From Polytrichum commune (lineage: Eukaryota; Streptophyta; Polytrichopsida; Polytrichales; Polytrichaceae), in assembly GCA_950295325.1 (NCBI GenBank), contig OX485809.1:16554001-16618000 (forward strand): a stretch of DNA of 64,000 bases, in the 5' to 3' direction. The position numbers and the translations under genes were made by a program. Below are positions 1 through 64,000 of the stretch, piece by piece; the stretch's first letter is position 1; each line of letters opens with the position of its first letter. The notes beneath the pieces are model-generated. The model ran no database searches and was not told the origin of the DNA. It was given only the letters and a program-made list of their open reading frames with translations.

Positions 1-1
1 G

Positions 2-68
2 TTACATGCCACTCTGGCGCCTCTTTACCTTCTCTCGTCTTCGCCACCCCCGGGCACCACCATCAGCA
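2..68 (+). CDS. Candidate 5' exon (partial) of the PAN-like gene
   Basis: An open frame read from base 2 ends at a GTAAAT donor (69-70) in phase 1. That is the phase required by the next exon at 1548, so joining gives ATT (Ile) at the junction. The encoded stretch is hydrophobic, then Ser/Pro-rich (LYLLSSSPPPG), as expected of a leader or membrane anchor before the charged part of the protein. The start codon would lie left of the window. An ATG at 6 in another frame also reaches the same donor but in phase 0, which does not fit. This is inference from splice phase only. Confidence 0.35.
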
Positions 69-104
69 GTAAATCTTCTCCTCCTTTTCCTTCCTTCCCT
101 CTTT

Positions 105-1540
105 AACCCTTGCAATGTGACATCAATTTCTTATCCCACTCAACATTGGGCAGTACATTCTCTCTTCTTCCCTACGTAACGCATGCAATGTGTGATCAAT
201 TCTTGTCGCAAACACGAAGCCCTGTGGCCCCAAGAATCACAGCCGCGAGTTTGGGTTAGGTGGTTATCTGGGGTCAAGTTCTCGCGCAATGTAGGGGTTA
301 CGTGCATTCGCGGAGGTCGTGTTTGGGGTTCCTTGGATCTCTGGAAATGTGCTTCGGGGGGTTGGCATAGGGCAGTACGACCTTTCTTCTTCCCTCAACC
401 CTTGCAATTTGTCATTAATTCATCTCGCAAGCACAAAAGCGTTGCATTTTTGCCAAGAATCGTTGCCGCGAGTTTGGGTCATGTGAGGTTATGTGGGGTT
501 AAATTTTGGCACAATCTGGGGGTCTGTGTATCAGTGGAGGTCGTGTTAGGGGTTCCTTGGATCTCTGGAAATGTGCTTCGGGGGGTTGGCATAGGGCAGT
601 ACGACCTCTCTTCTTCCCTCCTTAACCCTGCAATGTGACGTCAATTTTTATCCCACTTGCAAAGCCCTGGGATTTTGGTGCCAAGAAGCATTACCGCGAG
701 TTTGGGATATGCGAGGTTAAATTTGGGCACAATGTGGGGGGTCTGTGCATCAGTGGAGGTCGTGTTAGGGTTCCTTAGATTGCTGGTAATATGCTTTGGG
801 AGGTTAACAAAGGGAAGTACGACCTCCCTTCTTCCCTCCTTAACCCTTGCCCCACTTGTCATCAATTTTTGTCGCATACACAAAACCCTGAATTTTTGGT
901 GCCAAGAATTGTGGCCGCGAGTTTGGTTTGTGAGGTTATGCGGGGTTATATTCTGGCACTATGTGGGGTCTGTGCATCCGCGGAGGTCGTGTTTGGGGTT
1001 CCTCGGATTGCTGGAAACGTGGTTTGGGCGGTTCACATAGGGCCGTGCATCATCTCTTCGTCCCTTCTCAACTAACAGAACACCCACTCTCTTCCCTTTC
1101 TTCCCTCCTTAACCCTTGCAATGTGACATCAATCCCACTCACAAAACCCTGGAATTTCGCCGCCAAGATTTGTGGCCACGAGTTTGGGTTATGTGGGGGT
1201 CAATTTCTCGCACACTGGATGTTCTGTGCATTGATGGAGGTCGTGTTTGGGGTTCGTTGGATTGCGGGAAATGTGCTTCCGCGGGGGTTAATATAGGGCA
1301 GTTCACCTTCTCTTTTTCCCTCCTTAACCCTTGCAATGCGACATCAATTCATTATAGCAAACACAAAGCCCTGGAATTTTGGCGTTAAGTATGGCTTCGA
1401 GTTTCGGTTAGCGGAGGTTGTCTGGGGGTCAAAATTTCGATAATTGTTGGTGTTCTGTGCATTGAGAAGGTCGAGTTTAGAGATCCTCGGATTGCTAAAA
1501 ATGTTCTTCGGGGGTTAACATAGGGTTATTTTTTATTTTT
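105..1540. repeat. Tandem array of about 220-bp units in the presumed first intron
   Basis: About six diverged copies of one unit begin near 173, 392, 617, 838, 1105 and 1320, with an extra partial copy near 105. Spacings run from 215 to 267 bp. Each copy begins with a pyrimidine-rich CTTCCCTCCTTAACCC stretch, then TGCAATGTGACATCAATT, a segment like GCCGCGAGTTTGGGTTATG, and GGTCGTGTTTGGGGTTCC. Short open frames here are fragments of the unit, not genes. The array lies just upstream of the acceptor of the exon at 1548. Confidence 0.85.
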
Positions 1541-1547
1541 ACATCAG

Positions 1548-4500
1548 TTGTGCGGGAGCCAGAAGTGACGTACACGAAAGAAGAGCAGGAGCGAATTGAC
1601 GCTTCCAACAAGTTGCGACGGGAGTTGCTGCCGGTTGATCTGATTGCACGGGTTAGTCGAGCAATGTCGGCCTACACCTTGTATATGTGAAGGAAAAAGA
1701 AAAACAGGGTGGATTAGACTCTTGCAAGAATGATGAGTGCTTTCTTGCCATGTGAGGATGGATCATTGCATTATGGGGATTTTTCTTTCTGGGTATGGAA
1801 TAGGTTGGGGGAGTAGGGACTTGGAACCTAGTGTGGGTATAGGCTGGACCATAGTGTCTGAAAGGATCTTTGCAACAGGTGAAGGAGATTCAAGCAGAGG
1901 CGGAAGTTGAGGCCAACAGAACCGAAATATTGAACCAAGCAAGACAAAGAGTGGCGTCCGAGCTTGCTCAAAGATTGCGGGAGCTCAAGATTAGCAACAG
2001 TGAAAGTGGCCGCCAAGGTATGGGATTTTTAGTCACTTTAATATTCCATTCAATTTCAGATGGTTTGTCATCCCTGTTGCATTTTCTCCCTGAACCCTCC
2101 TTGGCAATGTTCTTTGGAGGTTGAGCAAGAATCTTGGCATTTCATCAGCTGATTCGTTTTAAGGTTGTAACTTGGTTTTATTTTCTGCTGCAGCGCTCGA
2201 AGAATGGAAGACAAAAAAGCTTGAAGAAATGAAGAGCAGAAGCATCATAGATGAAACTTTTGGTATGGGTTCTTGAAAATTCCCTTAAGCTGGTAGGCAT
2301 GGGCATAGCATTCTTAAGCTTGTGTAAGGATATTCTCTTTCCATTTTAATTCCAAGAGTAAATTTTCAAGAATCAAGTACTTGAGTACATACATGAATGC
2401 CGAGCATAATCAGGTTGCAAGCTTTAATTAGCTGGCACCTCATTGTTGTGTATATTTGGATCCAAAGCCTTCTTCTATCTACGAAGAATCAATCAAAGAG
2501 GTGCGTCCCCAATAGAATCATTTCTAGGTTATCTGGATCACCTAGGCATTAATCCATTTGCAATGGACCGAAAGAGGTTACTGAAGAATTTTATGGGTGT
2601 TGTCACACAGCCTAGGATAAGTAGAGGTCATTGAGATTTCAACATTGGACTACTACTTAGGTGAATCAACAAGCTGGGTTGTTGCAATGAATGCCTGAGT
2701 TTTAAAAAACTCAATAGTTGCAATGCAACAAAATGATGGTCGATCCTTACTACATGGCAGATAAGGAGCTCAGCAGCTTACAGCTATCCAGTGATGATAT
2801 TACCATGGCTGAAAACAGTGGAGGCGGACTATCAACAGATAAATTGTCCACTGTCGATATGGGTAAAGACCATTCCATTTTTCTTGTGTTTTTAGCTCAT
2901 ATGTCCCTGTGCAAGATCTAACCGTACAATACAAGATCTGTTATATTGATTCTGGCTTCTAAGTTTGTAAATCTGGTCTTTAATGGCTCTGTATACTTCT
3001 CAGGAAATAGAGTTGCTTGAGATGTTGGTTCTTTTCTAGCATTTTAGGTATTCATTGTGGGCGGTCAAGTCCATTCTTCATGGATTACCCTGAATTTTGC
3101 TTTGGTAACATGTTTTATGCTGAATGAAGGTTGAGGGGTAGTTGAACAATCATAGTAGCAATTTAATCTGATAGCGTTCGTTCCATGAGTATGATTTGTT
3201 ATTGACATCTAAATACATCTGTGCTTGTCATTCTTGCACTAAAACCATGAGCTGGTGTTTCTGGCTGGCAGTCTTGAAATGGTTTTGGTGGCAACTTTTC
3301 TCTATTTTGTTCAAATTTCCCATTTGTTGTGCAATGGTTCTGATGTTCACTCATCCTTCTATCTTTTGCTTGTGATTAAGCAAAGTTTTATCCAACTCGT
3401 GTCCTTCATAGTTCTGTTTGACAAGGATGTGTTTGTGCTGTGGAGTAAAGGAGAAATTACCTGCTTGGTAATTTCTCCCCATCTGTACATTGTAATTGCA
3501 TTATGCAAAGCTTCCATGTGAATGGGGTTATGCCACAATATCTAGAAGTGGTCCAGTGTGAATAGGACCGAGAAGCTCTCTAAGTTGAATTTGTAACTAG
3601 AAGCACAGGGGGAGCTATAGATTAAGAGTCGTGAAGGGGGAAGCAAGAGGTATTTTATACCTTCATGTTTTTACTCTCAAGCATTCTCTCCACAGCTCGT
3701 GGTTGGGTGGTTCGTGCCACTCCTCTACACTCACAGAATGTTACAATAATATTTTGGACATTGATAGCATGCTTTCCCATGTTCTGGAGTTTGTATGTGG
3801 GTTATTTCTACCATGGCACTCCTTGTAGGATGTGGTTACTGCAATCTTACTATAAAATGCACTTTTAAGGTAGACTTGCCTAATTTAGTTGCTTATCTTA
3901 AACAGACACCTATATTTGAGTGGTGTGTGGTTTGGTGTAGCTTTGAGAACAGATTCCAAAAAGACATGTATTCAAAATAGATTGGACTGCATGCTCAAAA
4001 TATGATTACCATTCTAGGTTCAATAGTCAACATAATTGGGGACGTATATGACCATTTAATGAGCATGAGAATCATCACTTTGATATTGAATAAGATATTC
4101 ATATGAGCTCTGAAATTTTTGAGGAAAGTGGCTACGACCTTGATTTGGAGCTGCTAATCATCTCGTACTAATTACATGTTTCATATCATAGGAGAGGTGG
4201 GCTAGTTGGAAAAAATAACCATTAAGACCCATCTACCTTAGTATACTCATTAGTGCTTTGGACAAAGTGCATCACATGAAGGCCCTCATCTTATTTGTTT
4301 GTCCTGTATTACTGATGGTTGCAGAGCATGAGGTTATTCCGGGAAGGCCAATACCTGCAGAGTGTCATGCAGAGTCTCACACAGACTATGATGGGTTAGC
4401 AGTCCGGTGGGGGCTCACGCATCATGTTGCTAGTGCAGCTGACTGTTGTCAGGCTTGTCTGGACCAAGCCAAAAATGCAAAAGATGGAGAGAAGAAATGC

Positions 4501-5257
4501 AATATCTGGGTGTACTGTGCAAAGGAAGATGGATGTTATTCACCCGACAAATATGAGCACAAGAACCATGAATGTTGGCTCAAGCAGGTCAGTTGATGCT
4601 ACACGCAAATACAAATTGCTGTTTGTAAGACATGTCCTGTCCAAACACCAACCTTATTCAACCACTTTTGGGTGTAAAATGGTTCAATGTCCTCCCAAAA
4701 TGAATGCTTCTATTGTCATTCTAAGGATCAATACGAAATCCATTGGCTGTGGTATCCAAATAGTCAGTGCTAAACACTAACCACTTTGTGCTCACCTGTA
4801 TAGCCACTTGAAAACATCACATATCTGCTCTTTGAATATGCATAACAAATTGAGAGTTTTCATATTAACCTTGTTCTTATGGCATTGGATTTGTACAAGT
4901 TTTGCTAAACGACTGGGTTTCTTTCTGGAATTTATTGCACATTAGAAGAGGCCAAACTTCTCAGGAGTAACTGGAGTAGGCTGGTCTACTGTAGTCACCT
5001 ATTGTGTAGATATTCTGGCACATATGTGGGATAAAGTCTCTGATGATAAAACTGTTGGAGCAAACCAATCTACAACAACCACAACCCCTTTAGTGCTGTA
5101 CATATTTGCTTAAAGCTGAGTGATTGTATTATGGTTTCTGTGGCAGGCGGATGAACCTCAAACCAATTTTAAAGGGCAGTATGATGAAGAGTATAGGCAG
5201 CAGCATCCAACTGCACCTGTGATTGTTCCCTGGATCTCAGGAGTTACAGCTTCATGA
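1548..5257 (+). CDS. Plant-conserved Cys-rich PAN/apple-like protein with charged N-terminal part (5' end not certain)
   Basis: Six exons fit with GT-AG borders and continuous phase: 1548-1651, 1879-2017, 2194-2262, 2761-2862, 4325-4587 and 5147-5257 (stop TGA). They encode about 262 residues plus whatever lies in a 5' exon. The first part is charged and predicted helical (VREPEVTYTKEEQERID, LNQARQRVASELAQRL, EEWKTKKLEEMKS). A Ser/Asp-rich linker follows, then a conserved domain beginning HEVIPGRPIPAECH with paired cysteines (DCCQACLDQ), KCNIWVYC and HECWLKQ, and a tail ending VPWISGV. I recognise this domain from plant proteins of unknown function; its cysteine spacing resembles PAN/apple folds. 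Its cellular role is not known to me. The intron before the fifth exon carries a family-X repeat, and telomere-like repeats lie in the 3' flank. Confidence is high for the exon chain, lower for the 5' end. Confidence 0.85.
3895..4215 (+). repeat. Family-X dispersed repeat inside a gene intron
   Basis: This copy runs from CCTATATTTGAGTGGTGTG through AAAAAGACATGT, ATTGGACTGCATGCTC, TTCTAGGTTCAATAGTCAAC and ACATGTTTCATATCA to a purine-rich end. The same ordered landmarks recur, in both orientations, near 14345, 14695, 15800, 17165, 17530, 33960, 37190 and 61305 (+), and near 32440, 44600 and 61660 (-). It ends about 110 bp before the acceptor of the next exon, so it is part of a spliced intron. 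No open frame supports a coding role. Confidence 0.8.
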
Positions 5258-6889
5258 CCTTTGCCCTTGATCTCGTGTCATCTCAATTTTTTTTCTGTAT
5301 GCAAACTCAAGATCTCTTGGAGAAGTTGAACCCTAAACCCTAAACTTCTCTAGAGTCACTTTCTTCCACATCATAGCATAGAAACTGTGGTGAATTGCCA
5401 ACAAGCTGACGTAAACTGTGTCCTTTCTGCACTTGGTCAGCTTGTGGCCATGGGCTTTAAAGTAAAGATTGTAACTCAGTGGCCTTTCAAGAAAGGTGGA
5501 AATCGCCCTGTATCATCATAGTTTCTGGATTTTCTGATTCAGTTATGAAAAGAGGAAACCCCATTTTTCTCTCCTTAGTGCCCAGCCTTTCCTGGTAGAG
5601 CACCTACCCCATAGAGCACCACAAGAGGTTAGCAGAGACTTTGTTTGGGCATCACATCTCTCATGAGGCTTCTAAGAAGTCCTTTGAGTTGTAAAAGCAT
5701 TATTTACATTTATTTCATACAAAATGAAAATGCAACTTAAGATCATGACCTGTGATCCCAAGACGCACTACCAATGTCCACTAAGTTTTACAAGCACCTG
5801 TGACATGCCAAAAAAAGTTTGGGTGTCTTTTTGTATCATGCAAGTCTAGGGAAAATTTTGACTACTTGGTTGAAGTTTTGCAAATTGTTTTGTCACAATG
5901 TGGTTCCAGATTGACTTGCATGGCTTTAGGATTTAGTCTACTGTTTAGATTGCAAGAAACAGATATGGTGTTGATAAGATAAGGAGGCTTTTTTAATTAA
6001 TGTAAGTTCATGAGTAGGCGGCTGCAGAGAATATTTTGCATGAGTACCTTTGGTGGATAATAGCCTGCAAATTACTTCTTATTTCAGATGATTTGAAACC
6101 ACAATTAGCACCAGAGAGTCCAATTTACTTAGTCAATATTTGAAGTCAAGATGACCCAAGCCACATATTAAGACCAACCTGCAGACTCTTTGACTTGGAA
6201 CATGGACCTAGTACCTGATTAACCTTGCTACAATAATTACAAAGAGATGAGTTGATATGCCTTTGATGATTCAATCAGATGTTTTGCTTTAGCATCAGAT
6301 TGATTGGGAACCAATGTTTACTGTCTCTTGTCTCTGTCAAATGGACAGTGCGGGTAAAGTTTCACAGCACAAGGGCAAGGGTCAAAACATTGATTACTAT
6401 GTTGGGGATTATTATTTTCAACCATTTCAACTCCTACTCGGGGTCAGGGTCCCCAAATTAGTTCAGTGAGGTTAAATTGGCATGAATCAACAACAAGTCT
6501 AGCCAAGAGGGAATTGTCACATAGGATCCCTTAACTCAAACTTACATGGGATGGGTTTTTCCTCCCTCCAATAGGTGTTACGAAACAAAATTTGGCCATT
6601 CTGTGCACAATGTTATGCATAGACTACAAATTCAGGCAATATCATTACATTATGGTCGATGAATGTAGGGGTTAGGGCTACCTAACATGCCTTTCGTTTA
6701 ACATAAACTTTTCAATTTTTTTAATTGGGTTGTATGTTAACCCCTAATTGCATAAACCCTTGAGTGTACACGTAGACTTATTGGTTGCATACATGTTGAT
6801 TTGAAGCTTGAATTAATACAGATTGAACTAGGAGTACATATCGAAATCAATATAAAGTATAATTTGAAGTGTCAAATGCAATTTGAGGT
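5258..6889. other. 3' flank of the PAN-like gene; no gene seen
   Basis: Two perfect copies plus a fragment of the telomere-type unit CCCTAAA occur near 5331-5347, in the likely 3' UTR. The rest is AT-rich with only short open frames and no recognisable domain. A polyadenylation site is probable in the first few hundred bases but I cannot place it. Confidence 0.5.
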
Positions 6890-7891
6890 ACACCATTTAT
6901 GGTATTTTGTGCCACATGTGTGATAGTGCTACTCAATTGTTCTTTTGAGGGCAATAAGGGGCCACATAGCGAAACAAATTACAGTGACACAAAAAACCTA
7001 ATTTAAACACATGGGTTCACACAGAGGTAGGGCCATAGATACTGTGGCTGTCACCTGTCCGGGCCCACATCGTGCCATGAGTGTTGGCCTCCACTAAGGG
7101 GGGGGGGGGGCTACTTGTCCTATCATAGCCACCCGCCTCCTCTTCATTTAACTAGCATTATTATGGATCCATGCATTGCAAGCAACTGCTTCAGCCAAGC
7201 AGGGAAGCTAAACCCTCCCTCATTGATGTTTTATCTTACGGGTGTTATGTTGTGATTTGTGATTGTTCCTATACATGTTATTGGTATAGATGGGGATGGG
7301 GTTGAATGCAAGGTAAAACTCACTTTATGTTGTAAGTGTTTTTCCTAATTGCCTATGCTCGCCTCTTGATGGTTTGCTAGCTCCGCAATCAACTCCTCTT
7401 AATGATCTAGTTCTCTTGGCAATCTAGGTCCTTTCTTGCAATGTGGTTCTCTTGGTCCTCTTGGTAATTGTTGAGGAAGCCCATTGTGATCGACTTGAGT
7501 CCTCTTTGTGTAAGACAATTGTATTTTTCTTACAAGTACAACGTTTACTTCAATTTGTGTGGATTACGATTGAAATTATGTAATGCTAAAACCTCTTACA
7601 AAGTGCTACACCATATGATGCATGTTGTCTATTTGTGTTGTAAGAGTGAGTCCTTGCCCAATAAAAACCACCTATAGCTCCATATAATAATTCACACTAC
7701 ATAATCGACCTAGACTGCAATGTGCTACACTAAATATCATACCGTAAATAGTCATGGACTTGAAATTTTTACTTATGTTGACAAATAATAACATGTTGGC
7801 GATTAGAAGACATGACACTACCAGACCTCTAAGTATCTAAGTTAGACCATTCACCAATAGTGTGTGTGACACTAAATACCATAAACGGTGT
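6890..7891. mobile_element. Family-T inverted-repeat element, copy 1
   Basis: The left end ACACCATTTATGGTATTTTG and the right end, whose complement reads ACACCGTTTATGGTATTTAG, form terminal inverted repeats of roughly 30 bp. The 1-kb interior has no supported gene and includes a 13-base G run at 7098-7110. The right 180 bp match the right part of the copy at 14855-15392. No clear target duplication is visible. Confidence 0.75.
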
Positions 7892-8293
7892 CGTTTGTTT
7901 GGCCTTATTTGCATACTCTATAGTGGAATTACATGACCATACTCCGCTCTCCCCCGATGTTTGAAGTTATACCAAATCTAAGAAAGTGGCTTAGCTTGTA
8001 TTCTATCGCCTAGTAGGACATATGTCTTGTATGTAAATATGGGAGAAAAGGGAAATAATCGTATATGAGCGTACGTACCTCTCTTTCATTTAACAAAAAA
8101 ACCATGAAACAATATGCGGCCCAAAGATTACTTTTTAGATGATTTGACACCAATATTAACTTCAAAGACCCCAAATTAGTGTGCTTGAGGTCATTTGAAA
8201 TGAATCGTCAACAAACTGATAGGGGTTAAGTTCATGTGTTGGATGGATGAGAGGTACACTTGTACACGATAATTCCCTCTCTCTCCATAAGTA

Positions 8294-9020
8294 AGGTAGA
8301 GGGTGCTAAAACCAACACCCCACGCAAAACCAACACCTATAAACGCCTCCCAATCACCAACATTCTACTACCTTGAGCGTTCCCCACGGTGTAGGAGTGT
8401 ATGGGCCCAGGAGTGACGCTTTTAGGTGCCATTAGTGGCGCTACCTCATAGCGACCTCCACTACCTTCATGTAGGGTGGGTAACACGCTCCGCTCTATCT
8501 CAAGTTGGTTCAAGGTGGGTTTAGGGTGGTTGTCAATGCCTATTCTAGCCATTCTAAACACTACATGGGGGAGGGGTTATAGCCGTTCTATTCACAAAGT
8601 CACAAAGGTAGGCCCACAAAGCACAAAGGGGGTTGGTACCCAGGATGCAAGTGATGGTTTTGCAAGGGAACTAGGTGGGAGCATGGAGGTGGCCACGTGG
8701 CTTTACGCACCATTACTAGTTGGTCTTTGATCGAGCTTGGGTCGAGTACCCAACTATGTTGTATTGGTTTTAGGTAATGAAGGTGGGGGTCCTCATCATA
8801 GCCAAGGTCATCATACATATGGCCTATATATTGGTTCAAGGAAGCTAATGGTTTTGACTTTGAATATTCATCAAATATCTAATTGAGGCTAAAAACATTT
8901 CTTTCTTTCTTCATACGTATGTTTAGAACAAAGGATAATATGAATATTTTTTTTATTATCAACCATGTAGCCACATGTATATGCAATAGCTTAAAGTGTC
9001 GGTTGAAGCACCCTCTACCT
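8294..9020. mobile_element. Family-Z MITE-like element, TA target site (copy 1)
   Basis: The terminal inverted repeats are AGGTAGAGGGTGCT at the left and AGCACCCTCTACCT at the right. Both ends are flanked by TA (8292-8293, 9021-9022), the target size of Tc1/mariner-type transposons. The 727-bp body has no transposase. The same sequence, inverted and cut short, lies at 35887-36515. Open frames on both strands here (8337-8839) are translations of the repeat. Confidence 0.8.
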
Positions 9021-9022
9021 TA

Positions 9023-10199
9023 TGTGCCACACACAACATAAGCTTACGTGTGAAGGCCAGTGCTAACTAAAAGGAAGCTGGGATAAAGTAGATGCTCCCC
9101 GGCGACTTTACAGCAATTATTGGCCGGCTCCTTCTCTTTTCATTCCATTGCTGTGGAATGTTGGGATTCTATCTCGATTTCAACTCCTATCTCATTGGGC
9201 CAATGGGTTGTTACCAATGTTGGTGTGGCATATAGGTGAATGCATGGTATCAATAATCAACATCAATAATGATTACAATGAAGCTTAGCCGTGGGTATCG
9301 AGTCTGTTAGATAAGATAAAATAACGGAAAACGGTGAATGACCACTACCAGTGTACTAGGCTACGAGTAGAACGATTCTAGTGTGGACCCTAAAAGGTTG
9401 ATTTTAACAATGGTGGCCCAAACACGATGCAGTGATTGGCTGGGTAGGTCTTGTTTCACACCACTTGAGACCACTTTTAGGTGAAATTGAGTTAACCGTT
9501 TTGTGTGCATTCGTATGCAGAGTGGGATAGCTTGATGCTCAAATTACAGAGACTCTATTGTACAAATAGGGAGTTTGGCTTACTTGCCTCTTATGAAAAA
9601 TATGAGCACACGAAATCAAATTACAAAACAACTTGTGTTCCTCATCGTTTCCTCTACTCCATCCCTAGAAAATAATAGTAGACATTTCAAGCTACTCGTT
9701 CTGGCTAAGTTAACTTATTTTCACCATTTTCACCATTTCTACCTTAGACAACCCGCTATTTGGGTTGGGTTTTTTTATGAGGACACATGTATTTGAGTAG
9801 TTATGTGGTTTGGTGGGCTCCAAGAATAGATACCAAAGAGACACGTCATCTACACAAGCTATGTTGACGGATGTTCACAACACCACATAACTCTACTTAA
9901 CTTGTTGGACTAGCAAAGTACCAAATGGTATATAATGTACTTGGTCTTTCAAAACCAAGTTATGTGAGATGAGATTCCTTTGATAGTGTATTCTTAGGGG
10001 GTTAATGGCTTGTCCTTCAACAATACTCTCCATTTTACAAGGTGGAAGGCGAAGGCGACGTTATTCATGGAGAATTCAAAATGTTTTCCCATAGATTTTG
10101 GTGACATGAGCGTTCCATTATTGCTTCTCAATGGAAATGTGCCTTACTCATTTTTGTGGGTGGCTGACTAGAAGTTCACCTTCAGCCCTTCAAATGTAG
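9023..10199. other. Gene-free stretch
   Basis: I see no gene here. ATAGGTGAATGCATGGTATC near 9233 recurs near 63880, so part of this stretch belongs to another dispersed repeat. Confidence 0.5.
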
Positions 10200-10650
10200 G
10201 TGCTTCAAATTCTCTTTCTCTTTTACATCTATATAGACTATTAACAACTTTGAACCAAAGGTAGATGTACAAAAGGGGTCCTTAAGGTTTAGAGCAAGAT
10301 TGACAATAGATGTGCTAGTTTCATCCAAATGACATGTGTTTTACATTATGATGAGTTTTGTTCTGTAGACAAGAAGACAAAAAAAAAATGACTTTCTTGT
10401 TGGAAAGTGAAAGTGAATTATATGTGTAATAAAGGCCCATTTATTTCATGATTTATATTTTGTATATGCAATGTAGGCAATCATCATAATAAAATGAAAA
10501 GTTGGGTATAAATACATGAGTCCATTTCCTCACTTATGGTTAGGGATATTCATTTTTTTTATCTCTAGAAATATCTTGTATAACTTATCGGGGGTTTTAT
10601 TTCATAGTCACCCACACTGATCATTTAGGTTTCCAATGAAGAGTCCACCC
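10200..10650 (-). repeat. Partial family-Y repeat
   Basis: The stretch resembles 16480-17066 in the same orientation and 12702-13150 in reverse. Landmarks are TTGACAATAGATGTG, TTAGTTTCATCCAA-like and GATCATTTAGGTTTCCAATG, followed by a GTCCACCCCC terminus. The opposite end is not recognisable, so this is a truncated or older copy. Confidence 0.6.
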
Positions 10651-10785
10651 CCCGGGTTCACATGCAAGTGGCGTTTCCTCCTCATCGTTCACATAGTTAA
10701 CTGAATTGATAACAATTAGGAGGTTGTTTTTGTCTCCACCATTAAATCCTTAAAGGTTCTACCTCCTCGCATACATTGAGGACAT

Positions 10786-11020
10786 GAACCTTATGGCAGG
10801 AGACCAATGTCCCAAATAAATTAGAACCTCCTTAATGATTGGTTTTGTGATTGTAAGTGATCGAAAATAAAAACCAACTTCAAACATAAGAGTGTCTACA
10901 TTACGTTGAGATAATCTCAACACCACTTTGATCACCTTCAATGGACCATTTTTTACATCATCACATGTTTTAGGGTTTAACCGGTGTATTATGGGACACC
11001 GGTGTCCCGCCATAAGGTTC
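10786..11020. mobile_element. Family-V MITE, copy 1
   Basis: A 235-bp element begins GAACCTTATGGC and ends GCCATAAGGTTC. It is flanked by ACAT on both sides (10782-10785, 11021-11024). A second copy at 63389-63624 has the same ends but flanks of ATAT, so the 4-bp flank behaves as a target duplication. The minus-strand open frame across it is not a gene. Confidence 0.8.
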
Positions 11021-12165
11021 ACATGACAAAGGATAATGAACTAAAGGGGATTTTTATTTGAGTATCATGGTAAATTGGTGGGCTTCAATTGAGTTTGATT
11101 TGCTTGGATAGCTCTATGCATCTCCCAACATTCATTACACAATTTTTTTCCCATAAGTAATACAATCCACCCTCGATATGTGTTAAGGCAAATTGTGCTC
11201 CTCCCCCACAAAAAAACCAAAAATATACACTAGTAAGTGTTACTTGTAAAAAAATTAAGAGAATTTATGAAAAAGTATACTCCCAATGAATTCACCTTGA
11301 TAAGTGTTAATTTGGATGTAAGTGAGACTACAAAATTCTATAACTTGGATGAAATTGAATTAGGTACATCATGTGTTTGACCTTTGTAGTTAGTGAAACT
11401 GGAACCACTATGAATGCACGTGAGTTCCTCAATTGTAAATTGGAATTTGATGTAAACAATTCCTACATACACTTTAAAAGGAAAGAAGATCTTAGCGTGC
11501 ACAAGAATCTCATCAAACTACTTCATACTCATTCTTCAAATTCGCTTAGATGTATGATGACATTTATATCTTATGTATTTTCAACCTTTATTTGAATCAT
11601 TTTTGTTTTTATTAATTCCAAAACCACATACGTGTTAAAAATTGTATGTGCTACCCTTGATAAGTGTTACAATGTTACTACCACACAAGTGTTACAAGTT
11701 TCCTTGCTTCAAAATGTTAACAAATATCGAGGGTGGACTGCATTGATCGGTTTCCGCTCCCAATGTTTGTCTTGGTATCCACACGCATATACCATGAATG
11801 GTGGCATCGAGAATACAATATTAGTCCATAGGGATGTAAATGTTCTAGGCGGTCATATACTTGGTCACCTAATTGCAATCATAGGTCAAAAAGGTAAGGC
11901 CAACCAATAGGACCACCCCCCTTCCACAATTTTCTTAAAATTCATTGGTGGAAGAGATTGCATGTGTTGTCACACATTCTCATGGCTAGCTAGGAAGGTA
12001 AGGGGTGTGTCATCCCTATATCTTGTGACGACCCCATGACATGCCCCATTTCCCCACATTCTCATGTAAAATACCTTATATATATATTTCCTTCTCATGT
12101 CCATATTGATAGCTAACAAATTTATTTGTATTTCTACAAAACTACGTGGGCACTACTTCTGCGTA
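11021..12165. other. Gene-free stretch
   Basis: AT-rich sequence with two short plus-strand open frames (11371-11595, 11632-11910). They resemble no family I know and have AT-rich, repeat-like composition. I see nothing else supportable. Confidence 0.45.
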
Positions 12166-12676
12166 GGGCCACTTCACACATGAGCCAAGAGCCATGACCA
12201 TGGAATTGTGAGAGCCCAAAAGAAAGTGCCCAAAGGCCGTCCCAACACACCTCCAAAATCATGTAGTGTGGTCACGGATCTTCAGGTGTAGTGTGAAGTC
12301 ATATGTGACTGGGCCCTCAACCAAATGCTATTTCAATGAATTTCTATTCATGCGGGTCCTCACACATGGTAAAATAGAATAGATCATTGGTTGTGAGAGT
12401 TCGGAGTGCCATGGTGTCCTGGTTTTGTGTTAAGCCTACCTCCAAGAGGTGGTTTTTGAAAATAATCCAAGTGACCATGAAACATTATCCATTTGATGCC
12501 ATGTAGGAATCCATGTAGACTTTACATCCATCTTGTAGTTACATACTCTGTTGGTCCCTCAAGCGTAGGGACCAACGGACCTTGGAGGGAACTTGGACCG
12601 GCTCCACCTTTTCCACCAATGAGAGTGCTTCAAGTGTAACGGTTACCAGCTCTCAGTTAGGTGTGTGAAGTGTTCC
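12166..12676 (+). mobile_element. MITE of the GGGCCACTTCACAC family, copy 1
   Basis: The left end reads GGGCCACTTCACACATGAG. The right end, complemented, reads GGAACACTTCACACACC. The interior matches the copies at 30676-31173 (same orientation) and 55239-55652 (inverted), and a fragment lies at 49876-49977. The right flank is TTA and the left GTA, close to the 3-bp TWA target of Harbinger/Tourist elements. It codes for no protein. Confidence 0.85.
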
Positions 12677-12701
12677 TTATATCCCCTTCCCGCACCCTTC
12701 T

Positions 12702-13419
12702 GGGGTGGACTCTTCATCAAAAACCTAAATGATGTGCGTGGGTCACTATGAAATTTAACCCCCTATATATAAGAAGTTTATAAAGAAAATCAAATGTATA
12801 CGTACTAATGGCATCCTAGAGAATGGGCTCGTGTACTTATATTAAGCTTTTCAATTTTCTATGATAAATGCCCCCACTGCATATATCAAATATGAATCAT
12901 GAGTGAAATAGACCTTCAATACACATAAAATTTACTTTCACTTTTGAATGAAAAAGCCGTTGAACATTTTCATCTATAGCATGTAACTCAACGATTGTAT
13001 CAAACAAACAAAGACAAGAGCACATTGTGACTTAGTCACGATCCGGAGAGAAAAACTCAAGGAAGCCCATGAACACTCCCAAGAACCTCTAGTATGTAAA
13101 TACTAAAAACCTAGAAACCAAATGCAGATCCCTAACAAGAACATACATGGTAGTCATTAAAGACTATGATCATATGACAACAATGAATGAAAACATGAAT
13201 TGGATGAAATTGACACATCTCTTGTCAAAAATTTCTTTGAACCCTAGGAACCCCTTTTGTACAACTACCTATACTACAAAAAGATCAATAGCTTTTCTAA
13301 ATATACACACTAGAGAAACATCATACCTCTCCCTTATGTATATTGTGTACACTAATGCCTCAAATAATACCCCTTCTTACACTCACAAAAGTTTGTAGTT
13401 GGTATTATGAGTCCACCCC
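12702..13419 (+). mobile_element. Family-Y inverted-repeat element, copy 1
   Basis: The left end reads GGGGTGGACTCTTCAT; the right end reads ATTATGAGTCCACCCC, its near complement. The roughly 718-bp interior matches 16375-17066 in reverse orientation. An 83-codon open frame inside (13147-13398) has no recognisable domain. No target duplication is clear. Confidence 0.7.
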
Positions 13420-14344
13420 TTGGGTATGCCCCTAATGTTGCCTTTAACACTTCCTCATAATACCGTAGCCATTCATTACCATCAAGGAAGTACATGTGAG
13501 AGGACTCACGTTTGGGCTTCACACACCTTTGACAAAATACCTATTGCTAAATATTCAATGAAGATTTGATGTTTTCGTTCTATTACAACAAAGATGGGGC
13601 ATTTGATGCACTTTAGTCATCAATTTAAGGTAGAGGGTGTTAATTTAAACCCCCTCTCAAAAGCACACCTTATGCTTCTTTCCTAGTCTTGTAATTGGAA
13701 CACGCCTCAAACTACATGAATGTCCTTGGCGCAAAGCGGGACGGTTTAAGGAGAATGCATGATGGATTTGGGCAAGTATCAAGACTCAGCTATGAGTTGG
13801 CTACTTTGATGTTTTATTAACATCGTGTATGCAAAAGTTATAAGGGTTCAATTTCCTCTATTGGGTGGACAATAGGTTTTAGTGTGGGAGTGCTTTGGAT
13901 GAAAGATGAGGCAATTTGGGAGTTAGCAGGGTTGGTTTTGGACAAAAAAAAATGAGGGTTTTTTTGGGCTAGTGGCGTGAAGATTTTGGAAGATGTTACA
14001 AAGGGAAATGTGTGGGTTTTGGGAGGGATTTAAGTAGCTAGGGGTAAGCCACTATTTAAAGTATTATATTCAAATGACGTGTAATTTATTTTATCTTTGT
14101 TTCTACCATGTCAAAGCCAATTTGCTAAGCCAATCATGCATGCCACTAATTCAAGTGGACTACAAAATAAGGTTAAATAAACCAAAGGGTTGGTTTATCA
14201 CCCACTACCTTAAGTCTGAGGGTCTTTTGGATTTCCCCTATATATATTGGGTTCCACTAAACAAAGATCCACCATTGAATATGTAGGGGGTTTGAAAAGA
14301 TGACTTTCATATAGGAACCCGCTAAGGTATGAGGGCCGATAGAG
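13420..14344. other. Gene-free stretch with a family-Z-like end
   Basis: AAGGTAGAGGGTGTTAA near 13627 resembles the family-Z terminus but no partner end is apparent. The remaining sequence shows no supported gene. Confidence 0.4.
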
Positions 14345-15560
14345 TATTAGATAATATACACTTATATTTAAGTGGTGTGTGGTTAGCATATGTGAATCTT
14401 AGAGCAAACATCAAAAGACATGTATTTAGAAGAGATTGGATTGCATGTTCAAATATCTAGGTTCAATGACCAACATAATTTATGGGGGAGGGGATGAAAA
14501 AATTTATCATATATGAGATCCAAAGATAATGAGGAACATGTCTAAGTACTCGATATGGATTCTTCAATCACCTTGTATTAATTGCGTCTTTAGTATCACA
14601 TGAGAAGGGGTTGTATACCTAGAAGTGTCTGTTTAAGCTCATCAATTGTAATTTGAAAGGGCTAAACAAAGTGTTGTTGAGGTAGTAAATGGTCATAATT
14701 CAATTATTTACACAAATTTGACACCTGAATTTAAGTGGTGTGTTTGGTTAGGTGTGGATCTAAGATCAAACACCAAAAATAAACATGTGTAAAAGAGATT
14801 GAATTGCATGCTCAAAGCTTGTGAACTTCTCTAGGTTCAATAGTCAACATCATTACACTATTTATGGTATTTAGTGCCACATGCGTAATAGTGCCACTTA
14901 CCCTATTTTGAGGTATATGCTAGGTTACATTGATGATTAACAACTTCATCATAAGTGTCACATCATGACACTTGGCATTCGAGTGCACTTACTAATATGT
15001 TGGCATGAGTATGTTCAATAGTGTTATGAGGTTCATTCCCATATTACAAAATGGTCAACAAGTTGACTAAAGTGGACACTAAGGGCACGTGCCATTAGTA
15101 TGCTCTATGATACCCTCCCCTTGCATACCAATGTAAACACATGACATTTGTCATTAGTATGCTCAAAAATATCTTCCCCTTGCATACTAAAATGCAAGAC
15201 TAACATCTGAACGGTATCCCAATGTGCTACTCTAAATGTCATAATGTAGGTTTTTTTCACTTAAAGAAGTTACTTATGTTGATGAATGGAAACATTTCAA
15301 CAATAAGTGGGTGTGACACTTTGAGACCTTTAGGCATGTAGTTTAGGTCCTTCGCAAATAATGTATGTGACACTAAATACCATAAACGGTGTAGAGGAAC
15401 CTATACATTCATTTAAGAAGAAAAAAAAATCCTCACCTTGATCAAGAATTCAATGTTCACATAAAGTCCCTCAATTAAAAGGATAATGACTACAAACCTG
15501 ATTTGAAAATTTCAATCATCTCACACTAATCACATGTTTAATATCCCAAGAGAAGTGGGT
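14345..15560 (+). repeat. Two family-X copies in tandem, the second split by a family-T element
   Basis: One copy spans about 14345-14640. A second begins near 14695 and reaches TAGGTTCAATAGTCAACAT at 14850, where family-T sequence interrupts it. Family-X sequence resumes after 15392. Landmarks are those given for the copy at 3895. This is a cluster of non-coding repeats. Confidence 0.7.
14855..15392. mobile_element. Family-T inverted-repeat element, copy 2 (nested)
   Basis: The left end ACACTATTTATGGTATTTAG and the right end, complement ACACCGTTTATGGTATTTAG, form inverted termini. The 538-bp body shares its right part with 7714-7891. It sits inside a family-X copy, so it is younger than that copy. 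Confidence 0.75.
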
Positions 15561-15799
15561 GCACACCTAAAAGTCCTATTTTCAAGCTTACAAACCTTAT
15601 TGTGAAAGGAATTTACAAAGCCAAGTTGGTATTAGGATGGGTGTGCCATGTTAACTTCAATGGTTTGTCATGTAGCAACAAGTGTCACATGCCACCCTCT
15701 CTAGTTGCCATTTAGTGATTGCAAGATAATCAATGTGGGTTGTTGATGACTAGTGCAAACAACACTAAATTAGATGTCTAGGGTAGGTTGTGATGTTCA

Positions 15800-16265
15800 A
15801 CCTTATATTCAACCTAACACCCTATATTTGAGTGTTGTGTGGTTAAGTGTGGATCTCAAAATGGACACCAAAAAGACATTTGTTGGGTAGAAATTGGACT
15901 AATATGCTAACCATTCTAGGCTCAATAGTCAACATAATTGGGTGGGGGGGGGGGGGAGAGAGCTATATGACCATTTCATAAGGAAGGAAATCTTCACCTT
16001 GACGTTGATTATAATACTCCTATGAGCTCCAAAGCTTATGAGAACGCAGTGGATGAGTGGTGGCAGGAACGGTGGAGATCTTACATCGGTCAAATCCGAT
16101 AGTCGAGAATGCATATGCAACGTGGCCTCACCAGAAACCAGAAGCCAGAAGCTGCTTTCATCGCCCCTACACTTCTTCTCGAATACAACTACATGCATAT
16201 ATTGGAGTTGCTAATCATCTTGCACTAATTACATGTTTCATGTGCTATGAGAAGTGGGTATAGGG
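15800..16265 (+). repeat. Family-X copy with a poly-G tract and an extra internal segment
   Basis: The family-X landmarks run from CCCTATATTTGAGTG to ACATGTTTCATGTGC. After CAACATAATTGGG the sequence expands into a long G run (about 15942-15956) followed by GAGAGAG. A segment at about 16045-16195, rich in GCAGTGG- and AGAAGCCAGAAG-type motifs, has no counterpart in the other copies and looks inserted. The open frames across it are not supported as genes. Confidence 0.65.
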
Positions 16266-16374
16266 ATAAAAGTGTATGTCAAAGGTCCACTTACCTTCAA
16301 TGTAGTGTTTGGAGCCTTTATGAAGGACTCAAAAGTGCCACATTTCCTTCAACTCCATGGTTGCCCAAAGCCTT

Positions 16375-17066
16375 GGGGAGTGGACTCTTCATACCATGTA
16401 CAAACTAACGAAGGGGTATTATTTGAGGCATTAGCGTACAAAGTGTACATAAGGGAGAGGTATTATTTTCTCTAGCGCGTACCTTTAAAAATGCTATTCA
16501 AAATTTTGAAGTAAATGTAGATATATAAAAGAGGGCCTTGAGGTTTTGTAGTTTTGAGAATTAAATTGACAATAGATGTGTTAGTTTCATCCAATTCACA
16601 TTTTCAACTATTGTTGTCATATGGTGATAGCCCTCAATGGCTACATTGTCGATTTTTGTTGGAGTTGCATTTGGGTTTTAGGTTTTTACCAATTGGAGGT
16701 TCTTAGAGCTCTCATGTGCTCCCCTGAGTTTTGCTCTCCAGATTGTGGTTGAGTAATTGTGCTCTTATCTTTGTTTGTTTGATGTAATCTTTGAGTTACA
16801 TGTTATGTATGAAAAAGTGTTTAATGTCTTTCTCATTGGAAAGCAAAATTGGATTTTTAATGTAATAAATACTTAGATAATTCACGATTTCAATTTTGGA
16901 TATGCATATTAAGTTGAAAAGCTTAGTACAAATACCTAAGTCCATTTTCTAGCCTGCCATTAGTACATATACACTTGTTTGTTCTAGAACTTCTTGTTTA
17001 TGAGGGGGGTTAATTTCATAGTGAACCGTGCAGATCATTTAGGTTTCCAATGAAGGGTTCATCCCC
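16375..17066 (-). mobile_element. Family-Y inverted-repeat element, copy 2
   Basis: The copy begins GGGGAGTGGACTCTTCATAC and ends GGTTCATCCCC. Its interior is the reverse complement of 12702-13419, including the CAAACAAACAAAGA segment and the ATCATTTAGGTTTCCAATG end. It is non-coding. Confidence 0.7.
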
Positions 17067-17164
17067 TAGGCCCAAAGCCAACCTCATAGGACTGCCACTG
17101 GTGATTGCAAGATGATTGATGCGAGTTGATGATGAACAAGGTACGTGGTTGTTATTTGGTTACT

Positions 17165-17700
17165 TTTCCAAATTGGACCCCTAAGTTTGATTAGTTTGTG
17201 GTTTGGTGAGGATCAAGAACAAACACCATAAAGACATATGGTTAAGGGAGATTGGATTGCATTGTCAAGTTTTATCAATTATCCCACACTCAATAGTAAG
17301 CATAATTGGGAGGACATATGTATTCAATTAAGAAATCAACAAGTACTCACTTTTGATAACATAAATAAATAAGGGAGGGTCTGATTTTCAATCTAATATT
17401 TATTGATGCGTCATTGTAGATTTGCCAATGCAATATGTGTTTGGTTGTGTAAATCCAACCAGTATAAGTTGGAGAACATGAAAAATGAATGAACTAATGT
17501 GGACGGGTCTTAAGTGGCTCGTTTTCTTAATCAGACCCCTAGTTTGATTGGCGTGTGGTTTGGTGAGGATCAAGCAACAAACATCATAAAGACACATGTT
17601 TAGAAGAGATTGGACCACATCTTCAAATATTGATAACAACTCTATAGTCAACAACTCTATAGTGAACACAATTGGGAGGACCTATGATATCAAGTTAAAA
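17165..17700 (+). repeat. Two short family-X copies
   Basis: Partial copies near 17165-17330 and 17530-17700 carry GTGTGGTTTGGTGAGGATCA, CATAAAGACA, AGATTGGA and AATTGGGAGGACC. They resemble each other and the copy at 33960-34130 more than the other family members, so they probably form a subfamily. Confidence 0.65.
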
Positions 17701-17892
17701 AAAGAAACAAAGGAGCACTTCCGATTAACATAGCTAAGTAAGTAGAGGTCCGGTTTTTACATGTGTTTCATCGTAGAGTTACTAGTGCAACACAAGTTTT
17801 GTTGTATGAATGTTATCGATGGGTAGAAGTTGGGAAACATGAGAATGGGGACCAAATAACACCCACATACCTTGGTGTTTTGACTTAGTGTA

Positions 17893-18732
17893 GTGTTTGG
17901 AGGTCTCCATTGGTGCCATATACGCCATTACCTCAACTCCATGGTTGCCAAAAGTCAGCCTTGGCGCAGGAGGAGAAGGAAGAGCTTCTCTTGCTTCAAC
18001 GTTCCCCAAAATGGGACCTTGGATTCCAGGCAGGGGGGAGAAGCTCTGGCAAGGCACTCGAGCGCGCTTGCCGGTGAACAGAAAAAAAGTGAAAGAAGCA
18101 GACACACTAAATTAAGCAGGGAAATCAATCCACCCCACTCACACAGCAACCGAAAAAGCGTCAGTGGAAGACGCCAACATTGCGACTCATCAAAACAAAA
18201 GGATTCAGGAAGACACCGGCATCATCATCCTTCCACCGCCATCATCATAACTTTAATTGCATCCTCCAGGCAACGGGATGAATTCCAGCAACACCTAAGC
18301 AAGGAAGTCAGTAAGTTGGTAGCATTGCAGACTCATTGCAGACTTCTTCTTCTTCTTCTTCTTCTTCTTCGTTCTCAAGTTCCTGGAATGTCTTCTCTGC
18401 TATCAGCAACAACTTAGGTAGCCAAGCAAGGCCGGCCGCCATGGCGGCAGAAGTCACTACCCAGTTAGTACTTTTTAGAACTTGATGAGCACTATAGATA
18501 CAAAACAGCTCATGATGTCCCGTCCCTCCGTCCGTCCGTCCGTCCGTCCGTCCTTGCCTTGCCTTGCTTTGTTCGACTTTCTTTCGGAGTAAGAACGTGG
18601 AAGAGAAGAGGAGGGTCGATACCTATAATCTAGTTAACCTCTGATAGTCTTCAGGCATTTAAAGACTTGCCACCTTTGCAGGCAGGCAGAAGGAACTTGA
18701 AGGGTGGCTGAGTGATCGGACCTGAGCTGACC

Positions 18733-18772
<40 letters not shown>

Positions 18773-19811
18773 ATTGTTGGATGTGTTTTGTGCAAGTTGT
18801 GAGTGAGTGAGTGAGTGGTGCTGATGATGTAAGTAGTTGTGGCAGTCTGCCATGGGGTTAAGACGTGGGAACTTGGTTTTAGGTTGGGTTGGAATGGAAT
18901 AGGTGGTTAGATGATGAGGGGAGCAAGGGAAAACTGTGTCGGAGAATTGCGTGGAGTTGTGTCAGGGCAAGCTGGTGTAAGTTAGTAGGCGGCACTTTGA
19001 CATACTAGGGTGTGGGGTCACCGGGGTGGGCCATTGGGTGGGCGTTGTTTGTTTGTTTGTTTGTTTGTTTGTTTGTTTTCTAGTTTCTAGTGGGGAGGTG
19101 AGTTGGCAGCACTGGGCAAGTTTGTCGCCGCCCGCTTTGTCTTGTGAAGAAGTTTTCTTATGTAATTTAGGTGCCGTGGCGGTCGAAACTGTGCTATTGT
19201 GGAGCTCCAGAGCCAGGTGTAAAAAGGATGCGGTGAATTTGGATGTCAAGTAGATGTTAGTCGCATGCCAAACATGACAGTAAATGACGAGTAGTAGGTT
19301 ATGTGTGTAAGCACTCCCTTTTGAGAGGAGGGAAGGAAAGGAAATTCTCGGTAGTAGGGCACGGTTCATGTCGTTCTCTGCTTGTAAGTAGAATCTTCTA
19401 TCGAGGTGCAGTAAGTAAGCTACTTATGAGGTAGCTCTGTCGATGTGATGTGGAACTCATCACCACTCTTTTTGGCAGTGTTAGGTTCCGAGGGCTATGG
19501 TAGGGCATAATTGCATGCTTTGCCATCCCACATATCCAGTGTGTCTGGGATCCATCCTCCTAACCCTGACCTCGCCGTATAGGTACGGCATAAGTTAAGC
19601 GGTGCTGGAGCGCTGAAGCAGCCATTGACTATGGTGGCAAGCACATTGATGATGTAAGTTAATTGCATTTGTTGTGTGGGAGGGAAGCAGGTAGCTCATA
19701 CGAGGAGGAGTGGTGGTGGGAGGATGGGAAGAAGAAGGGGGAATTAAGATTAAGGAGCAGCAGCTGCTGGGAGGTTTGTTGCAACATCAGTAATAGCAAG
19801 GATAGGATAGG
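17893..19811 (+). promoter_or_regulatory. Upstream region of the MES-like gene, rich in microsatellites
   Basis: Between the last family-X copy and the MES start the sequence becomes more GC-rich. It carries simple repeats: CTT repeats near 18347-18370, TCCG repeats near 18525-18554, a GA run near 18737-18768, GAGT repeats near 18800, and TTTG repeats near 19046-19077. Pyrimidine-rich and GA repeats are common around plant transcription starts and leaders. I cannot place a TATA box or transcription start. A 174-codon open frame (17893-18417) ends in a poly-Leu stretch made by the CTT repeat and is probably leader or promoter, not protein. Confidence 0.5.
18441..18485 (+). other. Short upstream ORF with strong start context
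   Basis: GCCGCCATGGCGGCAGAAG matches a strong initiation context better than the main MES start does. The frame encodes 14 residues (MAAEVTTQLVLFRT) and then stops. If it is in the transcribed leader it could act as an upstream ORF. It could also be a short first coding exon of some other transcript. Whether it is transcribed cannot be read from sequence. Confidence 0.3.
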
Positions 19812-22800
19812 ATGGGGAACCAGATGGGGTGTATGGGTCCCAAGAAGAAGCGTAAGGGAAACAACGGCAAGGTGAACCTTGGAGGGATGCGAAAGCGTGG
19901 GGAGTGGGAGAATGAGCTGATCGAGCAGCAAGCCCTGGCTATGGCGTTACATCAGCAGCATAAAGCGCAGCTGCGGTTTGAACGCAGCCTCTCCCACCGT
20001 GACCCCTCTATAGCCCCGCCAAGGAAGAGCTACTCCGGTAAGCCCAGTAGCGGTAAATTGGACGAGTTCAAGCGGAGCGCTAGTACTCGTGCTCGCCATA
20101 TCGATGACCTCCTCCTGGAGCCCCGCCAGTTAGTCAATGGCTCCAAGGTTACACATCCATCTCTCTCTCTGTGTCTCGCTTTTTCTCACTCTTTCTCCGA
20201 CTTTCTCACACGTATGGCATCCATCCATACCAGCTCACACAGATTCTTCTCCTTGTTCTTAAGCGTTCGTCACTCTCAAACACGCATACTTAGAAATGTA
20301 GGTCTTCCCATTTCTCCTACATATATGGCATCCATGCTTCTGCTCAGACACATGGCGGGGGTTTGCAAATGTCTCGTTGTCTCTTTTGGGCGCCCTTCTC
20401 CTCCTCTTCTTCCTTGTCTTCCAATTTTGGTGAAATTGTAGGTCTCGCCAATTCTCTATGTCTGTCCTCATGTGTACACACCTCTAAGCAGCTGCGCCAG
20501 GTTATTCTTTTTGTGAATTTGTCACTCTCAAACATGTCTGCATAGAAATGTGGGTCTTCTCAATTCTCTTACACAAATGACAACCATACTTTTGCTCTGA
20601 CCACATAGCGGGGGTTTCAAATGGCCCGTTGTCTCTTTTTGGGGTCCTTCTCCTTCTCTTCTCCCTTGTCTTCCAATTTCGGTGAAATGTAGGTCTTGCC
20701 AATTTTCTAGATCTGTCCTCATGTATACACACACCTCTAAGCAGCCGGGTCAGGTTGTCTTTTCTCTGTTTATTACTCTCAAACACGCCTACATAGAAAT
20801 GTAGGTCTTCTTAATTCTCTTACACATATGGCATCTATGCTTTTGCTTAGACCGCATGGCGTGGGTTTGCAAATGTCTCGTGGTTTCTTTTCTGGCGCCT
20901 TCTCCACTTTTCCCTTGTCTTCCAATTTCCACGGAATGTAGGTCTTGCCAATTCTGTAGGTCTGTAGTCATGTGTACACACCTCCAAGCAGCTGCTTCAG
21001 GTTGTTTTTTGTGTGTTGGTCAATCTCAAACAGGCATACATAGAAATGTAGGTCTTCACAGTTCTCTTCCACATATGGCATCCATGCTTTTTGCTCAGAC
21101 AAATGGCAGGGGTTGCAAGCTCTTGTCTTTTTTTGGCGCCCTTCTCCTCCTCATTCCCCTTGTCTTCCAAGTTCACCACAAATGTAGGTCACCCTAATTC
21201 TGTAGGTATGTCCACACATCCGCAGATGAGGGTTGGCATGAGGTAAGTGGATGACTCCTCCGGGTAGAGATGCATTTCTCTTGCACAAAGCTGTACCTAC
21301 CTTGAAGCAGCTGCGTGAAGTTGTTCATCTACTTCTCCTTGTTCTCTCTCTGTTTTTCACTCTCAAACACACCTACATAGTACTGTAGGTCTCCCAATTG
21401 TCTTTGTCAGTCTGCATGCACCTATGGGAAAGGGTTGGCACGATTCATTTAGTATCTGCATAACAGGAGGATGCAATTTAATCGACAAAGAACAATTGGT
21501 GTTTCAATAGGAGCTCAGGCTCAGAGTTCAGATTTGTGGCATGTCTGTAGGACTTAGGGTGATTATACCAGTCAGCTGCTGCATGCTACATCCCCCCTGC
21601 CGATACAGTCCACAATTCACGGCTGATTTTCTTGAGCCTCACATTCTAATGGTGCCTAATTTGGATGTTAACCTGCTCTCTTTATGGCATTATACTCAAC
21701 TGATCACATTGCGACTGACATCTAGGTTTTCAGGCGAGTCGGTTTCTGTGTTCTGTATCCATTCTATTTATGATTTCTATTTGTCATACACATTGGGAAT
21801 GTGGTAAACCTGCAAATTAGACTTAGTTACTACAGCACATGTCCAAAGTAAATATCTTACCCATGCTGCATTTTTATTGTCTCATCTTCTTGGATGCAAT
21901 CTAAAACATGGTGGGTGCAAATGAACAAGTGACCAAGTAACGATTGGAAAACAATCCAACCAAGAGTTGGTATTGTGCTTTTCCTCAAAAGCATCCCATT
22001 CTGTTGATCCCTCTTTCTAACAGTCTTTGATTAGTATTTTCTACAGTTTGTTGCTATCAATAAGAAAGAGTGTCATCCTTGTTGCCTAATGTTGCTGAAG
22101 ATCATGAAATTTTGTTATGTTGATGTGTAAATTTGTCTGACGATAATTATTATTTGTATACGTGTTCAGGAAGGAGTTGTGAAAGCAACTCTGGAAACTA
22201 AGCATTTTGTGCTGGTGCATGGAGGCGGCCTCGGAGCATGGTGCTGGTACAAGTCTATTGCATTGCTGGAGGAGTCTGGATTGGTGGCAACTGCCATTGA
22301 CTTGAGTGGCTCTGGAATTGATTCTACAGATCCTAATCAAATTAAGACCTTGGCCCATTATGTGAAACCTCTTCTAGATCTTCTAGACAATCTGAGCGCC
22401 GGTGAGAAGGTCAGTCTTCTTTGGCATTATTCAGGAATCTGGAGACACTCATAGAAGTCTTCAGTGGTGTAGTGGGTGTACTCCCTACATAAGCATCTTA
22501 GAGAGTATGTACTTGGTGAGATTTTTTTTGGCAAGGGTTTAAAAGTTGAATCTTGGTAGATGCGAGAAGGCATTGTCCAAAGATAGGTAACAATGAGGTG
22601 CCAACTAATGAGAGCTTGCCACTTTGACTATGCTGGCTTTCATACATGTGAATAAGGACCTTGATTCTTATATTATTTTTGAAGCTAGAATAGAAAGAGA
22701 ACGTCCTTACATATGCTTAAGAATTCTATCCATACGAAACGAAATTCTTCACATTGTAGGTGTTGAGTCCAATCTTTTGAGTAAATAAACAAGGACAGTC

Positions 22801-23956
22801 TGATCCTGTAAAAAGCTCCAGAGTCTGCAGCTCAAGTTAAGCACGATGCCAAATTTCTCTCTTCTTAGTCAGAAGGAATTGCTAAGTGAAGGTTACTACT
22901 ATAGGCACATGCATACCACGTTGTCTACTAACATTAGGCCTGTCATTGTAGGTGATTTTAGTGGCACACAACATCGGTGGTGCATGTATATCATATGCTA
23001 TGGAGTGCTACCCTAATAAAATAGCAAAAGCTATTTTTGTGGCAGCTGCCATGATTGCCGATGGCCAAAGGGCATTTGATGTATTTGCACAGCAGGTATG
23101 TCAGGATCAACCTTGATCTTCTAATTTCCTCATTGGTCACATATCATGTCTGATTGAGGTCTGTCCTTTTGCACAAGGAGTGGTAATTGGGAGATAGGTA
23201 TCACACCAAACTTCCTTCCCTTGTTACTATTTCTTAGATTTTTTAAAAATGAGCTTTGTGCACTCCGGTGACTAAAGTATAACCTATTTTGTTGTTTCCT
23301 GGGAGCAGGAGAAAACAGAGGAAGACCTTATGCCGAAGGCTCAGAAGTTTTTGTATGGGAATGGAACCTCTTGTCCACCCACTGCAGTTGAACTCGACAG
23401 AAACATAGTTAAAGATTTGTTTTTCAATGTTAGCCCGAGCAAGGTATTGTTGATGTCTTATATATTACATGAATTGTTCATCTTGATGTGCTCTTTGTTC
23501 CAGTGTCACAGTTCATAATATGTAGAACCTGTAAATGCAATACATGTCATTGTGGCATTTGAGTCTTTCCTTCCTTAATCAAGAATTACATATGTAGGAT
23601 ATTTTGGTTTTAAATTGGATGTATGTTAATAGAACAACATTTACAGGTTTCTGACAATATTTTTGTTATTGATGCAGGATGTTGCACTAGCAACAGTATC
23701 AATGAGGCCCATCCCATTTGCACCAGCCATGGAGAAAGTCACCTTAACTCCAGAGAAGTATGGAACCGTCCGACGCTTTTATATAGAAACAACGGAGGAC
23801 CAAGCATTGTCTTCCGAAGCACAACGGAACATCATCAATCAAAACCCCCCTGAGCAGGTCTTTACATTGAAAGGCAGTGACCATTCTCCTTTTTTCTCCA
23901 AGCCTCAATCATTACATAAAATCCTAGTTGACATTGCATTGCTTGATGCAAAGTAG
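19812..23956 (+). CDS. MES: Methylesterase-family alpha/beta hydrolase (MES11-15 type) with Asn in place of the catalytic Ser
   Basis: Five exons, all phase 0: 19812-20147, 22170-22409, 22952-23095, 23309-23443 and 23678-23956, giving 377 residues. Residues 1-112 form a basic extension (MGNQMGC, PKKKRK, FKRSASTRARHID), as in the long MES11-15 group; shorter relatives such as SABP2 lack it. MGN plus a nearby Cys could allow N-myristoylation and palmitoylation. The hydrolase core begins near 113 with the oxyanion motif HGGGLGAWCW (His129). The nucleophile elbow reads VAHNIGGACISYAME, with Asn199 where active members have Ser. Asp326 (TTEDQA) and His354 (GSDHSPF) are kept. Active MES enzymes demethylate methyl salicylate, methyl jasmonate or methyl-IAA. 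From memory, some Arabidopsis members of this group have Asp at the Ser position, so this may be a non-catalytic binding protein. Intron 1 holds a tandem array. The gene looks intact. Confidence 0.93.
20265..21400. repeat. Tandem array of about 250-bp units in MES intron 1
   Basis: Copies start at TCTCAAACA-type sequence near 20275, 20527, 20777, 21024 and 21362. The first three spacings are 252, 250 and 247 bp. Each unit contains AGAAATGTAGGTCTTC, a CATGGCGGGGGTTTGCAA-like segment, CCTTGTCTTCCAATTT and CACCTCTAAGCAGCTGC. The last spacing is longer and the fifth copy is partial. Open frames on either strand here are shadows of the unit. Confidence 0.9.
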
Positions 23957-25986
23957 GTTTGTGTTGGACTTAGTCCTCCAGTATCTTTTGTAACCACATT
24001 GTTCAACATACAAGACTAACAAGATACAAATAACACCCCATCTGCGCTTAATAAGTGCTCAATCTCATGAATAGGCAGTTTTGTAGTTTCTTCCAAATTA
24101 GCTTTTCTTTTAAGTAGTGTTTTTTGTATGAGCATTCTGGGAGGAGGCTGCGGTTCTTGACTGTAGAATATTCAGGAAGGTGAGGTGAATTCATGTTAAG
24201 CCCTGGCTTGGGGTTACCATCACATTTCCTTTGCTTAAGGTAGTATGTGTTGACATGAGAACTGTTTGGGATGCCAAGTGCCGCATCCCACGGCCATCTT
24301 TAAACTGATCTGTGACAAACAGCTCAGGACTGTCCATGGATGATTCGAACCCCCTCCTTTAGCTATTGAACAATATTCTTTTGTAGAAAAGTATAGAGTA
24401 ATTTGGAGGGGTTTTGTATTAACTTCCTTCAGATCAAGAATGCCATACAGATGTCTTCTCTCAACAGCTACCAAAGTACCTGGGGGGGGGGGGGGGGGTG
24501 CACCTTTCACTTAAAAACCAAGGACCACATGCATTTGCAACATACTCTAAAAACTCCCTATGTACAAGCGTTTTTAGTAAAATCAAGCTATACATGTACA
24601 ATTTTGATGATAAACATACAAGTGGCAATATGTATACATAAAAAATTTACATTCACATATAGTCAATTCATATTTACAGCGAACAACCCCCATTGTATGA
24701 AAATTACAAAACCCTAGCATTCATCATCAAGTTGTTGAAGACTATTTCATCCCTTGGATTCTTATGAGTTTCATCTAAATCTACAATATATGTCATGATA
24801 GCTTATCCGAGTATTGTTTGAAAAGATCAATAAGATCATACGAAGGTTTTTTTTTTATCAAATGAGTAGTAAGATAGTAAGTCCACTTGTTGGCCTTTTT
24901 GATATTAATGTAACCAGTGACCATGCTTGATGGACATTCCATCAAATCAATTGGATCTCTATACTCGACCCAATGATTACCAAATTCTCTACGTAACTTT
25001 ATAAATCCTCCAGACAAACCAAACCTTAATTAGAGTTGGATTTTATGGTCTCCCACATTTTTGACAATTCTAGTTATAGGTGTGTTCTTGTCTTGACTTT
25101 CCTTACTTGCATCTTGTAGTTCCGATAGCAATCAAAATGCTTAGTATCTTGAACAAAAAAAAGGCTACTTGACCCATTTTATTCCACTTGTTAATTAGTC
25201 TCTACCATGCATGCTTTAATAATTGCCAAAGATTAATTCGGAGTCAAGACAAGCATTCTACTCTCTATTCAAAGCCAAGAATTCAATTGGTGAAAGAATT
25301 TATCTATGAATACCTATTGTTCCTTGTACAATCCAGTACACAAAACCATTGTTGTGACAAGCACCCAGAGGAGGTAGGGACAATGTAAAAGACTCGAAAC
25401 GAATGAGGAAAGGAGTTTTGAGCACCTTCACAATTTCAATAAGCTTTTATGTTGGCCTTTGCGACAAGACCTAACTTTGAAGTCACCTAATGCCTGCAAT
25501 CACTACTTGCATCAACCTCCCGCATCAATCTCCTACATCTCCACAAAAAACCATAGCTTGTTTTTCTTGCAACCCTAAGCAAGAAGTGGCCTTATAAACA
25601 TTCTCAACTCAACAACCCTTTCTACAACCCTATAATTGCCTCTTTCATATATGCATGGATGAGATAAGGAAATGAAAAATTTATTCATCCTAGTTTTCAT
25701 CCAATAGTAAATACTTATCCCATAAAGTCGAGCGACACTACCATAGACGTACACATGTTTTATATCTTCTAGAGGTCCTTCATACATGTACATAACTATG
25801 AGCTACAATTTGTGTAGCATATGTATACGTAGTACAACAAAGTTCAAAATAATACCCCTTTTGTGCACTCACGTGTACTCATATGTGTTATGAAAGGTGC
25901 ACCCCTTAGACCAAAATACCGTCCTGATCTTCGGTCCTCAACCAATATCAAATGATGTCTCAACAAGAACATTTGACGGGTTTGAC
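23957..25986. other. Downstream of MES; gene-free stretch
   Basis: The MES 3' UTR should lie in the first few hundred bases. A 17-base G run lies at 24482-24498. Several short open frames on both strands have no recognisable domain. I see no other feature. Confidence 0.5.
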
Positions 25987-26508
25987 GGGCTTGTAACTTG
26001 TCAAAGGTCCCGACTGTGAGCGATAACTACAAGCAATGTGAATATCATAATCTTGGCCACAAGATAGAAAAGCATGTCAATAGATGAACTATGTAGTCCT
26101 CCTATTTACATGCAAGCCTTGAGAAATTTAGTTAGTTGTTTCGACAATGTGTCAGCGATTTGTTGTAAGTATTCGATTTTGGGATTCAAGCATAATATTG
26201 AGGAAGGGAAGCAAATACTATGATTGCACTTTCCGAAATCCGAAAATTGAGATAGGTTGGTGAAGGGCTTGTAACTTGTCAAAGGTCTCGAGTGTGAGCG
26301 ATAAATACAAGCAATGTGAACATCATAATCTTGGCCACAAGATAGAAAACCATGTCAATAGATGAACTATGTAGTCCTATTTACATGCGAGCTTTGAGAA
26401 ATTTAGTTAGTTGCTTAGACAATAGAGTTATCTTTTAACTCAACCGGAGTTTTAGTAGGGAGTTGGTTGTTTCGCATGCATAACTTTCCATGTTCGGTAA
26501 GTTGTGGG

Positions 26509-27876
26509 CAGGGGTGTTTTTTCACAAGGTCCCTAACATGTCTAGGGACATGTTCATAAAAAAAAAACATTTCCAGTGAACGGGTTCTTAGAAAATGAAC
26601 CGGTTTTGGGACGTGTGAAATTCACTTTGGACGGGTTCTAAAAATAACATTTTTTAAAATTAAAAAAAATGGTACAAATATCAATTACGTTATGTCATAT
26701 ATGACATGTGAATATAAGCATAATGCAATCAAACTATCAATCTTGAAGTGCTTGATTCACTTGCATACATTAATTCATCAACCACAAAATTTAGAAGCTT
26801 TTTAACATAATGTCAAAGATTACAATTGAAGGTAAACTTAGTAATTGAATAAGAATTAGTATATATAAACATGTTAAAAAGTTTAAAAATAAAGAGCTAC
26901 TTACCCTTCAAAGAAATAATTGAATTCTCCTATCCTTCATGTTTCTCCAAACAAGCATCATTGCACTCCAATCGATGTTTTCAACTGGAATATTTGCACA
27001 TGAAATGCGCATCAAAGTATCCAAAGTTTCCAACTTCAAACAAGTACGTAGATGACTTTTGATTAGGTTTTGTTTAGAAAACCCCTCTCACATATTGCAG
27101 TGCTCACATTGACTCAACAACTTACAAGCTCAACCCTGCAATTTGCAAGGGTTTAACTCGAATTGACAGAAATTCCTGCACAACCCTCGAATTTGCACCC
27201 AACCCACAACAAAAGAGAGGAATAAGACTCTCAAGATTTAGGATGCTAATGAATCGAACATATGCAACTGAAAGCTAAAGCAACTGAGAGACTGGTGAGA
27301 GATAACTTGATTGCAGTCGTCAAATGAACCGGTTGAATTTGAGAAAACACCTGTTGAAGTTCAAGATTGCAGGAGAAGATTGTTCCGGCGGCACTCTTCA
27401 ACTTCTTGAATTCGAGTTAGTTTCAAATGAACCAATTGAGTTTGAGAAAACACCTGTTGAAGTTCAAGATTGCAGGAGGAGATTATTCCAGCGGCACTCT
27501 CCAACTTCTTGAATTCGAGTTAGTTTCAAATGAACCGGTTGAGTTTGAGTGACTGAGTCTAGTGCAGTTTCTCTGAACTAGTATGTGGACAAACAAACAA
27601 AATGGGGCAGTGGCAGGCTGGCAAATTGGTAATTATAATAGAAAAAGCAGAAATGAACGAAGATAGTAAGATACTATTGTTTCCAAGTGGCAAGTGCACC
27701 AATCACATGCCGACATCTTTCGGGTTATCTTTATCGATTTGTTTTTTCCTTTAACCTTTTCATGGACGGGTTGGTTTAGAAATTACCGGTTTTGGGACGG
27801 GTTGCAATTTTTTTTGCCTTTCAATTCGAGGTTTTGGGACGTGGACGGGTAAAAACTTTGTGAAAAAACAGCCCTG
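26509..27876. mobile_element. Non-autonomous hAT element with perfect 8-bp target duplication
   Basis: The termini are CAGGGGTGTTTTTTCACAA and, complemented from the right end, CAGGGCTGTTTTTTCACAAA. The 8-bp sequence GTTGTGGG lies directly outside both ends (26501-26508, 27877-27884), as hAT transposition produces. Subterminal GACGGGTT- and GGGACGTG-like motifs recur near both ends. The 1368-bp interior has no transposase. It contains a 103-bp tandem repeat (copies at about 27321, 27424 and 27527), and the open frames there derive from it. Confidence 0.93.
27321..27545. repeat. 103-bp tandem repeat inside the hAT element
   Basis: CAAATGAACC followed by GAGAAAACACCTGTTGAAG begins at 27321 and 27424, and a third partial unit starts at 27527. 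The units differ at only a few bases. Confidence 0.85.
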
Positions 27877-28290
27877 GTTGTGGGTGCATGCTTGGAGTCA
27901 ATGTGGAGGTTTGAACGAAGGACCTTCCATATTGGTTCATTGGGTACCAAACTCATTTTGGCGTCTCTTGGCATGCCAAAATGAGTTTGGTACCCAATGA
28001 ACTAATATGGAAGGTCCTTCGTTCAAACCTCCACATTGACTCCAAGCATGCACCCACAACTTACCGAACATGGAAAGTTATGCATGCGAAACAACCAACT
28101 CCCTACTAAAACTCCGGTTGAGTTAAAGGATAACTCTAATATATCAGTGATTTGCTGTGAGTATTCGATATTCGATTTTGCGATTCAAGCATAATATTGA
28201 GGAAGGGAAGCGAACACTATGATTGTACATTCCGGAACCCGAAAATTGAGATAGGTTGGTGATGGATTGGAGACGATTTTGAGACTACCA

Positions 28291-29013
28291 CTTTTATGGT
28301 GTAGGTACATGCTCATAGTTCGTACTCAAAGGTGCTACGGGCGGGGACGGAAAGGGTTAAAGGGTAGCATGTGCATGCAAAAACATAAATACACCATCGT
28401 TCGATTGGGAGGCTCGAATCACATCTTCACTGATTGTCTCTTCTAGCTTGGGGCCAACAATGAGAATATCCACAACAACCCATAAATATGTGCATTTAAA
28501 ATTGTATGTGTGTCAAAGCACCAAACGCGGAGCCACCCCAAAATAACAACAATCTTTATAAGGTAGAAATACAATAGCCCGTGAAAATAAGGTGATTCGC
28601 ATTGAAGATCTGGTCTGACAATCATGAGATAAAATTCCAAGATAGACGAGAAGATTTCATGAAGAATTAATGCAAGTCATTTCATATTTTTCTGCCCTAT
28701 ACAAAAAATGCTACAATTTATCAAAGTGGAAAGTTGTCCAAACCCGTACTCGTTCACTAGATTCTCCCTACATCGAACACGGTGATCCGCATTTCCATAC
28801 ATAACATCGCCTAAATCGGTTACCTCATGAGTACATTTGCACTTGACTCCCATTGGCCACACTAAGTGTACACGCATTGAAGTTGCCGCCGAGCCATGAT
28901 CAATTTTAGAAATAGCACTTCACCATTATGATGGCGGTTTAGTGCACGGCTAGAGGGTGGTTAACGGGTTATGGTATTTCTACCTTATTCCACTCCATTG
29001 ATGTAATCTAAAC
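28291..29013. other. Gene-free stretch
   Basis: Two minus-strand open frames of 65-66 codons occur here without any recognisable domain. I see nothing else supportable. Confidence 0.45.
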
Positions 29014-29015
29014 TA

Positions 29016-29651
29016 CACTAATCTCCCATTGAAGTATGCACTTTAAACTTGAGCCGTTGGTGCGCACTTAGTTGGTAGATTAGTTTTTTTTTACTCATAT
29101 TGCTTTCTAGACCCTCTGATTCAATGAATTGCAACGGGGAACGGATGAAGCTTGAGGCAACTTGCTTGACCGAAGCCCAACAATGTGAAATCATTGCAAA
29201 GTTGAGCAAGCCGAACGCGCCAAGCGAGCGGGCGTTGGGGCGGGAGTATGACGTCAGGGAAGGTGCCATCCGGAAAGTTATGGAAACGATGCGAATTGAA
29301 GAGAGAACCACCTATCGATGACGAAATCCAGCCGATTGAGGCATTTGCTGAATCTTGAAGTGCTACCGACTTCAAAGGCTTTGAAGCTCTAGTGTCCTTG
29401 ACATCGACGACCAATTGCTTTGCTCCGATGTTTAAACGGAAGTTGGACAGATGTATGATGAACTCTGACAATCGTTTGAGACGTTTCAACGAAACGTTAA
29501 CAAATTGACAATGAATGTCAAGCATAAAAATTCCATGCATTCATGGCAAATGACTTTGCATGACATGATCGAACAATGAAGTACGAACCCTGATTTTTGT
29601 CCAAAAAATTGCGCACTTAACCAGGATGCGTACTTAAGCGGGAGATTACTG
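29016..29651 (+). mobile_element. Pogo/Tigger-like element, deleted
   Basis: The termini are CACTAATCTCCCATTGAAGT and, complemented from the right end, CAGTAATCTCCCGCTTAAGT. Both are flanked by TA (29014-29015, 29652-29653). Subterminal GTGCGCA motifs lie in both arms. At 636 bp it is far too short for a complete pogo-type element, and only a helix-turn-helix fragment remains inside. Confidence 0.85.
29124..29321 (+). pseudogene. Fragment of a pogo/Tigger-type transposase DNA-binding domain
   Basis: The frame encodes CLTEAQQCEIIAKLSKPN, then ALGREYDVREGAIRKV, the pattern of the N-terminal CENP-B/psq-type helix-turn-helix of Tigger-like transposases. The frame is lost just after IRKV. A shifted frame continues as KLWKRCELKREPPID and then stops. 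No DDE catalytic domain follows before the right terminus. Because this part of such proteins binds the terminal repeats, the relic shows which superfamily the element came from. Confidence 0.8.
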
Positions 29652-29653
29652 TA

Positions 29654-30675
29654 CTTCACTCTTCACAACTTTACTAGGGGATTAACCCTCCATCTCAGCA
29701 CTTGATAATATTATTCTGATGATGATGAACTGTTGAAGTGCACACAAGGGTCATAGAAACACTCCAAACCATGATCTTCGAGGCCAGAAACTGGAGATTG
29801 ATTTCACCCTATTGCAGGTCACTCCCTCTTCTTCAAATCACAAATTTTAAAAGCTCAATCCGATTCCTTGATTCCTCCAATCCGTACGAGCGACATACCG
29901 GCCCACCCAAATCGTCACTGCTTTCGTATTCACGTGTGATATCGCCACCATGTCTTCCACTGTGTCTATGAAGTCCGTAAAAGTCTACTCCTTCAAAAAC
30001 CATGATGTCACTACCGTCAAACAATTGTGGCCTAAAGAACGACAAAATTTCCACGTACGCTCCCACAGCCGGCAACATTCGTAGTGTGTTTCTCCGCTGA
30101 CAAGCTTGACTTTCGCCAAGATTGACATCGTCACAAGATCGACATGCATCCCAAAGTGCAATCGCATCGACGAAAACGCGATCGCTCGTTGTAACCAAGG
30201 TCCCTCCTGTGGCACAATTGCGTTCTGGAAGCTCACAGATTGTCCATCTCACCGATTGTTCAACTCACATCGTTACAATTTGTCACTCCGAACATGGACG
30301 AAGCAGGAACCTCTTCGTTTAGTTTCTGTAGCCGTGTTGGAAACGAAGACTCGGTGAAAGGTCGCCTTGTTGAGCCTCGGCCAAGTGTTTAGGCTACTTG
30401 CGCTATCATGTGCAGACAGGGTTCGAAATCACCAGTGTGGAAGCTATTGTTCTTATGCAGGTCAAAATCACAAATTAACAAGATTGACGTGACTCGGAAG
30501 AGATTTCTCCAAAGTGGGTATCCTATATCAGTTTATAGATGGAAGAAATTTGAGAAGACTTGTAGTGAGTGGCAGTGGAACTGCGGAGATAACTAAAGAT
30601 TGAACTATGAATAGAGGACGATTACAACTCCAAACTGTAGGATATCGTCAAACATCACACGACACTTTGTTGTAA
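29654..30675 (-). other. Unrecognised open frame (minus 29833-30252) and flanks
   Basis: A 139-codon minus-strand frame has GC and codon content higher than its surroundings. It reads CDDVNLGESQACQRRNTLRM, EILSFFRPQLFDGSD and VFEGVDFYGLHRHSGR in part. I recognise no family. It may be part of an exon, a captured gene fragment or chance. No splice chain or start could be supported. Confidence 0.3.
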
Positions 30676-31173
30676 GGGCCACTTCACACACGAGCCAAGA
30701 GCCGTGACCATGACATTGTGGAGCTCAAAAGAAAGTTTCCAAAGGCCATCCCAAGACACTTTCAAAATCATGTAGTGTGGTCACCGATCCACAAGTGTCG
30801 TGTGAAGTCATATGTGACCGCGCCCTCAATCAAATGCTAATTCAATGAATATCTATTCATGTGGGTCCTCACACATGAGTAAATAGAATAAATCAACGGT
30901 TGTGAACATTCGGAGTGTCATGGTCTCCCGGTTTTGTGTTAGGCCTACATTTAAAAGGCGATTTTTGAAAATAATCCAAGTGACCATGAAACATGATCCA
31001 TTAGATGCCATGTAGGAATCCATGCAGACTTTACTTCCATCTTGCATTCACTTACTCCGATGGTCCCTCAAGTGTAGTGTGAAGTGAACTTGGACCGGCT
31101 CCGCCTTTTCCACCAATGAGAGTGCTTGAAGTGTAATGGTCACGGGCTTGCAGTCTTGTGTGTGAAGTGGCCC
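30676..31173 (+). mobile_element. MITE of the GGGCCACTTCACAC family, copy 2
   Basis: The termini are GGGCCACTTCACACACGAG and, complemented, GGGCCACTTCACACACAAG, nearly perfect over 17 bases. The interior is collinear with 12166-12676. The flanks are TAA and TAC, close to a 3-bp duplication. Minus-strand open frames spanning it are not genes. Confidence 0.9.
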
Positions 31174-33959
31174 TACGTCATACGACAACATCACAAAAAC
31201 AGCCCGGCCCTTGGTCACCATATTGATAAAATGGGAGTCGAGGTTGTTATTGTGCACTGCAATGTCGCGTATTGACGAGAACGACTCAATTGTTTATGAA
31301 TCATCTCTACTAATTTCACATCTTCCTCCAATATTACAACCCTTTACTGAATATCATAATTTTAATATGCGATAACCCTTTACCCAATATTATAAACCTT
31401 CCAATAATCTCCAACATGACATACTCAAATTCACATTTAGTCTCATATCTTTCTTTCTTTTTAATGAATATCACATTGCGTATCTATTGTATTAGAGATG
31501 CTCCTCGTTACTCACTATTGTAGAAACACCAACATAACCATTTAAGAACATCTCACATATACTCTTCAAAAATTTGTTGCAAATTGAGATTGAGCCATGT
31601 TGATTACATTCTTATGACATTGGATTCATACAAAACGTGTCAATGGATTCGAAGTTATTCATAACATTATTCCAGATCAGTTGAGGCTAAGTGGTTTGGA
31701 AGTAATTAGACTTAGGCTCGTCTACCTTAGGAGTCATAAAACGTCATCAAAGTGAAATTATCCTCTAGTGAATGATATACAAATTTTGTGGTTGATTGAG
31801 AAACCGGAGACAATCCAAGTTCACTTTCACACTAAACTTTGAAGGCATATTAAGGGACAAAAGGAAATGGGAATGGACTAAAAAACTACATGGTGTCCTA
31901 CGTGACAACAAGTGGATAATGTTTCATGGTCTATCAGGTGTTGCGTTAGGCCCAATTAAAAAGAGGTGGATCTAGCGTAAAATTGGAGGTTGTGGCAATC
32001 CATTGGCTTCTAAACAAAATTTATATTACCACGGTGGGGGCTCGAAACTAAACATATGTTGCGGTCTTCAACATGGTCCACTTCATTTTACGCTAAGCTT
32101 GAGGGCCCATCAATTGCAAAATTGGATTACCTTTGGATGATTTTCAAGGCCCTTCAGATTTCATGGTCACAACTCAAGGTTTGTGTGTTAAGGGGGCGTT
32201 AGCATCAAAATTCTGTTCAATAGAGCCAAATATTGCATAAGGTAGATGGGCGTTATTTGGTCACTTTTAGTTGTATATTGCCTTATACTAACTTACTCAA
32301 ATTTGCGAGGTTAATCTTTACATGTGCCCGCAAATATACATGAAGAAGCCATGATCCATCTTAAGAAGATTCTAGATCTAATCTCGACTTAATATGGATA
32401 ATCAAAGGGCATTGACATTGTGTCACAAGGTCACGTAGATCCCCGAGTATGTTGGCAATTAAACATAAAATAGTAAGAATTCATGACCACGTAGTCTAAT
32501 CTCTTTTAAACATATGTCCTTCTTGTGTATATTCTTACATTTGCACCTACCTACCCACTAAGATAAGTAACCAAATTGAGCATGGGAAATCTTATAACAT
32601 ATGCTTGATTTTCCAAGTGGCCATGACTTGTTTTACATGTGATGAATAAAATGAGGACGCCATTGCAAGCATGGTGTGATTGAGAGCCTAATTCCCATTA
32701 CAACATGTAGATATTTTCATAGCCAAAGCTTTAAATAGAGAATCTCTACAACACAATCAATGGACAATGAGTAATTGTGGTAACGAATGGACAACACACA
32801 TGATCTCATGCCTTAAAAAGTCTATAGTCAATAGTCAATATAGTCTATAGTCTTAGAAAGTTAAGTGATAAAAAGAAAATGTATTTTTTACCATGGCCTT
32901 GTTTGTATCAAGTTTCGTTGGTGGGTTACATGTGACTTTTTATTCAACTAAAATGTCGATAGTCAATATTGGACACCTTTTATTTACACCAAATACTTGT
33001 CCCGGTCATATCTCAATCATATCTAAATTTTGGAAACCGACTTTTAAGTAAATCTAGATTCATACATGAATTTTGGACACAATAGATTTGTCTACGTGTA
33101 CTTCTATTAGGCGGATCCTATGATAGAAATGGCATAAACTATTATTAGATGTGAATTATATCTCTTGTTGTAGACACATAATCAACATTCATGTAATCCT
33201 AGACCTAGGCCCAGTCCAAAATCACAATATGTTGATATGTGTCATAAGATCCACATCAAGACTGGTTATTGGACCACGTTGCTTCTTTAAAGTATATATA
33301 ATTAGGGTATTCATCATATTTTTCCTAGTTTCCTACCTCAAATAAATTTCCCATATCTTGACAATACGAAAATTACTCTTGTATGCATTATTATCTTGGA
33401 GAATTCTTTTTATCCATATTTGCTTGTTCCTACTTTGCATTCATACACACATTGCACACTGCCATGTACAATTAAACTAGGTGATGTTAACAAAAGTAGG
33501 TTATGATGTTTATAAAAGCAAGTTCGTCATAGAACCTAAAACGATACTATCTATACAGGGGTAGTGCAATATAGGAGTCAAATTATGAACTACATGGAGC
33601 TCATAAATGTAGAGAATCAAGTGGGTCTTGAGGAACAAAGAGCAACTTGATTGTATGGCACTCCGGTGAAGTGCTTGGTGAAGTATAATGATGTCCTTTG
33701 CATATCTAACCAGTATGGCAACTTTACTACACTCATTTATGCCAATTAGTGTGTGTTACTATTCAGAGTGACGAGGTGTTAGAACTATTTGACGAGAATG
33801 TAATATTTTTACCAAGCAAAGTCATTTATGTTCTATAATGTTCAAACAACCTACTGAACTTTCATTGGTAGAAATTGAACTCCTAACTAAGACGTTACTA
33901 CACTGCGTAACCCCAAATAGTAGCATGCAATATGCATCTATTACGCGGTTACTTTTCTT
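31174..33959. other. Gene-free stretch with old repeats
   Basis: A minus-strand family-X fragment lies near 32440-32575. A stretch near 31920-32215 (CATGGTCACAACTC followed by TTGTGTGTTAAG) faintly resembles the right end of the GGGCCACTTC MITE. No gene is supported. Confidence 0.45.
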
Positions 33960-34130
33960 AGTTGGGCTTCTACATTTGGTTGATATGTGGTTCGGTGAGG
34001 ATCAAAGAGCAAACATCATAATGACACATGTAAAAAGAGATTGGACTACATTTTTAAATGTCAATAACTACTCTACACTCAAGAGTGGACACGATTGGGA
34101 GGACCTATGTATCTTGTTAAGAAATCAACA
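33960..34130 (+). repeat. Family-X copy
   Basis: GATATGTGGTTCGGTGAGGA, CATAATGACACATG, AGATTGGACTACAT and GATTGGGAGGACCTATG match the copies at 17165 and 17530. The 106-codon open frame across it is the translated repeat. Confidence 0.65.
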
Positions 34131-34317
34131 AACATGCACTTCAGATAACCATAACTAAAGCAAGGAAGATGCGATTTTCAATCCGGTTTTGCATGTGTTT
34201 CATCACAGTTTTGCTAATGCAACACAAATTTTGTTGTGTAAATCTTATCGGTAGAAGTTGAAGAACATGGAAAAAGGAACCAAATAACACCCACATACCT
34301 TAATTAGGATAATCGGT

Positions 34318-35020
34318 GTAGTAGAAATGTGGTACTCGCATGACATCCCATCTAACACAAAATGATCAAAATGACATGTAGAGGTGCCGCGTCACTGAGG
34401 TGTTGTGAACGCCTCCCGTGTGGTCGGGGGCTAGGAAGATCTCAACTATCGATTGCGATCTGACAGATCTAAAGCTTCCTATGTTGCCCCAGCTCCTCGT
34501 TTCTCTTCCCCTCGGGTAGAGCTTGAAGAACTTCACGTTGGATGAAATCTCCACCTCCATCCACTCACGAATCTTGAATGAAAATTTTAAAACTAAGTGC
34601 TTCAATAAAAGGATTTGTGGAGGAGATGATGCCAACAGGGGAGTTCAAACTCCTACCTCTTCCTTCTAAAAGGATGGGTACTAGCCATCAACTCCAAGCC
34701 CCTTTTGATGACCATCCTTTAAATGAAATTAAAATTTAACCAATTGTATGAGAGCATTTTTGTTGGATTTTGAAGGTTCCCAAAATATTCTTTAAGTCTC
34801 AATGAACTTCCCCGGAGTATATCCGAAGAATCTTTTTTCGGGTTGCTCGAACAATTTCATAGACCGTAGGATGGGGCTCTGTGAATGGATGGTTTGGATG
34901 TGGTCTGCCCACGACCACACACCCTCCATTCACAACGCCTCAGTGACATGGGTAGAAGTGTCACCCGAGGTCATCTCGTGGCAGATGCTTATCTCATGCG
35001 GGTACCACATTCCTACTACA
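34318..35020. mobile_element. Foldback element with a SINE-like insert
   Basis: The left end TGTAGTAGAAATGTGGTACT pairs with right-end sequence whose complement is TGTAGTAGGAATGTGGTACC. Further in, GTCACTGAGGTGTTGTGAAC faces GTTCACAACGCCTCAGTGAC-like sequence near 34930. Between the arms lies a tRNA-derived SINE-like segment (34576-34760). Its right end overlaps the left end of the next element. Confidence 0.75.
34576..34760 (-). mobile_element. SINE-like segment with tRNA-type promoter boxes
   Basis: On the minus strand GGAGTTGATGGCTAG resembles the A box of a tRNA gene, and about 40-50 bases further GAGTTTGAACTCC resembles the B box. The arrangement fits a tRNA-derived SINE head. The tail and target duplication are not clear. 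Confidence 0.5.
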
Positions 35021-35361
35021 CTAAATAAGTAGATTAGTGTTAGATGAAGATTAGTGTTAGATGCAATAGTTACCTAAAACACTAATTTTCAACTGATATT
35101 ACAATTAGTGTTTGAATAGGGTTTGAACAAATTATACCTTTTACGAGGTTCTCGTATTCTTCTTCCTTCAATTCTTCATTCCAAGATTTACAAAATATCA
35201 TCTAACACTAAATGCGCTCATGTAAATATTTTAAGTTACTACTTGGTACAAATAGTGTTAGAGTTGACATTTAGTGTTCTAACACTATAGAGACAATTTA
35301 CATTTAGCGTTTTCGTCGACTATTAGTGTTTCCAACACTAATCTACCTATTTAGTGTAGTG
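35014..35361. mobile_element. CACTA-like MITE
   Basis: The left end TACTACACTAAATAAGTAG and the right-end complement CACTACACTAAATAGGTAG are inverted repeats beginning with a CACTA-type motif. The 348-bp body has many ACACTAA/TTAGTGT motifs in both directions, like CACTA subterminal repeats. A 3-bp target duplication cannot be fixed because TCC/CTC are ambiguous. Confidence 0.7.
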
Positions 35362-35886
35362 CTCCTTGCATCTAAATAGAGGCATCCAAAATAGGTATGG
35401 TCCTCAAATTGCACCCATTGTCCTCACATGTAATTTTCAAATTTGTCAGTTACAAGCTGAAACAACCCAATTAGTTTAGACACCATTCGCATGTTTAAAA
35501 ATCTTTAGGATGATGCATTTGGAGGCACATTTGTCTCTATGATACGTCATCATATTCCTCAACTCCAACAGCTCTTAAGATATCTATTATGGGTCCATAT
35601 ATAAAGCATGCTTATTGTGAAATTGGATTCCTCATATGTACGTCTTTTGCAACAAATTGCTTCCATGTTCATTCTGTACCACATTGTTTAAATTTTCAGG
35701 AAGAGGCGCTTCAAATTTGCCCCTGCCATTTGTCACTAATTAATCATGATCCTCGAGGTTCCGAGCCCTGAAAATACACAATATTTTCACCACGATATAA
35801 AGATATGTGTGGCATGTGCATTATATTCTTTCATTTCCTTCTTTCAGCATATAGTGTGTCAAGCTTACCATGAAAAAGCGGGAGTA

Positions 35887-36515
35887 AGGTCGAGGGTGCT
35901 TAAACTATTGCACATACATATGGCTATGATATATATATATATATATATATATTAGCCTTTGGGCTACCATAGGTATGAAGGAAAACAACTTCAATTGAAT
36001 TTTGATGAATATTCAAACTAGCTTCCTTAAACCAATCCCTAGGTTCCATATATGACGACCTTGCATGTGATGAGAATCTCCACCTTCATTGCCTAGAACC
36101 AACATAAGATTGCTTAAAACCAACACAACATAGTTGGGTACTAGACCCAAGCTAGGTCAAAGCCCAACTAGTAACGATCCGCAAAGCCACATGGCCACCT
36201 CCATGATCCCACCCAGTTTGGTTGCAAAACCGTCACCTTGCATCTCGGGTACTAACCCCTTTTATGCCTAGAACCGACGCCATTGTGCTTGGTGGGCCTA
36301 TCTTCTTGGTTAGAACCCCCCCCCCCCACGTGCGAGCATGCGAATAGAATGGCTAGAACAGACACCGACAAACCACTCTAAACCCACCTTGAATTGACCC
36401 AAGATAAAATGAAGTCAATTACCTACCCTACATGGAGGTAGTAAAGGCTAGTATGAGGTGGCATCACTAATGACACCTAAAATTGTCACTTTGTGGGCTT
36501 GGCTAGTCCTACACC
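35887..36515 (-). mobile_element. Family-Z element, copy 2, truncated
   Basis: The terminus AGGTCGAGGGTGCTTAAAC is preceded by TA. The interior is the reverse complement of 8294-9020, including TTTGATGAATATTCAAA, CCCAACTATG-type and GGTGGCATCACTAATG-type segments. The far terminus is missing; unrelated sequence starts near 36516. It contains an AT dinucleotide run (about 35930-35952) and a poly-C tract (about 36308-36320). Confidence 0.75.
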
Positions 36516-37918
36516 ATGGCGGACGCTAAGCCTCTCCCTACAAACTTTCAGGGAGAGGTGGATAGGGGCCGGGGCCCGCGATCCAGCACCTCCGGGCAAC
36601 CCCCACAAAAAAAATCAAAATTTTCATATCTTGACCGAAAATTGTTACCCGCTCCGCCCACCTTTGAAAAATCAAAATACCCTTCCATTCTTGAAGGTTG
36701 CTTGTCCACATAACCCATATTGAGTACACTTTATCTTCAAGGGTCAAAATCCAATATAAATGTTCACTTCCTTTGAGTAAATAAGCAATTGATTGAGATT
36801 TCATTTTCAAAAGTACACGAGTGGTTTGCAATACTTGTAGAAACCAAGCCTTGTGCTCTATACCTTCAAATACAGTTATTTACACTTGATTGCATTTAAT
36901 CACACTTTATTTAGTTTGAATGTGTATGAATACTTTGTGAAAGTAGAAGGTATTAACTAAAATATTATAAAATAAAATAAAATAAACATGTGACCTTGGA
37001 TACATGGTCTATTGGGTTGAAAAGTGTGACAACTAGCAGATTATTTCATTCATAGTACTATGATGATTTGTCCTTGAAATAAAACAAAGTTTCTTAACAC
37101 ACTTCTCTCTAGAGGTTCCAACATCAGGTCAACCAATTCTATGAGATATAAATTAAGCGGGCCTAACTCGAACACTAGTCTCATGCAAATGCCTATATTT
37201 GAGTGGTATATAACAAGTCTTGTAGGTGAGAACATGTTCTAAAAACACGTATTATTATGAGATTGGACTGTGTGCTCGAAATTATTCTAGGTTCAATAGT
37301 TAACATAATTAAGAAGGTCTATGTCTTTTGAAAAGAGTCTTTACTTTGACCCCTTGTAAATTTTGCATCTCAACAACTTGAAACAACAATCTTTATCATC
37401 CACAATTGCTCATTGGATGAGGCAATTCATCATCCCATCCAACGCCCAAAAGTGTATATGGAGATGGAAGCATTATTGAATGTGAGAGAAGAAAAATTCA
37501 CCTTACATGTGTTAGAAGCCCATCACATTTCTAATTGAGCATGAATTGAGATTCCCAAAGGTTCCACTCAGAAAATCAATCCCAATTTTGAATCTTCGTG
37601 GCATTATCAAATACTTGCAATCTGCTTGTTGCATATCCAGCAACAATAAACCATATCCTGTTGCATTCTCAATGAAGCTACTTGCTCATCATAAATGTTG
37701 AGTTTTTTTTTTCTTATTTCCAAGTACATTGTAAATTGCTAGCAAAATGTGAGAGATTGGAGTTTTGTTTTGCGCTTCTTGTAGGCTTTGTGATGACGAA
37801 GCACAAGATGTGAGTGTGTCCAAATTGATGGATGGACAAATGTCATCCAAAAAAATGACATTCATCCTCGATGAAATATATGATCATATGTGTGACAACG
37901 TGTATTCTATAGTATAGA
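36516..37918. other. Gene-free stretch with a family-X fragment
   Basis: A small GC-rich patch at 36516-36610 has short overlapping frames with no recognised domain. Family-X landmarks appear at about 37190-37340 (GCCTATATTTGAGTGGTATA). Nothing else is supported. Confidence 0.4.
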
Positions 37919-38252
37919 TACTAGTAGAAAACTATGCCAAAAGAATTGTAGTCAAAATAGGTTATAGTTCTTTTGACCGACTTGATCTGCAGTCGCTAAA
38001 TGACTGCACGTTTTTTCTTTGGGTTTAGCAACTGAAATTCTAATTTTTTGGGGGGGCTTGTAGTATACTGTTGGAAAGGTAGTCTCAAGACCTTTCCAAC
38101 GGTATATTACACGGCCCCAAATTCTTAAACTTTCGGTCACTAAACCAAAAAAAAACAAATCTGCAGTTGTTTAGTGACAGCAGATCAGGCTGGTCAAAAG
38201 AACCGCAGCCGATTTCGACTGTGGTTCTTTTTGGCATAGTTTTCTACTAGTG
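37919..38252. mobile_element. CACTA MITE with 3-bp target duplication
   Basis: The left end TACTAGTAGAAAACTATGCC and the right-end complement CACTAGTAGAAAACTATGCC match the CACTAGTAGAAAA type seen in many plant CACTA elements. AGA flanks both ends (37916-37918, 38253-38255). The 334-bp body is strongly palindromic, with CAGTCGCTAAATGACTGCA-like arms. It codes for no protein. Confidence 0.9.
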
Positions 38253-38255
38253 AGA

Positions 38256-41136
38256 TGACTCAACAATATAATAAATAGAGGTCATAAAATACCATAGTAC
38301 AAATCATTGAGATAAATTTCAATCTAAAAGCTATTGCATAATAATAGGAGTAGAGATAAGATTGCACAAGCATAGACACATACACAAAGGCATATGAACA
38401 AAGCTTGGAGTGAGATCATCTCATGCATTCCTTGCTTTGCCTTTTATTGCTTTTCTTCTTCTCATTGGTTCATACAAAAAATATGGGATAACTCTTATCC
38501 CTCCTCAGACTAGCATTGTAGCCTTATTCTAACTTTATTCTTTCTTATGCCTCTTCCCTTACATTTTTTATTGACTACAAGCAATCTAATGCTCTACCTT
38601 CTACAAAAGTTTGGTTAATGAAAGTATTGTTGTAATACCAAGGTTGCCGTAATATCGAGGGCCATGTTATCAAGATAGGATTGAATGTTGAAGTTAACAT
38701 AGTAGTTCATGTATCATTATTCACCTCTTCTTTCAATAGTGGGCCCCAATGAAAGTATCATTTTATGATACACATGAAAATAATTGCACATATCAATGTA
38801 GTCAATTCCAAGATTGTGAGTACATGTTCTAAGGATAAAGAAGAGGCATGCAAGAAAGGAATAAAATAATGAAGGAATACAAAACACATGGAATTTGAAC
38901 TCTTAGGGATTCTTTAGACCATGAACCATGAAGTTGTCCCAAGGCCCTATAAAACATGTGATCAGTTGTTGAACTCATCCCGGGACTACTTCGGTGTACA
39001 CCAAGAAAAAAAATGTCAGAGTGACCATGGAGTTTGAGGTTCCCAAAAGACATATTTTAAGGCTTGCATTATCAACTGACATGGTCTGATGGGTTTTGTG
39101 GTGGGAGAGGCAGGGGCTCATGGCAAAGAAATATTGCTATATTGATTTTTTAATGATGTTTTCTTAGAGAAAAGAAGACAAAGACAAGAAAACGCAAGAG
39201 AATGGTCAAACTTGAATTACTTTTCAAAACTGCCCTTTTTGGGCATATATTAATAATATCAACACATGATCATTCCTCTTGGTCCACATTTGATTTGCAG
39301 CTAGTGAGAGACCCAAAGGCTTTGTAAATTGATTTTTTAAGAAATTCCACCATGAAAGTTGGACCACCAAGCCGGACCAAAGAAATGAACAAGTTAAGGT
39401 TGCTTCCAAAGGTCATGAGCAGTGGAAATCTGAATATAGTAGTTGAACTCAAGTTTTGAGTCCTTTCCCCAACCTCCCTTTCCTCCTAGGACCTCCTACT
39501 ACCTAGGGTTTAGGGTTTAGGGTTTAGGGTTTAGATTTGAAAACCTTTCAAGAGTCTACATGATTATTTTTTGAAAATTAAAAAATTTAGATGCAACCCA
39601 ATGAATTTTTCACAATAATTTAAAGAAGTTTAAATAGATTGAAATAATCCCAAAAATTCCATAGATATGAAAACCTATAATGATTCTATGTAATTGTATT
39701 TTTAAACAAACGAATTTCATATGCAACCTACAAATATTTGCAAAGTATATAGTAATTGTGTACAATAACTTTATATAATAAGTACGTACAATAATCATGT
39801 GCAGTAACTAAGTGAGTAATTCCCTCACCCAATAACTACATTACGTACTAATTATGTGCACATGTGATGTAAGTGGAGTTGATTGCTGAGGGCTTGGTTT
39901 GAGACCCATGAGGTCTTGGGTACAAGCCCCCTTGCCATCCATTTCTCCTAGGCTAGCATCTTAAGCACTTTGGAAGTGCCATGTTATGCCCTACCTACTA
40001 GTAGATAAGACTACTTACTATGTATGTATATTTAGATATTAAAGTTTGTATAGTAAAATTCAGCTTACTAAAATCAAAACAAAAAATAATGGAAGCGGGT
40101 CTTGTGGCACAGGTTGTCAGAATATTTGTAATGTAATCAAATTTAATAATAAAGGGGAAGTGGGTCCTTCAGCATAGGGTGTCCATAATATATGTAATAT
40201 AATATACTTACCACATAAAAAGCATGAAAATGACTATGGTCATTACGACATGACCCTTACGATAGCTATTTGACTAGAGGTGTCATTTTTGGTCACTATA
40301 TTGACTATAGTCATATTAGCCATTTTCTACTAAAAATGGAGTAATAATTAATGTCTCCTTGGCCCTACTACCCTACTACTGATGGCTCTTTTGAACACTT
40401 GGCTTCCACACATTTTTTTCCTGTGTCAAAATCTACTCTTTTGGACCACTATTGGAGCCATTTGTCATTTGGGCCACCATTGACTTTGTGCTATTAATCA
40501 TCTAGATTATAATCACATTCTTGTGGCACATGATGCCGTCTTGATGTTTTGTTGGCCACTGTGAAAGGTCTATGAAGTTTTTGTTATATTTTTGGCTACT
40601 TATTAGATATAGATTCCATTCAAGTTTGCTCATAATAACTAGAATCCATGTATATTATTGAATGTACAATATAAAGGAACTTATGTTATTTCTATGTTTA
40701 ATTTAGAGATCTTCAAATAGTGATCTCTTTCCCCTCCTCCAAATTGTTGTATTTTTGGCTACTCATTCAAGTGTACACACTAGATCCCATGTTTATTATG
40801 GATTATTCCTCAAGGAATGTTCTATCTTTGTTTAGTTTTGAAGATCTTATAGATCTAGATGTGAGTCACCTTCCTAAGTAATTACTACCGTGAAAGAGAG
40901 GGAATTACCACATACAAAGGCCGTCTTCCATTCATCCAACATAGAAGCACTGAGATAGTTTATAGTCCATACCCCAAATTAGTCTCTTCCAAATCATTGG
41001 AGATGAATCCGCCAAAAATCCATAAGGGACAAAGTTTTTATGGTGGATGATGAGAGGTACTTTACTTGGTAGATTCTTATATTATAAGGTGAAAGCAGCC
41101 TTCACATATAGAGTGCTTCAAAGCCCGCCCTTTGAA
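38256..41136. other. Gene-free stretch
   Basis: Low-complexity, AT-rich sequence. A tRNA-like head (GGGCTTGGTTTGAGACC then GGGTACAAGCCC) near 39885-39935 may be an old SINE. A telomere-type repeat is listed separately. No gene is supported. Confidence 0.45.
39503..39534 (+). repeat. Interstitial telomeric repeat (TTTAGGG)n
   Basis: About four perfect head-to-tail copies of the plant telomere unit lie here, with nothing telomeric on either side. Confidence 0.95.
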
Positions 41137-41330
41137 CATGTGTGGTGTAATGAGTTGGTGGCTAAGTTATCCGAGTGGGGACCATGAGGTCCAAGGTTTG
41201 AATCTATTGGCCACCACCCTTGGCCTAACCTTGTAGGTGAGATAGTACCTTTGGCCACTCAAATGTGAAAGGGCTTTCCAACACGTGTTAGACATTATTC
41301 ATATGGGATAAATATGATTATTCATTTTCT
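41137..41330 (+). mobile_element. SINE-like segment
   Basis: TGAGTTGGTGG (41151-41161) resembles an A box. GGTTTGAATCT (41195-41205) is close to the tRNA B-box consensus GGTTCGAATCC. This matches a tRNA-derived SINE head on the plus strand, similar in layout to 34576-34760 and 60005-60388. Its end is not defined. Confidence 0.5.
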
Positions 41331-41671
41331 TAAAATGACCTTGGAAATTGCGACATAAAACTTACCATGGAGCAAAATATCACCATATCATAACATAGAA
41401 TTTCTAATTTCTAATTTTTTTTTGCTTTTGTCAAAAGGGGCATGACCCTTAGCAAACGGCCCAAACAATGCTCTTTGGACCACCCCTTAGGAGTTATGGA
41501 CTGAAATTTGAGCATGCATCAAATGGACCATTTTTGTGTGTGTCAAAAGCGTTCAAAAGAGCCAAGTTTTGTACTAGTGAAACTTTGCACTACTTATTAT
41601 AATAGAGGTACTTATTCCTGGTTAGAATTCCATCGGCAATCTATAAGGTACCGGAATTTCAATCAAGTTGG

Positions 41672-42935
41672 GATTGAATTTTGATATGGCCGGAACATAT
41701 AGTATCATGACACATGTCATGATTTTGAGAGCTAAAGTGAGGAGGAATGAATGGTTTAAAATAGGAATTATGGTAGAGTCTAGACATTAGTAATGTGTAG
41801 GGCCAACTTTTGGCTTCAAAAATCCATAATAATTTCAATTTAAGAAATAAAATTATTGAAAGTTTTGCAATCCTCCCAATTTCTATGTTCCTACACGGGA
41901 AAAAATTGCACCGCCTTATCCCTCTCCACACCTATTGGTAGTAACAATCAACAGATGGCTCCTACCAATATGGGGAACTTTTCTGTTCGCTTTTAGCCAA
42001 CAAACGTTTGAAATTCAGGTACATTACACCCAATTGTTGGCAAAAAAAATGACATGAAAATCCCCCATGTTGATGGGAACCATTCGTTGGTTGTTACCAC
42101 CAGTAGGTGTGGCTCGGGGGGGGGGGGGTAGTCATTGGTTTGAGTAGCAATATACGTGCGAACAAATGATAGGGTATTTTAAAAACATGGGGGCAAAATT
42201 TTATAATTGGACTTAAGAGTAATATAGGGTATCAAAAATGGCACTGGACATCTTTAAAGTACTATAGGGTATGGAATAATAGGGAATTTGGAATTATAAG
42301 TAATGCAAGCCAATTTTCTATTAACCCAAAGTAGAAATTTACATAATGATAGCATGTGAAAAAAAGAAGAGAATTGAAAGTAATACCCCCCTATAAAATA
42401 GTGGTTGTTCGCACCTATATCCTTAACTTTCTAACACATTGCCCCCCCCGAGAGGTGTGGGAAGGGTATATGTGAGACTATAGCATTTAGCTAGGGACAT
42501 GATCAAGTTGCAAATACTATTGTTGGTCAAGTATGCCCAATTTAAAGAGCTTTAAAGACATGCAAAAACAACATAAAGTTGTCTTGAAGTTATCATCCTG
42601 GAGGCCACTCAAATGCAATAACAAACTAAAGTAGAGTCACCAATAATTGATCACTTGAGAGATTATGCACCAAATTTAGAGAAGTATAAGGCAATGCGAT
42701 TTTTCCCCATGTAGGAAGATAGAAATCAGGGAGACTCCACAATTTTTTTGTAATTTACTCCTTAAATTAAAATTACTATGAACTTTTGAAGCCAAAAGTT
42801 GGCCCAAACACATTACCAATGTCTAGAGTATGCTATAATTGCTCCTTTGAAGACAATTCCATCCTCACTTTTGCACTCAAAATCAAGGACATGTGTCATG
42901 GCATTATTGATTCTATGGTCATACCATAACCGAAG
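41672..42935. mobile_element. Large foldback element with a nested MITE
   Basis: The left arm (about 41672-41915) and the right arm (about 42686-42935) are reverse complements with scattered differences. GACACATGTCATGATTTTGA faces TCAAAATCAAGGACATGTGTC, and GGGCCAACTTTTGGCTTCAA faces GAAGCCAAAAGTTGGCCC. The interior has poly-G/C runs (about 42117-42128, 42443-42450). No transposase is present. Confidence 0.75.
41926..42112. mobile_element. 187-bp MITE with inverted repeats of about 50 bp
   Basis: The left end CCACACCTATTGGTAGTAAC pairs with the right-end complement CCACACCTACTGGTGGTAAC. The match continues inward to CCAATATGGGGAA versus TCAACATGGGGGA. It sits between the arms of the larger foldback element. 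Confidence 0.85.
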
Positions 42936-43667
42936 TTAGACTGAGGGTGAGTTTTCATGTAGGCCGCTTGCCCATTAGATTCTAGATAATAATGGGTTGG
43001 AGGTGTTTGCATGTAGTTAAGCACAAGCCGCCATCCTTCCACATTCTCTAGACTTCCATGAGCTTGCTAAAGAATCTTAAACTTACAAAGGACCTTAATC
43101 TTGTACTCTCATTACTTGTGTCCATCAATGGGTACCCCTTTGTTTTATATAAGAGTGATCCACATAGGAAAGGCCTTGAGCTATGGTGCGTTACTTGCAT
43201 CCGGCCACTTGCTCCTCAAAATCATGCTAGGGCTTTGTATTGAGTGATTATGGATCATGATTGTAGCCCACTTTCTTTTCTACATTTGAGGGATAAGGAG
43301 GGACAAGATGCATTGATGTTAACTATAACAACGATGAGAGTAATGAGTTGTGTTTGGTTGTCTTGACTTCAGATTCAATATGAAGTAGTGGGATTCCAAT
43401 ATCCATAGTCTTTATTCTCAATTTTATTGATGGGGCCATGAACATAGCTCTCAACTAATTAATTTTATACTTGCCTATCTACTATACAAGGTGTAGTTGG
43501 AATTATGGAGTACTTGTGATTGTTGTATTATTTATTTACTTTTAATTATTTTCCAATTCTATTTTGTTTGTAATCATTGAAGTAGATGGGTCTAATATGG
43601 TAGATTTTCCAACTAGTTCACTTCTTGTAGGGCATGAAATTTGTGGTCTAAACAAGATACCGTAGTT
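42936..43667. other. Gene-free stretch leading into a family-X fragment
   Basis: No supported gene. The end (about 43590-43667, TTTTCCAACTAGTTCACTTC) is the start of a minus-strand family-X copy that resumes at 44602 after an insertion. Confidence 0.5.
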
Positions 43668-44591
43668 TAATAGCAGGTTCGACACAAAATAATTCTAAAA
43701 ATAGATGCCGAAAATGTTGGAATACTATTGGCATCTTTTGCCGAATATAAAATTAATTATTTTTCAAAATTGCCGAAAAGTAAGAATTTTTTACTTCTCA
43801 CTAGAGTTTTACTTACAGTGGAAGCATATGTGAATTTTGAAAGAGAGAAGGTGCTCCTTTTGTAATCAAGCTCACTTACATTAGTCCACACGGAATATGG
43901 GTTAAGAAGTAGCAAGACTCTAGGTGAGGCTTTTCAAATGTGTTGTACACAAATTTTTGGATTCCAATTGAGCATAGAAGATGAAGTTTTATAGAATTTT
44001 GTCCAACTAACAAAAGTTGAGAAATCAATCCTTCTTCCACCTTCAACAAGTTTTGTGTCAAAATAAGTCTTTATGCAAAAGATATGGACAAAACATTGCA
44101 GCCGTGTAAAGATCAAAAAATTAAAATGCGTTCATAACAGTTTTTCGGAGCTCATTTGTGCATAGAAGATCAACTTTTTTGGAATTTTGTTGGTCTAAGA
44201 AAAGTTTAGAAATCAAGTAATCTTTCACCTCCAACAAATTTTATGTCATTTGAAGACTTTATGCAAAAGTTATGCGTGTTATAAAAATGAAGTGTAACTC
44301 GGTGCTTCACCTCAAAGTTTACATATCCCATATGCATTGTTGAACACAACTCCACTCTACTTGCATAAAGCACAGAGCATTCTCAACTCTTCATTCACAT
44401 CTTACTTGTCATTCAATGCAAGAGAGATGTACAAGATATAATAGCTTAAATAGAAAATGAATTTAAGCTGAATTTTTAAAAATTAAAAGAGAAATTTCCG
44501 AAAATATTAATATACTATTTTTAGTTACCAAACCTACTTTTTGAACTTTAATTAATTATTCGGCTTACATGTGTCGAACCAGCTATGAACC
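43668..44591. mobile_element. Mutator-like non-autonomous element
   Basis: Near the left end lies TAGCAGGTTCGACACA and near the right end, complemented, TAGCTGGTTCGACACA. Flanking sequences TACCGTAGTT (43658-43667) and TACGGTAGTT (44592-44601) agree at 9 of 10 bases, the 9-10 bp target size of Mutator-type transposons. The 924-bp AT-rich interior lacks a transposase. It interrupts a minus-strand family-X copy. Confidence 0.8.
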
Positions 44592-44745
44592 TACGGTAGT
44601 TGACAAGTCCAAATCAAGGTAGTAGCCACTTTCTTCATATTTTTTTGGAGCTCATATGAATATCTTATTATCAAAGTGAAAATCTTTGTGCTCAATGAAT
44701 AATCATACATGGCTCCCTAATGGATGGTGTAAATCCAAGCCCTTA

Positions 44746-45139
44746 GGGCCGGTTTACACTACGGTGGAGAAGGCCTCCGGTCGGTCAAGAATGCTTGGCC
44801 AAGACATGGTTATATGAGGCAAATGGTGGATGTGCCAGAGAAGAATTAAAGGCAATAAAATATTTTTATTGAGTTGGGCTTCTCCGGAGGAGGACTTTCT
44901 TGTCCGCCCTCTTGAGGCCGGACAAGAAACTCCTCCTCCGGAGAAGCCCAACTCCAAAAAGTGCCGCCATGTAGGCGGCCATGTCATTTTATCATCCATG
45001 AGAAAAGTTCACCGCCATTGTATTCTTCACCTAGTGTAAACACCCACCGGTCAAGAGTTGCATTTTTGACCAATCACAATTGAGAAACGCCCTTTTTTTC
45101 ATGACCGGTGGACTTCTCCACCGTAGTGTAAACCGGCCC
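44746..45139. mobile_element. Harbinger/Tourist-like MITE, TTA target duplication
   Basis: The termini GGGCCGGTTTACACTACGG are perfect inverted repeats at both ends, flanked by TTA (44743-44745, 45140-45142). The 394-bp body carries a second inner palindrome, GAGTTGGGCTTCTCCGGAGG against CCTCCGGAGAAGCCCAACTC, near 44874-44954. It codes for no protein. Confidence 0.93.
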
Positions 45140-45142
45140 TTA

Positions 45143-46088
45143 ACCTAGATCCCATAGGAACCACAAGGTTAAGTTGCCTAAGACCAAAATAGTATTTGGA
45201 TGGGTGGCTTTACTAGCACTTGATTTATGATGCACCCTAACACCTATGGTTCACCCAAGTGGGGGTATCCGGGTGAAGCATACATTTTCAACCAAGCCTG
45301 TGGGAACCTAGGGGCTTGCCTGTTGTGGGAGATAGGTACCACCCAACTTGTCTACCTCCGTTCAAGTTGTTCACCTCTGAAAGGCGGTAACGTTTGGAGA
45401 CCTCTACTTCTTGCACAGACGTAGGCCGGTTTCAGGGTTACATATAGACTTAGACCAGTTGACACAAAAATGAAGCAACACCATAATTGACGAGGGCAAC
45501 ACGGAAGTCACCTTTCTTGTGGGTTGGAAAGTGAGCCCGAACCACAAGCACTACCACTCAAGTAGTGGTGTGTATAAACACACTTTGAGTAAGTTAATGG
45601 GTTACATATACATGCCACCCCCATGCATGTCTCCCTCATTATCTACCTTTTCGCAAAGTTTCGTAGCTTGGATGTGCAAAGGGCCTTCCACTTTGCCTAA
45701 CCGCCCTAGATAGCTCATTTGCACTCGGGCCGACTCATCATGAGCCGAAGCCTTTTCCGCGCGTGTACTCAACTCCCAAAAGGTGCCACACGAGCTCAAA
45801 CAACTGATGACGGGAAAAGGCCCAACACACATCCCACATGGTCCGCTTTAAGTGATGTGCTCCCTTGCTTGGTGGTATATATGGATATCTAACAACTTTT
45901 CCCCAACAACCTAGTAGGTAGGCACCACCCAACATCGGCACTAATGTAGGCCGGCCTTATTTTGTTGTTGTTGTCGTTTGTTTGTTTGTTTGTTGTGTTC
46001 TACTACTAGGATTCGCAAGGGTTGAACTCTTCTTTTTGTCCGCATGTATAAGGTTAAGCAATCTTTTTAACCCTCTAACTTCCCAAGG
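45143..46088. other. Unassigned, moderately GC-rich stretch
   Basis: The segment 45225-45950 has more balanced composition than its neighbours and repeats the word ACCACCCAAC (near 45340 and 45925). It could be an old retroelement fragment. No terminal repeats, primer-binding site or coding domain could be shown. Confidence 0.35.
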
Positions 46089-46255
46089 AACCGGTTTCTA
46101 GATGATGAATGATTTTTGTTCCCCTACTTTAACTCTACCCAACTCCTTCATCCGTAGGCAAAACTGATATGAACCGGTTTCTAGATGATGAATGATTTTT
46201 GGTCCCCTACTTTAACTCTACCCAACTCCTTCATCCGTAGGCACGGGTAGATCAC
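46089..46255. repeat. 83-bp tandem duplication
   Basis: AACCGGTTTCTAGATGATGA starts at 46089 and again at 46172. Both units run to CTTCATCCGTAGGCA, with one or two differences. The junction words CCGTAGGCAAAACTGATATG recur alone near 46650. Confidence 0.9.
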
Positions 46256-48039
46256 TCCATTGTCAAGTTGAACACCACGTGCGACCAAAAAAAATCTTCT
46301 TTTGGTAAGTTGCACCACCAAAATGGGTCAAATTTATCAATTTTTTTTCATGAGTAGATATACACAGTACCTATGACATAGTCAAAAGTGGTAACTAAAT
46401 TTGATGATTTGTTTTTTTCATAAAACATACCATTTCTAACTAGAATGACACAGAATTGAACTAAAACAATTCCTAAAAAAAATAAAGATGACTAAAAATT
46501 TCAAAAAAGTATACAAAAGATACTCTCAATGGTTATGTATATGTAGAAAAAATATCATAAATTTTAAAATTATATATGGCATGTAATATAGGGGTAGCAA
46601 ACTTTGTCCTCACGTGATGTCAACTTGACAATGAAGTGACCTCCCCGTGTCCGTAGGCAAAACTGATATGAACGTCAAGCCAAGATTGGATATTTATCCA
46701 TAGACACCTAACTCATACGATTTGGAGATGGTTAGAATGTACCCAAAAAACAAATGTTAAATTTGAAAGTGGTTATGTTCTTGTTGGGTAGAAAGCTCAT
46801 GTGAGGGTGTTGACTCCCATCAATGGTGGCCACTCTGATGCAAACTATAGTTAGAATTTTGGATAAAGATTAAAAAAAAACTAGAGAAACATTCAAGAGA
46901 GACTTGAAAGGCAATTATTATGTCATCTAGGTGTTTTAGATAAGTTTCATTAAGACAAACACATGATTATTTCAAGTTATTTCTGTTTTGAATTGATGAT
47001 TGGATGATGATTTATAGGGTAAAGTGTTACCAACTCTCACAACAATACATGCAGTTGTAGTTGTCTCTCAACTAACGTCATTTACCCAGGCAATAGTTTG
47101 ACAATGAATTCATTTTAATTGGATCAAGTGTGGTGCAAGAGCATAGGCACAACCATCGACAATAGTCTTGCAAAAGTGTGTCATTTGAGTCTCATTACCA
47201 AAGCCAAGGGCACTTTGGTATAGTCAATAATCTCGCTTTAATTAATCCCATTTAATGCAACTCGAAAATGCAGTCATCTTTACATAATTTTCAGTCTTCT
47301 TGGATTACATAGGATTTTAATACAATTGTCTAGCAATAGTCTTTTACTTTGTCTTGGCCATAGTAGTCACGATTTCCAGGGATTGTAACCATAGATCAAA
47401 CCAAAAAAAAAAAAAAGTTGAATATGGTATGGTGCATTCATTTACTCTATCCTCTTTAATTGGTCTTTCATTATGTATCCTCATCTCAAATCATTTATTC
47501 AATTTTAGTTTTCATTCTAATGGTAACGTCTTTCATACTATGAACTAGAGAATTGAATTACCATGTCTTGCTTAATCCCATGTTATCATTGTCGCATATG
47601 AAAGTGAAATCACACTCACATCCAATTATGGTTTGATGTTTACTAACGTTTAACCGCCGAATTGGTACAATGCCTAAGATTTGCCTTGTCTCTTCATAGG
47701 CAATGGTCTTGTCACCATGTCCTTTCAATTCTTCCAAAAAAAAACCGAAAACAACAAACCTTCAGGTTGCTCAAGAAATTATAGTTCAAAACATAGCATG
47801 TTCATCTTGATAAACCCTCAAGTTTTTTTTCTTTCTAGTGTGGTTATTCCTTGCACACTGGAACTATTGCCTTCACCAAGTTACATTCACAATGGCACTG
47901 CAACAAACAACCAAATTCTTCTTCGACACATTCAATTGGGCATATCAGATTCTTTCTCATTTGTTCACAACAAGACTATAGTCTCATGCTCATCCGGATT
48001 GATTATTGTCGTAGCACGGTGGTAACGTATTCAGTTAAT
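46256..48039. other. Gene-free stretch with a family-W repeat
   Basis: Near 46980-47230 lies a minus-strand copy of family W (CCAAAGCCAAGGGCACTTTGG, GAATTCATTTTAATTGGATC), which recurs at 55740 and 59815. An open frame of 114 codons (47681-48025) has no recognised domain. No gene is supported. Confidence 0.45.
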
Positions 48040-48720
48040 TAACCTAATTAACGCGTAAAACGTCAAAACCGCGCCGAGTTCGTTCCCACGAAGAACCTGC
48101 GGTTGTTTACAACACAAGAGAGAGGAAATCTTTGACAAACACATACACACAAGAAACACCAGGAACTAAGATAACACAAATCGGATTAAGAAATCCGGGA
48201 TATTACGGAAATTATAGCACGGCAGTTTCCGCTTTCCTGGTAGTGGACCGAGGTAGGGAATACAACACAAAGTATGGACAAGCTCCCACCCTAGAGTAGT
48301 AACAACAATAGACCCAGCGTCTTGAATCCATAGTAGAACAACTATATACACTCTATTCGAAGATTCCTTATTACGGGTCATGACTTCCGGAATAAGGTTT
48401 CCGAGATAGAGGTAGCGGATTTGACCTGTATTTTCACTATCCGCTAGATTTCCGACCGTGTCCCAAGGACAATAATTCTAGTATTTTAGGCTAGAATGCT
48501 CAGAGAGACTTGGTAGTTGTTCATCAGGATTTCGCCCTTTGGTTTGATTTCTCAAGGTTGTCTCCCTATCTCCACTTCCTCCTCCTAACTACTACTCCCT
48601 TAGACCGGTGTTATGATGGGGGCAGCCCTCCCTCGAGAAGGTGTCCCACTCAGGTATTCATCACATGCCACCCCCTTTGACGGGGGGAAAGGTGGAGGAA
48701 GTTTTGGGTCTACAAAACCA
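48040..48720. other. Unassigned segment with base composition unlike its flanks
   Basis: This stretch has mixed GC content and words such as AACCGCGCCGAGTTCGTTCC and CCTCCCTCGAGAAGGTGTCC. It is found only once in the window. It could be a captured fragment or part of a retroelement. I recognise nothing definite. Confidence 0.3.
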
Positions 48721-48899
48721 GCATGATCCAGTTTCCGTGATGGTACCAAAGAGTGTGATGGTTTGCCTCATCAACTAATTTACAAATTATTTTGATGGAT
48801 GCCATGCTATGATGTTGAAAAATTGTCGAGGGTAAGGATGCCGCACTTGGTGTTGCAATGAAGATCTTCAGTTGATGCACAATGCTTAAAACCAACAAG

Positions 48900-49875
48900 A
48901 AGATGATGACCTGTTTGGAAATTGGAGCTAGAATTTTAATTGAGAAACTGGGATTCGGAGGAGTAAATCAGCAAATCGGAGGTGCCCGGTACGTCGGATG
49001 GGCGATCTAGGCAGAGAGAAGGATACTAGTTTGCAATTCAGAGGAAGTAGGCAACGCGGAGTATCAAGACGCAAGCATCTGGGATTTGGGGATCCAGGCG
49101 GCTGTGATTTGAGGGAGTTGGGATTTGAATGAGCAACACGAAGGTCTCCAAGGAGCAACTGCGATTCAAAAGAGCTAGGTATGGCGATTTGGAGGGGCTA
49201 TGCCCTTGGGGTTCAGCAATCCAGGCAGCAAATGATGAGGGTCAGGAAGGTTTCGAGAGGAGGAAGCGTTGAGATCGACATGGAGGATGATCAGGAAGGG
49301 TTTGGAGGAGCTATGCAGTGGGGATTCAGCGATCCAGGCATCTATCACTATATTCGTTAATTTGAGATTTTTCGGCATTTTGAGACAGTTACAAATATAA
49401 GAACACGGATAAAATCACATAGATATTGGAAAATGTTGTAAGATGCAAATACTTTAAAGCGGGTGTTCATATCAAGAACCCAATTAAGAACTCATATCAA
49501 GATGGTTTAGGTAGGACGACCCAAACATTAGACCATGTTGTTGTGGTTCATATATTAATTTGAGACAAGAGAAAGTCTCAAATTAACGAATATAATGATT
49601 CTGTGATTTGAGGAAGCTCCGCAATTGGAAATCGGGGCTAGGCAACTCAAAATCAATGCCGGGATTTGAATTAGACAACATGAAGGTCTCGTAGGAGCAT
49701 GCAGCTGTGATTCAGAAGAGCAACCAGGTATTGCAATCTGGAGAAGCTATTCTGTTGTGATTCGGCGAGGTAGCAAGCAAGTGAAGAGGAGCATGAGCTT
49801 TGGACACGACGAAGCGCTGAGATCTACATGGAGAGGAGGAAGGTCGGAATCGCGGAGAGGAAGTTCATGGACTGA
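48900..49875. repeat. Purine-rich internally repetitive stretch with a MITE
   Basis: Words such as GGATTTGAAT, AAGGTCTC and GATTCAGCGATCCAGGC recur here with changes, for example at 49200-49340 and again at 49600-49860, suggesting old internal duplications. A small MITE (49351-49592) sits between the two parts. Confidence 0.55.
49351..49592. mobile_element. TA-flanked MITE
   Basis: The left end TATTCGTTAATTTGAGATTT pairs with the right-end complement TATTCGTTAATTTGAGACTT. TA lies outside both (49349-49350, 49593-49594). The element is 242 bp and non-coding. Confidence 0.85.
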
Positions 49876-49977
49876 GGGCCACTTCCCACATGAGACTGAG
49901 AGCCCACGACCATTACACTTCAAGCACTCTCATTGGTGGAAAAGGCGGAGCCAGTCCAAGTTCACTTCACACCAGCC
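49876..49977 (+). mobile_element. Fragment of the GGGCCACTTCACAC MITE
   Basis: The fragment starts GGGCCACTTCCCACATGAG and contains CTCTCATTGGTGGAAAAGGCGG and CCAAGTTCACTTCACAC. In the fuller copies the latter segments lie near the right end, in reverse. It abuts the left terminus of the large hAT element. Confidence 0.7.
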
Positions 49978-52349
49978 TTTTTGGGGTGGCTAAATATAGC
50001 CACATGACGAAAAGTTAGCAGAGGTGACGAAAAGCTATAAGGGTCTAGGGCCGCCTCCCAGTCGGACAGTCGCCACTCTGTCCACTCGCCTCCCACCACC
50101 CTCGCCACTCTGCGCCATGATAACTCCGCCGTGCTTGATGTGTCGCCCTGCCATCTCACTTCGCCGCGAATGTGACCTCTGAGGTGGCGCCACATCGCGC
50201 CCCGCCACTCTCCCCACTTCGACTCCATCGCCAGCTATGTAATCCCACTCTCCAGTGTTTCGCCCAGTAATTCTGCCAACTTTCCAGTAATTCGCCTGTT
50301 TTGCGGCACTAATTACAGCCTTGGCGCCAGTAACTTATGCCCTCCTTACTGCTTTCATCGCCATCTTCGCCAGTAACTTATGCCCTCCTTACTGCTTTCA
50401 TCGCCATCTTTTGAGCTTTGGGTTGAACCTGCAATATCTCATTGGCTAATGGAGACATTCCATTCACATTTCATTCACCCTGCTTCTTGAGTCTTGGAAG
50501 GGTGTTGTCGCAATCCGTTGAGGGTTTCATTCATGAGAGCAAGGAGTGGGAGGAGTGGTGGAGTGAGACACTGAGAGCAAGGAGCCAGGAGTGCTGCTTT
50601 GAGCTTTGATTGTGTGCATTGTGCAACCTGTACTCCGCATTGTGCAACCTGCAGCCTGCAATGGAGATTTGCGGAACCACTGAACTTACTATCTGGGAGA
50701 CTCAAAACCCTCCATCCCCCAAGCTTTTATATGATTTCAGTTTGTCTTTTCCTGCTGATTGTGTTTGTTCAATCTTGCTGAAGGGTATTGTTGTTCAATC
50801 TCTGCTCATTGTGTTTGATCAATCTTGCTAATTGTGTGTTTGATCAATCTTGCATTTGTGTGTTGTGTGTTTGAGCAATCTTGGTGATTGCTGGTCGATC
50901 TTGGTCACCTGAGGGTTGTTGATCTTGGTCACCTGAGATCTTGGTGAACAATCTTAGTGATTGCTGGTCGATCTTGGTCACCTGAGATTTTGGTGATTGC
51001 TAGTCGATGTTGGTCACCTGGTGATTGCTGGGATGGAGCGGATCGCCAGGGCAAAGCGGAACTCCGTTCTTGAGCTTTATTTCGCGTCTTCTCAGAACGC
51101 TAATGACCCTGGTCCTTTGGAATTGCCCTCTGCCCGCAAATGTGCTAGGTTTACCCGTGATGCAGAGGCATCCTCATCCGGCAGCAAGGTAAGTAGCAAT
51201 CCATGTATTACTCCGCCCCGTGCCAATGCCGCAGTGAAGCTGATTTGCCCTGGTGGCCTCCCTGAGCCTGCCATCTCCTCAATTGGGTCAGATGTTGTTG
51301 AAATAATTGATGTCACCTCGGATGCTCCAGTTGCTACCCCCTGTAAGGCAAAAAAAAAAAAACAAATGAGGTATCCCGAAAGTGTCAGGATGCATGGGCC
51401 ATCGCCCATCCTTGGGCTGAAATGCTTCGAGGTGGTGATGGAATTGTGGATAGAGTGAAATGCATAGTCTGCAGTCATGTGAAAGGTCGTGAGGTGACCA
51501 TGGGAGCCAAATCCGACACGTTGGAAAAACATGCTGGTAAGAGACAAGCAAAATCAGATTTGCCACATATTAATGTAAAAAAAGATGAGTTTTATGTCAA
51601 CAAAAAATGCGGTCACCTGAGGGCTGCGGCATCTTATAGTTCTCAGAGCCAGGGCCACCCTAGTGTGTTGCAACAAGTAAAACAATTGCATTTTCTTTAT
51701 GTGCTTGCATGTTGCCGTTATTGTTGCATTTATTGCCACCATTCTTTGCTAACCCTTTTTGTTGTTTTTATTGCTGCCTACATGTTTGGGTGTGGTTTGC
51801 AATGACTAACTTGGTGGGTGTATGGCAGGTGCAAAAGGAATTCAAGGGTGATAGAGCTCGGAAGATCAACCAGTTTGCAACCGTGTTTCACCTCTTGCAA
51901 ACTGGGCGTCCGATGCTCGAGTATGAGAGCATAAAGAGACTTTATCAATTTCTGAAGATGCCACATTTGAGCATCAAGCATTGGTCGGATAATAGCGGCT
52001 GGATGATCGCTGAATACTTGCATGCTCAAGTCATGAGACGAGCAAAGGAGGTTCTGGCATCTGCACACTACATTGCGGTAACCTGTGATGAGGTGACAAC
52101 TGTGGACAATCAGTCATGGATTTCTATCCATGCCTACTATGTGCATGACTTCTACAGGCAGCCACTGCTTGTGTCCCTTGAGCGGCTAACTGAGGGCGCA
52201 TCCGCTGGTCCTTTGGCAGCGGTGATTGTTGATGCACTCGCCACCCATGGTGGTCTTGATAAGGATGACCTTCGAAAGAAGTTCACGTCCTTCGGGGCAA
52301 ACAGAGCTTTTGTCTTTCAGGTAAGCTAAACCCCCTAAACCTTTCTTGC

Positions 52350-52760
52350 TTGTTCATTTCAGATTGCTTGTTCATTTCAAATTCCTTGTTCATTTCAGAT
52401 TGCTTATTCATTTCAGATTGCTTGTTCATTTCATATTGCTTGTTCATTTCAGATTGCTTGTTCATTTCAGATTGCTTGTTCATTTCAGATTGTTTGTTCA
52501 TTTCAGATTGCATTTGTGTGTTCATTTCAGATTGCAGTTGCTAGTTCATATCAGATTGCAGTTGCTAGTTCATATCAGATTTCAGTTTATTTGTGTATGT
52601 GATTGCATTTGTGTATGTATCAATTTCAGATTGCAGTTGCTTGTTCATATCAGATTGCAGTTGCTTGTTCATTTCAGATTGCAGTTGCTTGTTCATATCA
52701 GATTGCAATTGTTTGTTCATTTCAGATTGCAGTTGCTTGTTCATCTCATGTATGTGTGGG
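52350..52760. repeat. 18-bp minisatellite made of 3' splice-site-like units
   Basis: About nine copies of TTGTTCATTTCAGATTGC lie head to tail at 52350-52520. Longer variants (TTCATATCAGATTGCAGTTG) then continue to the true acceptor near 52770. Each unit contains TTCATTTCAG, a good 3' splice-site sequence. Because 18 is divisible by 3, all frames stay open, which produces repetitive open frames on both strands. Confidence 0.92.
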
Positions 52761-53649
52761 ATGTGAGCAGGGGTCCGGGGGGGGGGGGTGTGACAAAGCT
52801 TCTACAGGATACCATTGCTTCGCACATGCATGGGGTCCACTGTGTAAGCCACAGGACCAACCTTGCTGTGAAGGAGTTGTCTCATTTGCCAGTCATTCAG
52901 AAAATTGAGAACATGCTCCATGTGTTGCACAAGTACTTCGCTCGGAGCCCAAAACGACATATTGAGTTCACAAAGCTAGCAGAGGTTATGGAGACTAAGG
53001 GTCTCAAGATTCTCATAGATGTAAAAACAAGTTGGCTAAGCATGGTTTCACCTCTGAAACGTGTCATGAGCGAATATCGGACCTTAATTCAAAAAATGCA
53101 AGAAGATAGTAAGGATGGCACCACCCCGCATGCATCGCGGGAGGTGGCAAAGACTAACTTCTCTTTGCTTGTGGATGTCTCAGTTCCCATTGCACTTACG
53201 TGCTTTCTACCATTGCTTGAGACAATGCACTACTTGGTGAAATTTTCCCAGCAGCGGGATATATTCATCTGTGACTACCTTGGAGCAGTCAAGGTGTGCC
53301 AAGGACAGCTGTATACGTTGTATTCTGACCCACAAACTTCTTTTCGATCCGATGCTTTTAGAGAGATGACCGACCTCTTAGGGTGTCAGCATCACACCAT
53401 CTCCATGGTTTGGGAGACCTCAGTGTTGGACTTGAACGAGTCTGGCGAGCATCTTGCATTCAATTGCGGATAGCACACTTACCCTGCTACAATATTGGAC
53501 ACCCTCGGCAGACCCCAACAAGTCTCACGTGAGGCTCTGACCACAGTCGTAGATGAGGTGAAATCTCTCTGCCAAGGTAAACACGAGCCCCTTCTTTCTT
53601 GATTTTTGTGCTTGAATGTTTCTTAATTTTTGTGATTGAATTTTTGTTG

Positions 53650-53780
53650 ATCTGATGTATGTGCAGGGGCTATGAATCTGATGTATGTGCAGGGGTTTTG
53701 AATCTGATGTATGTGCAGGGGCTTTGAATATGATGTATGTGCAGGGGCTGATATTTGTGAACCTGATGTATGTGCAGGGG
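53650..53780. repeat. About 27-bp minisatellite of acceptor-like units
   Basis: Five copies of TGATGTATGTGCAGGGG occur between 53650 and 53780. The last supplies the acceptor for the final exon. Units are spaced about 26-33 bp. Confidence 0.92.
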
Positions 53781-54652
53781 CTGCCGCAAGTCTAATTGCG
53801 GAGTTGTCAAGCCGATTCCCCGCATCAAGTCTAATGGATGCACTGGGAGTGGTGTACCCCCAATATTGGCTGCAGCCCCATGCAGAGGAGCTTTTTGAGG
53901 GTCACTTTGCCATTCTGAAAAACCATTATTGCTATGAGAGAAAAATTGGTGATGTATATTCGCCTCCTGTACTAGACCTCTCAGCCTTGAATCACGAATG
54001 TAGCCAGTTCAAAGGGGCTATGAAAGCCAATGCGGCTGATGCCCTTCAGAAACCCATCACCTTGAACCCTCTGACAAAATTGTGGCGGACATTGTCTATG
54101 AGCATGGTCCTGAAGAAGCATTTCAGGGAATGGTTCAAGGTGGCGGAACTTGCCGCCGTCTAGGTTCTTGGTTCAGTGGAGGATGAAAGAACCTTCTCCA
54201 CAGTCGCATTCTCTAAATCGAAGCTTCGCAACTGCTTGAGTGAGCACCTTCCCGCATGTGTGGGTGTCTACAGCCAAAATTTCTACCAATTGGAGGATTT
54301 CCCATTTGACAAAGTCTATGATGAGTGGCATGCAGATAGAAGGAGGCAGCCAGACTGTTAACGATGTGATGCATGCCTCCATGTAGAAATGCAATTTTGA
54401 TTATGCAGTTTGTGTAGCCATGTTCTTAAATTCCCTAGGATGAACTACCGCAGCTCTGTGATGTTGCGTCGTTGTAGATGTTTACCTCCAGGATTAAGTC
54501 TTCTACCGATTTTGTTGTATTGCTCACTTGGTTGCATTATGGTTTGATGTTTGTGTATTGGTTCAATTTGGTTGGTCTTTCTATTGGCAACAGGTCTCTT
54601 CGCGGCCCCTTATACCATTTCGTTATGTGGCTATTTTTATCCACCCCAAAAA

Positions 54653-55238
54653 AACATGGTCAGCTTGGTTGATGTCTTGGTTGCATTAGGTATGAATTTG
54701 GGTAGATGTGCTTGGTACTAAGGATTGCAAGGCATGATGTGTTATGACTTCATAAGTTGGGATTGCAGGGCATGGGCTTGATGTATTATGACTTCATAAG
54801 TTGATATGTTGTGCCTTCATGAGTAAACGTTGTGCTTTGAGGCTTGAATTTTGATTGTGGCTTTGAACTTTTAATGTTAGAACTTAGTGTATCCTGGAGG
54901 TTTTCATCTACGACTAATGATAAATGCGGCAGAGAGCCGGACTGAGGGAAATTTAGTTTTTAGAAAAGCAACTTCGCCAATGTGCTACAATATTTTTTGA
55001 AATATAGCCAAAATTTACACTCTATTATTTCAATTATCGCCCAACTTTACTATATTTTGAATGTCATGTTTGCCACATATGGTGAAATAAAAAACTCAAT
55101 TGTAGCCACTTCAAACTAAAATATTATTAGTTAAAGTTGAAAAATAACTCCTCTATGAATGTATTTGTAGCCAACTTCTCAACAAAAATACCCAACTTGT
55201 AGCCTTCCTCTCCACAAATGGAAAAAGCCAAAAAAAAT
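54653..55238. other. Gene-free stretch
   Basis: AT-rich sequence right of the hAT element. A near-duplicate phrase (GATTGCAAGGCATG / GATTGCAGGGCATG with TTATGACTTCATAAGTTG) occurs near 54722-54800. No gene is seen. Confidence 0.5.
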
Positions 55239-55652
55239 GGCTGCTTCACACTACCATTGAGGGACCAACAGAATATGTGAATGCAAGATGGATGTAAATT
55301 CTGCATGAATTCTTACATGGCATCAAATGGATCATGTGTAATGATTACTTGGCCTATTTTCAAAAACCACTTTTTAGAGATAGGTCTAACACAAAACCGG
55401 GAGACCATGGCACTCCGAACACTCGCAACCGTTGGTTTATTCTAATGTATTATATGTGAGGGCCCACATGAATAGATATTCATTGAAGAAGCATTTGGTT
55501 GAGGGCTCAGTCACATATGACTTCACACTACATTTTAGGGTCCATGACTAGATTGTATGATTTTGGAGGTGTCTTGGGACGGCTTTGGGACACTTTCTTT
55601 TGGGATCTTACAATTTCATGGTCACAAGTCTTGGCTTGTGTGTGAAGTGGCC
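55239..55652 (-). mobile_element. MITE of the GGGCCACTTCACAC family, copy 3, inverted
   Basis: The copy begins GGCTGCTTCACACTACC and ends GTGTGTGAAGTGGCC. The interior is the reverse complement of 12166-12676, including GACCATGGCACTCCGAAC and ATATGACTTCACACTACA. It is shorter (414 bp) through internal loss. Confidence 0.85.
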
Positions 55653-55739
55653 TATATGTTACAATTACTATGAATTAATCAAGAACAATTAAATACCGTG
55701 CAAGGGTGATTGCATTACATTTTAAACTTACACTAAAGA

Positions 55740-55930
55740 GGTTAATTAACACGAAACTATTGACAACACCAAAGTGCCCTTGGCTTTGGTAAAGAAAAAA
55801 AAAAAAGGATACTTTATGCAATGGTTGTGCCTATGCATGCACAACACACAAGGTCCAATCAAAATGAACTCTCTGCCAAACTATTGCATGGGTAAAATAA
55901 TGTGAGATTCAGTTGATTGTCACAAATGCA
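55740..55930 (+). repeat. Family-W repeat
   Basis: CACCAAAGTGCCCTTGGCTTTGG, TGGTTGTGCCTATG-like and AATGAACTCTCTGCCAAACT are shared with 59815-60000 and, inverted, with 46980-47230. Confidence 0.75.
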
Positions 55931-56959
55931 TGTATTGTAATCGAGAGATGTTCAAACCCCCTACTCTAGAAAGAGTTTATGAAATGTCAACTAAAATCCC
56001 AAATAACCTTAAGTAAACCTAATTTTTTCCTAAGAAAACTTATCCAAAGCACCCAAATGATACAAACTCCACCTCTTTTAAGTCTTCCATGAGTGTTTCC
56101 CTAGGTTTTTTCCCTATCCAAAATCTGAACTACAAACCTATTTGTTGCTTGCAAGTCAATGGCGATTGTTGATTGTGATGGTGCTGCAAGAAACACACAT
56201 CCTTGTGAGTCGGTGATACAACTAAAATCCAACTCATCTTCCACAATTCACACATTATGAACTTGATGGAAAGCAAGATGATATATATTCATAAGCTCAT
56301 TGTAGAAAACCATGCAGAAAATAAGGCGCAATGGCAGTCCTTGCACTCACGGGTAGATCACTTAGTGAATTTTAAAAATGACATGCGGCATAATATAGAG
56401 AGGATTAAAATCATTTGAAATAAAAATTATAAAGGAATTCCAAATAATGAAGGGGCCATTAAATGCAGATAATCCCATTATAAGTAAGTTAGATGGACAT
56501 AAAACGTGGGCCATTATTTTTTTGTAAAATTAATATAGGGGCTGAAGATAAGGATCCTAGAAGGTATGTTTAGTATGGTATGTAAATGGCTTTAGGACTC
56601 ACGGGGATGGATGATAGTTGGGAATTTCGTCTGTCCAAAAATGGATAAAAAGGGAACGCGCCGTTGTCGTTACTTAAAAGGAATATAGAGTACAAAAAAT
56701 TGCAGTGACTTGGACAATATAAGTAATGAAAGGGTGCAAACAAATGGGCCATTTTTAAAATTTAAGTAATTATAAGGAGGCTTTAATTCAACCCTTGAAG
56801 GTAAATAGCCCCAAAACAAAAAAAAAAACCCTAGCCGTACGTGGTGCACAAAAATGCCTTAGAGTGATCTACCCGTGCTTGCACTGCTGTGCGAAACCAA
56901 GATGTCACTACTCTCATTGTAACGATACCTCTTCCTTTGCTATTGCTAGTATCATGTTA
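55931..56959. other. Gene-free stretch
   Basis: AT-rich, with no recognisable repeat end or gene. The 87-codon frame at 56795-57058 runs into the next element and is not supported. Confidence 0.45.
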
Positions 56960-57414
56960 GGGGCGCTTCATACTATGGCCGAAGGTCGAGAGGCTGTCAA
57001 TTTCCACCAATCGAATTGCAAGAAATCCAGAGTTCAGCCTCTCGACCCTTCACATTAAGGCCAAAGTCCAAAGGCCGTCGCAATTTAAAATGATCACTTT
57101 TTGAAGAAGGTGACGGACTCTCGAAGGAAGTTTGGGTCAGACGGGAATGGAAACCCAAACTATGGTCGAGAGGCCGTCGGTTTTTTTCATTAACAAGATC
57201 TTGGCCGTTAAATTGAACAAGGAATAAAGTGGGATGCTCCTTTGGGTTTGGACTTTGAGCTTGGCCTTTGGAGGCTTCACACTATGCCCAACCGAAGGCT
57301 TCACTTACTATATTTTATTGGCTATTTTCAGCTCATTCCTTTGGACTCTCAACAAAGTTTGGCCACTCAATCCCATAGCCTCTCGACTTGGACGGGCATA
57401 GTGTGAAGCGGCCC
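56960..57414. mobile_element. Harbinger/Tourist-like MITE with TTA target duplication
   Basis: The left end GGGGCGCTTCATACTATGGC and the right-end complement GGGCCGCTTCACACTATGCC are inverted repeats. TTA lies outside both (56957-56959, 57415-57417). The interior repeats GTCGAGAGGC in both directions. At 455 bp it codes for nothing. Confidence 0.9.
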
Positions 57415-57417
57415 TTA

Positions 57418-59111
57418 GTCCGGATATGGCCAACGACCAACATTATTTCACAACCTAACTCCATATTTGGGCCCTCATAGCAACAACTTGAAGAATGAGA
57501 ATCAAGGTTTCAGCAGCTCCTCAACAGATGCTTAACTTGACAGAGCACGAAAATGCATTGGTACTCTACAAAAACATGCATAGACTGTGATAGTCCATCG
57601 ATTCCTCCTTCAACGAAACTTGATGTCATTACTATCAGCGAGATGATCCTTCTTGCTTTACAGATGACAATATCATAGTGCTCTTTTGGTAAGACAATTT
57701 CACAAAAGTGATAACTCAATTTCATGTTTTGGTACTCATATTCACAACTTTACAAAATCAATTTCTTGAACTATAGAATTTTATTTCACAAAGAATGGTA
57801 CACCATGTATAAGATTCTCCTAATCGCATCTCACAATTAGCATTACCAAAATTTTGGTTGACCTCTCTTATTTAATCTTGGACCATGTTTGTAGTGATTG
57901 TTTTTACATCATCACTAATGTGACACAAATGGACAAGGCACTCCAAACACATTATGCGCTCTACTCACGTGGCCGACACCCTTCCCACAATCAAATCCAC
58001 GAGATTGTGCACTCAAACCACATTGGGTTTGTGTTGCTTGTTTCGATCAAAGACTTGAGAAGAACCAGGTCCAACTGCTTTCGGCTTTGAGGTACTGTAA
58101 TGAAAGACCAAAGAAAACTCGACGTCAAGGTTAGAGGCTTCAAGGTAAACACAAAACAAAGAGGAGCCAATGAACAACAAGAAGGCAAAGAATGCGAAAG
58201 GAGGAGGCAAGAATTGAGAAGTTGAGAATACGAAAACCACAAAGTGCAGAAAGATAATGAAATTGGTTTGGAGGATTCATGAAGTTGCTAGAATTAAAGG
58301 TTCACTATCATGAAATTGTGGTGTGCCACATGTCAAGTCAATTTAGAAGAATCACGAACCAATCTAAAAAGTTCATGACATTGGTAAAACACTTTGATAA
58401 CATTGGTCAGCAAGTTCATGAACTAGCTTGGAACCTTCAGGAAATTGGGTTTGCACTTTTGTGAAGTCATCTTACCAAAGGAGTAATCTAGAGTTGGACG
58501 CCGACCCATATGATTCACTGTCAACACTTGTGAATTGATTTATTTGTCCAATTTTAAATTAGATTTAGAGCTCCCTTCCTTGGCCACGAGGTTCTAGTGG
58601 CAAATATGTGTTACAAGAGTGAAAATGCACAACCAATGGCATGTGGGTAAATTCAGACTTGTATGAGAGTGAAATGCAAGTTGATCTTATGATCAAATTA
58701 AGGAGTCTGTGAGCAAGATCCTAACCTAATCTGGTTAGACCTCTTCTTCAAAGTCTATACTCTGTGAGGTATGCGAGTGAGACTGAAAGAGAAGAATTTA
58801 CTCCAGTCATGATCCATGCTGTCTGGGATGGATAAAGTGAATTAATGTTGCTCAAGAGAAGTGTATATCAAACTGCTATAATTTTGAGAGACTTTGAGTG
58901 AACCTTGCCAGTTGTAGAATGTGTGCAAATCTCTTGAAGAGAGTGGGCATTGATGAGTAAATTGTAAGGATAAAAGGGGAGATTCCTGAGATCAAATTGT
59001 GCCTTCTGGTGAAAATCTTACCTGATGGGAAACCAAAGACGATAGGTTAAGTTATAAGCTTAATTTGCAATGTGGGAACTCGGAGAATTCACCTGCAACA
59101 TTTTCGGACAC
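57418..59111. other. Gene-free stretch
   Basis: Several short frames on both strands (57510-57725, 57854-58464) have no recognised domain. No terminal repeats are seen. Confidence 0.45.
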
Positions 59112-59113
59112 TA

Positions 59114-59432
59114 GAGTTATCCATTGATTCAACCGGAGTTTTAGTAGGGAGTTGGTTGTTTTGCATGCATAACTTTCTATGTTCAGTAAGTTTTGGGTGC
59201 ATGCTTGGAGTCAATGTGGAGGTTTGAATGAAGGACATTCCATATTGGTTCATTGGGTACCAAACTCATTTTGGCATGCCAAGAGATACCCAATGAACCA
59301 ATATGGAATGTCCTTCGTTCAAACCTCCACATTGACTCCAAGCATGCACCCAAAACTTACTGAACATGGAAAGTTATGGATGCAAAACAACCAACTCCTT
59401 ACTAAAACTCCGGTTGAATCAATGGATAACTC
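59114..59432. mobile_element. TA-flanked foldback element, uninterrupted copy
   Basis: The ends are GAGTTATCCATTGATTCAAC and its complement, with TA outside both (59112-59113, 59433-59434). The sequence is nearly a full hairpin around a centre near 59275. It matches 26425-28136 on both sides of that copy's hAT insertion. Confidence 0.92.
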
Positions 59433-59814
59433 TACTGCTCCCTCCATTTAAAGTTGTAAAGTTGCGAGAGAATGTGATGAGATAAATATTGATATAAGTC
59501 GAAGGCATATGAGTCTCAGATCATATGTATTAGACTTTGAGAACCAAACAAACCTTATCTTTCTATTGCCAACTCTCCATAACATGTGGTGAATAAAAGA
59601 GTGGTCTGTGGTCTATTGTGAGAATGTACGTTGGTGGTAGGACGAACTCACTCTGAGTCCCAAATATGACTTGAAAAGGATGAATACCGGTATACATCTT
59701 ACATACATTGTTGGATAGTATTATTGATTATTTTCATTTGCAATATTCTCAATTTGACAAGGAAAATTGATAACCTTGGAAAGGAGATTGCACTAAATTT
59801 CACAGTTTCATTAA

Positions 59815-60450
59815 AATGATATAATAAAAATGAGACCATTGACTACACCAAAGTGCCCTTGGCTTTGGTAAAACGACTATAATGGGTTACTCAAATGCAA
59901 GACAATTGACGATGGTTATGCCTATGATTGCGCACCACACAAGGGCCAAATAAAATGAACTCACTGCCAAACTATTGTCACAATAGATAGTGTGAGTGTG
60001 AGTGAGAGCACCACAGGCCTTGGCTTGGTGGTTAGGGCTGATGGCCCCCAATGAGGAGGTTGTGGGTTCTATTCCCCATGCCGGCGTGGTGCTCACCACC
60101 TTAGTCCACCCAACTATGGTGGGGGGGGGGTCCTTGGACCTTGTTGTATGGGTACCTCAAAGCCCTTTGGGGGGATACCATGTCCGGTATCTTCAAGGCA
60201 CTAGTGGCTAGCTAGGAACTAGTATAGTGTGTCACTATAGTGTCCATCCTCGAAAGGGGAGAGTAGTATTGTCCCAATGTCCCCTTGTCCAGTGGGCATC
60301 GGGTCATTGACATTACGAACGGACACTTTATTCACGCCGGCCCCTTGCTAAAAAGGGACCGGAGTTTCTATCTATCTTCTATCTATCTGTGAGTGTGAGT
60401 GTGAATGACAACCACAAATGCATGGATGGATGTTTGAGGGACCATGAACC
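59815..60450 (+). repeat. Family-W repeat interrupted by a SINE
   Basis: The left part (59815-60004) carries CCAAAGTGCCCTTGGCTTTG and AATGAACTCACTGCCAAACT. After the SINE, GACAACCACAAATGCATGGA corresponds to GATTGTCACAAATGCATGTA at 55915, so the SINE interrupts one family-W unit. Confidence 0.75.
60005..60388 (+). mobile_element. tRNA-derived SINE with 13-bp target duplication
   Basis: The head carries A-box-like TGGCTTGGTGG (60021-60031) and B-box-like GGTTCTATTCC (60065-60075), the internal RNA polymerase III promoter layout of tRNA-derived SINEs. The tail is a TCTA-type simple repeat (about 60368-60387). GTGAGTGTGAGTG lies on both sides (59992-60004, 60389-60401). The element is 384 bp, codes for no protein and would depend on a LINE for movement. 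A G run (60120-60130) lies inside. Confidence 0.93.
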
Positions 60451-60810
60451 CTAATATAGGAAATAAACTACCCAACTATCAGTTAGAACCTTGAATAAAT
60501 TAAAATAAACATGTTTTCACTCTAGTTAAACTTATTTGAGAACACTTAGCTATGGTACTACATGTTATGAAAGGTCCAAGTTCATTGGAATGCAACCCAC
60601 GGCGATAAAGGGTCAACCTTTGTGGATTGCAACAACACCTTCTAGGTCAAACATTTTGCTACTAGATGTTCGCACTAGCCTATTTGGCTAGGGGACAAAT
60701 TCCTTTGGTCTCAAATATGAGTAAAGGGCACCAACTCAACCTTAAGCTAGCATGATAGGGATTTTATTTTTATTTTTTTACATTTTTTAAAGTTTTTGGT
60801 CAATGCACAA
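60451..60810. other. Gene-free stretch
   Basis: No gene or clear repeat seen. Confidence 0.45.
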
Positions 60811-60979
60811 CATTATTAAGCAATATGCGTTTGTTCATGTGGGTCTTGAGAATATAACCATGGGATGCCCCAACCTAGTGCAAGGAGACTCAAATAAAGT
60901 TTGAATCTACACTAGGTTGGGGCGTCCCAGAGTTATATTCTTAGGGCCCACATGAATGAACGCACACTACGTAATAATG
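60811..60979. mobile_element. Near-perfect hairpin element
   Basis: The left arm CATTATTAAGCAATATGCGT through ATGCCCCAACCTAGTG pairs with the right arm CACTAGGTTGGGGCGTCCC through GTAATAATG. The loop is only about 25 bases. It is a 169-bp foldback element, probably a MITE. Confidence 0.85.
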
Positions 60980-61304
60980 TTATGTGGTTTGCTACATGAT
61001 ATCATTGAATAGGGTCAGGAATAATCTCATCCAATTAGCAATTGGCTATCACAAAGATTGGCATTTCAAGTTTTAATATCGAAGTTGAGATGCACAGTTA
61101 TAGGAGGTTGAGTTCAAGATTATCTTTCTCTTGAAGTGATCACATAGATCCTAACAATTGTATTACCGACTAAACCTAGAATGGTCTATAGAATATGAGA
61201 ACGTAGTCCAAATTGAGCATTGTAGCATGTGTCCTTTTGGTGCCCATTCTTGCTTAAATCCTTGCCATATAAGGTAGACATCCTTTAATTGATTATTTTC
61301 TTAT
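60980..61304. other. Gene-free stretch
   Basis: The part near 61150-61260 (ACCTAGAATGGTCTATAG, TGTCCTTTTGGTGCC) resembles family X in reverse, weakly. No gene is seen. Confidence 0.4.
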
Positions 61305-61930
61305 TCGGAAACCTATATTTGAGTGGTATGTGCTTTGTTATGCCTCCAATAATGAATACCAAAAAGACACATGTCTAAAGAGATTGGATTGTGTGCTCGA
61401 AATTGGGGGGGGGGGGGCTATATGACCATTTCATGAGCACAAGACATCACTTTGATGATGAACAAGATATTTATATGAACTATGAATATTATGAAGAAAG
61501 TGTCTCCAACCTCGATTTGGATATGCCAACCAGCTTGTACCAATCACATGTTTCATATCAACAAAAACAAATAGAACAAAACAATCATTTCAGACACATC
61601 TACCTTACTAACACTCAAACATAAGGCAAAAGGGTCTTAAATGGTTACTTTTTCCAACTAGTCCACTTCCCATGGGATGTAAACGTATTATCACAACAAG
61701 TTGGTTATCAAATCCAAATCAAGGCCATAGCCACTTTTCTCGTACTTTATGAGAACTCGCATGAGTATCCTATTCATTATCTAAGCAAAGATTCTCGTGC
61801 TCATTGAATGGCCACGTAGATCCCCTAATTATGTTGACTATTGAACTTACAACAATTATCCTATATTGAGCATGCAGTCTGATCTCTTTTCAAACACCTC
61901 TCTTATTTATAACCGTTCTTAAAACCACAC
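61305..61930. repeat. Two family-X copies facing each other
   Basis: A plus-strand copy (61305-61600) is followed by a minus-strand copy (61655-61930), so together they can fold back. The plus copy carries a G run of about 13 (61405-61417) after AAATTG, the same place where the copy at 15800 has one. A 77-codon frame (61391-61624) is a translation of the repeat. Confidence 0.75.
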
Positions 61931-62031
61931 CGGACCACATTCTAATAAGTCTCGCATTCATGCCTTATTCCTCCAAGTGGGTAGACCAAATTGGATACAT
62001 AGAGCACCAACTATAAATAACTTCAAAGGAG

Positions 62032-62048
62032 GGGGGGGGGAGGGGGGG
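62032..62048. repeat. Poly-G tract
   Basis: Two G runs separated by a single A lie in otherwise AT-rich sequence. Confidence 0.95.
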
Positions 62049-62252
62049 CAAAAAGGAATAACTGCAGCCTACGAGCACGCATGGCACCGCGTGTTATGAT
62101 GAGGCCAATCATGTGGCCTCGAAGGGGGTGGCGGGATAGGCTAGCACTATTTGCACTTAGCACAACTGGCCGGAATTAAATGGGAGATTTAAAAAATGAT
62201 GAGGTGGTGGTGGTGAGTTCCAAGGTGTTCCTAGCAGAGCCCTTCATTGGGT

Positions 62253-62700
62253 GCCCATACCCATGCCCATGCCCATGGGTTTTGGGTGGGCATGGGTGCA
62301 ATATTATTGTTCATGGGTGGGCATGGGTGGGCATGGCTGCGATATTATTGTTCATGGGTGGGCATGGGTGGGCATGGCTGCGATATTATTGTTCATGGGT
62401 GGGCATGGGTGGGCATGACTGCGATATTACTGTTCATGGGTGGGCATGGGTTTGATATTATAATGGGTGGGCATGGGTGGGCATGGGTGGGGCACAATTA
62501 CACAATCATACAAGACACATTACACAATTACACAATACACATTACACAATTTTTGAATACATGGGCGCAATTTGAATAGCATGGGTGGGCACATGTGATG
62601 CTATGTGTGGGCATGGGTGGGCATGGGTGCGCACATGTGATGCTATGGGTGGGCATGGGTGGGCATAGGTCACTACTGATGGGCATGGTCTGGGTATGGG
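62253..62700. repeat. G-rich minisatellite based on GGGCATGGGT
   Basis: Units of about 57 bp, made of GGGTGGGCATGGGTGGGCATG plus CTGCGATATTATTGTTCAT, repeat three to four times at 62285-62470. Shorter GGGCATGGGT units are scattered to 62700, separated by an ACACATTACACAATT repeat at 62505-62550. Open frames reading repeated WAWVGM are artefacts of the repeat. Runs of GGG at short spacing could form G-quadruplexes. Confidence 0.92.
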
Positions 62701-62787
62701 TGCAATTAAAAAGGAAAATGTTGGGCTCTGGTTCCTAGCTAGCAAAAGGCCTCCTTAAAGCAAAGCGGAGTCCTTGAAATATATGCA

Positions 62788-63140
62788 TTGTTAAGGAGTG
62801 CCCGCCTCGGGCTTCCACTTGGTCACACGCTCCGAGACGAGGACCTCCCGCTTTAGTCTCACTTTAATAGGCGTTGGGAGATCCCGGGGTCTCCGGGCGG
62901 GCGGGCCCCGCTCACGCGTACGGGTGTCAAAGGGAGAGCCAATCGAAGGGGTCCTTGGGCGGGCCCCACTCATGCGTACGAGTGTCGAAGGGGGAGCCAA
63001 TCGAAGGGGTTTCATCACCCAACCATATTCCCTTCTCCTCGCCCCGATGTGCCTACGTGGCGCGAGGCAAGCGAGGCGGGCCCCAAAAGATCTTCACTCA
63101 TCTTCGATCCGTGGTTTGGACTCAACAAAACTATGGTAGC
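62788..63140. other. Unassigned GC-rich, CpG-rich island
   Basis: Strongly GC-rich sequence beginning TGTTAAGGAGTGCCCGCC. It contains two copies of a roughly 60-bp unit (GCGGGCCCCGCTCACGCGTA, then GAGCCAATCGAAGGGG) near 62898-63010. The leading TG could mark a long terminal repeat, but no matching second copy or CA end is found here. It may be a fragment of an LTR element. Confidence 0.4.
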
Positions 63141-63388
63141 TAGCTAGTCTTGCAAGCCGTCTCGATGTTTATTGAATTATTCCAAGATTCGGGTGAAATG
63201 TTTGAAAACTACTTTGGCCAAAACAAAAAACATTAATAATGAGACTTTGAGGGTGTAGTGGAATATTCTAATTGGTCGTAACGAGGTGTTGACAATAACC
63301 TATGTATTCGACAATGGTGCGAAGATACCACCTTGGGACTATAGAAGGCATTTCGGGTTTCATATTTACAAGCTTCGGTTGGCCATAT

Positions 63389-63624
63389 GAACCTTATGGC
63401 GGGGCACCGGTGTTCTGAATAATTCGGAGTCTCCTTGATGATTGGTTTTTGTGGTTGTAAGTGATTGATCATAGAAACCAACTTCGAAGATCAGAGCGTG
63501 TACAAGACGTCGAGATAATCTCAAAGTTGTTTTGATTGCCTTCAACTGACCATTTTTGACGTCGACACGGGCTTTAGAGTTTAGCTGGTGCATTATGGGA
63601 CACCGGTTTCCCACCATAAGGTTC
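63389..63624. mobile_element. Family-V MITE, copy 2
   Basis: It starts GAACCTTATGGCGGGGCACC and ends CACCATAAGGTTC, flanked by ATAT on both sides (63385-63388, 63625-63628). It is collinear with 10786-11020 throughout, including GATAATCTCAA and GACCATTTTT. Confidence 0.85.
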
Positions 63625-63628
63625 ATAT

Positions 63629-64000
63629 GAGACAACCAAGCCACATGAAGAGGAGGTGGCGGTGAAAGTACTCCACGAAGTTAGTGAGTCGAACTCGCCG
63701 TGCACATCTCTCCTCCACACCAAATGTGAGCACTTTCCCTTTATTTTCATCCAAAAATTGTTGGGAAAGCCATTGCACTTGTTGATTCATGGACAACCAC
63801 AAGGAAGCGTTGTGATCACATCTCGCATGCTAACTCAAAAGAAACAAGGTTCATGAGGTGTCCTCCAATGCGATACCCATGTATAGGTGAATGCATGGTA
63901 TCAAGTAAGAGAATGAGGGAGAGATGACGCTAGATTTAGGTCGGCATAAACGAAAGACTTTTTATGCTTGATTAAACCTGCAAACTCAAATGTGTACATG
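63629..64000. other. Gene-free end of window
   Basis: A 66-codon open frame (63656-63856) has no recognised domain. ATAGGTGAATGCATGGTATC near 63882 recurs near 9233. Confidence 0.4.

Follow-up and report, generated by a model that had tools for sequence, protein, structure and literature searches.

An intact gene of the plant methylesterase (MES) family encodes asparagine instead of serine at the position of the catalytic nucleophile. We put the probability at about one half that its product is a retooled non-esterase, perhaps held at a membrane, that would work by binding a ligand. The gene lies in the 64-kb stretch of DNA that was analysed, called the window below, and all coordinates are positions in that window. 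Rebuilt from the window sequence, it comprises five exons on the + strand between 19812 and 23956, with the following features:

19812..20147, + strand: exon 1, residues 1-112; MGNQMGC...KKKRK at the head of an N-terminal extension, followed by a segment rich in Ser and Arg
22170..22409, + strand: exon 2, residues 113-192; the hydrolase domain begins here, with the oxyanion-side motif HGGGLGAW and its Gly130
22952..23095, + strand: exon 3, residues 193-240; carries AHNIGG, the nucleophile elbow
22970..22972, + strand: codon AAC for Asn199 at the nucleophile position (from translation and alignment)
23309..23443, + strand: exon 4, residues 241-285
23678..23956, + strand: exon 5, residues 286-377 and the stop codon
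23798..23800, + strand: codon GAC for Asp326, the triad acid, kept (from alignment with relatives)
23882..23884, + strand: codon CAT for His354, the triad base, kept (from alignment with relatives)

The spliced frame has 377 codons, with start and stop present and no internal stops. Its four introns (2022, 542, 213 and 234 bases long) are all GT-AG and all in phase 0, and all eight splice sites are intact. The stop-to-stop frame of exon 1 starts at 19806, so there is an in-frame stop just upstream of that exon. Exon 3, which translates as VILVAHNIGGACISYAMECYPNKIAKAIFVAAAMIADGQRAFDVFAQQ, sits exactly where the original prediction had placed it, and the open frame agrees with its description of the gene as free of stops. 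Misassignment of exons was considered and ruled out: the domain aligns over its whole length, and every splice site is GT-AG. Intron 1 holds a degenerate tandem repeat of ~252 bp in 3.8 copies (20265-21213).

By homology that exceeds chance by a wide margin, the product is a member of the plant MES family, as had been proposed. The hydrolase domain matches Pfam Abhydrolase_6 (2.2e-16), and 37 distinct PDB sequences pass a threshold of 0.001 in comparison with the protein. The best solved relatives are MKS1 (6e-51), the probable pheophorbidase 5hk8 (1.3e-47), which we take to be MES16, and SABP2 (8.7e-43). Polyneuridine aldehyde esterase and hydroxynitrile lyases come next after SABP2, and the range from MKS1 to polyneuridine aldehyde esterase is 6e-51 to 5.4e-40. 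A search for relatives in IMG/VR, made with the hydrolase domain and again with exon 2, confirmed none.

In HMMER alignments, the AHNIGG of the window protein falls opposite GHSLGG in SABP2, GHSFGG in polyneuridine aldehyde esterase, GHSMGG in a bacterial hydrolase, GHALGG in MKS1 and GHSIGG in 5hk8. These pairings identify Asn199 as the catalytic nucleophile position. The elbow thus has no serine in a GXSXG motif, nor does it have the aspartate of Asp-nucleophile hydrolases; the gene encodes Asn. The AAC that had been noticed at the nucleophile codon was found again at 22970-22972, as residue 199, and it is one base away from the serine codon AGC and one base away from the aspartate codon GAC. 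The Asp and His of the methylesterase triad, said earlier to be intact, are both present: the acid and base residues of SABP2 line up with Asp326 (in TTEDQAL) and His354 (in GSDHSPFF), respectively. Compared with SABP2, polyneuridine aldehyde esterase and 5hk8, the window protein shares the fold, the His and Asp positions and the oxyanion-side glycine, but has Asn where these proteins have Ser in GHSxGG.

A serine esterase needs the serine hydroxyl to form its acyl-enzyme, and asparagine cannot provide one. With Asn199 in place of that hydroxyl, methyl-ester hydrolysis of the MES type is unlikely, as is any serine acyl-enzyme mechanism. Judging from the change of nucleophile, the protein has probably lost the usual ester cleavage.

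How unusual the elbow is can be seen from a column comparison with ten relatives: MKS1, 5hk8, SABP2 and seven bacterial loci. The three PDB relatives in it are 3 of the 37 matches, namely those with a printed alignment, with variants of MKS1 counted once. Nineteen columns agree in at least nine of the ten relatives, and the window protein keeps 17 of them, including Gly130, His198, Gly201, Gly202, Asp326 and His354. Only two columns are changed: Ala replaces Gly at 197, and Asn replaces Ser at 199, where MKS1 has Ala. In a broader bacterial set, which shows the background in the wider family and not the state in plant orthologues, Ser occupies the nucleophile column in 29 of 29 readable loci, out of 32 distinct ones. 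This set began as 33 loci, from which L004 was left out as a duplicate of L001; L016, L026 and L031 are unreadable at the column. Thirty of the 33 are a capped choice of the places that scored best, in a search where 113 of 386 genomes gave a match at 0.001, and three came from another search. Some are weak matches and general hydrolases; by origin, 30 of the 32 come from the phylum of the L001 cyanobacterium and two from Legionella species. Since 7 of the 29 readable loci have Ala where the window protein has Ala197, that change is nothing unusual, and the true departure is Asn199.

Within the plant family, the window protein was compared with Arabidopsis MES11, which we take to carry Asp at the nucleophile position, in GHDFGG; this agrees with the original statement that some Arabidopsis members of MES11-15 have Asp there. 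The MES11 sequence used is no database sequence, so that what follows is a lead: identity with the window protein is 158 of 264 aligned residues in exons 2-5 and, for exon 1, 39 of 97, both proteins start with MGN and a basic run, and within an otherwise identical GEKVILV-GGACISYAME stretch the window protein differs at Ala197, Asn199 and Ile200. As a lead, this identity hints at long-term constraint and at kinship with MES11-15. The gene looks like one of the MES11-15 type, on the strength of its long N-terminal extension with an MGN start and basic run, its four phase-0 introns and this MES11 comparison; it differs from the MES11 sequence used in having AHNIGG (Asn) rather than GHDFGG (Asp).

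In peach, MES genes are described as having four conserved phase-0 introns (I-4, I-6, I-7 and I-9), with I-9 found only in group 3 (PMC6884059). The four phase-0 introns of the window gene fit these in number and phase, the two features compared, and peach group 3 presumably corresponds to MES11-15. The same survey states that all CXE and MES members contain GXSXG (PMC6884059); if this holds strictly for the matching group, the Asn199 gene would be an oddity, and the statement does not fit Asp or Asn as the rule there. Chaffin et al. 2024 divide MES proteins into three groups (PMC11644291). Their Group I, with 66 members, occurs in 21 of the 21 land plants surveyed; it has no characterised member, and its standing as a true MES group is queried by the authors (PMC11644291). 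The window gene probably belongs to Group I, if, as we infer, MES11-15 and Group I are the same. No Asn or Asp elbow variant of MES11-15 is stated in the portion of the literature that was covered; there, MES13 is listed among the qRT-PCR genes of an LPS-response study, and MES11 is named in one other paper only as a block boundary.

What might such a protein do? The pocket and the fold of an alpha/beta-hydrolase are retained, as are His354, Asp326 and the glycines on the oxyanion side, with Asn199 replacing the serine of the acyl-enzyme. In the reading that we favour, a retooled non-esterase that works by binding, the MES mechanism would no longer serve to cleave methyl esters. Instead, the pocket, perhaps held at a membrane through a lipid-anchor-like N-terminus, would bind a small ester or carboxylic acid, and contacts with other proteins would relay the bound state, in the manner of ABHD5 with its own ligands and partners. 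Tight binding has been described in the family, in that SABP2 binds its own product, salicylic acid, tightly (PMC12988820).

Loss of the nucleophilic serine has precedents both inside the family, in ShMKS1 (Ala), and outside it, in ABHD5 (Asn). Animal ABHD5, or CGI-58, has Asn153 at the nucleophile position (PMC9694394) and activates a different lipase (PMC9694394, PMC5314347). Like the window protein, it is an alpha/beta-hydrolase that keeps the predicted Asp and His, but it comes from another branch of the superfamily and acts on lipid droplets, and its HX4D motif at the catalytic His is absent from the window protein (HSPFFS). According to a review, acyltransferase and protease activities have also been claimed for ABHD5 (PMC9694394), so the precedent is not purely non-catalytic.

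The retained His and Asp do not discriminate between binding and catalysis, and two catalytic explanations have to be weighed. One, which we consider unlikely, is a non-hydrolytic enzyme in which the His354-Asp326 pair and the oxyanion hole would catalyse, with no covalent intermediate, the reaction of a lyase, decarboxylase or cyclase, while Asn199 would orient substrate or water through hydrogen bonds. The pair and Gly130 are indeed kept, and MKS1, the top-scoring solved relative, is instructive: ShMKS1 from Solanum habrochaites functions with an Ala-His-Asn triad, decarboxylating 3-keto acids, a non-esterase activity (PMC11644291). Likewise, the S83A mutant of an iridoid cyclase is described as having no esterase activity and some cyclase activity left, with H238A inactive (PMC12626888). 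ShMKS1 and the window protein share the MES-family fold and the loss of the nucleophile serine. However, the special residues of MKS1 are absent here, with Gly130 (in HG) for the MKS1 Thr (in HT) and Asp326 for the MKS1 Asn, and the solved ShMKS1 chain is without the long N-terminal extension. An MKS1-type enzyme in the strict sense is therefore ruled out by the combination Asn-His-Asp, as opposed to Ala-His-Asn. A hydroxynitrile lyase is also ruled out: such enzymes have Lys236 after the catalytic His, and the equivalent residue after His354 is Ser355 (a placement made with no hydroxynitrile lyase in the column alignment).

The other catalytic explanation, which strikes us as highly improbable, is a hydrolase that matures itself. 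Asn199 would be converted to Asp, or Asn would itself attack, and the protein would act as an Asp-nucleophile enzyme similar to epoxide hydrolases or haloalkane dehalogenases. The Asp presumed for MES11, in GHDFGG, is in keeping with this, as are the retained His354 and Asp326, which could activate water. Reactivation of Asn mutants is known from alpha/beta-hydrolase dehalogenases and epoxide hydrolases. Also in its favour, in L-2-haloacid dehalogenase, an enzyme of a different fold, the mutant with Asn for the Asp nucleophile retains some activity, which is explained either by deamidation or by Asn acting as a weaker nucleophile (PMC4899344). This was the only case of Asp-to-Asn nucleophile deamidation in the literature searched, with no mention in the passages covered of PMC6100074 and PMC7034887. 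Against it, that literature yielded no natural case, and Asn199 is followed by Ile200, a neighbour that is not conducive to spontaneous deamidation.

Decay of the gene was weighed with a neutral simulation. Four thousand runs were made per setting, with survival defined as preservation of the start, the stop, the frame and the 16 splice-site bases. With indels at 0.1 per substitution, 24% of runs survived a divergence of 1%, 7% one of 2% and 0.2% one of 5%; without indels, the shares were 53%, 30% and 5%, respectively. Because simulated survival falls with divergence, the intact gene speaks against old decay; the intact frame leaves room for a loss so recent that divergence since then is no more than a few percent. 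Thus, the original argument that an intact gene tells against decay holds for old decay and does not extend to recent loss. Selection for a non-esterase role is accordingly a hypothesis, as are the ligand binding, decoy action and Asn-to-Asp conversion that were proposed with it.

Recent loss of constraint would make the gene a young, still open, non-functional copy; alternatively, AAC could stand in error for a codon of Ser or Asp, through a fault in sequencing or assembly. Together we regard these as improbable. An error or recent mutation would need just the one base that separates AAC from AGC or GAC, and the survival values at 1% and 2% divergence, with or without indels, allow for a young open copy. 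In addition, tblastn of the 377-residue protein against the 64-kb window found no second MES copy. On the opposite side are the low survival at 5% divergence, in either setting, the 17 of 19 near-invariant columns kept, and the eight intact splice sites.

The suggestion of a membrane location, part of the binding reading, comes from the 112-residue first exon, which begins MGNQMGC and carries KKKRK (19812-19860). No Pfam family matched this extension. MGNQMGC fits the N-myristoylation consensus as a plausible start for a lipid anchor, and together with KKKRK it may form a putative lipid and polybasic membrane anchor. In contrast, databases label MES11-15 as chloroplastic.

On a larger scale, one could imagine that the deeply conserved Group I MES proteins are non-esterases in general, that their serine was lost early with the Asn codon AAC bridging AGC and GAC, and that the window protein is membrane-anchored and either self-maturing, through an Asn that becomes an Asp nucleophile, or a sensor of a methylated hormone. 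We think this combination very unlikely as a whole. Being one base from each of AGC and GAC, AAC could bridge a Ser ancestor and the Asp that we assume for MES11. More modestly, a member that lacks the serine is a concrete reason to doubt the esterase name, which was given to the group by homology, and it narrows the esterase question in Group I to a single residue, a single activity assay and a single measurement of mass.

Elsewhere in the window, overlapping long reading frames occupy 50997-54163, with tandem repeats of 18-24 bp inside one frame; presumably they resemble a hAT-type or ZNF862-like transposase. These frames gave no Pfam match at 0.01, and two pieces of them gave only chance-level matches. 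Scans of the 64-kb window for tRNAs and against Rfam gave no matches. A short interstitial array of TAGGGTT, which we take to be the plant telomere repeat, is found at 39504-39534 in 4.4 copies; with the introns and the MES gene, it suggests that the DNA comes from a plant. A tandem array with a unit of ~224 bp in 4.1 copies lies at 143-1065.
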